Assembly (NCBI RefSeq): GCF_006346395.1
Contig: NZ_VDMS01000001.1
Span: forward strand, 1,054,001-1,118,000
DNA from: Nocardioides plantarum
GTDB lineage: Bacteria; Actinomycetota; Actinomycetes; Propionibacteriales; Nocardioidaceae
Length of the DNA: 64,000 nucleotides
Direction of reading: 5' to 3'
The first letter of the stretch is position 1. Every line of letters starts with the position of its first letter. The notes beneath the pieces are model-generated. The model was given only the letters and a program-made list of their open reading frames with translations. It had not been told where the DNA came from and searched no databases. Below, piece by piece: positions 1-64,000 of the stretch. The position numbers were made by a program, and so were the translations under genes.

Positions 1-2
1 AG

Positions 3-287
3 TGCGTCGAGGCGCTGCTCGGCGGCCAGATCGACGCCGTCACCACCGACGACATCATCCTGGCGGGCCTGTCCAACGCCAACCCCGGCAAGCTCAAGGT
101 CGTAGGAGCGCCGTTCTCGGAGGAGAAGTACGGCGTCGGGCTGCCCAAGGACTCCGACAAGCGCGACAAGATCAACGACATCATCGAGGCGTCCTTCACC
201 GACGGCGGCTGGAAGAAGGCGTTCGACGACAACCTCGGCGACTCGGGCTACCAGCTGCCCGCGCCGCCGTCGGTCGACCGCTACTGA
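3..287 (+). CDS. gluB: Glutamate-type amino-acid ABC transporter, periplasmic-binding protein (3' end)
   Basis: Only the last 94 codons are present; the start lies before the window. The visible part reads as the C-terminal lobe of a family 3 solute-binding protein, with a GGQIDAVTTDD segment and a GWKKAFDDNL helix near the end, both usual in GluB-like glutamate receptors. Such proteins are exported and capture the amino acid for the membrane permeases. Two permease genes follow on the same strand after a 98-base gap that contains a strong hairpin. The exact substrate is inferred from family resemblance and gene order (binding protein, short permease, long permease), as in the corynebacterial gluBCD genes. 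Confidence 0.85.
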   Translation, partial: CVEALLGGQIDAVTTDDIILAGLSNANPGKLKVVGAPFSEEKYGVGLPKDSDKRDKINDIIEASFTDGGWKKAFDDNLGDSGYQLPAPPSVDRY

Positions 288-293
288 GTCACC

Positions 294-329
294 CGCGTGG
301 CGCGGCCGATCACCTGGCCGCGCCACGCG
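294..329 (+). terminator. Intercistronic hairpin between binding protein and permeases
   Basis: A perfect 14-bp inverted repeat (294-307 with 316-329, arm CGCGTGGCGCGGCC) encloses an 8-base loop seven bases after the gluB stop. There is no T-run. A hairpin in this place in ABC operons commonly protects or partly terminates the upstream message so that the binding protein is made in excess over the permeases; that role is inferred. Confidence 0.6.
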
Positions 330-385
330 CCTGAACGACCGTCCCGACCGATGTCCTTCCCTCTCACGACCAGCCAGGAGCCGCC

Positions 386-1075
386 GTGGACGTGATCGCC
401 GACAACTTCCCCGCGATCCGCGACTCGTTCTTGCTGTGCCTACAGCTCGCGTTCTTCAGCGGCGTCCTGTCCCTGGCGCTCGGCACGGGGCTGGCGGTGT
501 TTCGGGTGAGCCCGGTCCCGGTGCTGCGCCTCATCGGGGCGACCTACGTCAACGTCGTGCGCAACACCCCGTTGACCCTGGTGATGCTGTTCGTGCTCTT
601 CGGGCTGGCCTACCAGCTCGGCCTCACCCTCGACGACGAGCTGCTCTACCGCAACAACTTCTGGTTGGCCGTGCTCGCCCTGACGCTCTACACCTCGACG
701 TTCGTGTGCGAGGTCCTACGATCGGGCATCAACACCGTCCACGTCGGGCAGGCCGAGGCTGCGCGGGCGATCGGGTTGACCTTCACCCAGAACCTGCGCC
801 ACGTGATCCTGCCGCAGGCGATCCGCGCGGTGATCGCTCCGATGGGCAGCGTCATCATCGCTCTCACCAAGAACACCACGGTCGCCGTGGTCATCGGGGT
901 CACCACGGCCGAGATGGTCAACGAGCCTGCGGGCTTGATGCGCGCGCTCATCAACGCCAACGGCGACGTCGTACCGCTGCTGTTCCTTACCTTCGCGCTC
1001 GGCTTCGTGATCATCACCCTGCCGATGGGGCTGGCCACGACCTGGGCCGCGAGCCGACTGAGGGTGCGCCGATGA
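386..1075 (+). CDS. gluC: Amino-acid ABC transporter permease, GluC type
   Basis: A 229-residue inner-membrane permease of the HisM/GluC family. It has a hydrophobic segment near residues 15-40 and the conserved cytoplasmic EAA loop (GQAEAARAIGLTFTQNLRHV, about residues 125-145) that contacts the ATPase. It would form half of the translocation channel for a glutamate-like substrate. The GTG start at 386 is preceded by AGGAG at 376-380. The stop overlaps the next start (ATGA at 1072-1075), so the two permeases are translationally coupled. No ATPase gene of this system lies in the window; it is probably upstream of the binding-protein gene. Confidence 0.9.
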   Translation: MDVIADNFPAIRDSFLLCLQLAFFSGVLSLALGTGLAVFRVSPVPVLRLIGATYVNVVRNTPLTLVMLFVLFGLAYQLGLTLDDELLYRNNFWLAVLALTLYTSTFVCEVLRSGINTVHVGQAEAARAIGLTFTQNLRHVILPQAIRAVIAPMGSVIIALTKNTTVAVVIGVTTAEMVNEPAGLMRALINANGDVVPLLFLTFALGFVIITLPMGLATTWAASRLRVRR

Positions 1076-1944
1076 CCTCCGTGCTGTACGACGAGCCCGG
1101 ACCGCGCGGCCGGCTCGTCAACCGGGCTCTCTCGGTCGTCGCGCTGCTCCTGCTGCTCGCCGTGGGCTACTGGGTCTACGCCAAGCTGGACGAGACCGAT
1201 CAGTGGGCCTCGGAGAAGTGGAAGCCGCTGTTCGAGGGCGAGGTTTGGTCCAACTTCTTCATCCCCGGTATCGAGGGCACCCTGAAGGCGTTCGGTCTGG
1301 CGTCCGTGCTCGCCGTGGTCTTCGGCCTGGTCTTCGGGATGGCGCGGATGTCGACCTTCGCCCCCGTGCGCTGGGTGGGCGGGATCGTCGTGGAGTTCTT
1401 CCGGTCGGTGCCGCTGCTGATCCTGATGTTCGCGATCTACTACCTGTGGAGCATCACCCTCGGCTACCAGGCCAACATCTACATGGCGGTCGTGCTCGGC
1501 CTGATGCTCTACAACGGCTCCGTTCTTGCCGAGGTGCTCCGAGCCGGCGTGGCCTCGCTGCCGTCGGGCCAGGCCGAGGCCGGTCTCGCGATCGGGCTGC
1601 GTCGCACGCAGGTGATGCTGAGCATCCAGCTGCCGCAGGCGGTCCGGGCGATGCTGCCGGCGATCATCGCCCAGCTCGTGGTGCTGCTCAAGGACACCGC
1701 ACTGGGCTACATCCTCGCCTACAACGAGCTCGTCAACCAGGTCAACAAGGTCTCGCGCGGCAACACGCTCCAGGTCATCGTCGTGGTCGCGCTGATCTTC
1801 ATCCTGATGAACTGCTCGCTCTCGGGCTTCGCCTCCTGGCTCGAGAAGCGGCTGGGTCGCACTAGCAGGTCGTCGGGAGGCGTGACGCCCGTCGACCCCA
1901 CCGGGCTGGTGCCGGGTGGCGCCCTCGTCGGCCGGGCCACCTGA
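1072..1944 (+). CDS. gluD: Amino-acid ABC transporter permease, GluD type
   Basis: A 290-residue permease, longer than its partner because of an N-terminal extension carrying an extra membrane helix (about residues 20-40). The EAA loop (GQAEAGLAIGLRRTQVMLSI) is near residues 165-185. It pairs with the preceding permease to form the heterodimeric channel. The start ATG overlaps the upstream stop by four bases. The gene ends only three bases before the convergent gene at 1948, so no separate terminator fits between them. The C-terminal 25 residues are a low-complexity Gly/Val/Pro tail. Confidence 0.9.
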   Translation: MTSVLYDEPGPRGRLVNRALSVVALLLLLAVGYWVYAKLDETDQWASEKWKPLFEGEVWSNFFIPGIEGTLKAFGLASVLAVVFGLVFGMARMSTFAPVRWVGGIVVEFFRSVPLLILMFAIYYLWSITLGYQANIYMAVVLGLMLYNGSVLAEVLRAGVASLPSGQAEAGLAIGLRRTQVMLSIQLPQAVRAMLPAIIAQLVVLLKDTALGYILAYNELVNQVNKVSRGNTLQVIVVVALIFILMNCSLSGFASWLEKRLGRTSRSSGGVTPVDPTGLVPGGALVGRAT

Positions 1945-1947
1945 GCC

Positions 1948-3000
1948 TCAGACACGCTCGTAGACCGCGAGCGCGGTGCCGTCCGCACCGACCAGCACCA
2001 GATGGTCGTCCGGGGTGAGGCGGAGCTGGGTGGCGTCCATGACGCCGAACCCGCTCGGCGCGCATCCAGGGGGCGGGCACATCACGGCCGTGCCGTACAT
2101 CTGCCCGCTCTCCAGGGTCCCGTCGGTCCTCACCCGGATCGCGACGCCATACCCGTTGGCATCGTCGGAGTACGTCAGGTCGAGGCTCGCCCGGCCCGCA
2201 GCAGCGACGTCGAGGCCTCGCTCCGCCCCTGGTGGGACCGGGCCTCCGTCGACCCGGACGACGGTCCACGCGCCGACCACGTCGTCGCGGTCCGTGACGA
2301 GACGGCTCTCCGGCACCGAGACGTCGTACGGCGTGGCTCGGCCGGTGGCCGGGTCGACCACCCAGCCCTCGGGCAGCGGCTGCAGGGTGTCGACGATCTC
2401 GGAGACGTCCTGCTCGGAGGCGATCTCCTTCAACCGCAGGACGACCTGGTCGGTGACCACCGTCCGCGAGCACCCGGGGTCGCAGACGAGGGGGGACGCC
2501 CCGAACGGGACGTGCTTGCCGGTCAGGAGCCCCACCGAGGGCGGCTCGTCCCCGGTGGCGTAGCAGTAGCTGGCGTCGATCTCGAGGTAGTAGAACCCCG
2601 GCCCCTCGTCCTGGACCGCGCCGATGCACCTCGTCGTGGTCCGAGCCCACTCCCCCGGTACGGCGACCATGTAGCCGCCCTGGGAGATCCAGCGCGTGCC
2701 GGCCGGCGCGACCGGGCCGGCCGAGGTGGGCGTCGCCGAGGTGGACGCGGCCGAGGTGGACGCGGCCGAGGTGGACGCGGCCTGCGCCGCCTCGTGCCGG
2801 CGCGTCGTGGCGCCCCCACCCGGCAGCGTGACCGCCAGCGCGACGACCGCGACGGCGGCGACCGCTCCCCCGGCGGCCAGCCGTCCTCGCACCCGCCGCC
2901 GGCGGGCCGACCGCGCGGTGTCGAGCAACCCGGCCGGCACCGGCGACGCGACGTCCCGGGCGAGCAGGTCGAGGTGGTCCTGGGCGTCTGATCGGGTCAT
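1948..3000 (-). CDS. Membrane-anchored partner of SigE-type sigma factor, function unknown
   Basis: A 350-residue protein with a short basic cytoplasmic N-terminus, one membrane helix at about residues 42-60, an Ala/Ser/Thr repeat linker (about residues 73-95, encoded by four 15-bp repeats) and a Cys-containing extracytoplasmic part of about 250 residues with no family I recognise. Its ATG overlaps the stop of the sigma-factor gene (ATGA), so the two are co-translated. Position and topology fit an anti-sigma or sensor protein. No zinc-binding HxxxCxxC anti-sigma motif is visible, so that role is an inference. A second sigma/membrane-protein pair of the same design lies at 28126-29410. Confidence 0.8.
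   Translation of the reverse strand: MTRSDAQDHLDLLARDVASPVPAGLLDTARSARRRRVRGRLAAGGAVAAVAVVALAVTLPGGGATTRRHEAAQAASTSAASTSAASTSATPTSAGPVAPAGTRWISQGGYMVAVPGEWARTTTRCIGAVQDEGPGFYYLEIDASYCYATGDEPPSVGLLTGKHVPFGASPLVCDPGCSRTVVTDQVVLRLKEIASEQDVSEIVDTLQPLPEGWVVDPATGRATPYDVSVPESRLVTDRDDVVGAWTVVRVDGGPVPPGAERGLDVAAAGRASLDLTYSDDANGYGVAIRVRTDGTLESGQMYGTAVMCPPPGCAPSGFGVMDATQLRLTPDDHLVLVGADGTALAVYERV
2720..2779. repeat. Four 15-bp tandem repeats in the linker of the membrane protein
   Basis: Unit GCCGAGGTGGACGCG occurs three times exactly (2735-2779), preceded by a diverged copy (2720-2734). It codes for the Ala-Ser-Thr-Ser-Ala linker just outside the membrane helix on the minus strand. Copy number is likely to vary between strains. 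Confidence 0.85.
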
Positions 3001-3506
3001 GAGGGTCCTCCGGGTCGGAGCTCGGCGAGGCCGCTGTCGGCGGCGAGGGTGGCGAGCGCGCGCGAGAGGCGGCTCTTGACGGTGCCCGGCGCGATGCCGA
3101 GCACCTCGGCGACCTGCGCCTCGGTGAGGCGCACGTAGTAGGTGAGCGCGACGACCTCGCGCTGCCCCACGGACAGCCCCGAGAGCGCCCGCGACAGGGC
3201 GTCGGCGGCGTCGACGCGGGCGGCCTCGTCGGGACCACCGACCTCGGGCAGCACGTCCACGGACGTCTCGGGGCGGCGGCTGCGACGGCGTACGGACTCA
3301 CGGAAGGTGTTGAGCAGGACCTGGGAGACGTAGGCGTCGCGGTGGGTGGCGCGGCTGACCCGACCCCAGGCGAGGTAGCACTTGACGAGCGTGGACTGGG
3401 CGACGTCCTCGGCCTCGGGCAGGGAGCAGCCGAGCGACACCGCCGCCCGCACCAGCGTCAGCCAGCGGGCGGCGGCGTACTCGGAGAAGTCGGTGTCTCG
3501 GTCCAT
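2997..3506 (-). CDS. RNA polymerase sigma factor, SigE/ECF family
   Basis: A 169-residue sigma-70 family protein. Region 2 covers about residues 10-85 (AEDVAQSTLVKCYLAWGRV is helix 2.2-2.4). Region 4 covers about residues 110-160, with a helix-turn-helix reading LTEAQVAEVLGIAPGTVKSR. There is no region 1.1 or 3, as expected of extracytoplasmic-function factors. ATG at 3506 was chosen because homology begins there and a CATCCT hexamer stands seven bases before it; the open frame continues upstream without similarity. It probably directs transcription in response to an envelope signal relayed by the co-translated membrane protein downstream. Confidence 0.88.
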   Translation of the reverse strand: MDRDTDFSEYAAARWLTLVRAAVSLGCSLPEAEDVAQSTLVKCYLAWGRVSRATHRDAYVSQVLLNTFRESVRRRSRRPETSVDVLPEVGGPDEAARVDAADALSRALSGLSVGQREVVALTYYVRLTEAQVAEVLGIAPGTVKSRLSRALATLAADSGLAELRPGGPS

Positions 3507-3541
3507 CGCAGTCAGGATGCCGCCGGACCGCGGATGGTTCC

Positions 3542-4027
3542 CTACTTCTTCGTCGGCTTGGGAGTCACCCAGAGCCTGATGACGCCCTCGATGACGACGG
3601 TGCCGTCGTCGCGCACGCCTCGGACCCGGACCGGCACGTGCGGGTCGTCGCCGGTCCACTGCCCGGGGTCGGTCTCGGCGGTGCAGGTGATGTCGCTGGT
3701 CGCCTTGGCCGGGTAGGTGACCTCCATGCCCTGGGGGATCCAGCGCTTGTCGGCGGGGATCGTGGCCTCGGCCAGCGCCCCCATGGCGGCCTCGAGCCCG
3801 TTGCACAGCGCGATGGCGTGCACGGTGCCGAGGTGGTTGTGGACCCCGCGGCGCTTGGGGATCACGAGCTCGGCATAGTCGGGCCGGATCTCGACGAAGC
3901 GCGGCCTGATCGTCGCGAAGTACGGCGCTTTCTGGCTGAACAGGAGGGAGAAGACGCGCTTGCCGAGGCGGTCGCCGACGACCGGGAGGCCGCTCGCGGT
4001 GCGCCACAGGGAGAGGACCTGACTCAT
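3542..4027 (-). CDS. DUF4442 hotdog-fold protein (thioesterase-like)
   Basis: A 161-residue protein matching the DUF4442 group of hotdog-fold acyl-CoA thioesterase relatives. The conserved stretch HNHLGTVHAIALCNGLEAAMG (about residues 62-82) carries the asparagine and glutamate of the putative active site. It probably hydrolyses or binds acyl-CoA in the cytoplasm; the substrate cannot be told. A TAGGGT hexamer lies exactly six bases before the ATG, consistent with a leaderless transcript. It is transcribed separately from the sigma gene 35 bases downstream. Confidence 0.8.
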   Translation of the reverse strand: MSQVLSLWRTASGLPVVGDRLGKRVFSLLFSQKAPYFATIRPRFVEIRPDYAELVIPKRRGVHNHLGTVHAIALCNGLEAAMGALAEATIPADKRWIPQGMEVTYPAKATSDITCTAETDPGQWTGDDPHVPVRVRGVRDDGTVVIEGVIRLWVTPKPTKK

Positions 4028-4069
4028 GCGTCCACCCTAGGGCCAGATGCTACCGATCAGTAACGTGGC

Positions 4070-4456
4070 TCACGCCGGCACGAGCAGCTCGACCCGGTTG
4101 CCGTGCGGGTCGCGGACGTGGACCCGCACGAAGCCGTCGAAGGTGTGCCGCTCGGTGTGGTCGACCTCGTGACCCGCCGCCGCGAGCCGGTCCGCGGTGC
4201 GGTCGAGCCCGGCCACGTCGTCGAGCAGCAGCGCCGGATGGGCCCTGACCGCCGGGCGGAACGGGTCCTCGACGCCGACGTGCAGCTCGGCCGTGACCGC
4301 GCCGTCGTCGTCCCGGGCGCGGAACCAGGCCCCGCCACGGGCCCGCAGCGCCTCGGGCTTGGCGACCTCGGTCAGGCCGAGCCCGTCGACGTAGAAGGCG
4401 CGCGCCGCGTCCTCACCACCGGGCGGGCAGCCGACCTGGACGTGGTGCAGCCTCAT
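4070..4456 (-). CDS. VOC (glyoxalase/bleomycin-resistance fold) protein
   Basis: A 128-residue single vicinal-oxygen-chelate domain made of two beta-alpha-beta-beta-beta units: HHVQVGCPPG at the N-terminus and RVHVRDPHGNRVELLVPA at the C-terminus. The latter is the typical last metal-ligand strand (Glu at VELL). Metal-dependent lyase, dioxygenase or drug-binding roles are all known in the family, and nothing here decides between them. The ATG overlaps the stop of the methyltransferase gene by four bases, so both belong to one operon controlled from the tam-tamR intergenic region. Confidence 0.85.
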   Translation of the reverse strand: MRLHHVQVGCPPGGEDAARAFYVDGLGLTEVAKPEALRARGGAWFRARDDDGAVTAELHVGVEDPFRPAVRAHPALLLDDVAGLDRTADRLAAAGHEVDHTERHTFDGFVRVHVRDPHGNRVELLVPA

Positions 4457-5244
4457 GCGTCGGCTCCCCTCGTGCGGGCGACCACGAAGATCCGCCGGAA
4501 CGGCAGCACGACGGTGCCGTCGGCCCGCACCGGGTACGCCGCCGCGAGCCGACGACGGAACTCCGCCTCGAACGCCGGGCGCACGTCGTCGGGCAGGGCC
4601 TGCAGCGTGGGTCGGGCACCGGTGCCGCTGACCCAGGTGAAGACCGGGTCGGCACCGGAGAGCACGTGCAGGTAGGTCGTCTCCCAGACGTCGACCTCGA
4701 CGACCCGGTCGAGCGCGGACAGCGCGTCGAGGTAGGTGCCGGGCTCGTGGCTGTCGGGCACGGCCACCCCGGCCGTGTGCGCGGCGTACGGCGCCTCGGC
4801 GGCCAGGTCGCGCCGGATCGTGTGGCTCGGCTCGTCGAAGTTGGCCGGGACCTGGAAGGCCAGCGAGCCACCGGGCGTGACGGCCTCGACGAGGCCGGAC
4901 AGCAGGTCGAGGTGGTCGGGGAGCCACTGCAGCGTCGCGTTGGAGAGCACGACGTCGGCGCTCCCCCGCCAGGCGCGGAGGTCGCCGACCTCGAACTCGA
5001 TGCCGGGAACCGCTGCGTGCGCGGTGGCGATCATCTCGGGACTGCTGTCGACCCCGGTCACCCGCGCAGCCGGCCAGCGCGCGGCCAGGAGCGCGGTGAG
5101 GTTGCCCGGACCGCAGCCGAGGTCGACGACCGCGGCGGGCGAGGTCGGGGCGACGCGGGCGAGCAGGTCGGCGAACGGCCGGCCACGCTCGTCGGCGTAG
5201 GTGAGGTAGCGGGCAGGGTCCCAGGTGTGCGTTGTCTTGACCAT
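4453..5244 (-). CDS. tam: Trans-aconitate 2-methyltransferase
   Basis: A 263-residue class I SAM-dependent methyltransferase. Motif I VVDLGCGPGNLT is at about residues 39-50, the acidic ribose-binding residue in TGVDSSPEM at about 63-71, and motif IV VVLSNATLQWLPDH at about 99-112; the N-terminal WDPARYLTYADERGRPF is characteristic of Tam. The enzyme methylates trans-aconitate, which forms from cis-aconitate when aconitase is damaged and would otherwise inhibit that enzyme. Identification is supported by the divergent MarR-family gene and the palindrome between them, the arrangement described for tam and TamR in Streptomyces coelicolor. A VOC gene is coupled downstream. Confidence 0.9.
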   Translation of the reverse strand: MVKTTHTWDPARYLTYADERGRPFADLLARVAPTSPAAVVDLGCGPGNLTALLAARWPAARVTGVDSSPEMIATAHAAVPGIEFEVGDLRAWRGSADVVLSNATLQWLPDHLDLLSGLVEAVTPGGSLAFQVPANFDEPSHTIRRDLAAEAPYAAHTAGVAVPDSHEPGTYLDALSALDRVVEVDVWETTYLHVLSGADPVFTWVSGTGARPTLQALPDDVRPAFEAEFRRRLAAAYPVRADGTVVLPFRRIFVVARTRGADA

Positions 5245-5248
5245 AAGT

Positions 5249-5264
5249 ATCTTGATATCAAGAT
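5249..5264. promoter_or_regulatory. Palindromic MarR/TamR operator between tam and tamR
   Basis: ATCTTGATATCAAGAT is a perfect 16-bp palindrome, the only one in the 46-base gap between the divergent starts. It lies about five bases before the tam ATG and 15 bases before the TAGACT hexamer (5279-5284) of tamR, so a bound dimer would cover the -35 region of tamR and the tam promoter. Length and symmetry are typical of MarR-family sites. Confidence 0.85.
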
Positions 5265-5290
5265 TCTCGACGTTTGGCTAGACTCCCGCC

Positions 5291-5800
5291 ATGACGGAGC
5301 CGAGGGACGAGGTCGACGACCTCGTCGACGCGTGGGCGCGCGAGCGCACCGACCTCGACCTCGACCCCGTCGCGGTGTTCTCCCGGATCTCGCGGCTGGC
5401 CCGCCACCTCGACCTGGCGCGGCGCCGGGCGTTCAGCGCCCACGGCATCGAGTCGTGGGAGTTCGACGTGCTCGCCGCCCTGCGACGCGCGGGGGCGCCG
5501 TACGAGCTGTCGCCGGGGCGGCTGCTGCGCGAGACGCTGGTGACCAGCGGCACCATGACCAACCGCGTCGACCGGCTGGCCGCACGCGGGCTGGTCGAGC
5601 GCTACCCCGACCCCGCGGACCGCCGCGGCGTCATCGTGCGCCTGACCCCCGAGGGCAAGGCCGCGGTCGACGGGGCGTTCGAGGCCCTCCTCGACGCCGA
5701 GCGGGCGCTGCTGTCCGGTCTCCCGCCCCGCGACCAGGTCCGCCTCGCCACGCTCCTGCGCACCCTGCTCGCGCCCTTCTCCGCCACCGAGCCGGGATAG
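5291..5800 (+). CDS. tamR: MarR-family regulator, TamR-like
   Basis: A 169-residue winged-helix repressor. The N-terminal extension with the helix DEVDDLVDAWARERTD is the extra helix seen in HucR/TamR-type MarR proteins. The recognition region (TSGTMTNRVDRLAARGLV, about residues 78-95) is followed by the DPADRRGVIV wing. In Streptomyces TamR responds to aconitate and citrate and derepresses tam; the same ligands are inferred here. TAGACT stands six bases before the ATG, so the message is probably leaderless. The stop codon lies inside the left arm of a long inverted repeat. Confidence 0.88.
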   Translation: MTEPRDEVDDLVDAWARERTDLDLDPVAVFSRISRLARHLDLARRRAFSAHGIESWEFDVLAALRRAGAPYELSPGRLLRETLVTSGTMTNRVDRLAARGLVERYPDPADRRGVIVRLTPEGKAAVDGAFEALLDAERALLSGLPPRDQVRLATLLRTLLAPFSATEPG

Positions 5801-5861
5801 TCCCTGACGTAAATCAAGGATCCGGTCGCCCGATCGTTGATTTACGTCAGGGACTATCCCG
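5793..5861. terminator. Long perfect inverted repeat between convergent genes
   Basis: Two 25-bp arms (5793-5817 and 5837-5861) are perfect reverse complements around a 19-base centre that can add a GATC/GATC pairing. The left arm includes the tamR stop codon and the right arm ends ten bases before the ABC-F stop. Read from either side it would act as a factor-independent or stalling terminator, although no T-run follows. The core TGACGTAAATCA is AT-richer than the surroundings. See also the long palindromes at 16056 and 62523. Confidence 0.75.
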
Positions 5862-5871
5862 CCGGCCGAGG

Positions 5872-7665
<1,794 letters not shown>

Positions 7666-7676
7666 CAGATGGGCCT

Positions 7677-8600
7677 CTAGACGTGGCTGGGGACGAGGTG
7701 GGAGCCGGCCACGGCGCCGTTGGCGACGAGGACGACGGGATGGCCGGTGCGCATGAGCGCGCCGGCGAGGTCACGGGCATGGTCGGCGGACTCGCACAGG
7801 AACACGACGGTCGGACCGGAGCCTGACACGAGACCGCGCAGCGCCCCCTCGGACTCGCCGCGCTCGATGAGGAGGCCGAGCTCGGGGCGCAGGTCGATCG
7901 CGGGGTCCTGCAGGTCGTTGTGGAGGGTGCGGGCCAGGCTGAGCGGCTGGCCGGTGCGCAGGGCGTCGAGCAGCTCGTCGGCGCCGGGCGGCGTCGCGGG
8001 GGCGTCGGGGAACAACCGGTCGAAGTGGGCGTAGACCACCGGCGTCGACATGCCCTCGAGGCTGGGGACCAGCACCCACCACCAGGTGCCCGCGTCGGTC
8101 ACCGGGTCGACGAGCTCGCCGCGACCGGTGCCGAGCGCGGTGCCGCCGATGAGCGCGAAGGGCACGTCGCTGCCCAGGTCGGCGGCCAGGCGCAGCAGGT
8201 CGTCGTCGCTGGTGCGCAGGTCGTGCAGGCGGTCGAGCGCGACGAGGGCCGCCGCGGCGTCGGCCGAGCCGCCGGCGAGCCCGCCGGCGACGGGGATCGC
8301 CTTCTCGACGACGAGTCGGCCCGTGAGCTCGCGGCCGTGGTGGCGCCCGAGCAGGGTGGCGGCCCGGTGGGCCAGGTTGCTCGCGTCGGTGGGGATGACG
8401 CCGGCGTCGACCCAGTCGGCGGTGGCGAGCTCGACGCTCAGGTCGTCGGCGGGGTGGGCGGTGAGGTCGTCGCACAGCCCGACGGCCTGGTAGACGGTCG
8501 TGAGCGGGTGGAAGCCGTCGGCACCGACCGCACCGACCCCGAGGTGCAGGTTGATCTTGGCCGGGGCCCGCACGGTCACCGCGGTCGGGACGGTGATCAC
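7677..8600 (-). CDS. ispE: 4-diphosphocytidyl-2-C-methyl-D-erythritol kinase
   Basis: A 307-residue GHMP-family kinase of the non-mevalonate isoprenoid pathway; it phosphorylates CDP-methylerythritol with ATP. The N-terminal [12 protein letters not shown] supplies the catalytic Lys and Asn. The glycine-rich ATP loop [18 protein letters not shown] is at about residues 104-121, and the C-terminal GSGPTVVFL motif closes the fold. The GTG start overlaps the rsmA stop (GTGA at 8597-8600), and the order rsmA-ispE is conserved in actinobacteria. Translation of ispE may depend on ribosomes finishing rsmA, which makes the stop codon inside rsmA relevant to ispE expression. Confidence 0.95.
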
Positions 8601-9454
8601 GCGGCCCTCAACCCCTCGGCGATGCGCGCGAACTGCTCGACGGTGAGCATCTCGCCGCGCGCGAGCGGGTCGATGCCGGCGGCGTCGAGGGCGTGGTCGA
8701 CCCGGCCGCCGTCGGCGAGGTTGCGCAGCGCGCCGCGCAGCGCCTTGCGCCGGTGGGCGAACGCGGCGTCGACGACGGCGAACACCTCCTCGCGCGTGGC
8801 GGTGGTCGCCGGCGGGTCGCGGTGGACCCAGGCCACCAGACCCGAGTCGACGTTGGGGGCCGGCCAGAAGACGTTGCGGCCGATCGACCCGGCGCGGCGC
8901 ACGTCGGCGTACCAGGCGGCCTTGACCGACGGGACGCCGTAGGTCTTGCTGCCGGGGCCGGCCGCGAGGCGGTCGGCGACCTCGGCCTGCACCATCACCA
9001 GGCCGCGCCGCAGGCTCGGGAGCAGGGCCATCAGGTGCAGCAGCACCGGCACCGAGACGTTGTAGGGCAGGTTGGCGACCAGGGCCGTGGGTGGCGGCCC
9101 GGGCACCTCGGTGACGCGCAGCGCGTCGACGTGCACGAGCTCGAACGCGGCGACCTGGTCGGGCGCGTGCGCGGCGATGGTCTCGGGCAGCAGGGCCGCC
9201 AGCTTGTCGTCGATCTCGAGGGCGACCACGCGGTCGGCGACCTCGAGCAGGGCCAGCGTCAGCGACCCGAGCCCGGGGCCGACCTCGACGACGACGTCGT
9301 CGCCGGTGATACCCGACTCGCGCACGATGCGTCGCACGGTGTTGCCGTCGATGACGAAGTTCTGGCCCTTCTACTTGGTGGGACGCAGGTCGAGCGAGTC
9401 GGCCAGACGACGTACGTCGGCCGCCCCAAGAAGTCTTGGAGCGGCCGACGTCAT
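8597..9454 (-). pseudogene. rsmA: 16S rRNA dimethyladenosine transferase with in-frame amber codon
   Basis: RsmA (KsgA) dimethylates two adjacent adenines near the 3' end of 16S rRNA. Reading from ATG 9454 gives a normal N-terminus ending RPTK, then TAG at 9373-9371 (codon 28), then [20 protein letters not shown] and the rest of a complete enzyme (SAM motif [12 protein letters not shown], catalytic LPYNVSVP). RPTK-x-x-GQNF is the family signature and x is usually Gln or Lys, so a single CAG-to-TAG change explains the break. A restart at GTG 9337 would give a 246-residue protein lacking the QNF SAM-binding motif. Possibilities are a true nonsense mutation, suppression, or a base error in the assembly. 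The start at 9454 lies 30 bases after the rpfB stop, fitting the operon. Confidence 0.8.
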
Positions 9455-9484
9455 GGTCGTCAGGCTAACGACGACGTGAGGTGC

Positions 9485-11002
<1,518 letters not shown>

Positions 11003-11902
11003 CTACCAGCGACCGCCGAACGCGACGTCGGTGTTGGCGTCGATGGCGCGGCACAGGGTCTCGAGGTCGTCACCGCGGACCTCGGCCATCGCGCGGACGG
11101 TGAGGGGCACGAGGTAGGACGCGTTGGGGCGGCCCCGGTAGGGCGTCGGGGTCAGGAACGGCGCGTCGGTCTCGACGAGCACCCGGTCGAGGGGGGTCAC
11201 CGCGAGGGCGTCGCGCTGCGGCTGGGCGTTCTTGAAGGTCACGGTCCCGGCGAAGGACAGGTGGGCACCACGGTCGAGACAGCGTCGGGCCAGGTCGGCG
11301 TCGCCGGAGAAGCAGTGCATCACCCACCGCTCGGGCGCCCCCTCCTCGTCGAGCACGGCCAGCACCTCGTCGTGGGCGTCGCGGTCGTGGATGACCAGCG
11401 TCTTGTCGAGCCGCTTGGCCAGGTCGATGTGGCGCCGGAACGACTCCACCTGAGCTGCCCGACCGTCGTCGCCGGTGCGGAAGTGGTCGAGGCCCGTCTC
11501 CCCCACCGCCCGCACCTTGGCGTGGGCCCGCGCGAGGTCCTCGATCTCGGCCATCGCCTCGTCGAGGCGCCCCGCGGCGGCCAGCAGCGGGGCCTCGTTG
11601 GGGTGCAGCGCGACCCCGGCCACGATCGCGTCGTACGACGCTGCCGCCTCGACCGCCCAGCGCGCGCCCGGCAGGTCGCAGCCGATCTGCACGATGCGGG
11701 TGACCCCGACCGCCGCGGCCGCGGCGAGGGCGTCGTCGGTGCCGAACCACTCGCCGTCGGCGATGTCGAGGTGGCAGTGGTTGTCGACCACCGGGTGCGG
11801 GAGCGGCTCGGGGGCCGGCGGGCGCTCGCGGTCGCGGCGCGAGCCGCTGGTCTCCTCGGTCGCGGCGCGGGCGCGGGTGGGCTCGCTCATGGGCTCGCTC
11901 AT
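11003..11902 (-). CDS. tatD: TatD-family metal-dependent hydrolase
   Basis: A 299-residue TIM-barrel DNase/hydrolase. Metal ligands are visible as HCHLD (about residues 41-45), Glu in AVGETGLDHF, His in VIHDRDAH, His in MHCFSGD, and Asp in VETDAPFLTP. TatD proteins have 3'-5' exonuclease activity on DNA. The first 35 residues form an acidic/basic low-complexity extension. ATG 11902 overlaps the hydrolase stop (ATGA); a second in-frame ATG is at 11890. It is the upstream neighbour of rpfB, as in Mycobacterium tuberculosis. Confidence 0.93.
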   Translation of the reverse strand: MSEPMSEPTRARAATEETSGSRRDRERPPAPEPLPHPVVDNHCHLDIADGEWFGTDDALAAAAAVGVTRIVQIGCDLPGARWAVEAAASYDAIVAGVALHPNEAPLLAAAGRLDEAMAEIEDLARAHAKVRAVGETGLDHFRTGDDGRAAQVESFRRHIDLAKRLDKTLVIHDRDAHDEVLAVLDEEGAPERWVMHCFSGDADLARRCLDRGAHLSFAGTVTFKNAQPQRDALAVTPLDRVLVETDAPFLTPTPYRGRPNASYLVPLTVRAMAEVRGDDLETLCRAIDANTDVAFGGRW

Positions 11903-12786
11903 GCCGATGTCACCCGCTCGAGGATCGCCTCGGCGAGCGCCCCGGGCGCCTGGGTCGGGATCCAGTGGGAGACGCCCTCGAGCACGACCAGCTCGTAGGG
12001 CGCATCGACCCAGTCGGGCGTGAGGTCGATGCCCTTGCGACCGAGCGCGACGTCGCCGTCGCTCCACACCATGGTGGTGGGACGGGTGATCCGGGGCCGC
12101 TCGAGCGCGTCGCCGCGCAGGAACATCGCGCGGTACCACGCCAGCCCGCCCGGGAGCGCGCCGTCGGCGGCGATCTCGCTGCGGAAGCGGGCGACGTCGT
12201 CGGAGGTCATGCCCGCGCGGCGCAGCGAGGCCTCGAAGCGGCGCGGCGCTCGACGCTGGAGCAGCTCGGGCAGCCGCGGCACGTTGAACAGCAGCATGTA
12301 GGACGACTTCAGCCCCTGCGTCGAGCTCACCCACGACCGCAGGAACGCCCGCGGGTGGGGCACCGAGACGGCGGTCCAGGTGCGGACCAGGTCGGGGTGC
12401 TCGGCGACCGTGGCCCAGCCGACGGCCGCGCCCCAGTCGTGGCCGACGAGATGCACCGGCCCGCCGGTCAGACCGATCAGCGCCGCGACGTCGCCCACCA
12501 GGCGACCCAGGGTGTAGTCGCGCCGACGCGTCGGTCGCGCGCCCGGGGAGTAGCCGCGCTGGTCGGGCGCGATGGTGCGGTAGCCCTGCGCGTGCAGCAG
12601 CGGCGCGACCAGCCGCCAGCACGACGCGCGCTCGGGGAACCCGTGGAGCAGCACGACGACGTCGCCGTCGATCGGCCCCTCGTCGGCGACGTCGAAGGTC
12701 AGCCCGTCGTGCTCGTACGACGTGAGGCGGGCGCGCGCGGGCCCGTCGGTCGGCCCGTCGGCGGGCCCGTCGGTGGGGCCGGTCAT
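11899..12786 (-). CDS. Alpha/beta-hydrolase, epoxide-hydrolase/dehalogenase type
   Basis: A 295-residue alpha/beta-hydrolase. The oxyanion motif HGFPERASCW is at about residues 48-57. The nucleophile is Asp in GHDWGAAVGW (about residue 121), which marks the epoxide hydrolase/haloalkane dehalogenase branch rather than esterases, and the catalytic His is in EGVSHWIPT near the C-terminus. The N-terminus is an Asp-Gly-Pro repeat encoded by a short GGGCCCGTCGGT-like DNA repeat. It overlaps rsmI upstream and tatD downstream by four bases each, so it is part of that operon. Substrate unknown. Confidence 0.88.
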   Translation of the reverse strand: MTGPTDGPADGPTDGPARARLTSYEHDGLTFDVADEGPIDGDVVVLLHGFPERASCWRLVAPLLHAQGYRTIAPDQRGYSPGARPTRRRDYTLGRLVGDVAALIGLTGGPVHLVGHDWGAAVGWATVAEHPDLVRTWTAVSVPHPRAFLRSWVSSTQGLKSSYMLLFNVPRLPELLQRRAPRRFEASLRRAGMTSDDVARFRSEIAADGALPGGLAWYRAMFLRGDALERPRITRPTTMVWSDGDVALGRKGIDLTPDWVDAPYELVVLEGVSHWIPTQAPGALAEAILERVTSA

Positions 12787-13643
12787 GCCTTGTGCACCAG
12801 GTCGTAGACGTCGCGCTTGGGCACCCCGGACAGGAGGGCCACCTCGGCGATGGCTGCCTTCGTCGTCATGCCGCGATCCTGCCGCGTCGCGACCGCGGCG
12901 CGCAGCGACCCCTCGTCGGTCGAGATGGAGGGCGCCGGGTCGGCCCCGCCCACGACCAGGGTGACCTCGCCCCGGACCCCCTCGGCGGCCCAGGCGGCGA
13001 GCTCGGCCAGCCCCCCGCGGCGTACCTCCTCGTGGGTCTTGGTCAGCTCGCGGCAGACCGCGGCCGCGCGGTCGTCACCCCACGTCTCGGCCATCGCCGC
13101 CAACGTGGCCGCGGTGCGGTGCGGGGCCTCGAAAAACACCATCGTGCGCTGCTCGTCGACCAGCGTCGCGAGCCGACGCGCGCGCTCCCCCGCCTTGCGC
13201 GGCAGGAAGCCCTCGAAGCAGAACCGGTCGACCGGCAGGCCCGACACGGCCAGCGCGGTGAGCACGGCCGAGGGGCCCGGCACGGCCGTGACCAGGACCC
13301 CCGCGGCCACTGCGGCCGTGACCAGTCGGTAGCCGGGGTCGGAGACGCTGGGCATCCCGGCGTCGGTGACGAGCAGCACCCGCTCGCCGGCGAGCAGCGC
13401 CTCGAGCAGCACCGGGGTGCGCTGCTGCTCGTTGCCCTCGAAGTAGGACACGACCCGGCCGCCGAGGGTGACTCCGAGGTCGCCGGTCAGCCGCCGCAGT
13501 CGCCGGGTGTCCTCGGCCGCCACCACGTCGGCGCCGGCGAGCTCCTCGGCCAGACGCGGCGGCGCGTCGGCCACCCGGCCGATCGGCGTGGCCGCCAGCA
13601 CCAGCACCCCGGCCGCGGAGGAGGAGTCGCTCGGGGAGGTCAT
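12783..13643 (-). CDS. rsmI: 16S rRNA (cytidine-1402 2'-O)-methyltransferase
   Basis: A 286-residue tetrapyrrole-methylase-fold enzyme that methylates the ribose of C1402 in 16S rRNA. Visible motifs are LAATPIGRVADAPPRL at the N-terminus, AEDTRRLRRL, the SAM-binding VTDAGMPSVSDPG (about residues 92-104), AVPGPSAVLTAL and EAPHR. A C-terminal winged-helix-like tail ends in SGVPKRDVYDLV. It heads the minus-strand operon and diverges from the mannosyltransferase gene, the arrangement found in mycobacteria. It is the second rRNA methyltransferase in this operon, besides the broken rsmA. Confidence 0.94.
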   Translation of the reverse strand: MTSPSDSSSAAGVLVLAATPIGRVADAPPRLAEELAGADVVAAEDTRRLRRLTGDLGVTLGGRVVSYFEGNEQQRTPVLLEALLAGERVLLVTDAGMPSVSDPGYRLVTAAVAAGVLVTAVPGPSAVLTALAVSGLPVDRFCFEGFLPRKAGERARRLATLVDEQRTMVFFEAPHRTAATLAAMAETWGDDRAAAVCRELTKTHEEVRRGGLAELAAWAAEGVRGEVTLVVGGADPAPSISTDEGSLRAAVATRQDRGMTTKAAIAEVALLSGVPKRDVYDLVHKA

Positions 13644-13676
13644 CGACCGATCATGTCGCACGTAGGATCCAGCCTC

Positions 13677-15452
13677 GTGACCACGCTGCAGGAGCCCCCG
13701 CCGACCGGCGGGCCCACCGGGCAGGTGGGACTCTCCGAGACCGCCGACGGCCGCCCGGTCCCGACGGCGTGGCAGCGGGCCCGCGGCCGGCTGACCGAGG
13801 CCGACGCGCGGCTCCAGGGCCGGGCCGCGGCGTGGGGCGCCGCGATCGGGGTCGCCCTGCTGGCCTTCGCGATGCGGCTGTGGCACCTCGGCTCGCCCCA
13901 CCGGTTCGCCTTCGACGAGACCTACTACGCCAAGGACGCCTGGGGCCTTCTCAACCAGGGCTTCGTGCGCAACTACCAGGACCAGGTCGGCGGCAAGGAC
14001 ATCAACGACGCCATCCTCGACGGCCGGACCCAGGGCATCTGGGGCGACGGCCCGTCGATGGAGGTGCACCCCGAGGTCGGCAAGTGGGTCATCGCCCTGG
14101 GCGAGAAGGCCTTCGGCATGGACCCCTTCGGCTGGCGGATCTCCGCAGCCGTCGTGGGCGCGCTGATGGTGCTCGTGCTGTGCCGCCTGGCCCGACGGAT
14201 GACGGGCTCGACGACGCTGGGCTGCCTCGCCGGGCTGCTGCTGACGTTCGACGGCCTGCACTTCGTGCTCTCGCGCCTGGCGCTGCTCGACATCTTCCTG
14301 GCGTTCTTCCTGCTCTGCGGCGTCGCGTGCGTGGTCAACGACCGCGACTGGTTCCGGGCGCGCCTGGCCCGCAAGATCGACGAGGTCGGCGCGGCGTCGT
14401 TCGGCCCGGTGCGAGGACTGATGTTCCGCCCGTGGCTGGTCGCGGGCGGTGTCTGCTTCGGCCTCGCGATCGGCACCAAGTGGACCGCCGGGCCGCCGCT
14501 GGCGGCGTTCGGGCTGCTGGTGTGGCTGTGGAGCGCCGGGGCGCGCCGCTCCTTCGGGGTGCGGTGGGCGGTCGTCCGCTCGGCCCTCGTGGACGGCGTA
14601 CCCGCGTTCGCTCAGCTCGTGCTGATCGCGTTCTTCGTCTACGTCGTGTCGTGGACCGGGTGGCTGGTGCACGCCGACGACTACGAGCAGACCCTGTCGT
14701 CGACGCAGTACACCGGGTTCACCCAGGACAACGGCTGCACCAAGAACGCCGACGGCACCAGGAGCCCCAACAACGAGAGCGACGACTCTGCCACCTGGCC
14801 CACGGCCACCGAGCCCGACGCCCACGGCCCCGCCGAGATCGTGCAGTCGCTGCGGTCGTTGTTCTACTACCACCAGGACGTCTTCACGTTCCACTCCCAC
14901 TACCTCAACTGCAGCAGCCACCCCTACCAGTCGCAGCCGTCGGGCTGGCCGCTGATCAACCGGCCCGTCGGCGTGGCCACCGACCTCAACGCGCGACCCG
15001 ACCAGCCAGGCTGCACCGAGGCGGACTCCTCCGGCTGCTACTACCGCCAGGTGCTGCTCATCGGCACGCCCCTGCTGTGGTGGGGCGGCGCGATCGCGCT
15101 CGTCGCGGCCGGCCTGCTCTGGATCGGCGCCCGTGACTGGCGCTTCGGCGTGGCCGTCGTCGGCAGCCTGTCGACCTGGCTCCCCTGGCTGAGGTACGAC
15201 GACCGGCCGATCTTCTTCTTCTACGCGATCGCCTACCTGCCGTTCATGGTGCTCGCGATCACGCTGTGCCTCGGCACGCTCATCGGCCGCTCCCGCCTGC
15301 CGTCGGGACGGCGTACGGCGGGCGTCATCGTGGCCGGGTCGTTCTTCGTGCTGGTCGTGCTCAACTTCGCCTACTTCTACCCGATCCTGTCCTACGAGAC
15401 GATCCCGAAGTCGGCCTGGAACCACCGCATGTGGTTCTCCCGATGGATTTGA
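13677..15452 (+). CDS. pmt: Dolichyl-phosphate-mannose--protein mannosyltransferase
   Basis: A 591-residue multi-pass GT39 enzyme that transfers mannose from polyprenyl-phosphomannose to exported proteins. The first loop carries the catalytic acidic pair in RFAFDETYYAKD (about residues 75-86). Several hydrophobic helices follow, including a long one near LLGTLLLT-like segments around residues 180-215, and there is a Cys-rich extracytoplasmic loop between about residues 340 and 460. GTG 13677 was chosen because TAGGAT lies eight bases upstream; ATG 13653 in the same frame is an alternative but would leave nine bases to the divergent rsmI. Confidence 0.92.
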   Translation: MTTLQEPPPTGGPTGQVGLSETADGRPVPTAWQRARGRLTEADARLQGRAAAWGAAIGVALLAFAMRLWHLGSPHRFAFDETYYAKDAWGLLNQGFVRNYQDQVGGKDINDAILDGRTQGIWGDGPSMEVHPEVGKWVIALGEKAFGMDPFGWRISAAVVGALMVLVLCRLARRMTGSTTLGCLAGLLLTFDGLHFVLSRLALLDIFLAFFLLCGVACVVNDRDWFRARLARKIDEVGAASFGPVRGLMFRPWLVAGGVCFGLAIGTKWTAGPPLAAFGLLVWLWSAGARRSFGVRWAVVRSALVDGVPAFAQLVLIAFFVYVVSWTGWLVHADDYEQTLSSTQYTGFTQDNGCTKNADGTRSPNNESDDSATWPTATEPDAHGPAEIVQSLRSLFYYHQDVFTFHSHYLNCSSHPYQSQPSGWPLINRPVGVATDLNARPDQPGCTEADSSGCYYRQVLLIGTPLLWWGGAIALVAAGLLWIGARDWRFGVAVVGSLSTWLPWLRYDDRPIFFFYAIAYLPFMVLAITLCLGTLIGRSRLPSGRRTAGVIVAGSFFVLVVLNFAYFYPILSYETIPKSAWNHRMWFSRWI

Positions 15453-15485
15453 CCCCGAGGAACGAGGGGGCAGATCCACGGAGGG

Positions 15486-15540
15486 AGGTTGAGCGAGCGA
15501 CACGGCTGAGCCCGCGAAGCCGTGCGAGCGAGTCGAAACC
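15486..15540. repeat. Imperfect dyad with GAGCGAGCGA motif after pmt
   Basis: A CACGGCT/AGCCGTG hairpin (15501-15507 with 15518-15524) is flanked by GAGGTTGAGCGAGCGA on the left and GCGAGCGAGTCGAAACC on the right. The flanks are near mirror complements, so the whole block can fold. This motif type resembles dispersed repeats I associate with Nocardioides-like genomes; no other copy was found in this window. It may serve as the pmt terminator. Confidence 0.45.
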
Positions 15541-15622
15541 CCCGCGCCCGACCAGAGCCTCTCGTGGTCGTGCGGCGCGCAGGGCTCGCCCGGCTCGATC
15601 ACCGTGGGGATAGCCTCGCCAC

Positions 15623-16042
15623 GTGACCTCCTGGACCCCCGGATGGGGCGACTTCCCCGAGGCGCTGCTCGAGTTCTGGACCGAGCGGCACCTCCACACC
15701 CTCACCACCCTGCGCCCCGACGGCCGGCCGCACGTGGTCCCGGTCGGGGTCACGCTCGACCACGAGCGGCAGTGCGCCTGGGTGATCACCCGGGGCGGGT
15801 CGCGCAAGGTCCGCAACCTGCTCGCCGCCGGTGACGCGGGCGGCCAGGTCGCGACCTGCGCGGTCGACGGCGGGCGGTGGTCGACGCTCGAGGGCACCGG
15901 GGTGGTCGTGCACGACCCCGAGTCGGTCGCCCGGGCCTGCGAGCGGTACGCCGCGCGCTACCGCACGCCGAGCCCCAACCCGGAGCGCGTCGCGATCCGG
16001 ATCACCGTCGACCGGTTCGTGGGGTCGGCCGGGCTGTTCTGA
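15623..16042 (+). CDS. PPOX-class F420-dependent oxidoreductase
   Basis: A 139-residue split-barrel flavin/F420-binding protein. The N-terminal half has the LTTLRPDGRPHVVPVGVT strand pair, and the phosphate-binding region reads SRKVRNL. The length and single domain fit the actinobacterial F420-dependent or heme/biliverdin-type PPOX group. The cofactor is inferred from the family, since no F420 biosynthesis gene is in the window. TAGCCT lies exactly six bases before the GTG, so the transcript is probably leaderless. A hairpin terminator follows the stop. Confidence 0.82.
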   Translation: MTSWTPGWGDFPEALLEFWTERHLHTLTTLRPDGRPHVVPVGVTLDHERQCAWVITRGGSRKVRNLLAAGDAGGQVATCAVDGGRWSTLEGTGVVVHDPESVARACERYAARYRTPSPNPERVAIRITVDRFVGSAGLF

Positions 16043-16055
16043 CGAGCCCGGGTGC

Positions 16056-16109
16056 TAGGGACGTCATACGGAACGGTGGCTCGACCCACCAGACCGTATG
16101 ACGCCCCGG
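16056..16109. terminator. Nested hairpin between convergent genes
   Basis: CGTCATACGG (16062-16071) pairs perfectly with CCGTATGACG (16094-16103); flanking GGG/CCC extends it around one mismatch, and an inner GGTGG/CCACC (16075-16079 with 16086-16090) pairs as well. It sits 14 bases after the F420-protein stop and 13 bases before the helicase stop, so it probably terminates both transcripts. Confidence 0.75.
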
Positions 16110-16121
16110 CTGCCCGAGTCG

Positions 16122-18293
16122 TCAGACCCGCGCGGCGCGCGCGGTGAGCGCGTCGGTGAGCAGCCCCACGAGCGCCTCGGTCTGGATGTCGGCCGACGAG
16201 CCGACCTCCTCGTCGGAGCCGTCGAGGGCGCGGGCGGCGAGGCCGGCCTTGCTGTCGATGAGCTCGGCGACCTTGGTGTCGACGGTCTGGGCGGCGATGA
16301 CACGCCAGGCGGTCACCGGCTGGTCCTGGCCGATGCGGTGGACGCGGTCGATGGCCTGGGTCTGCTCGGCATCGGTCCACGACAGCTCGGCGAGCACGAC
16401 GTTGGAGGCGACCTGCAGGTTGAGGCCCACGCCCGCCGCGGTCAGCGAGCAGACCGCGATCGCGACGTCGGGGTCGTTGACGAACGCGTCGATGTTGGCC
16501 TGGCGCGTCTTGGGCGACTGGTCGCCGCGCACCGAGGCCGACTTGATGCCCCGCTTGGCGAAGAGCTCCTCGGCCTGGTCCATCACGTCGACGTGCTTGG
16601 CGAAGAAGACGACCTTGCCGACGTTGCGCGCCAGCTGGGCGGCGTAGTCGGCCGCGAGGCCGGCCTTGGCCTGACCGATGCGCCGCATCATGGTGAACAC
16701 GTTCTCGCCGTCGGACTTGCCCGAGCCCGTGGTGTCCTCGCGCTCCCAGGTCGCGACGCGGCGTACGAGGTCGTGGTCGATGCCCTCGGTCGTCACGCCG
16801 GTACGACGGGTGGCCAGCGCCATCTCGTAGCGCTCGACCAGGCGGCGCGCGAGCTCGCGCTCGGCCTCGCGGATGGAGCGGCCGACCTCGCCCTCGAGCT
16901 CGACGGGCAGGTCGGCGACGCGACGCGCGGGGATGTCGGAGGCGACGTCGACCTTGCGCCGGCGCACGATGCCCATGTCGATGACCGCGGCGCGGGCGGC
17001 GGGGTAGAACGGCGGGTCGATCGGGGTGAGGCCGGTGTCCTCGAGGCGGTCGATGAGCGGCGGCAGCGGCTTCTTCTCGTCGATCCAGCCCAGGAACTGC
17101 CAGATCGCCCGGAAGTCGTCGATGTCGTTGATCAGCGGCGTGCCGGTGAGCGCGGTCATCAGCGGCCGAGCCGTGCGCAGGCGGATCGAGTCGGCGATCT
17201 GCAGCACGTGCTGGGAGCGCTGGGAGTTCTTGTTCTTGATGAAGTGGGCCTCGTCGACGACCATCCCGCGGAAGCCGTGGTGGCGCATCCAGCCGACGTG
17301 CCGGTCGAGGATCTCGTAGTTGACGATCACGATGTCGGCGTAGCCGTCGACGTCGTGGCCGTTGCCGTGCACGACGGTGGCGGTGCGGTGGGGGGTCCAG
17401 AGGTTGACCTCGCGCGCCCAGTTGGTCTTGACGACGCTCGGGACCACGACGAGCAGCGGGAACGCGTCGGCGGCCTGCGCGGCCAGCAGGGCCTGCGCGG
17501 TCTTGCCGAGGCCGGGCTCGTCCGCGAGCAGGAACGTGCGGTGGCCCGCGGCGGCGGCGGCCACGACCTGGGCCTGGTGGTGCATCAGCTCCAGGCCGGC
17601 GGGGGCCTTGACCGAGGAGTCCTCGGGCAGCGTCATGCACGAGACGGCCCCGCCCGCGGCGCGCTCGAAGGACTCGAGCAGGGGCTCGATCAGCTCCCAC
17701 CCGGCCAGCTGCCGGGCGTGGGTCGGACGGGTCGCGCCGGAGAAGTCGGGTCGCAGGAACGGGTTGGCGAGCTGGTGGGACAGCACCGACCGAGGGACGA
17801 CCTGGCGCTCGACGTCGAAGGTGGAGGCGACCGGCTCGGCCGCGACCTCCTCCTCGGGGGCCAGCTCGACGCCGGCGAAGCCGAGCATCTCGCGCTTGAG
17901 CTCGCGGGCCGCCTCGGACACCACGGCGTCCTCGGCGAGCAGCGACAGCAGGGAGGTGTCGCGGGCGGTCGTCTTGGCCAGGATCGTGCCGATGCCGTCG
18001 AGGCGCTTGAGCTGGTCGGCCCGCTGACCCTCGCTGATGTCGGGGTCGGTCTTGACGCGGGTGCGCTCCTCGCGGGCCAGCAGGGCCACGACCTGGAACT
18101 TGGTCCGGCTCGACGGCTTGATCTTGCCGCGCTGGGCCGCACCCTCGACCTCGCGCACCGCGCGGGCCAGGATCGGGATGATGCCCTCGTTGTCGAGCTC
18201 GCGCCCACGGCGCTGGCGCGCGGACTGACCGCCGGAACCGCCGGACTGACCGTTGCGGTTGCCGCCGTGCTGGCGCTGGCCTCCTCGAGCCAA
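16122..18293 (-). CDS. SNF2/DEAD-box helicase-family ATPase
   Basis: A 723-residue SNF2-like translocase. The first ~35 residues are a Gly/Gln/Arg-rich tail and about 36-240 is an uncharacterised helical region. The RecA1 core has motif I DEPGLGKT (about residue 258), motif II DEAHFIKN and ALTGTPLIND. The RecA2 core has VVFFAKHVDVMDQ and the final motif QAIDRVHRIGQDQPV. The TTG start at 18293 is backed by an excellent GGAGGAGGAG ribosome site five bases upstream; the frame is open further upstream but has no similarity. Role unknown: DNA repair, transcription recycling or defence are all possible. It stands alone between two intergenic hairpins. Confidence 0.87.
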   Translation of the reverse strand: MARGGQRQHGGNRNGQSGGSGGQSARQRRGRELDNEGIIPILARAVREVEGAAQRGKIKPSSRTKFQVVALLAREERTRVKTDPDISEGQRADQLKRLDGIGTILAKTTARDTSLLSLLAEDAVVSEAARELKREMLGFAGVELAPEEEVAAEPVASTFDVERQVVPRSVLSHQLANPFLRPDFSGATRPTHARQLAGWELIEPLLESFERAAGGAVSCMTLPEDSSVKAPAGLELMHHQAQVVAAAAAGHRTFLLADEPGLGKTAQALLAAQAADAFPLLVVVPSVVKTNWAREVNLWTPHRTATVVHGNGHDVDGYADIVIVNYEILDRHVGWMRHHGFRGMVVDEAHFIKNKNSQRSQHVLQIADSIRLRTARPLMTALTGTPLINDIDDFRAIWQFLGWIDEKKPLPPLIDRLEDTGLTPIDPPFYPAARAAVIDMGIVRRRKVDVASDIPARRVADLPVELEGEVGRSIREAERELARRLVERYEMALATRRTGVTTEGIDHDLVRRVATWEREDTTGSGKSDGENVFTMMRRIGQAKAGLAADYAAQLARNVGKVVFFAKHVDVMDQAEELFAKRGIKSASVRGDQSPKTRQANIDAFVNDPDVAIAVCSLTAAGVGLNLQVASNVVLAELSWTDAEQTQAIDRVHRIGQDQPVTAWRVIAAQTVDTKVAELIDSKAGLAARALDGSDEEVGSSADIQTEALVGLLTDALTARAARV

Positions 18294-18313
18294 GGAACTC
18301 CTCCTCCGGAGCT

Positions 18314-18336
18314 GCGACACCGCGTGTGGGTGTCGC
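18314..18336 (-). other. Hairpin in the 5' leader of the helicase gene
   Basis: GCGACACC (18314-18321) and GGTGTCGC (18329-18336) form an 8-bp stem with a seven-base loop, starting six bases upstream of the ribosome site. It could modulate translation or be a protein-binding site. Nothing else is apparent in the 260 bases between the helicase and the siderophore-interacting-protein gene. Confidence 0.4.
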
Positions 18337-18553
18337 GGGGTACGCCGGGGCCTGGCCGTGGACCCGGCGGCGTCGAGGTGGAAGACGCACGCGGGGCCGG
18401 GCTGAGCGTCACCGGCGATGGTGCTGCCACCGGCTTCGGGGGCCGGGTGGCGGGGACATCGGCTCTCACCACCGACGTGCGGAGAGCATACCTCTCCGTT
18501 CCGGGGCCCGTGGCATCCCGGTCGGATCGGCGCGTGGGCCCTCGAGCCGCCGC

Positions 18554-19369
18554 CTACGGCACGTCGGCCTCGACCTCGCGGGTCCAGGCGCCCTTGACCG
18601 CGCGCCACTCCTCGTCGTCGTGCCCGCGCCGCCAGTAGGGCGAGCACGAGAGGTGCTCGCGCTGGACGAGGCCGCGCTCGAGGATCAGGCGGCGTACGGC
18701 GCGGGTGGCGGCGGCCTCGCCGTGCACGAACGCGCTCACGGTGCCGGGCAGGGCGTCGGGCAGGGCGTCGAGCCCGGCGACGGCGTCGCGCAGCAGCTCC
18801 TCGAGCGGGGCGGTGGCGCCGGCGCGGTGGACCCAGACGACGCGCAGGTCGCCGGGCGAGGTCAGCGGGATCTCGCCGGAGGCGTCCTGCACCTCGACGA
18901 CCGCCACGGCCGGCCGACCGGCCGGGACGACCTCGAGCGAGGCACCGATCGCGGGCAACGCGCTCTCGTCGCCGACGAGGAGGTAGGAGTCGGCGTCGGG
19001 CGCCGGCCGCCAGCCCCCGGCCGGGCCACGGAACTGGAGCCGGTCGCCCGGCTCGGCGTGCTGGGCCCAGCGCCCGGCGCGGCCGACGTCGCCGTGGACG
19101 ACGAAGTCGATCGTCAGCAGCTGCTGCTCGGCGTCCCAGGAGCGCACGGTGTAGCGGCGCGGGTAGGGGCGCTGCTCGCGCGGCAGGTCACGCACGGCGT
19201 CGTCCTCGAACGGGACGGAGTACGGCGCCGCGTCGGGCACGAAGAAGGCGTTGACGTAGGAGTCGGTGCCGTCGGGCGCGGGGAGCCCGTCGAGACCGGG
19301 ACCGCCGAGGACGACGCGGATGAGCTGAGGACTGAGCGTCTCGGTGGAGACGACCTCGCCGTACGGCAT
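18554..19369 (-). CDS. Siderophore-interacting protein (FAD-dependent ferric reductase)
   Basis: A 271-residue ViuB-type flavoprotein. The FAD-binding RRYTVRSWD is at about residues 70-78, and GDESALPAIGASLEV begins the NAD(P)H-binding half. The C-terminal YWRRGHDDEEW is the family hallmark. It reduces ferric siderophores in the cytoplasm to release iron. ATG 19369 has AAGGA seven bases upstream. It is the third gene of an operon with two ABC half-transporters, 32 bases after the second; in mycobacterial IrtAB a domain of this family is fused to the transporter, here it is a separate protein. Confidence 0.92.
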   Translation of the reverse strand: MPYGEVVSTETLSPQLIRVVLGGPGLDGLPAPDGTDSYVNAFFVPDAAPYSVPFEDDAVRDLPREQRPYPRRYTVRSWDAEQQLLTIDFVVHGDVGRAGRWAQHAEPGDRLQFRGPAGGWRPAPDADSYLLVGDESALPAIGASLEVVPAGRPAVAVVEVQDASGEIPLTSPGDLRVVWVHRAGATAPLEELLRDAVAGLDALPDALPGTVSAFVHGEAAATRAVRRLILERGLVQREHLSCSPYWRRGHDDEEWRAVKGAWTREVEADVP

Positions 19370-19401
19370 GGGTTCCTTCTTTCGTGGGGTGCGTTGCGAG
19401 A

Positions 19402-21159
19402 TTACGTGCGGGAGGCGGACCAGGCCGCCCACAGCGTGGCGTAGGGGCCGTCGCCGGCGGCCAGCTCGGCGGGCGGACCGACCTCGACGACGCGGCCGTG
19501 CTCGAGCACGACGACGCGGTCGGCCTCGGCGGCGGTGGTGAGGCGGTGGGCCACCAGCAGCGCGGTCCGGCCCTCGAGCGCGCGGCGCATGCCGGTCTCG
19601 AGCACCCGGGCCCCCGCACTGCCGGCCTCGGCGGTGGCCTCGTCGAGCACCGCGACCTCGGCGCCGCGCAGCACGAGCCGGGCCAGCGCGAGCTGCTGGG
19701 CCTGGACCGCGGTGAGGCCCGCTCCCCCGCTGCCGACGCGGGTCGCGAGACCGTCGGGCAGGGCACGGACCCAGCCGTCGGCGCCGACGACGGCCAGCGC
19801 GGCGACCAGGTCGTCGTCGGTGGCCTCGGGGCGGGCCAGGCGCAGGTCGTCGGCGACCGTGCCGGCGAAGACGTGCACCTCCTGGCTGACCAGGGTGACG
19901 TGACGGGCGAGCTCGTCGCGGCCCAGCGCGGTGACCGAGGACCCGCCGACCTCGATGGTCCCGCCGCTCGGGGTGTGGATGCCGGCGACGAGCGCGGCCA
20001 GCGTGGTCTTGCCGGCGCCGCTGGACCCCACGACGGCCACGTGCTCGCCCGCGGCCACGTCGAGGTCGACGCCGTGCAGCACCTCGGCGCCGTCGGCGTA
20101 CGAGAAGCGGACGCCGCGAAGCCGCAGGACCGGTGCGGCCGGGGCGGGTGCACCCTCGGGCTCGGGCTGCTCGAGCATCGCGATCCCGGCGAGCCGGGCC
20201 AGCGAGGCGGTCGCGCTCTGCACCTCGTCGAGCAGGGTGAGCAGGGCGCTGATGGGGTCGAAGAGGCGGAGGAAGTAGAGCGCGGCCGCGGTCGCCTCGC
20301 CGAGGGTGGCCGAGCCGTTGCCGACGAGGACCGCCCCCATCACCAGCACCGCGGCGGTGCCGGTGAGCTCGCCGAGGTGGATGCGGCAGAAGAACCAGGC
20401 GCTCTTGTCGACGGCGTCCAGGTGGGCGCGGCGTGCCGACTCCGAGCGCGCGGCGACGCGGTCGAGGTGGCGAGGGCCCAGGAGCAGGGCCTGGACCGTG
20501 GGCAGCCCGCCGAGGGTCTCGACCAGCTGCTGGGAGCGCTCGCCCTCGGCGGCACGGGCGGCGGCGTAGAGGGGCGGGCTGACCCTGACGTAGAGCCGGC
20601 CGGCCAGCACCTGGAACGGCACCGCGGCCAGCCCGGCAAGGGCGAAGCGCCAGTCGAGCACGCCGAGGCCCACGACGGTGAGCGCCACGGTCAGCGCCGA
20701 GAACAGGAACTCCGGGAAGCCCTGGCGCAGCGCGTCGCTGACCCGGTCGACGTCGTCTCCGACGCGGGAGACGAGGTCACCGGTGCCGCCCTGCTCGAGA
20801 CGCTCCTGGGGCAGGCCGAGCGCCCGCTCGACGACGGTCTCGCGCAGGCGGGCGAGAGCCCCCTCGCCGACGCTGGTCAGCCGCGCCCGTCCGAGGGCGG
20901 CGAACAGGCCCTGCCCGACGACGGCGAGGCCCAGCACCACCAGCGGTGCGGTCAGGTCGCCGCTCGGGCCACCGGCCTGGCCGAGGTCGACCAGCCGGCC
21001 CAGGGCGGGCGGGATGACCAGACCGGCCACGGTCGTGGCGACCAGGAGCAGCACGGCGACGATCGCCCCGCGCCGGTCGGGGCGTACGGCGGCGGCCAGC
21101 TGGCGTCGGGCCTGCGCGGCGGTCGCGATGGGGAGGCGGAGATCCGCGGTCGTCGTCAC
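19402..21159 (-). CDS. ABC half-transporter (permease-ATPase) with intact Walker motifs, IrtB-like
   Basis: A 585-residue membrane protein with six helices in about residues 1-310, followed by an ATPase domain. Walker A is GSSGAGKTT, the Q-loop VSQE, Walker B VAVLDEAT and the H-loop VAHRLT, all canonical. The signature is not: the LSGGQ position reads LTAVQ, and the D-loop reads AEAGS. It is complementary to the preceding gene, whose signature is intact and Walker A is lost, so the pair must work as a heterodimer with a single competent ATP site. The GTG start overlaps the upstream stop (GTGA). Import of ferric siderophores is inferred from the neighbouring ferric reductase and iron box. Confidence 0.88.
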   Translation of the reverse strand: MTTTADLRLPIATAAQARRQLAAAVRPDRRGAIVAVLLLVATTVAGLVIPPALGRLVDLGQAGGPSGDLTAPLVVLGLAVVGQGLFAALGRARLTSVGEGALARLRETVVERALGLPQERLEQGGTGDLVSRVGDDVDRVSDALRQGFPEFLFSALTVALTVVGLGVLDWRFALAGLAAVPFQVLAGRLYVRVSPPLYAAARAAEGERSQQLVETLGGLPTVQALLLGPRHLDRVAARSESARRAHLDAVDKSAWFFCRIHLGELTGTAAVLVMGAVLVGNGSATLGEATAAALYFLRLFDPISALLTLLDEVQSATASLARLAGIAMLEQPEPEGAPAPAAPVLRLRGVRFSYADGAEVLHGVDLDVAAGEHVAVVGSSGAGKTTLAALVAGIHTPSGGTIEVGGSSVTALGRDELARHVTLVSQEVHVFAGTVADDLRLARPEATDDDLVAALAVVGADGWVRALPDGLATRVGSGGAGLTAVQAQQLALARLVLRGAEVAVLDEATAEAGSAGARVLETGMRRALEGRTALLVAHRLTTAAEADRVVVLEHGRVVEVGPPAELAAGDGPYATLWAAWSASRT

Positions 21160-22814
21160 GACAGCACCGCCGCGACGTAGCGCTCGTCGAGGACCAGCTC
21201 GGCGTGCGTGCCGGTGACCGCGGCGCGGCCGCCCTCGAGGAGCACCACCCGGTCGGCGACGGCGAGCAGGGCCGGGCTGGAGGTGACCACGAGCGTCGTA
21301 CGACGCCCGGCGCGCAGCGCGTGCAGGCCGCGGGCGACAGCGGCCTCGGTGACGGCGTCGAGCGCGGTGGTGGGGTCGTCGAGCACGAGCACCGGCGGGT
21401 CGGCGGCCAGCGCCCGGGCCAGCGAGAGGCGCTGGCGCTGGCCGCCGGAGAGCGAGGTGCCGTGGTGGCGCGAGCCGGCGTCGGCGAGCGCGGCCGCGAC
21501 GTCGGCGGCGCGGGCCGCGGCCAGGGCACGGTCGGGGGTCGGGCCGACGACGTCGACCAGCGGCTCGGTGAACAGCATCGCCTCGTGCGGCACCACGACG
21601 ACCGCGCGGTGCAGGTCGTCGAGCGCGACCTCGGTGGAGGCGACGCCGCCGACCAGGACGGCGCCGGCCTCGGGGTCGCGGCGTCGGGCCAGCGTGTCGA
21701 GCAGCTCCCGGCGCGCGACGAGGTCGTCGCACACCACGCCGACGAGCTCCCCGGGGGCGACCACCAGGTCGAGTCCGTGGAGGTGCTCGGTACGCAGTCC
21801 GGCCACCTGCAGGCCCTCGCCGAGAGGCCGGTCGGACGGGGCGGGGGCGTCGGTGACGGCGTACGGCGCCTCGAGGACGTCGGCGATCCGCTGCGCCGAG
21901 GCACGCACGGTGGCGATGCCGGCCCCGGCCCACGAGAGTCGGGCGACGGGTCCGACCAGGAACTGCGCCAACCCCACCCCCGAGACGAGCTCGCCGGGGC
22001 TGATCGTCCCGTCGAGGGTCAGCCGCGCGCCGACGCCGGCGACCGCGACCAGGAGGAACCCGGCGATCACCAGCGTCACGCCCTCGAGCGCGGCCTCGGT
22101 CGTGCCGGCGCGCACCCGGGCGCGGCGCGCCACCTGGCTGGAGGTCCGGAACCGGTCGACCGCGTGACGCTGCGCCCCCAGCCCGTGCAGCACGCGCAGG
22201 CCCTCGACGAGGTCGACCGCGAGGCCCGAGCTGTCGGCGGCGGCCTGCTGCTGGGCGGCGCTGCGCTCCTGCAGCGGGCGGGCCAGGAGGGGGACGACGA
22301 AGACCGCGACGGCCACGCAGCCCAGGGCCACCAGCCCGAGCGTGACCGAGGTCAGCATCAACGCCGCCGAGGCGACGAGCAGGGCGACCAGGCCGCTCAG
22401 GCCGACGCCGGCGACCACGACGGTCTCGCCGACGCGCTCGGCATCGGAGCCGGCCAGGCTCAGCGCGGCACCGGTGGGTTGCGCCCTCGTGGTGCCGCGC
22501 GGGTCGAGCAGGCGCGCGACGATGCGCTGGCGCAGGTCGTGCTCGGCCCGGGTGGCGACCCGCGCGCCGACCGGACCCGCGCCGTTGCCGGCGGCCGACA
22601 GGACGACGTACACCCCGGCGAGCACGGCGACCCAGACCAGGACCTTCGGGACCGACCCGGGCGCGATCGCGTGGTCGATCGCGAGCCCGACGATCACGGG
22701 CGTCGCGGCCTCGCAGACCTGGTGGAGGCAGAGCAGCCCGGCGTACGCCGCGAACCCGCCGCGCGAGCGACGGAAGGCCAGTTGGACGACACCGCCTGCT
22801 CCCCTGTCAGCCAC
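21156..22814 (-). CDS. ABC half-transporter with degenerate Walker A, IrtA-like
   Basis: A 552-residue permease-ATPase. The membrane part is about residues 1-300. In the ATPase part Walker A is unrecognisable (GVVCDDLVARREL in place of GxxGxGKS/T), Walker B ends DDPT instead of DEAT, and the H-loop His is replaced (VVTSSPALL). The signature LSGGQRQR is perfect. It would supply the signature for the partner's ATP site. GTG 22814 follows TAGCCT by six bases, a leaderless arrangement, and that hexamer lies inside a palindromic iron box. First gene of the three-gene iron operon. Confidence 0.87.
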   Translation of the reverse strand: MADRGAGGVVQLAFRRSRGGFAAYAGLLCLHQVCEAATPVIVGLAIDHAIAPGSVPKVLVWVAVLAGVYVVLSAAGNGAGPVGARVATRAEHDLRQRIVARLLDPRGTTRAQPTGAALSLAGSDAERVGETVVVAGVGLSGLVALLVASAALMLTSVTLGLVALGCVAVAVFVVPLLARPLQERSAAQQQAAADSSGLAVDLVEGLRVLHGLGAQRHAVDRFRTSSQVARRARVRAGTTEAALEGVTLVIAGFLLVAVAGVGARLTLDGTISPGELVSGVGLAQFLVGPVARLSWAGAGIATVRASAQRIADVLEAPYAVTDAPAPSDRPLGEGLQVAGLRTEHLHGLDLVVAPGELVGVVCDDLVARRELLDTLARRRDPEAGAVLVGGVASTEVALDDLHRAVVVVPHEAMLFTEPLVDVVGPTPDRALAAARAADVAAALADAGSRHHGTSLSGGQRQRLSLARALAADPPVLVLDDPTTALDAVTEAAVARGLHALRAGRRTTLVVTSSPALLAVADRVVLLEGGRAAVTGTHAELVLDERYVAAVLS

Positions 22815-22818
22815 CAGG

Positions 22819-22832
22819 TAAGGCTAGCCTTA
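22819..22832 (-). promoter_or_regulatory. Iron box (IdeR/DtxR-like operator) of the siderophore operon
   Basis: TAAGGCTAGCCTTA is a perfect 14-bp palindrome. Aligned in a 19-base frame with the usual IdeR/DtxR consensus (TTAGGTTAGGCTAACCTAA) it agrees at 14 positions. It covers the -10 hexamer of the operon, six bases before the GTG, so iron-loaded repressor would block transcription. No ideR gene lies in the window. Confidence 0.82.
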
Positions 22833-22928
22833 GTTGGCCGTCGGGCCGTCGCCGGGTCGGCCCCTTCGCCGAGTTCAGCCCTCGGCGGCGCGGGTGCTAA
22901 CGTGTCGCTTCGCGTCGTACGACGCACT

Positions 22929-23004
<76 letters not shown>

Positions 23005-23008
23005 CCCG

Positions 23009-23036
23009 AACCGCAGGTCGCTGTTGACCTGCGGTT
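23009..23036 (+). terminator. Terminator of tRNA-Ala
   Basis: AACCGCAGGTC (23009-23019) and GACCTGCGGTT (23026-23036) make an 11-bp perfect stem with a six-base loop, followed by TCGT. It begins five bases after the tRNA CCA end. Confidence 0.85.
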
Positions 23037-23377
23037 TCGTCATCCCCAGGCAGTCGCGGCGACCGGATCCCCTCTGTGGTTCGAGATCGACGAGCTCGCG
23101 CTCGCCCCCGAGGCCCGCCGGACTCCTCCACGCCTGGAGCCGTCGGATGGAGGACAGACGGAAGCTGAAGTCAAGCATCAGCCCGTTGTTCCGCCACGGA
23201 GACGACGGCCAGCTCCCAGCGCCGAGGCCCTCCGAGTCTGCTCGAGCTGACGAGCGAGGACGGGCAGAGCTAGGTAGACCGGTGTCTGTTCCCGAGTATC
23301 GCGGGCTGCGACGAGCTCGAGTCGTGCTGGGCGGGTGAGGCCTTACCGATGTTCACCTACGAGATCGCGGTGTGACT
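23037..23377. other. Intergenic region without a recognisable gene
   Basis: These 341 bases between the tRNA terminator and the stop of the ELWxxDGT-repeat gene contain only short open frames without family resemblance or ribosome sites. No repeat, att-like copy of the tRNA 3' end or integrase remnant was seen. Confidence 0.5.
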
Positions 23378-25792
23378 TCAGCGGTCGACTACCTTCGTGG
23401 TCGGTGCCGTGGGCGTGATGAGGGTCTTGTAGCCCGGACGGGTACGCACGATCTGGGCCGTCATACGTGCGCCGATGTCGGCGCGCACGAGCTGATAGGT
23501 CAGGGCATAGCTGATGGAGACGATGTGACCGTTGCGTAGCCATCGGACGCGGGTGCGTTCGGGGCTCGGGGTGACGGTCCCCGGGGAGGCTCGGAGGTGC
23601 GATCCGACGCGTGGTGTGCCGCTCACGGTCGGACGCCGGGTCACCCGGAACGAGCCAGGTCCGACAGCTCTAGCCGACGAGACCGCCCGCGCACTGGACC
23701 AGTCGGGTCGGGTGGCGGTCACCCGCACCGTCACCTGTCGCCCGTTGGCTCGAAGCGGCAGCTTGAAGGTACGCCGGTAGGCGCCGGCTACCGGCTGACC
23801 GTGGATGTACCAGCGGTAGCTGTAGCTGAGGTGTCCGGGGGTCCAGCTGCCGGTCAACGCGGTGAGCGTCGAGCCGACACGCGCATGTCCCGTGATCCGC
23901 GGCCGGGATCGGTTCACGATGTCGCCCTCGACCGGCTCGGTCGGTGCCGAGGTGATGCTTCGTGTCCTGTGACCTGGACTCGATGCGGTGACTCGTACGC
24001 GGACGCGGTGGCCGACGACACCCTCACCCGGAGTGAAGGTCGACTTGGTCTCGCCCCCGGCGGGTCGATCGTCGACCAGCCACTGGTAGGTGAAGGTGGC
24101 CGCGTCGGGTGCCCATTCTCCGGGGCTGGCGGTGAGCCGCGACCCCAGCACGGGGTCCCCCGGGACTGATGGTGGGGTCACGTTGACGGTCCGAGGCAGA
24201 GCAGCGTCCGGCGCAGCCGTGCTCCATAGCTCAAGACCGTGGGTGCTGTCGCCGACGGCCAAGAACAAGTTGCCGCCGACGGCCGCGAGCTGGTCGACCT
24301 GCTCGTAGAGCGCTGGACTTCCTCGGCCGTCGGCCCTGTCGCTGACGTCGACGTCCTCGACGATGAACGGAGTCTCCGAGACGGCGTCGGTGCTCCACAG
24401 ACTGCCACCATGGACGTCGTCGCTTCCTACGTAGTAGAGCCGGCCCCCCACCGCGGTGAGCTGTTCGGGCCGTGCACCAGGTAAGACACTCGAGTTGGGA
24501 AGCGGGTTCAAGCTCGTGACCAGCTCCGTTCCGGCCGTCGTGCCATCCGAGCGCCACAGATCGAAACTGACAGCGTCTTGCCGTGCGAAGAAGTAGAGAT
24601 TGCCCCCCATCACCGTTTGGAACCCGGTCGACCGGCTCGGCACCACTGCAGACAGCGGCTGCGTTCCATCCGTGGTGCCGTCAGAGGACCAGAGAACAGG
24701 ATCGCCACCGCTCACGGGGACCCAGAACAACGCGCGGCCACCCAAGGCATTGAGGTTGCGCCCCGCGAGAGACCGGCTCGTGGTGGCGTCGGCGGTGAGG
24801 TGCGTACCCGCGGGGGTGCCGTCGGAGACCCACGTCTCAGGGCCGTGGACCCCGTCGTCCGCCAGGAAAAAGACCTGGTCATCCGCAACCGTGATCTCCC
24901 GAGGGCCAGACGACGCCGGATACCCGCCGCTGTCGACGGCCGGGTTGATGTCAGAAACCATCACGGTCCCGGCGTCGGTGCCATCGGAGCGCCACAACTC
25001 GGTTCCGTGAAGACCGTCGTTCGCGGAGAACCACACTTCGTTCCCCACAGCCACCAGCGATTGAGGGTCTGAGGAGCCCGCGCCCGGCCGCAGGTCCGCC
25101 ACCCGGCGCGTCCCGCCTACGGTCCCGTCGCTTGTCCAGAGCTCGCGGTCGGTCCCGTCGACGTTCGAGTAGCTGAAGAACAATCGGCCACCCACCGCAG
25201 CCAGGTAGGCCGGGGAGCCGCGCCCTCCCCCGTCGACCGCAGGAGTGTTTGTCAACGGCAGCGTTCCTCGAACGGTGCCATCGGTCACGAACAGCTCAGG
25301 ATCCCGCCCCGGGGCTTCAGCGACAAAGAAGCCGAGACCACCCGCTGGCACCACGGCAGACGGACTTCTCACGTTCAAGTCCCAGGTTCCGGCGGCGGTG
25401 CCGTCAGAGCGCCAAAGTTCACGGTAGAGCCGACTTGGAGCCAATACGGAGTACAAGGCTTGACCGCCAAGATCAACGATATCCAGCGGCCTTGATGACG
25501 CCGCTCCGGGAATGGAGTCGGCGACCAAGTCGACGCCAGGAACCCCGTCTACGTGAACAGGTACGCGGTGTGCTGGGAAATCTGTCTGTCCCGGCTCAGC
25601 ACTTGCCTCCGGCGACACCAGGGCTGTGACCACCAGGAGTGCCGCGACAGCGCAACTGGCCGCGAATTGAGCCGCGAGCCGAACCTCCAGATTGCGTACA
25701 CGAATCGAACCGCGGCTCAGACCTCCAATATTCGTGCGAATGGCGGAACTCTCCCATCCTTTGCGGTCACGCCGCGAACACTCGTCAGGCAT
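23378..25792 (-). CDS. Secreted ELWxxDGTxxGT-repeat protein with Ig-like C-terminus
   Basis: About 804 residues. A signal-peptide-like stretch (FAASCAVAALLVVTALVSPEASA) is followed by at least six repeats of the type ELWRSDGTxxGT between about residues 90 and 480 (a beta-propeller-like kelch/hyalin arrangement). Three Ig-like modules of about 90 residues, each with a Tyr-x-Trp or Arg-Trp strand, extend to the end. The start is uncertain: no ATG, GTG or TTG sits directly before the signal peptide, and the nearest in-frame ATG (25792) overlaps the stop of the XRE-TPR gene, giving a 40-residue lead. Surface adhesion or ligand binding is plausible, function unknown. Local GC appears lower than in neighbours, which suggests acquisition. 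Confidence 0.75.
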   Translation of the reverse strand: MPDECSRRDRKGWESSAIRTNIGGLSRGSIRVRNLEVRLAAQFAASCAVAALLVVTALVSPEASAEPGQTDFPAHRVPVHVDGVPGVDLVADSIPGAASSRPLDIVDLGGQALYSVLAPSRLYRELWRSDGTAAGTWDLNVRSPSAVVPAGGLGFFVAEAPGRDPELFVTDGTVRGTLPLTNTPAVDGGGRGSPAYLAAVGGRLFFSYSNVDGTDRELWTSDGTVGGTRRVADLRPGAGSSDPQSLVAVGNEVWFSANDGLHGTELWRSDGTDAGTVMVSDINPAVDSGGYPASSGPREITVADDQVFFLADDGVHGPETWVSDGTPAGTHLTADATTSRSLAGRNLNALGGRALFWVPVSGGDPVLWSSDGTTDGTQPLSAVVPSRSTGFQTVMGGNLYFFARQDAVSFDLWRSDGTTAGTELVTSLNPLPNSSVLPGARPEQLTAVGGRLYYVGSDDVHGGSLWSTDAVSETPFIVEDVDVSDRADGRGSPALYEQVDQLAAVGGNLFLAVGDSTHGLELWSTAAPDAALPRTVNVTPPSVPGDPVLGSRLTASPGEWAPDAATFTYQWLVDDRPAGGETKSTFTPGEGVVGHRVRVRVTASSPGHRTRSITSAPTEPVEGDIVNRSRPRITGHARVGSTLTALTGSWTPGHLSYSYRWYIHGQPVAGAYRRTFKLPLRANGRQVTVRVTATRPDWSSARAVSSARAVGPGSFRVTRRPTVSGTPRVGSHLRASPGTVTPSPERTRVRWLRNGHIVSISYALTYQLVRADIGARMTAQIVRTRPGYKTLITPTAPTTKVVDR

Positions 25793-27158
25793 TCGACCCG
25801 GCTCGCCCCTCCACCACCGCCACCCTGAGGCTCTGGGTCCGCACGTCGAGTCCGGTCGAGGACGCTGCGCGTCGGTAGGCGTCGCGGGCCTGGTCGACCA
25901 GGCCGGCCTCGTCCAGCAGGTTGCCCAGGTCGAACCACATCTGTCCGGCACCGCGATCGGCGCCGATGCCGGTGAGGACCCGGATCGCCTCCACGTAGTG
26001 GGTGCGCGCACCGTCCACGTCACCGCTGCTGGCGGCGACCTGACCGAGCAACGTCAACCCGGCCATCTGGACGAGGGGCAGGTCGCCGGCCATCTCCAGA
26101 GCGCGTTGTGCGTGCTCGCGGGCTCGCTCGGCGTCGTCCTCCATGAAGTGGGCCCGCGCGAGCACGAGCGTGTTGCGGGCGTGGTCGACGGTGTTGGCCG
26201 AGCTCCACTCGAGCTCACGGCCGGCGAGGTCGAGCATCGACTTCGCCTCGTCGATGTGCGGCGGGTCGGCCCTGAGAAGAATGGTGCCCAGCTGGGTCCT
26301 CATCCGAGCTAGGTGGCGCACGCCGTCCTGGCTCTCCAGGAGATGAAGTGCCCGGCGCGCCAGGTCCAGGGCCAGGTCGATGGCGCCCGACTCTGCCTGG
26401 ATGACGCTCATGTTCCAGTACGCCGCGGCACGAGCGGCCGCCGAGTCCAGGTTCTCCGCGACAGCGAGCGCATCGCGACAGATCGCCTGGGCCCCGGCTT
26501 CGTCCCCGGCCTCGAACAGGGCCGCGGCCAGGGTCACCTGCAGCTTGACCGCCTCGTCGATCCCGACCTCGACGGCGCCGGCCACGGCGTCCAGCGTCTG
26601 ACGCGCGATCTCGATGGCACCGGAGAGGTCCCCGGACTCGCGGCGCAGGCTGCTGAGCGCCGTGGCGGCTCTCAACCTCGTCCTGGCCGAGACGTCCTCG
26701 GCGAGCAGCTCCTGGTAGTCGGACTCGGCGGACGGGTCGGCCAGCGCCTCCCGAGCGGTGGCGCTGATCAGTCGTGCGCGTTCGACGACCTCGCTCGAGC
26801 CCAGCGACGCTGCCTCGTCCACGATGGCCCGCGCCGCGGTGAGCGCCTTCTGGGGATTGCCGCCCACCAGATCGAGCTCAGCAAGGTCGACACGCAGCAG
26901 GACGGCACGACCGTCGACAGCATCGGCGCCCACGATGAGGTCGCGAATGGGAACCCGCAGGCGCTCAGCGAACTGGATGAGCACCTTCGTTGCCGGCCGA
27001 CGCTCTCCCCGCTCGATGCGGGAGATGTGCGCCGCGGACACGGAGCCCTCGCCCAGCTCAGGTTGGGTCATACCCGCAGCCACCCGAGCCGTGCGGATGC
27101 GCTCCCCCAGCAGCTTGGGGTCTAGAGCCTCCAGTTGACGCACCAGTTCTCGATCCAT
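25785..27158 (-). CDS. XRE-family regulator with TPR domain
   Basis: A 457-residue protein. An N-terminal helix-turn-helix (LGERIRTARVAAGMTQPELG, then AAHISRIERGERRP) covers about residues 15-70. It is followed by a long alpha-helical array of tetratricopeptide-type repeats, for example MRTQLGTILLRAD and VQMAGLTLLGQVAAS, to the end. This domain plan is that of peptide-sensing regulators of the RRNPP kind (PlcR, Rgg, AimR) and of some developmental regulators of actinobacteria. CACGAT lies six bases before the ATG. It diverges from a 41-codon gene for a secreted pre-peptide, a typical arrangement for a receptor and its signal; this link is inferred. The ELWxxDGT-repeat gene follows with overlap. 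Confidence 0.85.
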   Translation of the reverse strand: MDRELVRQLEALDPKLLGERIRTARVAAGMTQPELGEGSVSAAHISRIERGERRPATKVLIQFAERLRVPIRDLIVGADAVDGRAVLLRVDLAELDLVGGNPQKALTAARAIVDEAASLGSSEVVERARLISATAREALADPSAESDYQELLAEDVSARTRLRAATALSSLRRESGDLSGAIEIARQTLDAVAGAVEVGIDEAVKLQVTLAAALFEAGDEAGAQAICRDALAVAENLDSAAARAAAYWNMSVIQAESGAIDLALDLARRALHLLESQDGVRHLARMRTQLGTILLRADPPHIDEAKSMLDLAGRELEWSSANTVDHARNTLVLARAHFMEDDAERAREHAQRALEMAGDLPLVQMAGLTLLGQVAASSGDVDGARTHYVEAIRVLTGIGADRGAGQMWFDLGNLLDEAGLVDQARDAYRRAASSTGLDVRTQSLRVAVVEGRAGSNA

Positions 27159-27428
27159 CCGCACATCGTGCCCTCTCGGACCTGGCCGCACGGCAAGAAC
27201 TGCTGCAACGCGCTCAAGAGATTTGCCAAGAGGTGTCTCTACACACTCCCCGACGGTCGCCGTCCCAGTCGCGCCGCCGCCGACCGGCCGACTTCGACGA
27301 GAGGGCCTTCAGCGACTCATCTGACCCACTAATTAACACGCGTCACAAATTGACATGATTTAGCACGTTTTGAACTTGTCATTGCTTGACTCCGGGCGTC
27401 CATTCCCACGAACCCCGGAGCCACAGCC
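27159..27428. promoter_or_regulatory. AT-rich divergent promoter region between regulator and pre-peptide
   Basis: This 270-base gap contains an AT-rich island (about 27328-27382) unusual for the window. It includes TTGACA at 27350-27355 and an inverted repeat TGACA (27351-27355)/TGTCA (27377-27381). A -35-like element is therefore present, but no convincing -10 was found at standard spacing. It is the likely binding site of the XRE-TPR regulator. Confidence 0.4.
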
Positions 27429-27554
27429 ATGTCCCAGCCCACTCGCTACCTCGTCGCCACCGTCGCCCTCCTCCTCAGCGTGGTCACCGCTGCCGTCGTC
27501 TCCACCCCTGAGCCAGCGCCGGCCCAGGCGAACGACCGCACCTGGTGCTGTTGA
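27429..27554 (+). CDS. Short secreted pre-peptide, putative signalling peptide
   Basis: A 41-codon gene preceded by GGAG eight bases before the ATG. The product has a basic n-region (MSQPTRY), a hydrophobic core (LVATVALLLSVVTAAVV) and a Pro/Glu-rich c-region ending AlaGlnAla. Cleavage there by signal peptidase would leave only seven residues, NDRTWCC. A whole product consisting of an export signal plus a C-terminal heptapeptide is the design of PapR-type pheromones. It diverges from the XRE-TPR regulator gene. Coding status rests on the ribosome site, the signal peptide and context; there is no family to compare. A Cys-Cys end could allow a disulfide or ring. Confidence 0.6.
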   Translation: MSQPTRYLVATVALLLSVVTAAVVSTPEPAPAQANDRTWCC

Positions 27555-28125
27555 GCAGCGATGCCACCCACCACCGCTCTCGCCTCACCAGGAGGTGACG
27601 CTCATCCACTCGCTCCGATCGGGCAGGAGACGGCGCCATGGCCCTGCCTTGGTTCGATGTCGTCGTGCGGGACTTCCCCGCCATGAGGACGTGCGCCTCG
27701 CGCCCCGGCCCTGGAACCAGCGGTCCGGAGCGCCCGGACGGCCTCGTGGAGTCGGCGGAGTCCGCCTCTGGCTCGAGCCAGGTGCGCGCAGACCGAAACA
27801 GCGAGTGTCCGCGGGGCCAGTGAGTGGCGTGGACGGCCGATGACGGATCGGTGAGGTTGTCTGCGGTTGTCACCAGTCACCTCCACGTCGGTCACTGGCC
27901 CGGCAACGGATCGACCCTCGATATCGCCGGCAACCTGCCGGCGTCGTGCGGTTGATCGGAGGTCCTGACACCACGGGAGGGCCGGCGTGATGCCGGCCCT
28001 CCCTGGTGGTGCGTCCGGTTTGCCCCACCGCTCGACTCCGCGCCGGGCAACCGACACTCGACGACGTCAGCCACGGTGGCGAAGGTCGACGGCACCAATG
28101 CCGTGGGCCGGCCGGCCCTCGTCGT
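27555..28125. other. Intergenic region after the pre-peptide gene
   Basis: This 571-base stretch has no gene I can support. A 61-codon frame at 27638-27823 (start MALPWFDVVV) has AGGAG upstream but no resemblance to anything and a biased composition, so it is not called. The main structure is the strong terminator at 27971-28009. The block may contain decayed coding sequence. Confidence 0.4.
27971..28009. terminator. Strong GC-rich terminator hairpin
   Basis: GGGAGGGCCGGC (27975-27986) pairs perfectly with GCCGGCCCTCCC (27992-28003) around the loop GTGAT. Outer CCAC/GTGG extends it past a small bulge. It lies between plus-strand sequence from the pre-peptide side and the convergent gene ending at 28126, so it could end either transcript. 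Confidence 0.75.
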
Positions 28126-28881
28126 TCAGTCGTGGGCCAGGCCGAGGTACGTGACCTGCCAGCCGTAGGCGTTGTCGGAGGGCGCGAGGATCGCGTAGTA
28201 GGCAGCGCCCGGGTGGGCGTCGAGGGCGATCTCGCAGTCCATGGTGCCGCCGCCGTTGTCGCGGCAGGGCTCCGCAGTGCCGGGCCGTCCCGCGGCATAG
28301 CGAACCAGCTGGGTCCACTCGCCGTCGTCGATCACGTTCGGGTCGCGCAGGGCGCCGCGCTCGTCGGCGCCGGCCTTCGTGACCACGTCGGTCAGGGTCT
28401 GCTCCGGGCCGAACGTCACCGGCGGCGCGGTCTGCGCCTGCGGGTCCGGCGGTGTCGACGGCGATGAGGACAGCGACGAGGGCGGCGTGGTGGCCTGCTC
28501 CTGCGAGGCCGGCGATGTCGAGACCGGTGAGGACGGCGACGAGGGCGGCGTCGCGGTCTGCTCCTGCGAGGCCGGCGGCGTCGAGACCGGTGAGGACGGC
28601 GACGAAGACGACGTCGCGGTCTGCTCCTGCGAGGCCGGCGGCGTCGACGCCGACGAGGACGCCCAGGAGGGCGGCGTCGCCGAGCTACCACCCGGCTGAC
28701 GCAGCAGCACGGTGAGGGCGCCGGCGACGAGGAGCACGGCGGCCGCGGCCAGGAGCGGGGGCAGCCAGGGCGCGCGGCGCAGTGGAGCGGTCGTCGCGAC
28801 CGGCGACATCGCCGGTACGTGGATCGCGTCGGCCACGGCGTTCAGCTCGCGGGCCAGGGTGCGTTCGAGCTCGGTGGTCAT
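28126..28881 (-). CDS. Membrane-anchored partner of sigma factor with Ser/Thr/Pro repeats
   Basis: A 251-residue protein with a cytoplasmic N-terminus of about 38 residues, a membrane helix (WLPPLLAAAAVLLVAGALTVLL), four 21-residue repeats of the SQEQTATPPSSPSSPVSTPPA type (about residues 67-150) and a C-terminal domain with two Cys (EPCRDNGGGTMDCEI) that may form a disulfide. The gene starts one base after the sigma-factor stop. Topology and position match the pair at 1948-3506, suggesting an envelope sensor or anti-sigma protein. No known anti-sigma motif was seen, so this is an inference. Confidence 0.8.
   Translation of the reverse strand: MTTELERTLARELNAVADAIHVPAMSPVATTAPLRRAPWLPPLLAAAAVLLVAGALTVLLRQPGGSSATPPSWASSSASTPPASQEQTATSSSSPSSPVSTPPASQEQTATPPSSPSSPVSTSPASQEQATTPPSSLSSSPSTPPDPQAQTAPPVTFGPEQTLTDVVTKAGADERGALRDPNVIDDGEWTQLVRYAAGRPGTAEPCRDNGGGTMDCEIALDAHPGAAYYAILAPSDNAYGWQVTYLGLAHD
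28432..28683. repeat. Four 63-bp tandem repeats (21-residue coding units)
   Basis: Copies start at 28432, 28495, 28558 and 28621. The two middle copies are nearly identical and the outer ones diverged. The period of 63 preserves the reading frame. Each unit begins with CTGCTCCTGCGAGGCCGG or a variant. The encoded Ser/Thr/Pro-rich segment is a likely extended stalk and a possible target of the protein O-mannosyltransferase encoded at 13677. Confidence 0.9.
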
Positions 28882-28882
28882 C

Positions 28883-29410
28883 TCAGCTCTCCTCTTGATC
28901 TAGTACGTCGGGGCCGACCGCGGCTCGCAACGACGCGAGCGCGCGGTGCGCAGTGGACTTCACGGTGCCGGTGGAGCAGCCGAGCGCATCGGCGATCTCG
29001 GCCTCGCTGAGCTGCTCGTAGTAGCGCAGCACGATCACCGCGCGTTGCCGTGGTGCCAGGCTGGCGACGTGCGGCCAGAGCAGCATCCGGTCCTCGGGTC
29101 CGGCGCCGGCCGCCGTCCGTGGTTCCGGGGGAGCATCGGTCAGCACCTCGAGCCGGCGTGCCTGGGGCCGCCGCTGCGAGATGTACAGGTTGGTCAGCAT
29201 CCGCCGCAGGTAGGCCTGGGGCCGGTCGGCCCGGCGTACCTTCCCCCACGACCGGTACGCCTGCAGCAGCGTCTGCTGGGCCAGGTCCTCCGCGTCGGCG
29301 TGGTTGCCGGCGAGCAGGTAGGCCGACCGGTAGAGCCACCCCCACACCGACGCGGCGAACTCGTCGAAGGTCGTCGCGTCGTGGTGCTGCTTGGTCGTCG
29401 TCAATGTCAT
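28883..29410 (-). CDS. RNA polymerase sigma factor, SigE/ECF family
   Basis: A 175-residue factor. Region 2 includes AEDLAQQTLLQAYRSWGKV (about residues 40-58) and region 4 has LAPRQRAVIVLRYYEQLSEAEI and a recognition helix CSTGTVKSTAHRAL. It closely parallels the sigma factor at 2997 in size and in being coupled to a membrane protein. ATG 29410 has AAAGGGG before it. It likely controls an envelope-related regulon; no promoter copy that it might recognise was identified. Confidence 0.9.
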   Translation of the reverse strand: MTLTTTKQHHDATTFDEFAASVWGWLYRSAYLLAGNHADAEDLAQQTLLQAYRSWGKVRRADRPQAYLRRMLTNLYISQRRPQARRLEVLTDAPPEPRTAAGAGPEDRMLLWPHVASLAPRQRAVIVLRYYEQLSEAEIADALGCSTGTVKSTAHRALASLRAAVGPDVLDQEES

Positions 29411-29522
29411 CAGTGCCCCTTTCCACCCCACCTGACGACGGCGCGGTCCAGGAGGTTGCGTCGGCTCAGGAGGTTTCGGCGGTGGCCCTCTCGACCACGC
29501 GGGCACGAGTGCCCACCACGAC

Positions 29523-29537
29523 GGGACTCCGGCCCCT
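29523..29537 (+). promoter_or_regulatory. DosR-like box upstream of PPOX-fold gene
   Basis: GGGACTCCGGCCCCT differs at one informative position from the mycobacterial DosR consensus GGGACTTNNGNCCCT. Its centre lies 42 bases before the start codon. A CAGGCT hexamer (29560-29565) stands six bases before the ATG, so on a leaderless transcript the box would be centred near -42, the classical position for DosR activation. Confidence 0.75.
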
Positions 29538-29571
29538 ACGGTGCGAGCCGGCGCCCGACCAGGCTGGGCTC

Positions 29572-30018
29572 ATGACGATCCCGAGGAGCAGCCCGTGCCC
29601 GTGGCGTGGGTTGAGCGACGGCCAGACCCTCGACCACCTCGGCGTCGAGGAGTGCTGGAGGCTCCTGGGGTCTCAGTCGTTCGGCCGCCTCTCGTTCAGC
29701 GTCGACGACCGGGTGCAGGTCGCCCTGACGCCGTACGTCGCCCGCACCAGCCGGGTCTTCCTCCGCGCGGCCGCCTTCGGGTCGGTCGCGCGTCGTGTGG
29801 TGACGCGACCCGTCACCCTCCAGATCGACGACCTGAGCGGTGACCACCACGCCACGTGGTCCGTGACCGCCACCGGCACGGCTCACCACGTCGACGACGC
29901 GGCCACCCTGGCGGCCCTGTGGACCCCCGTCCGCCCCGCACCGTGGGGTGTCGGGCAGGAGTCGCTCTGGATCGAGCTACTACCGGACGAGGTCCACGGG
30001 CAGCGCATCCGCGACTGA
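29572..30018 (+). CDS. Pyridoxamine-5'-phosphate-oxidase-fold flavoprotein
   Basis: A 148-residue split-barrel protein. ECWRLLGSQSFGRLSFSVDDRVQVALTPY-type strands lie at about residues 28-55 and the second barrel half is in RPVTLQIDDLSGDHHATWSV. A similar PPOX-fold protein is part of the DosR hypoxia regulon of M. tuberculosis. A DosR-like box at the right distance and a DosR-like regulator gene 1.1 kb downstream support the same control here. Flavin or related cofactor binding is likely, reaction unknown. It converges with carbamate kinase, 21 bases apart. Confidence 0.82.
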   Translation: MTIPRSSPCPWRGLSDGQTLDHLGVEECWRLLGSQSFGRLSFSVDDRVQVALTPYVARTSRVFLRAAAFGSVARRVVTRPVTLQIDDLSGDHHATWSVTATGTAHHVDDAATLAALWTPVRPAPWGVGQESLWIELLPDEVHGQRIRD

Positions 30019-30039
30019 CCGTCGTCAGCCCCGGCACGC

Positions 30040-30963
30040 TCAGGTGGGCTGCCCGACGGGCATGGCGCTGACCTGGGTGCCGGCGGCACCCGAGATGACG
30101 TCGGCCGCCTCGGCCAGCGATCCGATGGCGGCCCGTCCACCGGTACCGGCCGCGAAGGCGCACGCAGCAGCGACCTTCGGGCCCATCGACCCGTCCGGGA
30201 ACCGCTCGGCGCGCAGGTTGGCCGCACTCACGTGCCGGATGGCCCGCTGCTCGGGCGTCCCGAAGTCGATCATCACCGCGGGGACGTCGGTGAGCATCAC
30301 CAGCAGGTCGGCGCCGAGGTCCGTTGCCACGAGCGCTGCGACGTGGTCCTTGTCGACCACGGCGTCGGCCCCGCGCAGCCCGTGCGGCCCCTCGACGACC
30401 GGGACCCCTCCCCCGCCGGCCAGCACCACGGTGGTGCGGTGCTGCAGCAGCACCCGGGCCGTCTCGACCTCGACGATCCGCACCGGCAGGGGCGAGGCCA
30501 CCACACGCCGCCAGCGCGAGCCGTCCAGACGCACCGTCCACCCGTGCCGCTCGGCCTGCTCACGGGCCGTGGCCTCGTCGTACCCCGCCCCGACGAACTT
30601 GGTGGGGTGCGCGAACGCGGGGTCCTCGGCATCGACGACGGTCTGGGTGACCAGGGTGACGACCGGCGAGGTCAGGCCCGCGTTGGTCAGGGCCTGCTGC
30701 AGCCAGTAGCCGATCAGTCCCTGGGTCTCTGCCACCAGCTCGCTGAACGGGTACGGCGTGGTCAGGTCGGGATCGGCCGCCGACTCCAGCGCCAGCATCC
30801 CGACCTGGGGCCCGTTGCCGTGCACCAGCACCAGCTCGTGCTCGGCGGCCACCGCGGCCAGGGCCGGGGCCACCTCGGCGATGCGCTCGACCTGGATCGC
30901 GGAGTCCGGCCTCTCCCCGCGCGGCAGGAGGGCGTTGCCACCGAGGGCGACGACGATCCTCAT
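30040..30963 (-). CDS. arcC: Carbamate kinase
   Basis: A 307-residue amino-acid-kinase-fold enzyme that makes ATP from carbamoyl phosphate and ADP. Features are the N-terminal VVALGGNALLPRGE, HGNGPQVGMLAL (about residues 47-58), AGGGGVPVV, DKDHVAALVA and the C-terminal GSMGPKVAAAC. No arginine deiminase or ornithine carbamoyltransferase gene is adjacent, so the carbamoyl phosphate source is not evident. A DosR-like box in minus-strand orientation is at 31069-31083, 105 bases upstream. Fermentative ATP production would suit the hypoxic setting suggested by its neighbours. Confidence 0.93.
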   Translation of the reverse strand: MRIVVALGGNALLPRGERPDSAIQVERIAEVAPALAAVAAEHELVLVHGNGPQVGMLALESAADPDLTTPYPFSELVAETQGLIGYWLQQALTNAGLTSPVVTLVTQTVVDAEDPAFAHPTKFVGAGYDEATAREQAERHGWTVRLDGSRWRRVVASPLPVRIVEVETARVLLQHRTTVVLAGGGGVPVVEGPHGLRGADAVVDKDHVAALVATDLGADLLVMLTDVPAVMIDFGTPEQRAIRHVSAANLRAERFPDGSMGPKVAAACAFAAGTGGRAAIGSLAEAADVISGAAGTQVSAMPVGQPT

Positions 30964-31068
30964 CGGGCGACCCCCCGGGGTCGGTTCCTGAGCCTCATCC
31001 GTCCCTCTCCGCGGAGGGAGAGGCCCCCCGACGGTCCTCACCCAACCACCGGTGGGCCCGGCCGGATC

Positions 31069-31083
31069 AGGGTCGAAGGTCCC
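31069..31083 (-). promoter_or_regulatory. DosR-like box facing carbamate kinase
   Basis: Read on the minus strand, GGGACCTTCGACCCT matches the DosR consensus at 12 of 13 informative positions. It lies in the 177-base gap between divergent arcC and the DosR-like regulator gene. Confidence 0.75.
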
Positions 31084-31099
31084 GCGGAGACCGGCGGGG

Positions 31100-31114
31100 G
31101 GGACCATCGGCCCT
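31100..31114 (+). promoter_or_regulatory. DosR-like box upstream of the regulator gene (autoregulation)
   Basis: GGGACCATCGGCCCT agrees with 11 of 13 informative positions of the DosR consensus and ends 26 bases before the ATG at 31141. It would allow the regulator to control itself; together with the box at 31069 it could also act on arcC. Confidence 0.65.
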
Positions 31115-31140
31115 GTCGGGCGCTCGCCCGGACTGTGACC

Positions 31141-31863
31141 ATGGACGGGTACGTCGTCCCACCCCCAGCCGCCGCGCAGCCGCGCAGCCGCGCAGCCGCG
31201 CGCCAGGAGCTCACCATCGAACCCAAGATCCGCGTCTACCTGCTCGACGACCACGAGGTCGTCCGTCAGGGCCTGCGCGCCCTGCTCGAGAGCAGCGGCG
31301 ACATCGAGGTGGCCGGCGAGTCCGGCTCGGCGGTCGAGGCCACCCACCGCATCCCCGCGCTGCGCCCGGACGTCGCCGTCCTGGACGGCCGGCTGCCCGA
31401 CGGCTCGGGGGTCGAGGTGTGCCGCGAGATCCGTTCGGTCGACCCGAGCATCCAGGCCCTCATCCTCACCTCCTACGACGACGACGAGGCGCTCTTCGCC
31501 GCGATCATGGCGGGGGCCGCGGGCTACGTGCTCAAGGAGATCAAGGGCAACGACCTGGTCACCGCGATCCGCCAGGTCGCCGCGGGCAAGTCCCTGATCG
31601 ACCCCTCCCTCACCGCACGCGTGCTCGAGCGGGTCCGCAACCCCACGACCACCGCCCCCGAGCTTGCCACCCTGACCGAGCAGGAGCTCAAGCTCCTGGC
31701 GCTCATCGCCGAGGGACTGACCAACCGCCAGATCGGCGAGCGGATGTTCCTGGCCGAGAAGACCGTGAAGAACTACGTCTCCAGCATCCTGTCCAAGCTC
31801 GGCCTCGAACGCCGTACCCAGGCCGCGGTGATGGCCTCCAAGCTCCTGGGCCCCGGTCACTAG
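31141..31863 (+). CDS. DosR/DevR-like two-component response regulator
   Basis: A 240-residue NarL/LuxR-family regulator. After a 28-residue Pro/Ala/Arg tail comes a receiver domain with RVYLLDDHEVVRQGLRALL, phospho-acceptor Asp82 (VLDGRLPDGSG), LTSYDDDEA and VLKEI. The C-terminal HTH has EGLTNRQIGERMFLAEKTVKNYVSS-type helices; the recognition helix EKTVKNYVS and the segment LGLERRTQAAV are those of mycobacterial DosR. It would activate hypoxia or nitric oxide responses once phosphorylated. No sensor kinase is present in the window. ATG 31141 lacks a clear ribosome site but no other start codon precedes the receiver domain. Confidence 0.88.
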   Translation: MDGYVVPPPAAAQPRSRAAARQELTIEPKIRVYLLDDHEVVRQGLRALLESSGDIEVAGESGSAVEATHRIPALRPDVAVLDGRLPDGSGVEVCREIRSVDPSIQALILTSYDDDEALFAAIMAGAAGYVLKEIKGNDLVTAIRQVAAGKSLIDPSLTARVLERVRNPTTTAPELATLTEQELKLLALIAEGLTNRQIGERMFLAEKTVKNYVSSILSKLGLERRTQAAVMASKLLGPGH

Positions 31864-31891
31864 GAACGAGGAACGAGCAACAAGGTCCCGC

Positions 31892-32767
31892 TCAGGCCAG
31901 GTCGGTCTCGAAGACCCACTCCCCCGACGAGGTAGAGCGTCGTGGGTCCATCAGCAGCACGGGACACGCGGCGCGACGCGCGAGCGCCTGGGCCACCGAG
32001 CCCAGCGTCGAGCCACCCGGGTGGTGTCGGTGGTGGCGCCCCACGACCATCAGCTCGGAGGTGCGAGACGCCGCGCTCACCTCGGTGAGGGCGTCGCCCT
32101 CGACGAGGACCAGGTCGACCACGGCCGGGCCGGGCCGGGCGTCCAGCCGAACCAGCTGCGCCATCTGGTCGCCGATGAACCGGCGGGCCTCGGTGAGCTC
32201 GTCGTCCGGTCCCACGTGGAGCACCCGGAGCCCGGCGCCGCGGGCCACGGCTGCACTCGCCGCCACGCGCAGGAGGGGCCCGCACGTGACCGGGTCCTTG
32301 ACCGCGACGGTCACCGTGCCCGCCCCCGGCGAGCCCGCCCAGAGCCGGGGGACGCACACGACGGGTACGCCGACCCGGGCGGCGACCTGGCGACCCACCT
32401 CGGCCCGGCGGCCCCTCACGTCGGGCTGGACCGCCTGCTGCAGGACGACGTACGCCGCGGTGTGTGCCGAGGCCACGATGCGCTCGACCAGGCCGCCGTG
32501 CGCCAGCTCGCTGGTCACGGCCACCGTCCCGGGGACCAGGTCGCGCGCGTGGACGACTGCGTCATGGAGCACGCGCGCACCCGCGGCGCCGGCCCCGTCG
32601 ACCACCGGAACCAGCTCGACGACGTGGAGCACGTGGAGCGGACGCCCCTCACGCGCCGCGAGCGCCGTCGCCACGCGAACGGCGGCGGCGGAGCCGTCCG
32701 GGGCCACGGCCACGAGGACGGGGCGTGCGCGAGCATCGCGAGGAGGTGCTGGCTGCGTGGTGCTCAC
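31892..32767 (-). CDS. Universal stress protein (two tandem Usp domains)
   Basis: A 291-residue tandem Usp protein. Domain 1 is about residues 15-138 (VLVAVAPDGSAAAVRVATAL at its start). Domain 2 is about residues 150-280 with the ATP-loop-like VVGRHHRHHPGGSTLGSVAQ near its end. Domain 1 lacks the glycine-rich ATP motif, so only the second half is likely to bind nucleotide. GTG 32767 has CAGGCT six bases upstream and a DosR-like box centred 42 bases upstream, the same geometry as the PPOX gene. Usp genes are major DosR targets in mycobacteria. Confidence 0.87.
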   Translation of the reverse strand: MSTTQPAPPRDARARPVLVAVAPDGSAAAVRVATALAAREGRPLHVLHVVELVPVVDGAGAAGARVLHDAVVHARDLVPGTVAVTSELAHGGLVERIVASAHTAAYVVLQQAVQPDVRGRRAEVGRQVAARVGVPVVCVPRLWAGSPGAGTVTVAVKDPVTCGPLLRVAASAAVARGAGLRVLHVGPDDELTEARRFIGDQMAQLVRLDARPGPAVVDLVLVEGDALTEVSAASRTSELMVVGRHHRHHPGGSTLGSVAQALARRAACPVLLMDPRRSTSSGEWVFETDLA

Positions 32768-32801
32768 CGCTCGAGCCTGTCGGGATCCCTCGAGCGCGCC
32801 C

Positions 32802-32840
32802 AGGGCCGGAAGGACCCGGATGACCGGGACCTTCGCCTCC
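32802..32840 (-). promoter_or_regulatory. Two DosR-like boxes upstream of the universal stress gene
   Basis: The proximal box (32802-32816, minus strand GGTCCTTCCGGCCCT) matches 11 of 13 informative consensus positions and is centred 42 bases from the GTG. A second, weaker match on the plus strand (32826-32840, GGGACCTTCGCCTCC, 10 of 13) lies 24 bases further out. Paired boxes are common at DosR targets. Confidence 0.65.
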
Positions 32841-32860
32841 CCGGCTCGACGTCGGCGGGA

Positions 32861-33298
32861 CTACGGCGCCAGCACCGACGCCGGCAGCGCCAGGTCCGGC
32901 ACCAGCTCGACCACGAGGGCGCGGACCCGGTGATCCAGGTCGGCGACGACGCGTCGGACGGTGTCGTCGTCCTGGCCCTTCGGGTCGTCGACGGGCCAGT
33001 CGACATAGCGGACTCCGGGGACGTAGGGGCACTCCTCGCCGCAACCGAGGGTGACGGCGACGTCGCTGGCGGCGATCGCCTCGCGGGTCAGCACTTTCGG
33101 CCTCTCGCCGGAGGTGTCCAGACCCAGCTCCTCGAGCACGCGCGCGACCTCGGGATGGATCCGGTCCCCGGGCTCGGTGCCGGCGGACAACGCGGTGACG
33201 GCCTCCCCCGCGTAGTGCTGGGTGAGGAGACGCGCGATGACGGAGCGACCGCCGTTCTTGCGGCAGGCGAAGACGACCTGGGGCGGGGTGGTGCTCAT
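32861..33298 (-). CDS. arsC: Arsenate reductase, low-molecular-weight phosphatase fold
   Basis: A 145-residue cytoplasmic reductase. The catalytic P-loop CRKNGGRS at about residues 11-18 fits CX5R(S/T), and the acidic Asp is in YVDWPVDDPKGQ. A second Cys pair region (GCGEECPY) is near residue 87. The absence of a third conserved resolving Cys and the actinobacterial origin favour the mycothiol/mycoredoxin-dependent class; that is an inference. It is the third gene of arsR-acr3-arsC, overlapping acr3 by four bases. It reduces arsenate to arsenite for export. Confidence 0.9.
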   Translation of the reverse strand: MSTTPPQVVFACRKNGGRSVIARLLTQHYAGEAVTALSAGTEPGDRIHPEVARVLEELGLDTSGERPKVLTREAIAASDVAVTLGCGEECPYVPGVRYVDWPVDDPKGQDDDTVRRVVADLDHRVRALVVELVPDLALPASVLAP

Positions 33299-34431
33299 CG
33301 GGCTCCTCGAGGTGCGGCGACAGCGGGGGTGGCCGCGGTGGCGGCGGTCGGGTAGAAGCGGCGGGCCCACAGGGCGACGTAGACCAGGCCGACGAGGACG
33401 GGGACCTCGATCAGCGGGCCGACGACCCCGGCCAGGGCCTGGCCGGAGGTGACGCCGAAGACGCCGATGGCCACCGCGATCGCCAGCTCGAAGTTGTTGC
33501 CGGCCGCCGTGAACGCCAGCGTGGCCGACCGCTCGTAGGTCATCTCCAGGCGGTAGGCGAGGTAGAACGAGCCGACCCACATCAGGGCGAAGTAGGCCAG
33601 CAGCGGCAGGGCGATACGGGCCACGTCCCACGGCCGGCTGGTGATGGTGTCGCCCTGCAGGGCGAACAGGACGACGATGGTGAACAGCAGGCCGTAGAGC
33701 GCGACCGGGCCGATCCGCGGCAGCAGGGTGGTCTCGTACCACGCGCGACCCTTGGCCCTCTCGCCCAGGAAGCGGGTGAGGAACCCGGCGACGAGCGGGA
33801 TGCCGAGGAAGACCAGCACCGAGCGGGCGATCTCCCAGACCGACACCTCCAGCGCGGTCTGCTCCAGACCGAGCCAGCCCGGCAGGACCTCGAGGTAGAA
33901 GTAGCCCAGTCCGGCGAACGCGACGATCTGGAAGACCGAGTTGATCGCGACCAGGACCGCGGCGGCCTCGCGGTCCCCGCAGGCCAGGTCGTTCCAGATC
34001 AGGACCATGGCGATGCACCGCGCCAGGCCGACGATGATCAGGCCGGTGCGGTAGGCCGGGAGGTCGGGCAGCATCAGCCAGGCCAGGGCGAACATCAGCG
34101 CGGGCCCGAGGACCCAGTTGAGGAGGATCGAGGCGGCCAGGAGCCGCCGGTCGCTGGTGACCAGGCCGACCCGGTCGTAGCGGACCTTCGCCAGCACGGG
34201 GTACATCATCACCAGCAGGCCGATCGCGATGGGCAGCGAGACCGAGCCGACCTCGACGGCCGACAGGACGTCGTCCAGGCCGTCGACACCGCGGCCCAGG
34301 ACCAGTCCGACGAGCATCGCCGCGACGATCCACACCGGCAGGAACCGGTCGAGGGTGGACAGCCGCCGCAGCACGGCGCCGTCGAGGTCGTCGGACGCGC
34401 CCGTCGCGGTCTCCTGCGCAGGGTCGCTCAT
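33295..34431 (-). CDS. acr3: Arsenite efflux transporter, ACR3 family
   Basis: A 378-residue ten-helix carrier. Hallmarks are VMMYPVLAKVRY (about residues 74-85), GLARCIAMVLIWNDLACGD with the essential Cys in helix 4, TAAGNNFELAIA, and the paired Cys-free end typical of ACR3. It expels arsenite from the cytoplasm using the proton gradient. The gene is between arsR and arsC with four-base overlaps on both sides. The N-terminal 25 residues are acidic and cytoplasmic. Confidence 0.94.
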   Translation of the reverse strand: MSDPAQETATGASDDLDGAVLRRLSTLDRFLPVWIVAAMLVGLVLGRGVDGLDDVLSAVEVGSVSLPIAIGLLVMMYPVLAKVRYDRVGLVTSDRRLLAASILLNWVLGPALMFALAWLMLPDLPAYRTGLIIVGLARCIAMVLIWNDLACGDREAAAVLVAINSVFQIVAFAGLGYFYLEVLPGWLGLEQTALEVSVWEIARSVLVFLGIPLVAGFLTRFLGERAKGRAWYETTLLPRIGPVALYGLLFTIVVLFALQGDTITSRPWDVARIALPLLAYFALMWVGSFYLAYRLEMTYERSATLAFTAAGNNFELAIAVAIGVFGVTSGQALAGVVGPLIEVPVLVGLVYVALWARRFYPTAATAATPAVAAPRGAR

Positions 34432-34787
34432 GCGTGGGCTCCCGCCGGCTCGAGGAGCGTGGTCAGCGCACGGAGCGCCTCGGGACGCGCCTGGTAGTAG
34501 ACCCACACGCCCCGCTTCTCCCGGCCCAGCAGGCCGGCGTCGTGGAGGACCTTGAGGTGGTGGCTGATCGTGGGCTGGGACAGCTCGAACGCCGGCAGCA
34601 GGTCGCACACGCAGGCCTCGCCGCCCTCGTGGGACAGCACCAGCGACATCAGGCGCAGCCGCACCGGGTCGGCCAGCGCCTTGAGCACCACCACCACCGA
34701 CGCGGCCTGCTCGGCGCCGATCGGCTCGCGCACCAGCGGGGCACAGCAGGCCAGCGCGTCGGACCCATACCCGGAAGACATCGACAT
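34428..34787 (-). CDS. arsR: ArsR-family arsenic-responsive repressor
   Basis: A 119-residue winged-helix repressor. The metalloid-sensing CVCDL motif (about residues 58-62) is followed by the recognition helix LSQPTISHHLKVL, and the wing is REKRGVWVYY. Two more Cys near the N-terminus (ALACCAP) could be additional As(III) ligands. The ATG is covered by a 16-bp inverted repeat, with CACTAT six bases upstream, so the message is probably leaderless and autorepressed. First gene of the arsenic operon. Confidence 0.93.
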   Translation of the reverse strand: MSMSSGYGSDALACCAPLVREPIGAEQAASVVVVLKALADPVRLRLMSLVLSHEGGEACVCDLLPAFELSQPTISHHLKVLHDAGLLGREKRGVWVYYQARPEALRALTTLLEPAGAHA

Positions 34788-34795
34788 GTGTCGAT
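34780..34795 (-). promoter_or_regulatory. ArsR operator over the arsR start
   Basis: ATCGACA (34780-34786) and TGTCGAT (34789-34795) form a dyad with a two-base centre. It spans the start codon and the region just downstream of the CACTAT -10 hexamer (34794-34799), a position that would block transcription initiation. Confidence 0.75.
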
Positions 34796-34923
34796 AGTGA
34801 CAGCCGTCTATGTCTCGGGCAAGTCACCGCTCGGACCGCCTTGTGTGCCACGACGGATCGCCCGGACCGACCTTGTGGTCATCGACGAACACGCTGGGGG
34901 CGGTGCGCTCCTAGCGTGACGGC

Positions 34924-36312
34924 ATGACCGCACTCGAGGACGTCGACACCTGGATCGCCGAGCAGCTGCCCCTGCTCATCGAGAAGTACGACGTGCCCGG
35001 CGCCGCCGTGGCCGTCCTCGCCGGGGGCGAGGTGATCGACCACGCAGCCGGGCTGCTCAGCCGGACCACGGAGGTCGAGGCCACCGTCGACTCGGTGTTC
35101 CAGATCGGCTCGATCACCAAGGTGTGGACCGCGACGCTGGTGATGCAGCTGGTCGACGAGGGCGCGCTCGACCTCGACGTCCCGATCCGCACCTACCTGC
35201 CGGAGTTCGCGATCGCCGACGAGTCGGTGGCCGAGAAGATCACCACCCGCCAGCTGCTCAAGCACACGGCCGGCTTCGAGGGCGACATCTTCACCGACAC
35301 CGGATCCGGCGACGACTGCGTCGAGAAGTACCTCGCCGTGCTGCACGAGGTGCCGCAGCTGTTCCCTCCCGACACGATGTTCTCCTACAACAACGCCGGC
35401 TACTGCGTGCTCGGTCGCCTGGTCGAGGTGCTGCGCGGCAAGCCGTACGACGTCAGCCTGCGCGAGCACCTGATCACGCCCCTCGGGCTCACCCACACCG
35501 CCACCGACCCCTACGAGGCGATCCTGTTCCGCGCCGCGGTCGGCCACCTGCAGCCCGAGCCCGACGCCCCGGCGCAGGCGGCGCCCGTGTGGGCGCTGAC
35601 CCGCTCCAACATCCCCGCCGGGTCGATGCTGGCGATGCGCCCGCGCGACCTGGTCGCGTTCGCCCGGATGCACCTCGACGGCGGCACCGCCGCCGACGGC
35701 ACCCGCGTGCTCGAGGCCGCCACGGTCGCCGCCATGCAGGTCCCGCAGGTCGAGCTGCCCGACCTGGGCCTGATGGGCACCCACTGGGGCCTGGGCTGGG
35801 AGCTCTTCGAGACCCCCGACGGCGTCCTCGTCGGCCACGACGGCAACACCATCGGCCAGGCCGCGTTCCTGCGGGTCGTGCCCGAGAAGGGCGTGGTGAT
35901 CGCGCTGCTCACCAACGGCGGTGACGCCTTCTCGCTCTACCGCGACCTCTACTCCCACCTGCTCTCCGAGCTCGCCGACGTCACCCTGCCGGCCCTGCCC
36001 GCGCCGCCGACCGAGCCGGAGACGATCGACGCCTCCCGCTACGTCGGCACGTACTCCGCCGAGGTCTTCGACATCGACGTCACCCAGGACGACGCCGGCC
36101 GGATCTGGATGGACCTGACCCCGAGCGGCATCGCCGAGGAGCTGGGCGAGAAGGCCGAGCGCAAGGAGCTCGTGCACTACGCCGGCGACAGCCTGATCCC
36201 CGTCGAGGCCGACCGCGGCATGTTCATGCCCCACGCGTTCCTCGGCGACGACGGCGACGGCCACGCGCTCTACCTGCACGTCGGTCGCGCCGTACGCCGC
36301 GCCGGCGCCTGA
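34924..36312 (+). CDS. Serine hydrolase, beta-lactamase/S12 family, cytoplasmic
   Basis: A 462-residue penicillin-binding-protein-like hydrolase with nucleophile Ser63 in SITK, Tyr155 in the YNN motif and His305 in GHDG. A C-terminal lipocalin-like beta domain (about residues 350-462) is common in this family. There is no signal peptide, so it acts in the cytoplasm on material imported by the following ABC transporter. TAGCGT is six bases before the ATG. It closely resembles the C-terminal half of the fusion protein at 41748, both reading FQIGSI-x-KVWTAT around the nucleophile. D-peptidase, esterase or oligomer-amidase activities occur in the family. First gene of the nine-gene operon. Confidence 0.88.
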   Translation: MTALEDVDTWIAEQLPLLIEKYDVPGAAVAVLAGGEVIDHAAGLLSRTTEVEATVDSVFQIGSITKVWTATLVMQLVDEGALDLDVPIRTYLPEFAIADESVAEKITTRQLLKHTAGFEGDIFTDTGSGDDCVEKYLAVLHEVPQLFPPDTMFSYNNAGYCVLGRLVEVLRGKPYDVSLREHLITPLGLTHTATDPYEAILFRAAVGHLQPEPDAPAQAAPVWALTRSNIPAGSMLAMRPRDLVAFARMHLDGGTAADGTRVLEAATVAAMQVPQVELPDLGLMGTHWGLGWELFETPDGVLVGHDGNTIGQAAFLRVVPEKGVVIALLTNGGDAFSLYRDLYSHLLSELADVTLPALPAPPTEPETIDASRYVGTYSAEVFDIDVTQDDAGRIWMDLTPSGIAEELGEKAERKELVHYAGDSLIPVEADRGMFMPHAFLGDDGDGHALYLHVGRAVRRAGA

Positions 36313-36362
36313 CCCTCCTGCCCCTCACCACCCATCCCACCCCGTCACCAGAGGACTTGCCC

Positions 36363-37955
36363 ATGAAGCTGACCACCGCCGCCCTCGGCCTGTGCGTCAC
36401 CACCGTCGTCCTGGCCGGCTGCGGCGGAGGAGGGTCGGGCTCCTCCTCGGGCGGCGGAGGCGAGGTGGTCGACGGCGGCACGTTCACCATGTCGCTGGCC
36501 TCCGACCCCGGCAACCTCGACCCGCAGATGGGCGCCGGGAGCGGCCTGTTCGCGACGACCCAGTTCGGCTACGACGCCCTGCTCAGCGTCAACGCGAAGG
36601 GTGAGATCGAGTCGGGCCTGGCGACCACGTGGTCCGCCGAGGGCACCAAGGTCGAGCTGACGCTCGGCGACGGCATCACCTGCTCCGACGGGACGGCGTT
36701 CACGCCCAGCGCCGCGGCCGACAACGTCAACTTCGTGGCCGACCCCGCCAACCAGAGCCCGCTCCTCGGGACCTTCCTGCCCGCCGGGGCCAAGGCGACC
36801 GGCGACGACGCGGCCGGCACGGTGTCCATCACGCTCACCACCCCGGCGCCCTTCGTGCTCAACGGCCTGGCCAGCCTGCCCATGGTCTGTCCTGGCGGCC
36901 TGGACGACCGCAAGTCCCTCGCGCAGGCCACCAACGGCACCGGCCCCTACGAGCTGACCGACGCCAAGCCCGGCGAGAGCTACACCTTCAAGATCCGCGA
37001 GGGCTACACCTGGGGTCCGAACGGTGCCTCCACCGACGTCAAGGGGATGCCCGACACGGTGGTCCTCAAGATCACCGAGAACGAGACCACGGCCGCCAAC
37101 CTGCTGCTGTCCGGTGAGCTCAACGCCGCCCAGATCGTGGGCCCGGACGCCAAGCGCCTCGAGGGTGCCGGCCTCTTCACCGCCAAGACCCCCGCCCTGG
37201 TCGGAGAGCAGTGGTACAACCAGGCCGCGGGTCGACCCACCGCGGACCCGAAGGTCCGCATCGCCCTCACCCGGGCACTCGACCTCGGTGAGCTGCAGAA
37301 GGTCCTCACCTCGGGCACCGGCGGCCCGGCGACCACGCTGGCCGCGGTCGAGCCCACCACCTGCCCGGGCGACTCGGTGTCCGGTTCCGTGCCGTCGTAC
37401 GACGCCGACGCGGCCGGGACGCTCCTCGACGAGGCCGGCTGGACCCTCGGCGAGGACGGCACGCGCACCAAGGACGGCAAGCCGCTCGAGCTGGTGCTGC
37501 TCTACCAGGCCAGCTCCGGGACCGGCGGCGCCGCGGCCACCGAGCTCGCCGTCCAGCAGTGGAAGAAGGTCGGCGTGAAGGTGACGGCGAAGAGCCAGAA
37601 CGAGACCACCCTGACCGGGACCATCTTCAGCGGCGGTGACTGGGACGTCTCGTGGGTCTCCCTCAACGTCAACGCCCCCGACCAGCTGGTGCCGTTCCTC
37701 TCCGGGGCCAAGGCACCCGACGGGACCAACTTCGCCGGCATCGACAACGCCGACTACCAGGCGGGGCTGGCCGAGGCGTCGAAGACGCAGGGGGTCGAGG
37801 GGTGCGACGCGTGGCTCGCCGCCGAGTCGGCGCTGCTGAAGTCCGCCGACGTCGTCCCCTTCGCCAACAACATCGTGCGCACGTTCGGCGCCGGCGCGGA
37901 GTTCACGACGCCGGGCAACCTGGTGCCGACCAGCATCCGCATGATGGCGAAGTAG
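36363..37955 (+). CDS. Peptide ABC transporter, lipoprotein binding protein
   Basis: A 530-residue family 5 solute-binding protein. The lipobox LAGC (Cys at about residue 20) is followed by a Gly/Ser-rich tether. The domain starts TFTMSLASDPGNLDPQ, and the later segment VRIALTRALDLGELQKVL is typical of DppA/OppA proteins. ATG 36363 is used; a TTG two codons upstream is in frame. It delivers di- or oligopeptides to the permeases that follow with gaps of 7 and 1 bases. Confidence 0.92.
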   Translation: MKLTTAALGLCVTTVVLAGCGGGGSGSSSGGGGEVVDGGTFTMSLASDPGNLDPQMGAGSGLFATTQFGYDALLSVNAKGEIESGLATTWSAEGTKVELTLGDGITCSDGTAFTPSAAADNVNFVADPANQSPLLGTFLPAGAKATGDDAAGTVSITLTTPAPFVLNGLASLPMVCPGGLDDRKSLAQATNGTGPYELTDAKPGESYTFKIREGYTWGPNGASTDVKGMPDTVVLKITENETTAANLLLSGELNAAQIVGPDAKRLEGAGLFTAKTPALVGEQWYNQAAGRPTADPKVRIALTRALDLGELQKVLTSGTGGPATTLAAVEPTTCPGDSVSGSVPSYDADAAGTLLDEAGWTLGEDGTRTKDGKPLELVLLYQASSGTGGAAATELAVQQWKKVGVKVTAKSQNETTLTGTIFSGGDWDVSWVSLNVNAPDQLVPFLSGAKAPDGTNFAGIDNADYQAGLAEASKTQGVEGCDAWLAAESALLKSADVVPFANNIVRTFGAGAEFTTPGNLVPTSIRMMAK

Positions 37956-37962
37956 TCGGACG

Positions 37963-38985
37963 ATGACGACGACGGCGAGCTCGGTCGCCGCCGCTCCCGC
38001 GACGGACCGGAAGGTCGGACGGGTCTCGGGGGCGCTGTCCCACCGCTGGGTGCGCTTCGCCGTACGGCGCCTCGCGCGGCTGGTCGGCTCGCTGGCGGTC
38101 CTGGTGACCGCCGCGTTCGCGATGATCCACCTCATCCCGGGCGACCCGGTGCGCGGCGCGCTCGGCCCGACCGCGCCCGCGGCCCTCGTCGAGGCGCGGC
38201 GCGAGTCCCTCGGGCTCAACGACCCGCTCTGGGAGCAGTACTGGCACTACCTCCAGGGCCTGTTCACCGGTGACCTCGGGACGTCGCTGACGATGCAGCT
38301 GCCCGTCTCCGACATCGTCGCGCAGCGGCTGCCCGCGACCCTGACGCTGGCCGTCCTGGGGTTCGTGGTGGCCGTCGCGGTGGCGGTCCCCCTCGGGGTC
38401 GCGATGGGCGTCGTCACCCGGCGCGGCCGGGGCCGGCGCAGCGAGCTGGCGTTCACCACCACCAGCGTCGTGCTCGGCACCATCCCCGACTTCCTCATCG
38501 GCGTCGGCCTCGTCTACGTGTTCGGGGTCAGCCTCGACTGGCTCCCGGTCGCCGGCAACGAGACCGCGGACGCCTACGTGCTGCCCGTCGCGGCGCTCGC
38601 CGTCGGTCCGGCCGCCATCCTGGCCCGGATCATCCGGGTCGAGATGGTCTCGGTGCTCGAGGCCGACTTCGTGCGCACCGCCCGCGCCAAGCGGCTGCCG
38701 GCCCGCACGGTCTACCTCGGTCACGCCCTGCCCAACGCGCTGACCGCGGCCCTCACGCTGGGCGGCCTGCTGCTCGGCAGCCTGGTCGCCGGCACCGTGC
38801 TGATCGAGAACGTCTTCGCCTGGCCGGGCCTCGGCAAGACCATCGTCTCCTCGATCCTCAGCAAGGACTACCCCGTGGTGCAGGCGATCGTGCTGGTCTA
38901 CGGCGTCAGCGTGCTGCTGGCCAACACCGTCGTCGACGTCGCGCTCGCGCTGCTCGATCCCCGTTCCATGGTCGTGGAGGACTGA
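37963..38985 (+). CDS. Peptide ABC transporter permease, DppB type
   Basis: A 340-residue permease with six membrane helices. The first (LVGSLAVLVTAAFAMIHLIPG) ends in the GDPVRGALG motif of DppB, and the EAA loop is VRTARAKRLPARTVYLGHALPN at about residues 235-255. An extra N-terminal cytoplasmic tail of about 30 residues is present. It forms a heterodimeric channel with the permease half of the next protein. Confidence 0.92.
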   Translation: MTTTASSVAAAPATDRKVGRVSGALSHRWVRFAVRRLARLVGSLAVLVTAAFAMIHLIPGDPVRGALGPTAPAALVEARRESLGLNDPLWEQYWHYLQGLFTGDLGTSLTMQLPVSDIVAQRLPATLTLAVLGFVVAVAVAVPLGVAMGVVTRRGRGRRSELAFTTTSVVLGTIPDFLIGVGLVYVFGVSLDWLPVAGNETADAYVLPVAALAVGPAAILARIIRVEMVSVLEADFVRTARAKRLPARTVYLGHALPNALTAALTLGGLLLGSLVAGTVLIENVFAWPGLGKTIVSSILSKDYPVVQAIVLVYGVSVLLANTVVDVALALLDPRSMVVED

Positions 38986-38986
38986 C

Positions 38987-40942
38987 ATGGCCCGCCGATG
39001 GTCCCGGGTGCTGCGCACCCCCCTCGGGCTGACCGCCAGCGTGCTGGTGCTCGCCGTCCTGCTCCTCGCGGTGGCGGCACCGGTGCTGTGGTCGGGCCGC
39101 GCCGACGCGGTCGACACCGACCACATCCTCACCGGCCCGTCGGCCCAGCACTGGGCGGGCACCGACAGCCTGGGCCGCGACATCCTCTTCCGCTCGCTGG
39201 TCGCCGGCCGGCTCTCGGTCGAGCTGGCGCTGCTCGCGACCGGGATCGGCGTCGTCGCCGGCCTGCTGCTCGGCACCGCCCCCCTGCTGGTCGGACGCCG
39301 CCTGGGCCGCCTGGTCACCACCGCGGTCAACATCGCGGTCGCCTTCCCGGGCCTGCTGCTCGCGCTGTTCTTCGCCGTCGTCTTCGGCGTCGGCGCCACC
39401 GGCGCGGTCCTGGCCATCGGCCTGGCCAGCGCGCCGTCGTTCGCGCGGCTCGTCGAGACGCTGGTCGCCGGGGTCGCCGCGCTCGACTACGTGTCCGCCG
39501 CGCGGGTGGCCGGCGTCGGGCGGCTGCGGGTGCTGACCCGCCACGTGCTGCCCAACATCGCCGAGCCCCTGGTCGTCAACGCGACCATCGCGGCGGGCGG
39601 GGCGCTGCTCGCCTTCGCCGGCCTGTCCTTCCTCGGCCTCGGCGTCCAGGGTCCGGCGTACGACTGGGGTCGGCTGCTGTTCGAGGGCGTCGGCACGATC
39701 TACGTCAACCCCGCCGCGGCCCTCGCCCCGGGCCTGGCCGTGCTGCTGGCCGGCCTGGCGCTCAACCTGTTCGGCGAGGTCGTGGCCAAGGGCCTCGGCG
39801 TCACCACGGTCGGCGGCCTCCCCGTCCCCGCGAGCACCGACCAGCACCCCGCCGCCGACCGGCCGGGCGCCGCCAGGGGCGAGCACCTCGCGATGGCCCC
39901 CTCCGACCTCGTGCTGGACGTGCGTGACCTGCGGGTGTCGTTCCCCGGGCCCGTGGGACCCGTGCGCTGCGTGCGCGGCGTCACCTTCTCGGTGCGCCAC
40001 GGCGAGGCGCTCGGCCTGGTCGGGGAGTCGGGGTCGGGCAAGTCGCTCACCGCCCTGGCCGTCGCCCAGCTGATCGAGGAGCCGGGCCGCGTCGAGGCCT
40101 CGCGGCTCGAGTTCCGCGGTGCCGACCTGCGCGCCGGCGCCCGCGCCCACCGGCACCTGCTCGGCACGTCGATGGCGATGGTGTTCCAGGACCCGATGTC
40201 GTCGTTCAACCCGACCCGACGCATCGGCGGCCAGCTCGCCGAGGTGGCCCGCCACCACCAGGGCATGACCCGCTCGGACGCCCTCGCCCGCGCCGTGGAC
40301 CGGCTGCGTGCGGTCCGGGTGCCCGAGCCCGAGCGGCGCGCGTCGCAGTACCCGCACGAGTTCTCCGGCGGCATGCGCCAGCGCGCCATGATCGGCATGG
40401 GCATCATGGGCAGCCCCGCGCTCATCATCGCCGACGAACCCACCACCGCCCTCGACGTGACCGTGCAGCAGCAGGTGCTCGACCTGCTGCAGGCCATCCG
40501 CGAGGAGGACGACGTGGCCCTGGTGCTCATCAGCCACGACGTGACCGTCGTGCGCGAGGTCTGCGACCGCGTCCTGGTGATGTACGCCGGCCGCATCGTG
40601 GAGGACCTGCCCGCGGCCCGGCTGCGCGGCGGCGCCCGCCACCCCTACACCCGTGCGCTGGTCGCGGCGGTGCCCGACATGGAGACCGACCTCGACCAGC
40701 CCCTGGCCGTCGTGCCCGGGCGCCCGGTCGACCCCGTCGACGTACCGGCCGGGTGCGCGTTCGCGGCCCGGTGCCCGCTCGCCGACGACCACTGCCGGAC
40801 CGTGGACCCGCCGCTGGAGACGGCTCCCGACGGCAGCCAGGTCGCCTGCTGGAAGCCCGGCGTGCCGATGGCCCTCGACGAGGCCACCGGCGAGATCACC
40901 GGCGAGGTCACCGGCGACCGCGAGGCGGTGGACGCCCCGTGA
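38987..40942 (+). CDS. Fused peptide ABC permease (DppC) and ATPase (DppD)
   Basis: 651 residues in one frame. The permease half is about residues 1-285, with WAGTDSLGRDILFRSLVAGR and EAA-loop VSAARVAGVGRLRVLTRHVLPN. A Pro/Ala/Asp-rich linker covers about 285-305. The ATPase half has Walker A GESGSGKS, Q-loop FQDPMSS, signature FSGGMRQR, Walker B LIIADEPTTALD and the C-terminal Cys cluster CAFAARCPLADDHC of peptide transporters. These are normally two genes. An ATG at the ATPase boundary (39894) could allow separate ATPase synthesis, but there is no stop between the halves. Confidence 0.9.
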   Translation: MARRWSRVLRTPLGLTASVLVLAVLLLAVAAPVLWSGRADAVDTDHILTGPSAQHWAGTDSLGRDILFRSLVAGRLSVELALLATGIGVVAGLLLGTAPLLVGRRLGRLVTTAVNIAVAFPGLLLALFFAVVFGVGATGAVLAIGLASAPSFARLVETLVAGVAALDYVSAARVAGVGRLRVLTRHVLPNIAEPLVVNATIAAGGALLAFAGLSFLGLGVQGPAYDWGRLLFEGVGTIYVNPAAALAPGLAVLLAGLALNLFGEVVAKGLGVTTVGGLPVPASTDQHPAADRPGAARGEHLAMAPSDLVLDVRDLRVSFPGPVGPVRCVRGVTFSVRHGEALGLVGESGSGKSLTALAVAQLIEEPGRVEASRLEFRGADLRAGARAHRHLLGTSMAMVFQDPMSSFNPTRRIGGQLAEVARHHQGMTRSDALARAVDRLRAVRVPEPERRASQYPHEFSGGMRQRAMIGMGIMGSPALIIADEPTTALDVTVQQQVLDLLQAIREEDDVALVLISHDVTVVREVCDRVLVMYAGRIVEDLPAARLRGGARHPYTRALVAAVPDMETDLDQPLAVVPGRPVDPVDVPAGCAFAARCPLADDHCRTVDPPLETAPDGSQVACWKPGVPMALDEATGEITGEVTGDREAVDAP

Positions 40943-41751
40943 GCGAGCTGCGCTTCGAGGACGTCACGGTCCGCTACGGCAGCGCACGACGTCCGTTCAC
41001 CGCCGTCGACGGCGTCAGCCTGACCGTGCCCGACGGGCAGGTCGTCGGCCTGGTCGGCGAGTCCGGCTCGGGCAAGTCGACGCTCGCCCGCGCGGCCGTC
41101 GGCCTCGCGCCGCTGCACGGCGGGCGGATCCTGCTCGGCGGGGAGCCGGTGCCCCGGCGGGGCCGGGTGCGCCCGCTGCAGATGGTCTTCCAGGACCCGT
41201 TCTCCTCCCTCGACCCGCGGATGACCATCCGCGAGAGCGTCGCCGAGGCGATGCCCCCGGGCACCTCGCGCAACGAGCGGCGGGCCGAGGTCGAGCGGCT
41301 GCTCGCGCTCGTCCACCTCGACCCGGCCATCGGCGCCGCCCTGCCGGGGCGGCTCTCCGGCGGGCAGCGGCAGCGGGTCGCGTTCGCCCGGGCGCTGGCC
41401 GCGCGCCCCGAGGTGGTCATCGCCGACGAGATCACCTCCGCGCTCGACGTCTCGATCCAGGGCGCCGTGCTCAACCTGGTCCGCGAGCTGCAGCGCGAGC
41501 TGGGTCTCTCGATGCTCTTCATCTCCCACAACCTGGCCGTGGTCCGCTACGTCGCCAGCCACGTCGCGGTGATGTACGAGGGCCGGATCGTCGAGCAGGG
41601 CCCCGTCGCCCAGGTGCTCGTCGAGCCGCAGCACGACTACACCCGCCAGCTGCTCGCCGCCGTCCCCGGGACCCGACCCGTCCGGTCCGCCCCCTCCCTA
41701 CGCAAGCCCTCTCCCGCCCCCACCGCCCCCACCGCTAGGAGCTCCTCGTGA
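40939..41751 (+). CDS. Peptide ABC transporter ATPase, DppF type
   Basis: A 270-residue ATPase with Walker A GESGSGKST, Q-loop FQDPFSSLDPR, signature LSGGQRQR and Walker B VVIADEITSALD. It is shorter than usual DppF and lacks the C-terminal Cys-rich extension, which the fused partner has. The GTG start overlaps the upstream stop by four bases, and its own stop overlaps the next start. It completes the ABC importer. Confidence 0.9.
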   Translation: MSELRFEDVTVRYGSARRPFTAVDGVSLTVPDGQVVGLVGESGSGKSTLARAAVGLAPLHGGRILLGGEPVPRRGRVRPLQMVFQDPFSSLDPRMTIRESVAEAMPPGTSRNERRAEVERLLALVHLDPAIGAALPGRLSGGQRQRVAFARALAARPEVVIADEITSALDVSIQGAVLNLVRELQRELGLSMLFISHNLAVVRYVASHVAVMYEGRIVEQGPVAQVLVEPQHDYTRQLLAAVPGTRPVRSAPSLRKPSPAPTAPTARSSS

Positions 41752-44700
41752 CCCGACGGATGCGCATCGACGACCTGACCGCCCTGGCGGTCCCCTCCCA
41801 GCCGGCCCTGTCGCCCGACGGCTCGCGGGCGGCGTACGTCGTCCGCACGCTGGACGTCGACAGCGACCGGCCGGTGGACCGGTTGTGGATCGTCGGCACC
41901 GACGGCAGCGGGGCTCCACGCCCCCTCACGAGCGGCCCCGGCGACACGACGCCGCGCTGGTCGCCCGACGGCTCGCGGCTGGCGTTCGTGCGGTCCGACG
42001 ACGGCGTCGCGCAGGTCTGGCTGCTGCACGCCGACGGCGGTGAGCCCGAGCAGGTGACCTCGCTGCGGTTGGGGGCCGGCGCCCCGGTGTGGAGCCCGGA
42101 CGGCACGCGGATCGCCTTCACCGCCCCGGTCGACCCGGCGCCCCGCGGCACCGGGCCGATCGTGACCACGCGCATCGACTACCAGGCCGACGGCGTCGGC
42201 ATGCTCGCCTCGATCCGCACCCAGCTGCACGTGCTCGACCTGGCCGGCGGCACCTGCCGCCAGGTGACCGACGCACCCGAGCACGCCGGCGAGCCGGCCT
42301 GGGCCGCGGACGGCCGCACGCTCGCCTTCACCCGCCGCGTCGGAGCCGACAGCGACCTCACCTTCCGCACCGCGGTGCACCTGCTCGACGTCGACGACGC
42401 CGCAGCCCGACCCCGCGTCGTCGCCCTCGAGGACGGCGTCGCCGCCGCCGTCTCCTTCGCCGCCGACGGCAGCCTGCTCGTCGTGGGCCACCCCGGCGAC
42501 CTCGTCGGCCACGCCCACCTGTTCCGCGTGCCGCTCGAGGGGACCGTCGGCGGCGAGCCCGTCGACCTGGCCGGCCACCTCGACCGCAACGTGATGCCCG
42601 GCGCCACGGCCTACCCCGGCGCCCGTCCCGTCGACACGCCCGAGGGCGTGCTGTTCTGCGTGCGCGACCGCGGGTGCACGCACCTGTGGCGGGCGGCCGA
42701 CGACACCACCACGCCGGTGCTCGTCGGCGACGGCCGCGTCGTGTCCGGGCTCTCCGTCGCGGGCGGCGTCGCCGCGGTCGCGCTGGCCACCCCCACGTCG
42801 TACGGCGAGATCGTGGTCGTCGACCTCGCCACCGGCGCCGAGCGGGTGCTCACCGACCACGGCGCCTCGCTCGCCGACATCGAGCTCTTCGTGCGCCAGG
42901 AGCGCACCTTCACCAGCGCCGACGGCACCGAGCTGCAGGCCTGGCTGGTCCGCGACCCCGCGCTCACCGGCCCCGGCCCGCTGGTGGTCGACGTGCACGG
43001 CGGACCCCACAACGCGTGGAACGGCGCCGCCGACGAGATGCACCCCTACCACCAGGAGCTCGCCGCCCGCGGCTGGACGGTGCTGCTGGTCAACCCGCGC
43101 GGCAGCGACGGCTACGGCGAGGCGTTCTACGACGGGGTCAACGGCGCCTGGGGCGTCGCCGACGCCGACGACTTCCTGGGCCCGATCGACGACCTCGTCG
43201 CCGAGGGCATCGCCGACCCCGAGCGCCTCGCGATCACCGGCTACAGCTACGGCGGCTTCATGAGCTGCTACCTGACCGCGCAGGACCACCGGTTCAAGGC
43301 CGCCGTGGGCGGTGGGGTCGTCAGCGACCTGGTCAGCCAGTTCGGCACCTGCGACGACGGCACCTGCCTGAGCGCCTACGAGCTCGGCGGGATGCCGTGG
43401 GCCGAGCCGGAGCGGTACGCCGCGATGTCACCGATCACCCGCGTCGCCGACGTGCGCACGCCGACCCTGCTGCTGCACGGCGGCGCCGACCTCACCTGCG
43501 ACCTCGGCCAGGCCCAGCAGTGGCACACCTCGCTGCGCCAGCTCGGCGTGCCGACCCAGCTGGTGATCTATCCCGAGCAGTCGCACGCGTTCGTGCTCAC
43601 CGGCCGCCCGTCGTACCGGATGGACTACGCGCGCCGCACGGTCGACTGGCTCGAGCAGCACACGCTCGCGGCCGGGCGCCCGCGCATCGACGTCGCGCAC
43701 TGGGAGCAGCGGCTCGCCGAGCTGGCCCGCCGGCACCAGGTGCCGGGTGCCTCGCTCGGCATCCTGCGGGTCTCGCCGTACGGCGAGGACGAGGTCGTGA
43801 CCACGTCGTACGGCGTGCTCAACGTCGAGACCGGCGTGCCGACCACGCCCGACTCGCTGTTCCAGATCGGCTCGATCTCCAAGGTCTGGACCGCGACGGT
43901 CGCGATGCAGCTGGTCGACGAGGGGCTCCTGGAGCTCGACGCCCCGCTGGTCGAGGTGCTGCCCGAGCTGCAGCTGTCGGACCCCGACGTCACCAAGTCC
44001 GTCACGCTGCGCCACCTGCTCAACCACACCAGCGGCATCGAGGGCGACGTGTTCACCGACACCGGCCGCGGCGACGACTGCCTGGAGAGGTACGTCGACG
44101 TCCTGGCCGAGGCCGGCCAGAACCACCCGCTCGGCGCGACCTGGTCCTACTGCAACTCGGGCTACTCGCTGATCGGCCGGGTGATCGAGAAGGTCACCGG
44201 CACCACCTGGGACCAGGCCATGCGCGACCGGCTCTTCACGCCGCTCGGCCTCACCAGGACCGTGACGCTGCCCGAGGAGGCGCTGCTCCACAGCGCCGCC
44301 ACCGGCCACGTCGAGCACGAGGGCGAGACCCTCGTCGCCCCGGTGTGGACGATGGCGCGCTCGGTCGGGCCCGCCGGGCTGATCACGGCCACGGCGGCCG
44401 ACGTGCTCACCTTCGCCCGGCTGCACCTCGCCGACGGCGTGGCGCCCGACGGCACGCGGCTCCTCAGCGAGGACGCCGCCGCCGCCATGGCCGCGCACCA
44501 GGCCGACCTGCCCGACAAGATCGTGCTCGGCGACTCGTGGGGCCTGGGCTGGATCCGCTTCGGCTGGGACGGGCAGCGGCTCATCGGACACGACGGCAAC
44601 ACCATCGGCCAGGCCGCTTTCCTGCGGGTGCTGCCCGAGGCCGGCTTCGCGGTCACGCTGCTCACCAACGGCGGCCACGGCCGCGACCTCTACCAGGACC

Positions 44701-45068
44701 TCTACCGCGAGCTGTTCGCCGAGCTGGCCGGCGTCGCGATGCCGGCGCCGTTCACCCCGCCGGCGGACCCCGAGGTCACCGCCGACGTCGACATCACGCC
44801 GTACGTCGGGAGGTACGAGCGCCACTCCGTGCTGATGGAGGTGCTCGACGGCCCCGACGGGCCGACCCTGCGGACCACGCTGAGTGGCCCCATCGCCGAG
44901 CTGACGGCCGACCCGGTCGACGAGTACCCGCTGGTGCCGGTCGGACCCGCCCTGTTCGCCCTGCGCCCGCCCGAGGTCGAGAGCTGGGCGCCGGTGACCT
45001 TCTACGAGCTGCCGACCGGGGAGCGCTACCTCCACTTCGGTGCCCGTGCCACGCCCCGGGTCGACTGA
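41748..45068 (+). CDS. Fusion of S9 prolyl-oligopeptidase-like peptidase and S12 beta-lactamase-like hydrolase
   Basis: 1106 residues without a signal peptide. Residues about 1-390 form a WD40-like beta-propeller with repeated WSPDGTRIAF motifs. About 400-640 is the S9 catalytic domain: Ser500 in GYSYGGF, Asp581 in GGADLTCD, His613 in EQSHAF. About 650-1106 is a beta-lactamase-fold domain with Ser709 and Lys712 (SISK), Tyr801 (YCN) and His948 (GHDGN), ending in the same beta domain as the protein at 34924. Both triads are complete, so both halves should be active. It probably degrades imported peptides in two steps. GTG 41748 overlaps the DppF stop. I know of no characterised protein with this fusion. 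Confidence 0.88.
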   Translation: MTRRMRIDDLTALAVPSQPALSPDGSRAAYVVRTLDVDSDRPVDRLWIVGTDGSGAPRPLTSGPGDTTPRWSPDGSRLAFVRSDDGVAQVWLLHADGGEPEQVTSLRLGAGAPVWSPDGTRIAFTAPVDPAPRGTGPIVTTRIDYQADGVGMLASIRTQLHVLDLAGGTCRQVTDAPEHAGEPAWAADGRTLAFTRRVGADSDLTFRTAVHLLDVDDAAARPRVVALEDGVAAAVSFAADGSLLVVGHPGDLVGHAHLFRVPLEGTVGGEPVDLAGHLDRNVMPGATAYPGARPVDTPEGVLFCVRDRGCTHLWRAADDTTTPVLVGDGRVVSGLSVAGGVAAVALATPTSYGEIVVVDLATGAERVLTDHGASLADIELFVRQERTFTSADGTELQAWLVRDPALTGPGPLVVDVHGGPHNAWNGAADEMHPYHQELAARGWTVLLVNPRGSDGYGEAFYDGVNGAWGVADADDFLGPIDDLVAEGIADPERLAITGYSYGGFMSCYLTAQDHRFKAAVGGGVVSDLVSQFGTCDDGTCLSAYELGGMPWAEPERYAAMSPITRVADVRTPTLLLHGGADLTCDLGQAQQWHTSLRQLGVPTQLVIYPEQSHAFVLTGRPSYRMDYARRTVDWLEQHTLAAGRPRIDVAHWEQRLAELARRHQVPGASLGILRVSPYGEDEVVTTSYGVLNVETGVPTTPDSLFQIGSISKVWTATVAMQLVDEGLLELDAPLVEVLPELQLSDPDVTKSVTLRHLLNHTSGIEGDVFTDTGRGDDCLERYVDVLAEAGQNHPLGATWSYCNSGYSLIGRVIEKVTGTTWDQAMRDRLFTPLGLTRTVTLPEEALLHSAATGHVEHEGETLVAPVWTMARSVGPAGLITATAADVLTFARLHLADGVAPDGTRLLSEDAAAAMAAHQADLPDKIVLGDSWGLGWIRFGWDGQRLIGHDGNTIGQAAFLRVLPEAGFAVTLLTNGGHGRDLYQDLYRELFAELAGVAMPAPFTPPADPEVTADVDITPYVGRYERHSVLMEVLDGPDGPTLRTTLSGPIAELTADPVDEYPLVPVGPALFALRPPEVESWAPVTFYELPTGERYLHFGARATPRVD

Positions 45069-46232
45069 GTGACCACCACGCTCCTGCCCGCGTTCCTGGA
45101 CGACCTGCGCGAGCTGGTGGAGTGCGAGTCGCCGTCCGCGGACCTCGCTGCTGTCGCCCGCTCGGCCGAGGTGGTGGCCCGGCTCGGCACCGCACGCCTC
45201 GGCACGGCCCCGGAGACGATCGTGCTCGACGGGCGCACCCACCTGCGGTGGCGCCTGGGCGACGGTCCGTCACGCCTGCTGCTCGTCGGCCACCACGACA
45301 CGGTGTGGCCCCTCGGCACGCTCGCGGAGCGGCCGTTCTCGGTGGCCGACGGCGTCGTGCGCGGGCCCGGGTGCTTCGACATGCTCACCGGCCTGGTGAT
45401 GGCGTTCCACGCCCTGGCTTCCCTCCCGGACGTCGACGGGGTGACCCTGCTCGTCACCGGTGACGAGGAGCTCGGCTCGCCCAGCTCGCGGGGGCTGATC
45501 GAGGACGAGGCCCGGCTCGCCGGGGCGGCGCTCGTGCTCGAGGCATCGGCCGACGACGGCGCGCTCAAGACCGGACGCAAGGGCGTCTCCCTCTACGACG
45601 TGGGCCTGCACGGCCGCGCCGCCCACGCCGGGCTCGAGCCCGAGAGCGGCGTCAACGCCACCCTCGAGCTGGCCCACCAGGTGCAGGCCGTCGCGGCGCT
45701 GTCCGACCCGTCGGCCGGTACGACGGTCACGCCGACCGTCGCCACCGCCGGCACGACCACCAACACCGTCCCGGCGACGGCGTCGTTCGCGGTCGACGTA
45801 CGGGTGCGCACCGTCGCCGAGCAGGACCGGGTCGACGCCGCGATGCGCGCGCTGGGCCCGGTGCTCCCCGGTGCCCGCATCGAGGTGCGCGGCGGTCCCA
45901 ACCGCCCACCCCTGGAGGAGGCGATGTCGGACGCGCTCTGGGGGCGCGTCCGGTCCCTCGCCAGCGAGCTCGGCCTGCCCGCCCCGACCGCCGTGTCCGT
46001 CGGCGGGGCCTCCGACGGCAACCTCACCGCCGGCGTCGGCACCCCGACCCTCGACGGCCTGGGTGCGGTCGGTGGCGGCGCCCACGCCGACCACGAGCAC
46101 GTCCTGCTCGCGCCGATCGCCGGGCGCACCGCCCTGCTCACCCGGCTCGTCGCGGACCTGCTGGCCCACCCGCTGGAGCACCCGTCGGGCGCGACCAACA
46201 CGCCCCTCCCGACTCGTGGATCGCGACCATGA
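45069..46232 (+). CDS. M20-family metallopeptidase (carboxypeptidase G2-like)
   Basis: A 387-residue zinc peptidase. Metal ligands are in VGHHDTVWP (about residue 78) and GPGCFDMLTG, the catalytic Glu pair in TGDEELGS (about residue 134), and His in GAHADHEHVLL near the C-terminus. A dimerisation/lid domain lies in between. It removes C-terminal or acyl groups from small peptides or amino-acid conjugates. GTG 45069 directly follows the upstream stop. It is part of the peptide-degradation operon. Confidence 0.9.
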   Translation: MTTTLLPAFLDDLRELVECESPSADLAAVARSAEVVARLGTARLGTAPETIVLDGRTHLRWRLGDGPSRLLLVGHHDTVWPLGTLAERPFSVADGVVRGPGCFDMLTGLVMAFHALASLPDVDGVTLLVTGDEELGSPSSRGLIEDEARLAGAALVLEASADDGALKTGRKGVSLYDVGLHGRAAHAGLEPESGVNATLELAHQVQAVAALSDPSAGTTVTPTVATAGTTTNTVPATASFAVDVRVRTVAEQDRVDAAMRALGPVLPGARIEVRGGPNRPPLEEAMSDALWGRVRSLASELGLPAPTAVSVGGASDGNLTAGVGTPTLDGLGAVGGGAHADHEHVLLAPIAGRTALLTRLVADLLAHPLEHPSGATNTPLPTRGSRP

Positions 46233-47176
46233 CACACGCCGACGACCTGACCAGCATGGGTGCCGTGACCCACATGACCCAGGTGGCCCAGGTGGCCGCG
46301 CCCACCGCGCCCACCGCCACTGCCCCCGGCCTCGACGAGGCGGTGCAGGTGGCCGACGCGGCCGCCCGGGCCGCCGGGGTCACCGTGCGCGAGGTCGGCG
46401 ACCTGGGCGAGCTCGGCGACGTCGTCGACCTGCTCGCCACGATCTGGGGCCGCGGCGTCAACCCGCCGGTCACCCTGGAGCTGCTCCGCGCGTTCACCAA
46501 GGCCGGCAACTACGTCGGCGGCGCGTTCGAGGGCGACCGCCTCGTCGGTGCCTGCGTCGGCTTCTTCCACTCCCCAGCCGAGGACGCCCTGCACAGCCAC
46601 ATCGCCGGCGTCTCCTCGACTGCGCTGGGCCGCAGCGTCGGGTTCGCGATCAAGCTGCACCAGCGCTCCTGGGTGATGCTGCGCGGCGTCTCGGACGTCG
46701 CCTGGACCTTCGACCCGTTGGTGCGCCGCAACGCCCACTTCAACCTGGTCAAGCTCGGCACCGTCCCGGTCGAGTACCTCCCCAACTTCTACGGCGCGAT
46801 GCCCGACCGCATCAACGGCGGCGACGACACCGACCGGCTGCTCGTGCGCTGGCCGCTGCGCGACCCCGCGGTGCTCGCGGCGTGCGCCGGGGCCGGCTCG
46901 CGACCGGTGGTCGGCCCGGACGCCGTCGTCGCCCTCGACGTGGGGACCGACGGGCTGCCCGTCCTCGGCCGGCTCGACGCCGCGACGTCCCTGGTGCAGG
47001 TGCCCCACGACGTCGAGACGCTGCGTCGTACGGACCCCGCGGCCGCCCAGCAGTGGCGTACGGCGGTGCGCGAGGTCCTCACCACCCTGGTGGCCGACGG
47101 GGCGCGGATCGTCGGCCTCGACGCCACGCACGGCTACGTCCTGCACCGCACCGAGCCCGAAGGAGACCTGGCATGA
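46229..47176 (+). CDS. GNAT-superfamily protein of the COG3375 type
   Basis: 315 residues. The N-terminal ~45 residues are Ala/Thr-rich. Residues about 60-200 resemble an acetyltransferase core (GNYVGGAFEGDRLVGACVGFF and HSHIAGVSS), and the remainder is a distinct C-terminal part. Homologues commonly accompany enolase-superfamily racemase genes, as here. Acyl-CoA-dependent N-acylation of an amino acid or peptide would fit an N-acylamino-acid racemase, but no activity is established. Overlaps both neighbours by four bases. Confidence 0.75.
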   Translation: MTHADDLTSMGAVTHMTQVAQVAAPTAPTATAPGLDEAVQVADAAARAAGVTVREVGDLGELGDVVDLLATIWGRGVNPPVTLELLRAFTKAGNYVGGAFEGDRLVGACVGFFHSPAEDALHSHIAGVSSTALGRSVGFAIKLHQRSWVMLRGVSDVAWTFDPLVRRNAHFNLVKLGTVPVEYLPNFYGAMPDRINGGDDTDRLLVRWPLRDPAVLAACAGAGSRPVVGPDAVVALDVGTDGLPVLGRLDAATSLVQVPHDVETLRRTDPAAAQQWRTAVREVLTTLVADGARIVGLDATHGYVLHRTEPEGDLA

Positions 47177-48282
47177 GGCTGACCGGTGTCGAGCTGAGGT
47201 GGGTGTCGCTGCCCCTGGTGTCGCCCTTCCGCACCTCGTTCTCCACCCAGACCACCCGCGACCTGCTGCTGCTGCGGGTCGTCACCGACGAGGCCGAGGG
47301 CTGGGGCGAGTGCGTGGCGATGGCCGCGCCGCTCTACTCCGAGGAGTACGTCGACGGGGCGGCCGACGCGCTGCGCCGCTTCCTCGTGCCGGCCCTGGCT
47401 GCGGCACGCGGACCGCTCACCGGACCCGCCGTCGCCCGCGTGCTGGAGCCCTTCCACGGCCACCGGATGGCCAAGGCCGCGCTCGAGATGGGCGTGCTCG
47501 ACGCCGAGCTGCGCGCGGCCGACCGGCCCCTGTCGCGCGAGCTCGGCGCGGTGCACGACCGGGTCCCGTGCGGCGTGTCGGTCGGCATCATGGACGACCT
47601 CGGGGCCCTGCTCGACGCCGTCGGCGGCTACCTTGACGAGGGCTACGTCCGGATCAAGCTCAAGATCGAGCCCGGATGGGACGTCGCTCCGGTCCGCGCC
47701 GTCCGCGAGCGCTTCGGCGACGACGTGCTGCTGCAGGTCGACGCCAACACCGCCTACACCCTGGCCGACGCGCGTCACCTCGCGCGGCTCGACCCCTTCG
47801 ACCTGCTCCTCATCGAGCAGCCGCTGCCCGAGGACGACCTCTTCGGGCACGCGGACCTCGCCCGGCTGATCACCACCCCGGTCTGCCTGGACGAGTCGAT
47901 CACCTCGGCACGGACCGCAGCGGCCGCGATCCGGCTGGGCGCCTGCTCGGTGGTCAACATCAAGCCGGGGAGGGTCGGCGGCTACCTCGAGGCGCGCCGC
48001 ATCCACGACCTGTGCGTGGCGCACGGGGTGCCCGTGTGGTGTGGCGGCATGCTCGAGACCGGTCTGGGGCGCGCCGCCAACGTCGCCCTCGCCGCCCTGC
48101 CAGGCTTCACGATGCCGGGCGACACCTCGGCCTCGGACCGCTACTACGCCACCGACGTGACCGCCCCCTTCGTACTCGACGACGGCCACCTCACCGTGCC
48201 CACGGGACCGGGCCTGGGCGTCGAGCCGTTGCCCGACGCGCTCGCCGCCGTCACCACCGCCACGGAGTGGATCCCGGTCTGA
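47173..48282 (+). CDS. Enolase-superfamily epimerase/racemase (MenC/N-acylamino-acid racemase type)
   Basis: A 369-residue muconate-lactonising-subgroup enzyme. Catalytic lysines are in RIKLKIEPGWD (about residues 156-166, KxK) and in NIKPGRVGG (about residue 262). Metal ligands are Asp in VDANTAY, Glu in IEQPLPEDD and Asp in LDESITS. The family includes o-succinylbenzoate synthase, N-acylamino-acid racemase and dipeptide epimerase. No menaquinone gene is nearby, while peptide uptake and hydrolysis genes are, so racemase or dipeptide epimerase is more likely. Last gene of the operon. Confidence 0.88.
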   Translation: MRLTGVELRWVSLPLVSPFRTSFSTQTTRDLLLLRVVTDEAEGWGECVAMAAPLYSEEYVDGAADALRRFLVPALAAARGPLTGPAVARVLEPFHGHRMAKAALEMGVLDAELRAADRPLSRELGAVHDRVPCGVSVGIMDDLGALLDAVGGYLDEGYVRIKLKIEPGWDVAPVRAVRERFGDDVLLQVDANTAYTLADARHLARLDPFDLLLIEQPLPEDDLFGHADLARLITTPVCLDESITSARTAAAAIRLGACSVVNIKPGRVGGYLEARRIHDLCVAHGVPVWCGGMLETGLGRAANVALAALPGFTMPGDTSASDRYYATDVTAPFVLDDGHLTVPTGPGLGVEPLPDALAAVTTATEWIPV

Positions 48283-48385
48283 CCGGCAGCTCCCGGAGCC
48301 GTCCTCGTCGCGCCCGACCAACGCCGGGCGTCTTCTGGTCGTGCAGGACGAAGCACGCCCGGCGACGGACCCCTATCGTCGGCAG

Positions 48386-50110
48386 ATGACCCCAGCGGCG
48401 ACGCCCACGGCGGCCCCCACGGTGAACCTGCGTCCGCGCGCCAGCCTCGGGCGCGTGCTCGACGACCTCGGCGCCACCCTGCTCCAGCTGGTGGCCGGCG
48501 ACGTCGAGGGTGCCCCCGAGATCGGGGGCGTGGTCATCCACGACCCGCTCGACGTGCCCGCGCTGCCGGCCGGCGCGCTGGTGCTCGCGGTCGGGCTCGA
48601 GGACGAGACCGACGTCGTCGCGCTCCTGCGCGACCTGGGCGAGCAGGGCGCCGCGGGGCTGGTGCTGCGCGCCCCCGCCCCGGTCAGCGACGACGTACGA
48701 CGCGTGGTCGAGGCCACCGGGGTCTGCCTGCTGGTGCTGAGCCGGGGAGCGCCGTGGGCGCACCTCGCCACGATGCTGCGGTCCCTCCTCGCGGAGGGCG
48801 ACATCGCCGTCGCCGGGTCCGAGTCGCTCGGCGGCCTGCCCTCCGGTGACCTGTTCGCCGTGGCCAACGCGATCGCCTCCCTGCTCGACGCCCCGGTCAC
48901 GATCGAGGACCGCCGGTCGCGGGTGCTCGCCTTCTCCGGCCGCCAGGACGAGGCCGACCCGTCGCGGGTCGAGACCATCCTGGGCCGCCAGGTGCCCGAG
49001 CGCTACGCGCGGGCGCTCGCCGACCAGGGCGTGTTCCGCGAGCTGCACCGCACCGACCGCCCCGTCTTCGTCACCCCGATCCCGATGGACGGCGACACCT
49101 TCACCCGCCCGCGGGTCGCCGTGGCGGTCCGCGCCGGCGACGAGGTCCTCGGCTCGATCTGGGCCGCCGTCCCGGGCCCGTTGAGCGACGAGCGCACCGA
49201 GGCCCTCTGCGACGCCGCCAAGCTCGTGGCCCTCCACCTCCTGCGCGTGCGGGCCGGCGCCGACGTCCAGCGCCGGCTGCGCGCCGACCTGCTCAGCACC
49301 GCGCTCGAGGGCGGGGTCCAGGCCCAGGGTGCCCTGGACCGGCTGGGACTGGGCGGCGGCGTGCAGCTGATGGTGCTCGGGGTCGCGGTCACCGGGTCCG
49401 ACGTCGGGGCGGGCCCGGACGACGACGCCGTGGTGGCCCACGACCGCGAGCGCCTGGGCGACGCGTTCGCCGTGCACCTGAGCGGCGCCCACCCCCGGTC
49501 GGCGGCGGCGCTCATCGGCGGCGTCACCTACGGACTGGTCCCGGTGCCGGGCGTCGTCGACGGCGCCGAGGACCGCGCCGCCCGCATCGCCCAGGAGTTC
49601 CTCGACCGGGTCGGCGACCGCCGCAGCGCCGTGGTCGGCATCGGCCCCACCGCGGGCGACGTCACCGCGCTCGCCCACTCCCGGGCCTGCGTCGACCGGG
49701 TCCTACGGGTCCTGCGCGACCGCCCCGGCGGCCGGCCGGTGGCGCGGCTGGCCGACGTGCACGTCGAGTCGCTGATGCTCGAGATGCGCGACATCGTGGC
49801 CGCTCGCGGCGACCGTCCCGAGGGGGCGCTGGCGCGCCTGGCGGCGTACGACGTCCAGCACCGGACCAACCTCGTGGAGACCCTACGGGCCTGGCTCGAG
49901 GCCTTCGGCGACGTGGTCGCGGCCGCCGAGGGGCTGTTCGTGCACCCCAACACCTTCCGCTACCGGCTGCGCCGCGTCGCCGAGGTCGGTGGGATGGACC
50001 TCGACGACCCCGACGTCCGCTACGGCGCGCTGCTCCAGCTCCGACTGCTGCCGCCGGCGGCCCCCGCGAGCCCGGCGGCCCCGGCCCCGGAGCACGCCGC
50101 AGGCGGATGA
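48386..50110 (+). CDS. PucR-family transcriptional regulator
   Basis: A 574-residue protein. An N-terminal PucR-like sensor region covers about residues 15-140, a GAF-like middle (DLFAVANAIASLLDAPVTIED onward) is present, and the C-terminal PucR HTH reads EGLFVHPNTFRYRLRRVAEV at about residues 515-535. PucR regulators often control nitrogen-compound catabolism next to their own gene; the upstream peptide operon is the probable target. TATCGT (48374-48379) lies six bases before ATG 48386, which decides this start over a GTG at 48341. Confidence 0.87.
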   Translation: MTPAATPTAAPTVNLRPRASLGRVLDDLGATLLQLVAGDVEGAPEIGGVVIHDPLDVPALPAGALVLAVGLEDETDVVALLRDLGEQGAAGLVLRAPAPVSDDVRRVVEATGVCLLVLSRGAPWAHLATMLRSLLAEGDIAVAGSESLGGLPSGDLFAVANAIASLLDAPVTIEDRRSRVLAFSGRQDEADPSRVETILGRQVPERYARALADQGVFRELHRTDRPVFVTPIPMDGDTFTRPRVAVAVRAGDEVLGSIWAAVPGPLSDERTEALCDAAKLVALHLLRVRAGADVQRRLRADLLSTALEGGVQAQGALDRLGLGGGVQLMVLGVAVTGSDVGAGPDDDAVVAHDRERLGDAFAVHLSGAHPRSAAALIGGVTYGLVPVPGVVDGAEDRAARIAQEFLDRVGDRRSAVVGIGPTAGDVTALAHSRACVDRVLRVLRDRPGGRPVARLADVHVESLMLEMRDIVAARGDRPEGALARLAAYDVQHRTNLVETLRAWLEAFGDVVAAAEGLFVHPNTFRYRLRRVAEVGGMDLDDPDVRYGALLQLRLLPPAAPASPAAPAPEHAAGG

Positions 50111-50161
50111 CCGAGCGCTGCGCGTCACCTTCCGTTCAGACGGGCTCGCTAGGTTCGGCGC

Positions 50162-51052
50162 ATGCTGGGTGACGTTCGCGAGTACATCGACCGACTGCAC
50201 GTCGACGGCTTCACCATCGGCGAGGACCACGACGACGACCCGGTGCTGCTCGACGCCGACGGCCGCGCCGTCGACACCTGGCGCGAGAACTACCCCTACG
50301 ACGAGCGGATGCCGCGCGACGAGTACGACGAGGCCAAGTACCTCCTGCAGGTCGAGCTGCTGAAGTTCCAGCGCTGGGCGTCCGACACCGGGACCAAGCA
50401 CGTCCTGCTGTTCGAGGGGCGCGACGCCGCCGGCAAGGGCGGGACGATCAAGCGGTTCATGGAGCACCTCAACCCGCGCTACGCCCGCACCGTCGCGCTG
50501 AGCAAGCCCAACGACCGCGAGCAGAACCAGTGGTACTTCCAGCGCTACGTCCGGCACCTGCCGACCTCGGGAGAGATGGTGCTGTTCGACCGGTCCTGGT
50601 ACAACCGCGCCGGGGTGGAGCGGGTGATGGGCTTCGCCTCCGACGGCGAGTACGACCAGTTCCTCGCCCAGGCCCCGCTGTTCGAGCAGATGCTCGTCGA
50701 CAGCGGCATCTCGCTGAGCAAGTACTGGTTCTCGGTCACGCAGTCCGAGCAGCGCACCAGGTTCATCATCCGCCAGGTCGACCCCGTGCGGCAGTGGAAG
50801 CTCTCCCCCATCGACCTCGAGTCGCTCGACAAGTGGGACGACTACACCGAGGCCAAGGAGGCGATGATCCGGCGTACCGACACCGAGTGGGCGCCCTGGA
50901 CGACCATCAGGAGCAACGACAAGAAGCGGGCCCGGGTCAACGCGATGCGCCACTTCCTGTCCCGCTTCGACTACGAGGGCAAGGACACCTCGATCGTGGG
51001 CACCCCGGACCCCCTGATCGTCCGGCGCGGCATCGAGGCCGTCGGCGACTGA
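50162..51052 (+). CDS. ppk2: Polyphosphate kinase 2
   Basis: A 296-residue PPK2-domain enzyme. Walker A GRDAAGKGGTIK is at about residues 82-93, Walker B in VLFDRSWYNRAGVE at about 139-152, and the lid Arg residues in KPNDREQNQWYFQRYV. It transfers phosphate between polyphosphate and nucleoside diphosphates. Single-domain length fits the class that phosphorylates NDPs. TAGGTT lies six bases before the ATG. A Pit phosphate transporter follows after 81 bases. Confidence 0.94.
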   Translation: MLGDVREYIDRLHVDGFTIGEDHDDDPVLLDADGRAVDTWRENYPYDERMPRDEYDEAKYLLQVELLKFQRWASDTGTKHVLLFEGRDAAGKGGTIKRFMEHLNPRYARTVALSKPNDREQNQWYFQRYVRHLPTSGEMVLFDRSWYNRAGVERVMGFASDGEYDQFLAQAPLFEQMLVDSGISLSKYWFSVTQSEQRTRFIIRQVDPVRQWKLSPIDLESLDKWDDYTEAKEAMIRRTDTEWAPWTTIRSNDKKRARVNAMRHFLSRFDYEGKDTSIVGTPDPLIVRRGIEAVGD

Positions 51053-51133
51053 GCCCGGGCCCGCCGGTGAACGTCCGGCGAACTCCGGCCGCAGGGGGTG
51101 CCCAGGACCCCCTCCAGGGAGCACCGTGGTCGG

Positions 51134-52360
51134 GTGACTGAGGCAACGCTGATCCTCGTGCTGGTGGTCGTCACGGCCCTGGCCTTCGACTTCACCAACG
51201 GGTTCCACGACACGGCCAACGCGATGGCGACGTCCATCGCGACCGGTGCGCTGAAGCCCAAGGTGGCCGTGACGCTGTCGGCCGTGCTCAACCTGGTGGG
51301 GGCGTTCCTGTCCGTCGAGGTGGCCCTGACCGTCACCAACTCGGTGATCAAGGTCCAGGAGAAGTCCGGCGCCCCCAATCCCGACCTCACCGGGGACCAG
51401 GGCTACGCCCTGCTCCTCATCGTGCTGGCCGGACTGGTCGGCGGCATCGTGTGGAACCTGACCACCTGGCTCGTCGGGCTGCCGTCGTCGTCGTCCCACG
51501 CCCTCTTCGGCGGCCTCATCGGCAGCGCCATCGCCGGCCTCGGCCTCGACGGCGTCAACTGGAACGGCGACGGGTCCAAGCTCGACGGCGTCATCGGCAA
51601 GGTGATCCTGCCGGCGCTGGCCTCGCCGGTGATCGCCGGCGTCGTCGCCGCGGTCGGGACCTGGCTGATCTTCCGGGTCACCGTCGGCGTGGCCGCGCGG
51701 TTCACCGAGAACGGCTTCCGGTGGGGCCAGATCGGCAGCGCCTCGCTGGTCTCCCTGGCCCACGGCACCAACGACGCGCAGAAGACCATGGGCGTCATCA
51801 CCCTCGCCCTCATCGCCGGCGGCCGGTGGGACGACACCGAGGCCGTCCCCTTCTGGGTCAAGCTGTCCTGCGCCTTCGCGATCGCCGCCGGCACCTACCT
51901 CGGCGGCTGGCGCATCATCCGGACCCTGGGCAAGGGCCTGGTCGAGATCGGCTCCCCGCAGGGCATGGCCGCCGAGAGCTCCTCGGCCGCCGTCATCCTC
52001 ATCTCGAGCCACCTCGGCTTCGCGCTGTCCACGACCCACGTCGCGACCGGCTCGATCATCGGTACCGGTGTCGGCAAGCGGGGCGCCGAGGTCCGCTGGG
52101 GGATCGCCGGCCGGATGGCCCTCGCCTGGCTGATCACGCTCCCCGCCGCCGGCCTGGTCGGCGCGGCCATGTGGTGGCTCGGTGACCTCCTCGGGGGGTA
52201 CGCCGGCCCGCTCGCCGTCACCGCCGTCCTGATCGCGACCGCGGCGACGCTCTACGTCCGATCCCGGCTCCAACCGGTGTCGGCCCACAACGTCAACGAC
52301 GACTGGGACGGCGCCGACCAGGGCGCCCGGTCGACCGACCGGAAGAAGGCCGTCGCATGA
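51134..52360 (+). CDS. pit: Inorganic phosphate transporter, Pit family
   Basis: A 408-residue metal-phosphate/H+ symporter of the PiT family. The N-terminal signature FDFTNGFHDTANAMATSI (about residues 18-35) and the repeated half LAHGTNDAQKTMGVI (about residues 208-222) carry the paired GxND-type motifs. About ten helices are visible. It takes up phosphate with low affinity. GTG 51134 opens the protein. Its stop overlaps the start of the next gene. With PPK2 it links phosphate import to polyphosphate metabolism. Confidence 0.93.
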   Translation: MTEATLILVLVVVTALAFDFTNGFHDTANAMATSIATGALKPKVAVTLSAVLNLVGAFLSVEVALTVTNSVIKVQEKSGAPNPDLTGDQGYALLLIVLAGLVGGIVWNLTTWLVGLPSSSSHALFGGLIGSAIAGLGLDGVNWNGDGSKLDGVIGKVILPALASPVIAGVVAAVGTWLIFRVTVGVAARFTENGFRWGQIGSASLVSLAHGTNDAQKTMGVITLALIAGGRWDDTEAVPFWVKLSCAFAIAAGTYLGGWRIIRTLGKGLVEIGSPQGMAAESSSAAVILISSHLGFALSTTHVATGSIIGTGVGKRGAEVRWGIAGRMALAWLITLPAAGLVGAAMWWLGDLLGGYAGPLAVTAVLIATAATLYVRSRLQPVSAHNVNDDWDGADQGARSTDRKKAVA

Positions 52361-52683
52361 TCGACAACCTCGGCTTCGCCCTCGACGGCGCCTGGCGCGT
52401 GCTGGTCTTCGGCCTCCTCTTCGGGGCCGGCCTGCCGCTCGTCTTCGCGCTCGGGATCCGCTCGCTGGCCTGGGGCAACAGCGGCGACGCGCTCGCCCCG
52501 GATGCCGGTGCCGCCGACAGCCACGACTCACCGCACCCGCTGGGCCGCGTCGTCGCCGGCCTGTGCCTGCTCGTGGTGCTCGCCGGAGTCGCCCTCGGAC
52601 TGACCATCATCACCGCGACCGGGTTCGGCAAGACGGTTTCCTTCGAGCACGTCTATCCCACCATCGTCGCGAAGGAGGGCTGA
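52357..52683 (+). CDS. Small membrane protein of the pit operon
   Basis: A 108-residue protein with two hydrophobic helices (about residues 13-35 and 63-85) joined by an acidic loop rich in Asp, Ala and His. I do not recognise the family. Four-base overlap with pit and a one-base gap to the DUF3349 gene show that it is made together with the transporter, possibly as an accessory subunit. Confidence 0.75.
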   Translation: MIDNLGFALDGAWRVLVFGLLFGAGLPLVFALGIRSLAWGNSGDALAPDAGAADSHDSPHPLGRVVAGLCLLVVLAGVALGLTIITATGFGKTVSFEHVYPTIVAKEG

Positions 52684-52684
52684 G

Positions 52685-53008
52685 ATGACCGCCCCGACCC
52701 CCGAGTCCGGTGGCAAGCTGCGCGGGATCCTCGACTGGCTGCGCGCGGGCTACCCGGCCGGCGTACCGACCAAGGACTACATCCCGCTGCTCGCCCTGCT
52801 GCGCCGCCGCCTGACCGAGGACGAGGTCGCCGAGATCGCGCGTCAGGTGGCCGCGCCCTCCCGGTCGGGTGAGGGGTCCGAGCCCGACGTGGGGGTCCTG
52901 ATCACCAAGATCACCGACGCCCTGCCGAGCCCGGAGGACGTCGCCCGGGTCGAGGCCCACCTGACCGCGCACCACGCCTGGCCCGAGGACACCTCGCCGG
53001 AGGCCTGA
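52685..53008 (+). CDS. DUF3349 protein
   Basis: A 107-residue cytoplasmic actinobacterial protein of the DUF3349 family. The conserved core GILDWLRAGYPAGVPTKDYIP is at about residues 13-33, followed by LLALLRRRLTEDEV. Function unknown. Conserved association with phosphate-transport genes is suggested by this operon (pit, small membrane protein, DUF3349). Confidence 0.85.
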   Translation: MTAPTPESGGKLRGILDWLRAGYPAGVPTKDYIPLLALLRRRLTEDEVAEIARQVAAPSRSGEGSEPDVGVLITKITDALPSPEDVARVEAHLTAHHAWPEDTSPEA

Positions 53009-53016
53009 GCTCGGCC

Positions 53017-54204
53017 TCAGCGGGCGTTCTCGAGCACCACGGCGAGGGCCTGCCCCACGCCGATGCAGATCGCGGCCACCCCCCACCGCTCGCCGCTCTC
53101 GACCAGCCGGTGGGCGAGGGTGCCGAGGATGCGGGTGCCGCTGGCGCCGAGCGGGTGCCCGAGGGCGATCGCCCCGCCCTTGGTGTTGACGATCGCAGGG
53201 TCTCTCAGCCCTTCGGCGGCCCAGGCGTCGACGCACGCGAGGGCCTGCACCGCGAACGCCTCGTTGAGCTCGACCGCCCCGACGTCGGGCCACCCGATGC
53301 CGGCCCGGCGCAGGGCCTTGTCGGCCGCCTCGACGGGAGCGAAGCCGAAGTCCTGCGGGTCGAGGGCGTGCACCCCCCGACCGGCGATCCGTGCGAGCGG
53401 CGCGAGTCCGAGAGCAGCGCTCTCGCTTCCCAGCAGGACGGCGGACGCGCCGTCGTTGAGCGGTGAGGCGTTGGCCGCCGTGATCGTGCCGTCCGCACGG
53501 AACGACGGTCGGAGGCCGGCCAACCGGTCGGCGGTCGACCCCGGGCGGATGCCCTCGTCGCGGTCCAGGTCGACACCGGGGACCGGCACGACCAGGTCGT
53601 CGTAGAACCCGGCGTCCCAGGCGGCCGCGGCCAGCCGGTGGGAGCGGGCCGCGAACTCGTCCTGCCGCTCGCGGGAGATGGCGAAGCGCTCGGCCAGCAT
53701 CTCGTTGGCCTCGCCCAGCGCGACCGTCCACTCCGCCGGCATCCGCTCGTTGACCAACCGCCACCCCAGGGTGGTCGAGACCGCCTCGAGGTGGCCGGCC
53801 GGGAAGGCCCGCGACGGCTTGGGCAGCACCCACGGGGCCCGGGTCATCGACTCCACGCCTCCCGCCACCACGACGTCGGCGTCCCCGGACTCGATGGTGC
53901 GCGAGGCGACCATCGCGGCGTCGAGGGACGAGCCGCACAGCCGGTTGACCGTGGTGGCCGGCACCGAGGTGGGCAGTCCGGCCAGGAGCACGGCCATCCG
54001 GCCGACGTTGCGGTTGTCCTCGCCGGCACCGTTGGCGTTGCCCCACACCACGTCGCCGAGGCGGACCGGGTCCAGGCCCGGCGCCGCCGCCAGCACCCCG
54101 CTCAGCGCGAGCGCCGCGAGGTCGTCGGGACGGACCTCGGCCAGCGCGCCGCCGTAGCGGCCGAAGGGGGTGCGGGCGGCGGCGTACACGAAGGCGGTGG
54201 GCAC
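53017..54204 (-). CDS. Thiolase (acetyl-CoA C-acyltransferase)
   Basis: A 395-residue thiolase. The acyl-accepting Cys is in NRLCGSSLDAAM (about residue 90), the His in GHPLGASGTRIL (about residue 349) and the second catalytic Cys in CIGVGQALAV (about residue 379). The usual C-terminal motif is CIGGGQG-like; here two glycines are replaced (V and L), which may alter the active site. It closely resembles beta-ketoadipyl-CoA thiolases. TAGGCT stands six bases before the GTG start. No other fatty-acid or aromatic degradation gene is adjacent. Confidence 0.9.
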   Translation of the reverse strand: MPTAFVYAAARTPFGRYGGALAEVRPDDLAALALSGVLAAAPGLDPVRLGDVVWGNANGAGEDNRNVGRMAVLLAGLPTSVPATTVNRLCGSSLDAAMVASRTIESGDADVVVAGGVESMTRAPWVLPKPSRAFPAGHLEAVSTTLGWRLVNERMPAEWTVALGEANEMLAERFAISRERQDEFAARSHRLAAAAWDAGFYDDLVVPVPGVDLDRDEGIRPGSTADRLAGLRPSFRADGTITAANASPLNDGASAVLLGSESAALGLAPLARIAGRGVHALDPQDFGFAPVEAADKALRRAGIGWPDVGAVELNEAFAVQALACVDAWAAEGLRDPAIVNTKGGAIALGHPLGASGTRILGTLAHRLVESGERWGVAAICIGVGQALAVVLENAR

Positions 54205-54244
54205 GCTCCGAGCCTAGGGCTGGGGTCCGTGGGCCGGCGGAGGG

Positions 54245-54874
54245 TCAGTCGTCGTCGCCGTGGCCGGAGCGGTCGTCGTCGCGGCCGTCGTGGCCGGAGC
54301 CGTCGTCGTCGGAGCTGTCGTGGCCGGAGCGGTCGTCGTCGCGGCCCGAGCCGGACCGGTCGTCGTCGCCGTGGCGGCCCTGGTCGTCACCGGCGTCGTG
54401 GCGCGGGCCGTCGTCGCTGCGGTCGTCGCTGCGGTCGTCGCGGCCGTGGTCGTCACCCGCGTCGTGGCGCGGGCCGTCGTCGCTGCGGTCGTCGCGGCCG
54501 TGGTCGTCACCCGCGTCGTGACGGGGGCTGTCGGTGCTGCGGTCGTCGCGGCGGTCGTCGCGGCGGTCGTCGCGGCGGTCGTCGCGGCGGTCCTCACGGT
54601 GGTCGTCGCGGCGGTCGTCGCGGCGGTCCTCGCGGCGGTCCTCACGGCGGTCCTCACGGCGGTCCTCACGGCGGTCGTCGTCCGCACCGGTGGTCGGGGC
54701 GTTGGTGGGGGCGTTGGTCGGGGCGTCGGTGGGCTGCGAGGTCGGGGTGCTCGTCGTCGCTGAGTGCGACGAGCGGTGCGGGGCGGTGTCGGCCTGGGCG
54801 AGGGCTCCGACGCCGAGTCCGGCGGTGGGGAGGACGACGGCGGCGACGATGAGGGTCTTCTTGAAGGGGTTCAT
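54245..54874 (-). CDS. Secreted Asp/Arg-repeat protein
   Basis: A 209-residue protein. A signal peptide (KKTLIVAAVVLPTAGLGVGALAQA) is followed by a Thr/Pro-rich spacer. From about residue 67 it is almost wholly D, R, E, H, G and S: first tetrads of (D/E)DRR type, then RHDAGDDHGRDDRSDDGP repeats, then an Asp/Gly/Ser tail. It is probably disordered and could bind calcium or other cations at the surface. No known family. It carries the tandem repeat at 54541-54680. Confidence 0.8.
   Translation of the reverse strand: MNPFKKTLIVAAVVLPTAGLGVGALAQADTAPHRSSHSATTSTPTSQPTDAPTNAPTNAPTTGADDDRREDRREDRREDRREDRRDDRRDDHREDRRDDRRDDRRDDRRDDRSTDSPRHDAGDDHGRDDRSDDGPRHDAGDDHGRDDRSDDRSDDGPRHDAGDDQGRHGDDDRSGSGRDDDRSGHDSSDDDGSGHDGRDDDRSGHGDDD
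54541..54680. repeat. 12-bp tandem repeat coding for Asp-Arg tetrads
   Basis: About 11.7 copies of GGTCGTCGCGGC or close variants. They code on the minus strand for alternating DDRR and EDRR. Downstream (54393-54540) a longer, less regular repeat codes for the RHDAGDDHGRDDRSDDGP blocks. Confidence 0.9.
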
Positions 54875-54930
54875 GTGATGAGGCTCGGTCCTGGCCGTGA
54901 GCCCTCCATGAGCCGCCGGTGAGAACGCTC

Positions 54931-55971
54931 TTACGCCGCAGGCACGGCGGGGTCCTCGGCCGACTCGTCGGCCGGCTCGTCGGCCGGGCGGTCGACGACG
55001 GCGGCGCCCAGCGTGAGCAGGGCCAGCACCAGCCACGAGAGCAGCACGGCGACCGGCCGCACCCCGACCGAGGTGCCGAAGAAGACATCCGCCCGGGTCA
55101 GCGAGAGCGCTGCTCCCGGAACGGTCCAGGGCACGATGTCGGGCCACGGCGACGGGAGCCCCGCGGGGTCGGTCAGGGCGAGCAGCGGCGCGAGGGCCGC
55201 CAGCGAGAAGGACCCTGCGACCGCGAGTCCCGCCAGGCCGAACACCGCCTCGGCTCCACGGATCAGCCAGGCGGTCGCCGCGATGGTGGTGGCGCCGACC
55301 GCGGTCGTGCGGAGGAGGCCGAGGTCGGTCGAGGCCGTCACCGTGGAGACGACGAGGGCGATCGCGAACGCCGCCACCACGCTGAGGACCGCGAGCACCA
55401 GCACGCGGGTCAGGGCCTGGCGCGTCGAGGTCACCCGCGACCCGGCCACCAGCAGCAGGCCGATCGCGAGCGCGACGCCGAGCACGATCCACGCCACGAC
55501 CACGGCGTACGGCGTCCCGCGCCAGGCGTCGGGGTTGCGGACCGGTCGGACCTCGACGACCCGGACCACGCGGCCGTAGCCGAGGCTCACCGACGCGACC
55601 TGCGCCCGGACCGCGGCGACGAGGTCCGGGTCGGCCGTGGACGACACGCGCAGGACGTCGTACGGCTTGCCGAGGTCGATATCGACCGTCGCGTCGAGCA
55701 GGCCGCGGCGTACGGCGTCGGCGGGGTCGTCGTCCTCGGGCAGCACCACCACGCGGCGCGGCGCCCCCGGCAGGGCGGCGGCGCGCTCCACGACGCTCTG
55801 GGACACCACCACCGGTCCGACGACGCCCATCTCGACGGCATCGGGCTGCGGACCCTCGCTGCCCACCTGGAGTGCGAACATGAGGGGGGCCAGCACCAGG
55901 CCGGCCACGAGCATCACCACGAGCACGACCGGGAGGCCCGGGCGTGGGCGGAGCGTGGTCGGCGTGTCCAT
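54931..55971 (-). CDS. Polytopic membrane protein, ABC-2-permease-like, unknown function
   Basis: 346 residues. There is one N-terminal helix (about residues 14-36), an extracytoplasmic domain of about 115 residues, and five to six further helices from about residue 155 to 330 with an acidic cytoplasmic tail (ADEPADESAEDPA). This layout resembles ABC-2 type or YhgE/Pip-like membrane proteins. No ATPase gene is adjacent. ATG 55971 precedes the first helix; the longer open frame upstream has no similarity. Confidence 0.7.
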   Translation of the reverse strand: MDTPTTLRPRPGLPVVLVVMLVAGLVLAPLMFALQVGSEGPQPDAVEMGVVGPVVVSQSVVERAAALPGAPRRVVVLPEDDDPADAVRRGLLDATVDIDLGKPYDVLRVSSTADPDLVAAVRAQVASVSLGYGRVVRVVEVRPVRNPDAWRGTPYAVVVAWIVLGVALAIGLLLVAGSRVTSTRQALTRVLVLAVLSVVAAFAIALVVSTVTASTDLGLLRTTAVGATTIAATAWLIRGAEAVFGLAGLAVAGSFSLAALAPLLALTDPAGLPSPWPDIVPWTVPGAALSLTRADVFFGTSVGVRPVAVLLSWLVLALLTLGAAVVDRPADEPADESAEDPAVPAA

Positions 55972-56008
55972 GTCGGGCTCGACGCTAGCGGGAGAGGAGG
56001 CGCACCGG

Positions 56009-57181
56009 ATGAGGATTCCCTGGCGGGCCCGGGTCGTCGCGACGGTGGCGCCTGCGGCCGTGGCGCTCGGCGCCCTGCTCTGGACGCTGCCCGACGGCCC
56101 GGCCGTGCGCCCGGCACCGACCGTCGTCGGGGCGACCCAGACCCGCTGCCTGCCGACCCACGGCCTCGACACGGTCAGGGAGCTCGACCGGTTCGCGCGT
56201 GAGGTGCGGGGCAACCCGGAGTTCCAGGGCGGCGACGTCGGCGCGAGCGTCGCGCTGCAGGACGGTCGCCAGCTGTTCCTGTTCGGCGACACCCTGCGCG
56301 GCGCCGACTTCGACGGCCAGGCGTTCGTGCGCAACTCGATGCTCGTCTTCAGCCCCGCGTGCGCCCAGGTCCTGCTGCCGGCCGACCACGGCGCGATCCT
56401 GCCCGACCGGGCCGACGGCGTCGGCTACTGGCCGATGTCGGTCGCGCGCGTCGAGCGGCCCGGCTACGACCTGGTGGGGGTGACGGCCCAGCGGGTGCGC
56501 GACAACGGCGACCAGTCCGCGGGCATCTTCGCCTTCGACAACCTCGGCCCGGCCGTCGCGGTCTTCGTCGTCCCGCGCGGCGGGACCCCACAGCTCATCG
56601 AGCTCCAGGACGTCGGGCCCGACCGGGTCGACACGACCCGGCCCGTCTGGGGTGCCGCGTCGGCCGTCGTCGGCGACACGGTCTACCTCTACGGCACCGC
56701 CCGGCCCGCCGAGGCCGGGGTCTTCGGGTTCTCGCTGCAGGTGGCGCGGGTCCGCGTCGACGACCTGCTCGACCCCACCAGGTGGCGCTACTGGGACGGC
56801 CAGGCGTGGCAGCGCGACCCCGGCCGGGCCGCCGTTCTGATCCCGGCCGACGGTGGGGTGTCGCAGACGCTCAGCGTCTTCGAGCAGGAAGGACGGTGGT
56901 ACGCCGTCAGCAAGCGCGACGAGGTGCTCGGCACCGACCTCACCGTCTGGACGTCGCCGGGGCCGACCGGCCCGTTCACGCCGAGCCCGGCGCTCGCGCA
57001 GATCCCGTCCGACGCCGCGACCGGGACCCTGCGCTACCTGGCCCTCGCCCACCCCGACCTGCTGCCGAAGGCGGGCACGATGGTCGTCTCCTACAGCCAG
57101 AACGACACCGACGTCGGCGACGTGCTGGCCGACCCCCGGCGCTACCGGCCGCGGTTCCTGCGGGTCACGCTGCCCCGCTGA
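56009..57181 (+). CDS. Secreted DUF4185-like beta-propeller protein
   Basis: 390 residues. An N-terminal signal anchor (VVATVAPAAVALGALLWTL) is followed by a domain with repeated blades: GDVGASVALQDGRQLFLFGDTL, MSVARVERPGYDLV, AASAVVGDTVYLYGTA and RWRYWDGQAWQ. This is the pattern of DUF4185 and five-bladed glycosidase-like propellers. Binding or cleaving an extracellular carbohydrate is likely. GGAGAGGAGG lies nine bases before ATG 56009. The last 17 bases overlap the convergent STAS gene. Confidence 0.8.
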   Translation: MRIPWRARVVATVAPAAVALGALLWTLPDGPAVRPAPTVVGATQTRCLPTHGLDTVRELDRFAREVRGNPEFQGGDVGASVALQDGRQLFLFGDTLRGADFDGQAFVRNSMLVFSPACAQVLLPADHGAILPDRADGVGYWPMSVARVERPGYDLVGVTAQRVRDNGDQSAGIFAFDNLGPAVAVFVVPRGGTPQLIELQDVGPDRVDTTRPVWGAASAVVGDTVYLYGTARPAEAGVFGFSLQVARVRVDDLLDPTRWRYWDGQAWQRDPGRAAVLIPADGGVSQTLSVFEQEGRWYAVSKRDEVLGTDLTVWTSPGPTGPFTPSPALAQIPSDAATGTLRYLALAHPDLLPKAGTMVVSYSQNDTDVGDVLADPRRYRPRFLRVTLPR

Positions 57182-57482
57182 GGTCGAACGGCAGCCCGCT
57201 GATCTCCAGGACGCGGGCCGCGAGGGTCCCCGAGCGGGTCACCAGCGTCACCTCGCCACCGCGGGTGCGACACCGACGCATGGCCGCCGCCAGGATGCCG
57301 AGGCCGATGCTGGGCAGGAAGTCGACCTCGCTGAGATCGACCCTCACCGGCACGGTGAGCTCGGCCGACGCGGTGGCGAGCGCGGACTTCATGTCGTCCA
57401 GGGAGAGCTCGTCGACGATGCCGCTCAGGGTCAGCGTCGAGGTCGACTCGTCGTACGACGCGTCGAAGGGCCGTCCACTCAT
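57165..57482 (-). CDS. STAS-domain anti-sigma-factor antagonist
   Basis: A 105-residue single STAS domain. The phosphorylatable Ser lies in VDLSEVDFLPSIGLGIL (about residues 47-63), the segment contacting anti-sigma kinases. No partner kinase gene is adjacent. TAGGAT lies six bases before the ATG. Probably part of a partner-switching pathway for a sigma-B-type factor encoded elsewhere. Confidence 0.88.
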   Translation of the reverse strand: MSGRPFDASYDESTSTLTLSGIVDELSLDDMKSALATASAELTVPVRVDLSEVDFLPSIGLGILAAAMRRCRTRGGEVTLVTRSGTLAARVLEISGLPFDLSGAA

Positions 57483-57527
57483 GCCGAAATCCTAGGAGGT
57501 CGGCCTATCTTCCACCCGCAGGCCGTC

Positions 57528-57791
57528 TCACCGCGCCGCGACGGCGCGCTGCATGCGCGCCTGGTAGCGCTCGACGCGCCCCTGCCAGGTCAGCACCAGG
57601 AGGGGGCCGATGACCGGCACGAAGACCAGGACGATGAAGCCCCACACCCCGTGGGGCAGCCGCATCTTGCCCCGGAGCAGCTGCACGACCACGACCGCGA
57701 CGAGGACGAGGTGCACGATGCTGACCACGGTGATGCCCACCTCCAGCGGCGACGGGGCCAGCGGGGGAAGCTCGTGGTCCTGCTCAGGCAT
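57528..57791 (-). CDS. Small membrane protein with PLDc_N-like domain
   Basis: 87 residues. There are two membrane helices (about residues 19-40 and 47-68), with the WGFIVLVFVPVIGPLLVLTWQGR segment characteristic of the phospholipase D-nuclease N-terminal (PLDc_N) module. No catalytic domain follows. Function unknown. Confidence 0.75.
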   Translation of the reverse strand: MPEQDHELPPLAPSPLEVGITVVSIVHLVLVAVVVVQLLRGKMRLPHGVWGFIVLVFVPVIGPLLVLTWQGRVERYQARMQRAVAAR

Positions 57792-58041
57792 GTCGTGCTC
57801 TCCGTACGTCGTGGCTCTCGGCCCCGAACCGTACGCGGCGCGGACCTGGACACGGAACTCGGCGTGCCCCTACGCGCCCCGGTCCCGGGCTGCGACGGGC
57901 AGCGGGAGGTGGAGCCCGTCGCCAGCGGAGAACGCTCTTCCTCAGGCTCTGAGGGCGCGCCACACTCGTACGTGCCCTGGGCGTCGACTCGTCATGGCGA
58001 CCGGTACCCGGGTGCGGCGATGCGGTGAGCGACCTGCGGTG

Positions 58042-59277
58042 TCAGGTGCGGGTGGGGTCGTGGCCGGGTTGGTGGGCGCGTGCGTGGTGGTAGGGGCACA
58101 GCAGGCTGGTGGTGCGGAGGTCGGTGCCTCCGCCGTGGGCCCAGGGGATGTGGTGGTGGGCGTGGCACAGGTAGCCGGGGACGTCGCAGCCACTGTGGTG
58201 TTGGCAGTGGCGTTGCTCGACGATCGCGGCGAGGCGTTGGGCGGGGGTGTGGAACCTGTGCTTCCGGCCTAGCGCGAGGACCTCGCCGGATGCGTTCATC
58301 CAGGCCGGGATGACCCCGGCGCCGCAGGCCAGGCGGAGGTACTCGGTGGGGCTGATCTTGGTGCCGGTCTCCAGCTGGGCGGCCTTCATCTTCCCCTGCA
58401 GGAGGTCGTAGTCACCGATGACGATCACGGTGGCGGACAGGCCGCCGATCTTCGGTAGCTGGGTGGGGTCGTAGGTCTCGATCCAGTCCACGAACGCCTG
58501 GCCGAGGCGTTCGGCTGAGGGTCTCTGCCAGTCGTAGGACCCGGGCCCGTGTTCGGCGCGGACGTGCTTGGGGGCGGCCAGGGCGTGGAGCTGTTTGCGG
58601 AACGCATCGGCGGTGGCGGTGGGGATGGAGAACCGGCCGTGGGTCAGTCCGTCACCGTCGTCGCCCATGGTGAGTCGGGTGCGTCTGCGGGCGCGTTGTT
58701 CCTGGGCTTCCAACGCTTTGGCTTCGCGTTCGTCGGCGCCTTCGGGGTCCAGGCGTTCCCAGATCGCGTGGCCCATCGTCGCCAGGGCATCGGCGTCATG
58801 GCCACCGACAGCCTCAGCGAGCAGGAACGTCTCGGCGCGGGCCTGGTCGTGGGCGGTGACCTTCTCGTCGTCCAGCAGAGCGACATGGTTGGCGATGGCT
58901 TGGGCCTGCTCGGCATGGATCTCCCCGCGGGCCGTCGCGGTGCGGGTGGGTTCGAGGTCGCCCAGGCCTGCGGCGAGCTTGGCCTTTGCGCGAGCAGACC
59001 GTCCGGTCACCCCGGTGGTCTGCTGCACCCACCGGGCGACGTTGCGGCACTGCGTCTGGCCAGGCAGGTCCAGGACCTCGGCCTGTCTGATGGAGCGGGC
59101 TTCGAGCTCGGCCACACCGGCGGCGACCCGGGCACCCAGACCCACCACACGGATGGTGGTCTCTACATCCATCGACCAGGCCGGGACGTCGGCCAGACCC
59201 TTCAGCTCGTCGAGGAACCGGCACAGCACTGCCTTGATCGGGTGTCCCGATCCGGGGGTGTCGGTGTGCTGGGCCAT
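58042..59277 (-). CDS. DUF222 protein with C-terminal HNH nuclease domain
   Basis: A 411-residue protein. DUF222 covers about residues 30-330. The HNH module at the end has CHAHHHIPWAHGGGT (about residues 369-383), the central Asp/Thr strand, and LLCPYHHARAH; the preceding HCQHHSGCDVPGY supplies Cys/His zinc ligands. This family is abundant and often multicopy in Nocardioides and mycobacteria, sometimes linked to inserted elements; nuclease role and targets are unknown. No intron or intein lies around it. Confidence 0.9.
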   Translation of the reverse strand: MAQHTDTPGSGHPIKAVLCRFLDELKGLADVPAWSMDVETTIRVVGLGARVAAGVAELEARSIRQAEVLDLPGQTQCRNVARWVQQTTGVTGRSARAKAKLAAGLGDLEPTRTATARGEIHAEQAQAIANHVALLDDEKVTAHDQARAETFLLAEAVGGHDADALATMGHAIWERLDPEGADEREAKALEAQEQRARRRTRLTMGDDGDGLTHGRFSIPTATADAFRKQLHALAAPKHVRAEHGPGSYDWQRPSAERLGQAFVDWIETYDPTQLPKIGGLSATVIVIGDYDLLQGKMKAAQLETGTKISPTEYLRLACGAGVIPAWMNASGEVLALGRKHRFHTPAQRLAAIVEQRHCQHHSGCDVPGYLCHAHHHIPWAHGGGTDLRTTSLLCPYHHARAHQPGHDPTRT

Positions 59278-59603
59278 GGGTCTATTCCAGCACCGACCAC
59301 CGACAGTCCCGATCGACTTTCCCGCTCAACCACAGGGGTTGTGGACAACCCAGCCCCACCCCGTCCCTGTGGACGACTCGTGGTTGTTTCCACAGACCCG
59401 TGGGTCGGGTTGGGCGGGTCGGTGGCGGTGGCTTCGAGGCTCGTCGCTGGGGCTCCTCGCACCTCAGCCGACGTGGGGGCGGGGCCGGGGCGGCGTACCG
59501 GGTCGGGTCGCCGCTGGGGCTCCTCGCACCTCAGCCGACGTGGGGTTCGGCGGCGTGGCGCCGGGCCTCCTCAGCCGACGGCGGACAGCGGTACCGTCGA
59601 TCC
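59278..59603. repeat. Intergenic region with 34-bp direct repeats
   Basis: There is no gene in these 326 bases. A 34-bp sequence beginning CGCTGGGGCTCCTCGCACCT and ending CCGACGTGGGG occurs twice exactly (59445-59478 and 59512-59545, period 67). A third partial copy (CCTCAGCCGACG) is near 59569. The GTGGACAACC/CCACAGACCC-like AT-poor stretch upstream holds nothing recognisable. Confidence 0.75.
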
Positions 59604-59945
59604 ATGGGCGACGACTGGCGCGACGAGGTGGTGACGAGGGTGCGGGGCCTGGTGCTGGGTGCCGACCCGGAGATCGTCGAGGAGGTCAAGTGGCGCAAGC
59701 CGACCAACCCCGACGGGGTGCCGACGTTCTCTGCCTCGGGCCTGGTCTGCACGCTCGAGACCTACCAGGACAAGGTCAAGATGACCTTCGCCAAGGGCGC
59801 GGCGCTCGACGACCCGGCCGGCGTGTTCAACGCCAGCCTCGACGCCGGGACCCGCCGGGCCGTCGACGTCAAGGAGGGTGACGCCCTCGACGAGGACGCG
59901 TTCGTCGCCCTGGTCCGCGCCGCGGTCGAGCTCAACCGCCGCTGA
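59604..59945 (+). CDS. DUF1801 protein
   Basis: A 113-residue YdhG-like DUF1801 protein. The core EEVKWRKPTNPDGVPTFSASG is at about residues 26-46, followed by KMTFAKGAAL. These small proteins are of unknown function; some relatives bind iron-sulfur or aromatic ligands. TACCGT lies six bases before the ATG, a leaderless arrangement. It stands alone. Confidence 0.85.
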   Translation: MGDDWRDEVVTRVRGLVLGADPEIVEEVKWRKPTNPDGVPTFSASGLVCTLETYQDKVKMTFAKGAALDDPAGVFNASLDAGTRRAVDVKEGDALDEDAFVALVRAAVELNRR

Positions 59946-59977
59946 CGGCACGACCGGGCCCGCCGTCGTACGACGGC

Positions 59978-60739
59978 TCAGGGGTTGGTCGGGATGTGCA
60001 TGACGGTGCCGCCGTCCATGACGAACTCCGCACCGGTGGTGAACGACGACTCGTCGCTGGCCAGGAACAGCACGAAGCTGGCGACCTCCTCGGGTCGGCC
60101 CGGGCGGCCGAGCGGGATGGGGATCAGGCCCTCGGGCATCTGGTCGGTGGCGGGGGTGCTGATCCGGCCGGGGTGCAGGGAGTTGCAGCGGATGCCGTGG
60201 GGCGCGAGCTCCATGGCGACCGACTTGGTGAGCCCGGTCAGCCCCCACTTCGAGGCGACGTAGCCGTGGGCCCAAGGGGTGCCACGCAGCCCCTCGATCG
60301 AGGAGGTGTTGATGATCGAGCCGCCGCCGGCGGCGATCAGCGCCTCGGTGGCGGCGCGGATGCCGAGGAAGGCGCCGGTGAGGTTGACGTCGAGCATCTC
60401 CTGCCACAGCGCCCGCTTGTAGCGCTGCAGCTGGCCGCCGTTGAAGATGCCGGCGTTGTTGAACAGCACGTCGAGCCGGCCGAGCTCGGCGACGGTGAGG
60501 GCGACGGCGGCCTTCCAGTCCTCGTCGCTGGTGACGTCGAGGTGGACGTAGCGGGCGACGCCCTCACCGAACTCTCCGCACAGCTCGTCGGCGAGCGCCC
60601 GACCCTCCTCGTCGAGCAGGTCGCCGATGACGACCCGGGCACCCTCCGCGACGAGCATCCGCGCGCTGGCGCCCCCGATGTTGCGAGCCCCGCCGCTGAT
60701 GAGCACGACCTTGCCCTCGACCCGTCCTTCGCGTTCCAT
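59978..60739 (-). CDS. Short-chain dehydrogenase/reductase
   Basis: A 253-residue classical SDR. NAD(P)-binding GGARNIGGASA is at about residues 16-26, Asp in VIGDLLDEEG favours NAD, NNAGIF is at about 91-96, catalytic Ser is in NTSSIEG and YVASK at about 164-168. Family members oxidise steroid and other alcohols. TAGGGT lies seven bases before the ATG. It diverges from a DapB-like reductase around a KstR-like palindrome, which suggests a place in steroid or related lipid catabolism. Confidence 0.9.
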   Translation of the reverse strand: MEREGRVEGKVVLISGGARNIGGASARMLVAEGARVVIGDLLDEEGRALADELCGEFGEGVARYVHLDVTSDEDWKAAVALTVAELGRLDVLFNNAGIFNGGQLQRYKRALWQEMLDVNLTGAFLGIRAATEALIAAGGGSIINTSSIEGLRGTPWAHGYVASKWGLTGLTKSVAMELAPHGIRCNSLHPGRISTPATDQMPEGLIPIPLGRPGRPEEVASFVLFLASDESSFTTGAEFVMDGGTVMHIPTNP

Positions 60740-60762
60740 GCGCCGGACCCTACCGTCCGAAG

Positions 60763-60776
60763 TAGAACCTGTTCTA
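60763..60776. promoter_or_regulatory. KstR-like palindromic operator between divergent reductases
   Basis: TAGAACCTGTTCTA has perfect 6-bp arms and fits the mycobacterial KstR pattern TnnAACnnGTTnnA, whose best sites contain TAGAAC/GTTCTA. It overlaps the TAGATT -10 hexamer of the plus-strand gene (60775-60780) and the -35 region of the minus-strand gene, so one dimer could repress both. Confidence 0.8.
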
Positions 60777-60787
60777 GATTCACGCCC

Positions 60788-61882
60788 ATGTCTCCGCAGA
60801 CGATCCGCGTCGCCCAGGTCGCCACCGGCAACGCCGGCAGGCTGACCCTCCGCCAGCTCATCGACGACCCGCGGTTCGACCTCGTCGCGGTCAGCACCTC
60901 GACCCCGGACAAGGTGGGCCGGGACGCCGGCGAGCTGGCCGGCCTCGCGGTGACGACCGGCGTCACCGCCGTCGGCGACCTCGCCGCGCTCATCGCGACG
61001 AGGCCCGACGTGGTCGTCTACTGCGCGATGGGCGACACCCGGCCGGTCGAGGCCACCCACGACGTACGCCGGCTGCTCGAGGCCGGCATCGACGTCGTCG
61101 GGTCGGCGCCCGGCACACTGCAGTACCCCTGGGGCACCATGCCGCAGAAGGTGATCGACAAGGTGGAGGCCGCCGCGCAGGCCGGCGGCGCGAGCGTCTA
61201 CGTGACCGGCGTCGACCCCGGGTTCGCCAGCGACCTGGTGCCGTTGGCCCTGGCCAGCACGTGCCAGCGGATCACCCAGGTCAAGACCTACGAGCTCGCC
61301 GACTACGCGACGTACGACGGCGCGGAGGTGATGTTCGACCTGATGGGCTTCGGTCAGCCGGTCGACTCCACTCCCCTGCTGTTCCTGCCGGGTGTGCTCG
61401 CGATGGCGTGGGGCACCACGATCCGGATGACGGCCGCCGGGCTGGGCATCGAGGTCGACGAGATCGTCGAGCACTGGGAGGCCGCGCCGGCGCCCGAGGG
61501 CTACGACATCGCCGCCGGCCGCATCGAGCAGGGCACCATCGCAGCGCTGAGGTTCTCGATCAGCGGCCTGGTCGACGGCCACCCCGCGATCGTCGTCGAG
61601 CACGTCACCCGCACCCGCGACGACCTGCGCCCCGACTGGGCCCGCCCCGCCGCGGGCGGCGGGTCCTACCGCGTCGAGATCACCGGCGAGCCGTCGTACG
61701 TCGTCGACATCGTGCCGAGCAGCGAGCACGGCGACCACAACCACGCCGCGATCGTCGCCGCGTGCGGTCGCATCGTGAACGCGATCCCCGACGTGGTCGC
61801 CGCCCGTCCCGGGATCCTCACCACGCTCGACCTGCCGTTGCCGACGGGCCGGGGCACCTACGTCGGCCCCGGCGGGCGCTGA
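60788..61882 (+). CDS. DapB-like NAD(P)H-dependent reductase
   Basis: A 364-residue protein whose first 130 residues form a Rossmann fold like dihydrodipicolinate reductase (VAQVATGNAGRLTLRQL, then VVVYCAMGDTRP). The C-terminal part is not the lysine-pathway type. Homologues in actinobacteria are found in lipid and steroid catabolic clusters and are of unresolved activity. TAGATT seven bases before the ATG is overlapped by the KstR-like operator. Confidence 0.82.
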   Translation: MSPQTIRVAQVATGNAGRLTLRQLIDDPRFDLVAVSTSTPDKVGRDAGELAGLAVTTGVTAVGDLAALIATRPDVVVYCAMGDTRPVEATHDVRRLLEAGIDVVGSAPGTLQYPWGTMPQKVIDKVEAAAQAGGASVYVTGVDPGFASDLVPLALASTCQRITQVKTYELADYATYDGAEVMFDLMGFGQPVDSTPLLFLPGVLAMAWGTTIRMTAAGLGIEVDEIVEHWEAAPAPEGYDIAAGRIEQGTIAALRFSISGLVDGHPAIVVEHVTRTRDDLRPDWARPAAGGGSYRVEITGEPSYVVDIVPSSEHGDHNHAAIVAACGRIVNAIPDVVAARPGILTTLDLPLPTGRGTYVGPGGR

Positions 61883-61929
61883 CCGCCGCGCCGGGCGACG
61901 CCCAGCCCCGCCAGACCCGCAGACCGACC

Positions 61930-62475
61930 TCAGCCCATCGACTTCCGGCCGTCGATCGTCTCGCGGATGATGTCGGCGTGCCCGGCGTGCTGGGCCGTCT
62001 CGGCCACCAGGTGCACGAAGACCCGCAGCGTGCTCCAGCTCGCGCCGGGCTCGAACCACGGCGCCGTCGGCAGCGGGTGACGGGCCGACAGGTCGACGGT
62101 GCGGACCAGCTCGTCGGTCGAGGCCGCCGCCTCGTCGTACGCCGCGAGCAGGCCGGCGAGCGTCTCGTCGTCGCGCATCGTGAAGCCGTCGAGGTGAGCG
62201 AGCACGACGGCCGGCGGGTTGCTCCAGTCGACGTTGGCCCAGTCGACATCGGGAGCCTCGTCCGGTCCGTCGACGACGAACGCGGCCCACTGCCGCTCGA
62301 TGACGGTCACGTGCTTGATCAGCCCACCGAGGCAGAGCTCGCTGGCGGTCGGGGTCAGCCGGGCCTGGTCGTCGGTGAGGCCGTCGACCGTGCCGCGGAA
62401 CAGCCCACGGTGCTTGGTCAGGGCCTCGAGGAGGTCGGCGCGGTCGAGGTCGGTGGGGTGCTGGGTGGTGGTCAT
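61930..62475 (-). CDS. DinB-fold metalloprotein (DUF664/mycothiol-transferase-like)
   Basis: A 181-residue four-helix-bundle protein. Putative metal-binding His residues are in LIKHVTVIERQW (about residue 54) and in HLVAETAQHAGHADII near the C-terminus. DinB-fold proteins of actinobacteria include mycothiol-dependent transferases; the substrate here is unknown. TAGCCT lies six bases before the ATG, so it has its own leaderless promoter and is not simply continued from prfC. Confidence 0.85.
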   Translation of the reverse strand: MTTTQHPTDLDRADLLEALTKHRGLFRGTVDGLTDDQARLTPTASELCLGGLIKHVTVIERQWAAFVVDGPDEAPDVDWANVDWSNPPAVVLAHLDGFTMRDDETLAGLLAAYDEAAASTDELVRTVDLSARHPLPTAPWFEPGASWSTLRVFVHLVAETAQHAGHADIIRETIDGRKSMG

Positions 62476-62522
62476 GGCGTCAGGCTAGGACCGCTTCAGG
62501 TCAGTTTGCGGCCTGAATGAAG

Positions 62523-62624
62523 CGTTGGGAAATTCTCCGCCGGCGTGGTGAAACTCCCGCCTCGTCGACGACGTTTCGTCATAGGGGCGGGAGTTTCACC
62601 GCTGTGGCGGTGAATCTCCCAACG
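62523..62624. repeat. Nested long palindrome downstream of prfC
   Basis: Inner arms GGTGAAACTCCCGCC (62547-62561) and GGCGGGAGTTTCACC (62586-62600) are a perfect 15-bp inverted repeat. Outer arms (62523-62541 and 62606-62624, beginning CGTTGGGA and ending TCCCAACG) pair at 17 of 19 positions. The motif GGTGAAWCTCCC thus recurs in alternating orientation. It ends 13 bases after the prfC stop and may terminate it, but is much larger than a normal terminator. Confidence 0.75.
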
Positions 62625-62637
62625 GGTCCCAGAACCC

Positions 62638-64000
62638 TCAGACCCCGCCCGCCGGCAGCGCCTCGAGCATGATCTCGGGGTTGTCGCGCGCGGTGACGTC
62701 GGCTCGCCACCGGTCGACGAAGAGGGCCATGGGGGTGCCGTCGGAGCGGCGCAGCACCTCGACGCCCCGCTTGCCGACCAGGGCGGCGGCGCCGTCGTCG
62801 TCGGTACGGCGGGCGACCTGGTAGTCGAGGCGGGAGAGTCGGATCGGGGAGTTGAACTCGTGGGTCATCCGCTCCTGGACGACCTCGAACTGCATCGGCC
62901 CGACCGCCGCGAGCACCGGGCTCTGGTCGCCGCGCAGGTCGGAGCGCAGCACCTGGACGACGCCCTCCTGGTCGAGCTGCTCGATGCCCTTGCGGAACTG
63001 CTTGTAGCGGCCGATGTCGGCGGCGGTCGCGACCTGGAAGTGCTCGGGGGCGAACGACGGGACGGGCGGGTACTCGATCGGGTCGCCGGTGTAGACCGTG
63101 TCGCCGACGCGCAGCGACGCCGCGTTGACCAGGCCGATGATGTCGCCGGGGGCGGCGGTCTCGATCGACGACAGCTCCCGACCGAAGACGGCCTGGGCGT
63201 ACTTCGTCGCGAACGGCCGGCCCGTCGAGGCGTGGGTGACGACCATGCCGCGCTCGAAGGTGCCGGACACGACGCGGGCGTAGGCGAGCCGGTCGCGGTG
63301 GGCGGCGTTCATGCCCGACTGCACCTTGAAGACGAAGGCACTGAACTCGTCGTCGACCTCGCGCAGCGACCCGTCGACGCCGGGCGTCGTGTGCGGGGCG
63401 GGAGCCAGGTCGAGGAGCAGGTCGAGCAACTGGGCGACGCCGAAGTTCTGCAGCGCCGAGGCGAACATGACCGGGGTCGTCGTACCGGCCAGGAAGAGCT
63501 CCTGGTCGTGGTCGGCGCCGTCGGCCTCGAGCAGCTCGCTCTCCTCCACGGCGTCCTGCCAGACCGCGCGGTCCTCGTCGCCGACCTCGTCGGGCGACAT
63601 CCGCCGCTCGGGCGCGCGGGTGGCGCCGCCGGCGGTGCGGGTGTACTTCACGAACTCGCCCGTACGACGGTCCAGCACCCCCCGGAAGTCGCCCGCCTCC
63701 CCGACGGGCCAGGTCAGCGGCGTCGGGCGCAGCTTGATCTGCTTCTCGATCAGGTCCATCAGCTCCAGGGCCGACAGGCCCGGCCGGTCCCACTTGTTGA
63801 TGACGGTGATGACGGGGATGCCGCGCAGCGCGCAGACCTTGAACAGCTTGAGGGTCTGCGGCTCGAGCCCCTTGCCGGCGTCGACCAGCATCACGGCGGA
63901 GTCGACGGCCGACAGCACCCGGTAGGTGTCCTCGGAGAAGTCGGAGTGGCCGGGGGTGTCGACGAGGTTGACGACGTGGTCGCGGTAGTTGAACTGCAGC
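62638..64000 (-). CDS. prfC: Peptide chain release factor 3 (3' part)
   Basis: The frame continues past the window edge, so the N-terminus with the P-loop is missing; about 454 residues are visible. The G-domain motifs G3 (DTPGHSDFSEDTYR, near the edge) and G4 (NKWD) are followed by domain II and the RF3-specific C-terminal domain (GPMQFEVVQERM and FNSPIRLSRL). RF3 is a GTPase that recycles RF1/RF2 from the ribosome after termination. It ends LPAGGV, followed by a long palindrome. Confidence 0.95.
   Translation of the reverse strand, partial: LQFNYRDHVVNLVDTPGHSDFSEDTYRVLSAVDSAVMLVDAGKGLEPQTLKLFKVCALRGIPVITVINKWDRPGLSALELMDLIEKQIKLRPTPLTWPVGEAGDFRGVLDRRTGEFVKYTRTAGGATRAPERRMSPDEVGDEDRAVWQDAVEESELLEADGADHDQELFLAGTTTPVMFASALQNFGVAQLLDLLLDLAPAPHTTPGVDGSLREVDDEFSAFVFKVQSGMNAAHRDRLAYARVVSGTFERGMVVTHASTGRPFATKYAQAVFGRELSSIETAAPGDIIGLVNAASLRVGDTVYTGDPIEYPPVPSFAPEHFQVATAADIGRYKQFRKGIEQLDQEGVVQVLRSDLRGDQSPVLAAVGPMQFEVVQERMTHEFNSPIRLSRLDYQVARRTDDDGAAALVGKRGVEVLRRSDGTPMALFVDRWRADVTARDNPEIMLEALPAGGV

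Follow-up and report, generated by a model that had tools for sequence, protein, structure and literature searches.

A two-gene module of an XRE-TPR regulator and a Cys-Cys mini-peptide recurs across actinobacteria and is a likely RRNPP-like signalling pair

Genes and features at the locus

The window (the whole 64-kb stretch of DNA that was analysed) contains a regulator gene and a very small gene, which are divergent. Their features are as follows, with the basis for each in brackets.

25785..27158, minus strand: XRE-TPR regulator, proposed intracellular peptide receptor and transcription factor (open reading frame; HTH_3 and TPR_12 above Pfam cut-offs; structure model)
26931..27119, minus strand: N-terminal helix-turn-helix (HTH), residues ~14–76 (Pfam HTH_3 at residues 21–74; model helices 14–76)
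25857..26927, minus strand: TPR superhelix, residues ~78–434, 18 helices, proposed peptide-binding domain (Pfam TPR; model helices)
27223..27229, no strand assigned: TTGCCAA palindrome, operator-like, ~65 bases upstream of the regulator ATG (motif enrichment)
27350..27355, plus strand: TTGACA, operator-like or -35-like, containing the left arm of a dyad (motif enrichment)
27376..27381, plus strand: TTGTCA, operator-like, containing the right arm of the dyad (motif enrichment)
27386..27391, plus strand: TTGACT, operator-like or -35-like (motif enrichment)
27417..27420, plus strand: GGAG, probable ribosome-binding core, 8 bases before the mini-gene ATG (read from the sequence)
27429..27554, plus strand: 41-codon secretory-looking mini-gene ending Trp-Cys-Cys (open reading frame; family conservation; family dN/dS 0.36)
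27429..27530, plus strand: predicted Sec signal peptide, residues 1–34, ending Ala-Gln-Ala (hydrophobic segment and AxA read off the sequence)
27531..27551, plus strand: predicted mature heptapeptide NDRTWCC (NDRSWCC after AxA at locus L064)

The regulator frame runs from an ATG at 27158 to a stop ending at 25785 and encodes 457 amino acids. The HTH-plus-TPR plan given to it in the preliminary description of this DNA was borne out by Pfam, whose listing for the protein consists of HTH and TPR-type models. Its structure model (pLDDT 92.8, pTM 0.80) aligns with NprR and Rap chains over residues ~78–437, with 9–14% identity across the aligned parts; among the matches listed in this comparison, eukaryotic TPR proteins outscore NprR and Rap. 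The structure alignment took in 58 of the 78 regulator relatives. In PDB sequences the best natural match to the regulator profile is PlcR (E 2.4e-14, positions 13–217). The match to the NsdA family (NCBIfam NF053720) is weak, at 31.2 bits for a model cut-off of 75 bits. No NCBIfam model scored above its cut-off for the regulators or mini-peptides scanned, and the names Rap, Rgg, NprR, PlcR, PrgX, AimR and ComR are absent from the NCBIfam listing for them. The closest relative in the genomes searched is the regulator at L064, with 48% identity, while in a larger protein database relatives reach 53% (protein records). Public records label the regulator as a TPR, HTH or XRE-family protein and the mini-peptide, where it is named, as a hypothetical protein. 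The pair is RRNPP-like, and we assign it to none of the named RRNPP subfamilies.

The mini-gene product, read from its ATG, is MSQPTRYLVATVALLLSVVTAAVVSTPEPAPAQANDRTWCC. The preliminary description had reported a tiny gene with a good ribosome site; the frame stands, and the GGAG in front of it is fair rather than strong. Its codon-position GC of 0.66/0.59/0.88 is coding-like, and it is the sole frame of its kind on either strand of the window. The precursor ends, as described earlier, with Ala-Gln-Ala followed by NDRTWCC, and NDRxWCC after AxA is kept at L064, where the precursor ends ASANDRSWCC as against AQANDRTWCC in the window. The last 7 residues of the two precursors are identical at 6/7 positions, as compared with 9/34 in the remainder. 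The genome contains three paralogous pairs whose tails differ: NDRTWCC, SDPHWCCG and RDNSQWCC. The mini-peptide of the window has no Pfam match, and when 47 mini-peptides were scanned with NCBIfam, any one model matched at most two of them, with a best E of 0.0013.

Recurrence of the pair in Nocardioides

When relatives of the regulator were sought in 118 genomes of the genus, 63 matches were obtained, all of which were taken, down to E 1.4e-52; these relatives are 450–487 residues long. Flanks of ~1.5 kb were extracted on each side of the regulator where the contig allowed (one locus is shorter upstream), and were searched for strict frames, defined as having 28–70 amino acids, a hydrophobic N-terminal part, and Cys-Cys no more than 2 residues from the end. 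This rule was set after the first examples had been viewed. A strict frame was found within ~1.5 kb of the regulator at 56 of the 63 loci and was absent at seven (L028, L032, L039, L044, L047, L056 and L058). Altogether the loci, which comprise 270,691 bases, contain 64 strict frames; control sequence of the same extent gave none when reversed and at most one in any of ten second-order Markov shuffles.

A position-blind scan was also carried out, in which a profile built from the 47 mini-peptides was run against the same 118 genomes and the location of the regulator was ignored. It scored 63 of ~140–360 first-look candidates per genome, and weak peptides can be missed. The scan gave at least 119 matches at E up to 0.001, among them 62 that reach the last model position, where the cysteines are. 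All 62 lie no more than 787 bases from a regulator, at a median distance of 60.5 bases, and at least one such match accompanies 54 of the 63 regulators. The other 57 matches end before the cysteines, and 54 of these are in open frames of more than 100 codons. Because the profile was built from regulator-linked frames and 63 candidates were scored per genome, the scan measures positional specificity and not the total number of peptides. The check proposed at the outset, namely a search for a conserved short frame beside orthologues of the regulator, therefore has a positive outcome: a Cys-Cys frame adjoins most regulator relatives.

The mini-gene is convergent with the regulator and lies behind it at 50 of the 56 loci. 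It is divergent at the window, L002, L004, L005, L031 and L057, and is present in two or three copies at 6 of the 56. The pairing of the two genes is thus constant though their orientation varies, which argues for a functional link between their products.

Spread across actinobacteria

Regulators were found at E 1e-20 in 37/149 genomes of the family, 26/196 of the order and 55/345 of the class, these being overlapping samples. A strict frame adjoins the regulator at 41 of 51 further loci, at 26 of 40 additional loci (a chosen subset of the remaining regulator matches, TPR-only arrays included) and, among 80 named loci, at 59 within 1.5 kb and at one at a distance of 1,760 bases, where the three sets of loci draw partly on the same genomes. 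At nine more of the named loci Cys-Cys is followed by four to six residues, and eleven have no such frame. The named genera with the pair are Nocardioides, Marmoricola, Pimelobacter (a metagenome-assembled genome), Jiangella, Phytoactinopolyspora, Haloactinopolyspora, Cellulomonas, Actinotalea, Streptomyces and Nonomuraea. The mini-gene is divergent and 65–78 bases from the regulator in Jiangella and its relatives, divergent and 25–38 bases away in family f20, which resembles Nonomuraea, and upstream of the regulator on the same strand in Cellulomonas.

A phylum-wide search gave 29 loci, 24 of them outside the class; the tail counts that follow are rough, the regulators L236 and L257 having been misplaced. 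Cys-Cys ends were found at 3 of the 24, and 11 of the 24 have a short signal-like frame with another tail, such as NWPHH or GWPKH. Short signal-like frames were absent at 15 of the 29 loci, including all five of the same class. The small number of Cys-Cys ends and the presence of other tails outside the class suggest that Cys-Cys is a mark mainly of the class-level family, and that deeper relatives may use other ends.

Several local variants were observed. The frames at L237, L239, L241–L243, L249–L252, L260 and L261, all outside the class, are divergent, signal-like and 28–35 amino acids long, and the tails NWPHH, GWPKH and PWPHCC from outside the class perhaps represent an older Trp-Pro type of peptide. 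Five f20 loci (L117, L118, L126, L127 and L131, probably Streptosporangiaceae) have a divergent signal-like frame 24–26 bases from the regulator, with tails that contain no cysteines, such as FGWNHPG. At the Jiangella-type loci L103, L110, L111, L114 and L233, a second mini-gene ending GGSDFCC or similar lies behind the regulator, giving two peptides per receptor, one divergent and one behind. Tandem arrays of regulator paralogues, several with the TPR part only (Rap-like), occur at L135, L136 and L137 (G173:C11, G086:C2 and G094:C3), and a Cys-Cys mini-gene is present in two of these three stretches.

Anatomy and evolution of the mini-peptides

For this analysis we used 138 mini-peptides, one per non-redundant regulator, which had been chosen for a hydrophobic core and Cys-Cys. 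Their median length is 42 residues (range 29–75, under a length filter of 28–78). Lys or Arg is present in residues 2–9 in 128 of the 138 and an AxA site in 105, while none has a lipobox. The end is exactly Cys-Cys in 113, and Trp precedes Cys-Cys in 65. In the 105 with AxA, the tail after the last such site has a median length of 13 residues.

In an alignment of 47 peptides whose members had been chosen for a Cys-Cys end, the only invariant columns are the start Met and the two cysteines. Over the whole set, the eight residues preceding Cys-Cys are less conserved than the first 24 in every identity bin. The pooled dN/dS is 0.36 for 28 close pairs of mini-genes from different loci, filtered on DNA identity; filtering on protein identity, which biases the value downward, gave 0.31. 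Coevolution of receptor and peptide, measured by distance matrices, was weak and not domain-specific, and we draw no support from it.

TTGNCA sites in the promoter regions

The 270-base gap at 27159–27428 had been described as AT-rich, and it is so by the standard of its surroundings, with 60% GC in a window of 73% GC and 45% at 27318–27400. The TGACA/TGTCA dyad reported in it is also present, at 27351–27355 and 27377–27381.

The two six-letter words with the strongest enrichment in 139 non-redundant upstream regions are TTGACA (49 regions vs 7.7 expected) and TTGCCA (47 vs 7.8). TTGACT occurs in 37 regions upstream of peptide genes vs 7.2 expected. There are 310 TTG[ACG]C sites, as against a mean of 114 and a maximum of 133 in shuffled sequence, and 32 TTG[CG]CAA palindromes. 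The two promoters can be separated at 71 loci where the mini-gene lies behind the regulator. The regions upstream of the peptide genes at these loci contain 106 TTG[CGT]CA sites, as against 14.7 in shuffled sequence (maximum 25), and those upstream of the regulators contain 35, as against 10.6 (maximum 20). A count of zero within the regulator is a weak control, coming as it does from one homologous coding stretch. We infer that the regulator binds these putative TTGNCA sites at both genes. The spacings between sites peak at 23, 10, 13, 12, 31 and 41 bases, which are no clean multiples of a turn, and we make no claim of helical phasing.

Neighbouring genes

The neighbours of the pair were analysed at 81 loci using our own gene caller and flanks of ~4 kb. 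The regulator family is present at 78 of the 81; the next commonest family is found at 15 loci, all Nocardioides, followed by one at 12 loci, which is phosphatase-like by eye and is found in relatives of Jiangella and two Frankiales genomes. No family other than the regulator is present at more than 15 of the 81 loci, and there is no common partner gene. The mini-gene is followed next by a predicted gene on the other strand at 53 of 67 loci, by a co-oriented one within 300 bases at 12, and by a co-oriented one farther away at 2. Of the 12, L227 has an unrelated frame of 495 amino acids and the other 11 have frames of regulator length, six of which were confirmed as regulator. The window's own first co-oriented downstream gene to match a Pfam model begins near 29572.

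The 3′ end of the regulator is overlapped by 8 bases, as noted previously, by a frame at 23378–25792 (ATG at 25792), which encodes a secreted-looking protein with ELWxSDGT repeats. The proposal that this ELWxxDGT protein is an output of the pair did not hold up as a conserved feature: tblastn gave a match at 0 of 233 other loci (flanks of ~1.5 or 4 kb, some shorter). The gene is possibly co-transcribed with the regulator and lies outside the conserved module.

The genome of the window encodes three SBP_bac_5 proteins. One, an oligopeptide-binding protein at 36603–37685 of the window, is ~9 kb from the pair, and another is ~16 kb from the third pair (G000:C4). In one Nocardioides clade (L164, L178, L179, L205 and relatives) the pair lies among apparent sulphur-assimilation genes, which are by eye CysN-like and thiosulphate sulphurtransferase-like.

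Plasmid records containing the regulator number 12, comprising 11 from Streptomyces and one Nonomuraea record of chromosome size. On plasmid pADI95-16a of Streptomyces sp. ADI95-16 (L265:7530–8037), the regulator is followed by a secretory-looking protein of 71 amino acids ending DIPLCC, then by another small protein, by a regulator with a BTAD domain, encoded on the opposite strand, and by a P450; this pair may control a biosynthetic cluster. A contig labelled 'Bacteriophage sp.' (L266, MT836207.1) has a 43% identical regulator fragment beside a bacterial-looking sugar transferase frame, and is probably bacterial. The 12 plasmid records and this one unverified contig make no case for a mobile origin of the module.

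Proposed function and alternatives

The pairing of regulator and mini-gene is confirmed by sequence comparison as real and recurrent across actinobacteria. The peptide-signalling reading offered in the preliminary description is supported, with signalling itself as its putative part. We consider it likely, with a probability of roughly 0.68, that this recurrent two-gene module functions as a peptide signalling pair of RRNPP-like type. The two frames, their recurrent pairing, the common Cys-Cys end and the peptide promoters crowded with TTGNCA sites can be read directly from the DNA. The proposed mechanism builds on these as follows. Sec would export the precursor, and cleavage after Ala-Gln-Ala would release NDRTWCC; an oligopeptide permease would bring this peptide back into the cell, where it would bind to the concave side of the TPR superhelix. 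Binding would alter how the helix-turn-helix sits on TTGNCA sites, and control by these sites of both the peptide gene and the regulator itself would create a feedback loop. The variable residues before Cys-Cys may give each receptor its own signal, while Cys-Cys could serve as a shared recognition or redox handle.

Other functions for the mini-gene have to be weighed against this. The mini-gene might encode an antimicrobial, a peptide of kin competition or a small toxin, with the XRE-TPR protein controlling its expression and not sensing it. In favour of this are a product that is small, secretory-looking and cysteine-bearing and that varies before the cysteines, the occasional two or three tandem copies, and promoter sites compatible with simple repression. 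We nevertheless regard this as unlikely: the neighbour analysis, with no non-regulator family at more than 15 of 81 loci, shows no shared immunity or export gene, the tails predicted for the mature peptides are short (a median of 13 residues over the 105 peptides with AxA), and a simple repressor needs no TPR superhelix of RRNPP-like fold. A somewhat less probable alternative is that the regulator detects intracellular precursor and not peptide that has been outside, and so monitors Sec export or thiol redox state. The two cysteines, invariant in an alignment chosen for them, would suit a redox reporter, and the signal peptide links the precursor to export; variable residues before Cys-Cys and three different tails in one genome are unexpected for a general stress sensor, and the signal-like frames of some deeper relatives lack cysteines.

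Many RiPPs have a short C-terminal stretch with conserved residues, as the mini-peptides do, and the mini-gene might encode a RiPP precursor that is modified by enzymes encoded elsewhere and for which the XRE-TPR protein acts as regulator or receptor. We regard this as very unlikely, since 105 of 138 mini-peptides combine a Sec-type leader with an AxA site and since the count of neighbouring gene families gives none but the regulator at more than 15 of 81 loci. Least credible of all is a role in cis, as a leader or attenuator (a cysteine-responsive one, for example) or as an arrest peptide for the following gene. Polycysteine leaders are known in mycobacteria, and the mini-gene ends in tandem cysteine codons; the idea fails because at 53 of 67 loci the next downstream gene is encoded on the other strand, and cysteine attenuation is rejected on the same ground.

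The signalling reading can be extended to an ancient, phylum-wide peptide quorum-sensing superfamily of Actinomycetota, composed of XRE-TPR receptors and mini-pheromones and missed by surveys of Firmicutes only. Cys-Cys would then close as a vicinal disulfide outside the cell and open inside, which would let the receptor read peptide that had truly passed through the medium; the variable residues would provide dozens of private signals, and on Streptomyces plasmids the pair would control biosynthetic clusters. We offer this extension as a speculation that is less likely than not to hold.

If the module does function in signalling across the ten named genera, which include antibiotic producers, then actinobacteria gain candidate signals that are genetically encoded and cheaply synthesised. 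For every locus there is a predicted peptide that can be added and a receptor gene that can be deleted, which makes intracellular peptide signalling in actinobacteria directly testable. On one Streptomyces plasmid the pair adjoins genes for a BTAD-domain regulator and a P450.

Comparison with known systems

Two RRNPP surveys, in the parts available, analysed Firmicutes, and one of them also viruses (PMC10075063, PMC9765709); in one of these, actinobacterial signals are described as typically enzyme-made small molecules. The available part of a review of actinobacterial quorum sensing (PMC4748050) covers cyclic or modified peptides in general and contains no such pair. We found no description of a pair of regulator and Cys-Cys mini-peptide in the titles and abstract openings listed by searches of open-access PMC text.

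The accessible text of one of the surveys (PMC10075063) characterises RRNPP systems by a small propeptide (10–100 residues in the software of that study) which is exported by the Sec translocon as judged by SignalP, a receptor of ~250–500 residues whose TPRs recognise the mature peptide, and receptor and propeptide genes that are direct neighbours. The pair in the window agrees with three of these five, having a propeptide of 41 residues, a receptor of 457, and genes that are divergent and 270 bases apart. It agrees in part on the TPRs, which are present and are modelled with a fold like that of NprR and Rap, peptide binding being putative, as is Sec export. According to the available part of PMC11343458, a typical RRNPP propeptide has 50–120 residues, longer than the 41 here, and the mature peptide of 5–10 residues re-enters through Opp and changes the activity of the receptor. 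For comparison with that range, the predicted mature length is 7 residues in the window and the median tail in the family is 13.

The NsdA-family TPR regulators, with a match far below the cut-off, have to our knowledge no peptide partner. In the Rgg/SHP systems of Streptococcus a small-peptide gene lies beside an HTH regulator, divergent or convergent, and the pair described here is similarly arranged. SHPs have, as far as we know, no Cys-Cys end. A further difference is that SHPs use PptAB and are not predicted to be Sec-exported, according to the text available of PMC10075063. Relative to NprR/NprX and Rap/Phr of Bacillus, the regulator differs in being only 9–14% identical over the aligned parts. 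We know of no Cys-Cys pheromone in either system. In addition, Rap has no HTH, as stated in the available part of PMC9765709.

PlcR/PapR of the Bacillus cereus group belongs to another phylum, and the chain of PlcR has 293 residues, as against 457 residues and 18 helices after the HTH in the regulator of the window. The mini-gene here also differs in being mostly convergent or divergent, and in its C-terminal Cys-Cys. The PlcR/PapR system consists of an HTH plus TPR receptor and, encoded next to it, a small secreted precursor that carries the signal close to its C-terminus; the pair is like it in combining an HTH and TPR receptor with an adjacent gene for a small, putatively secreted precursor.
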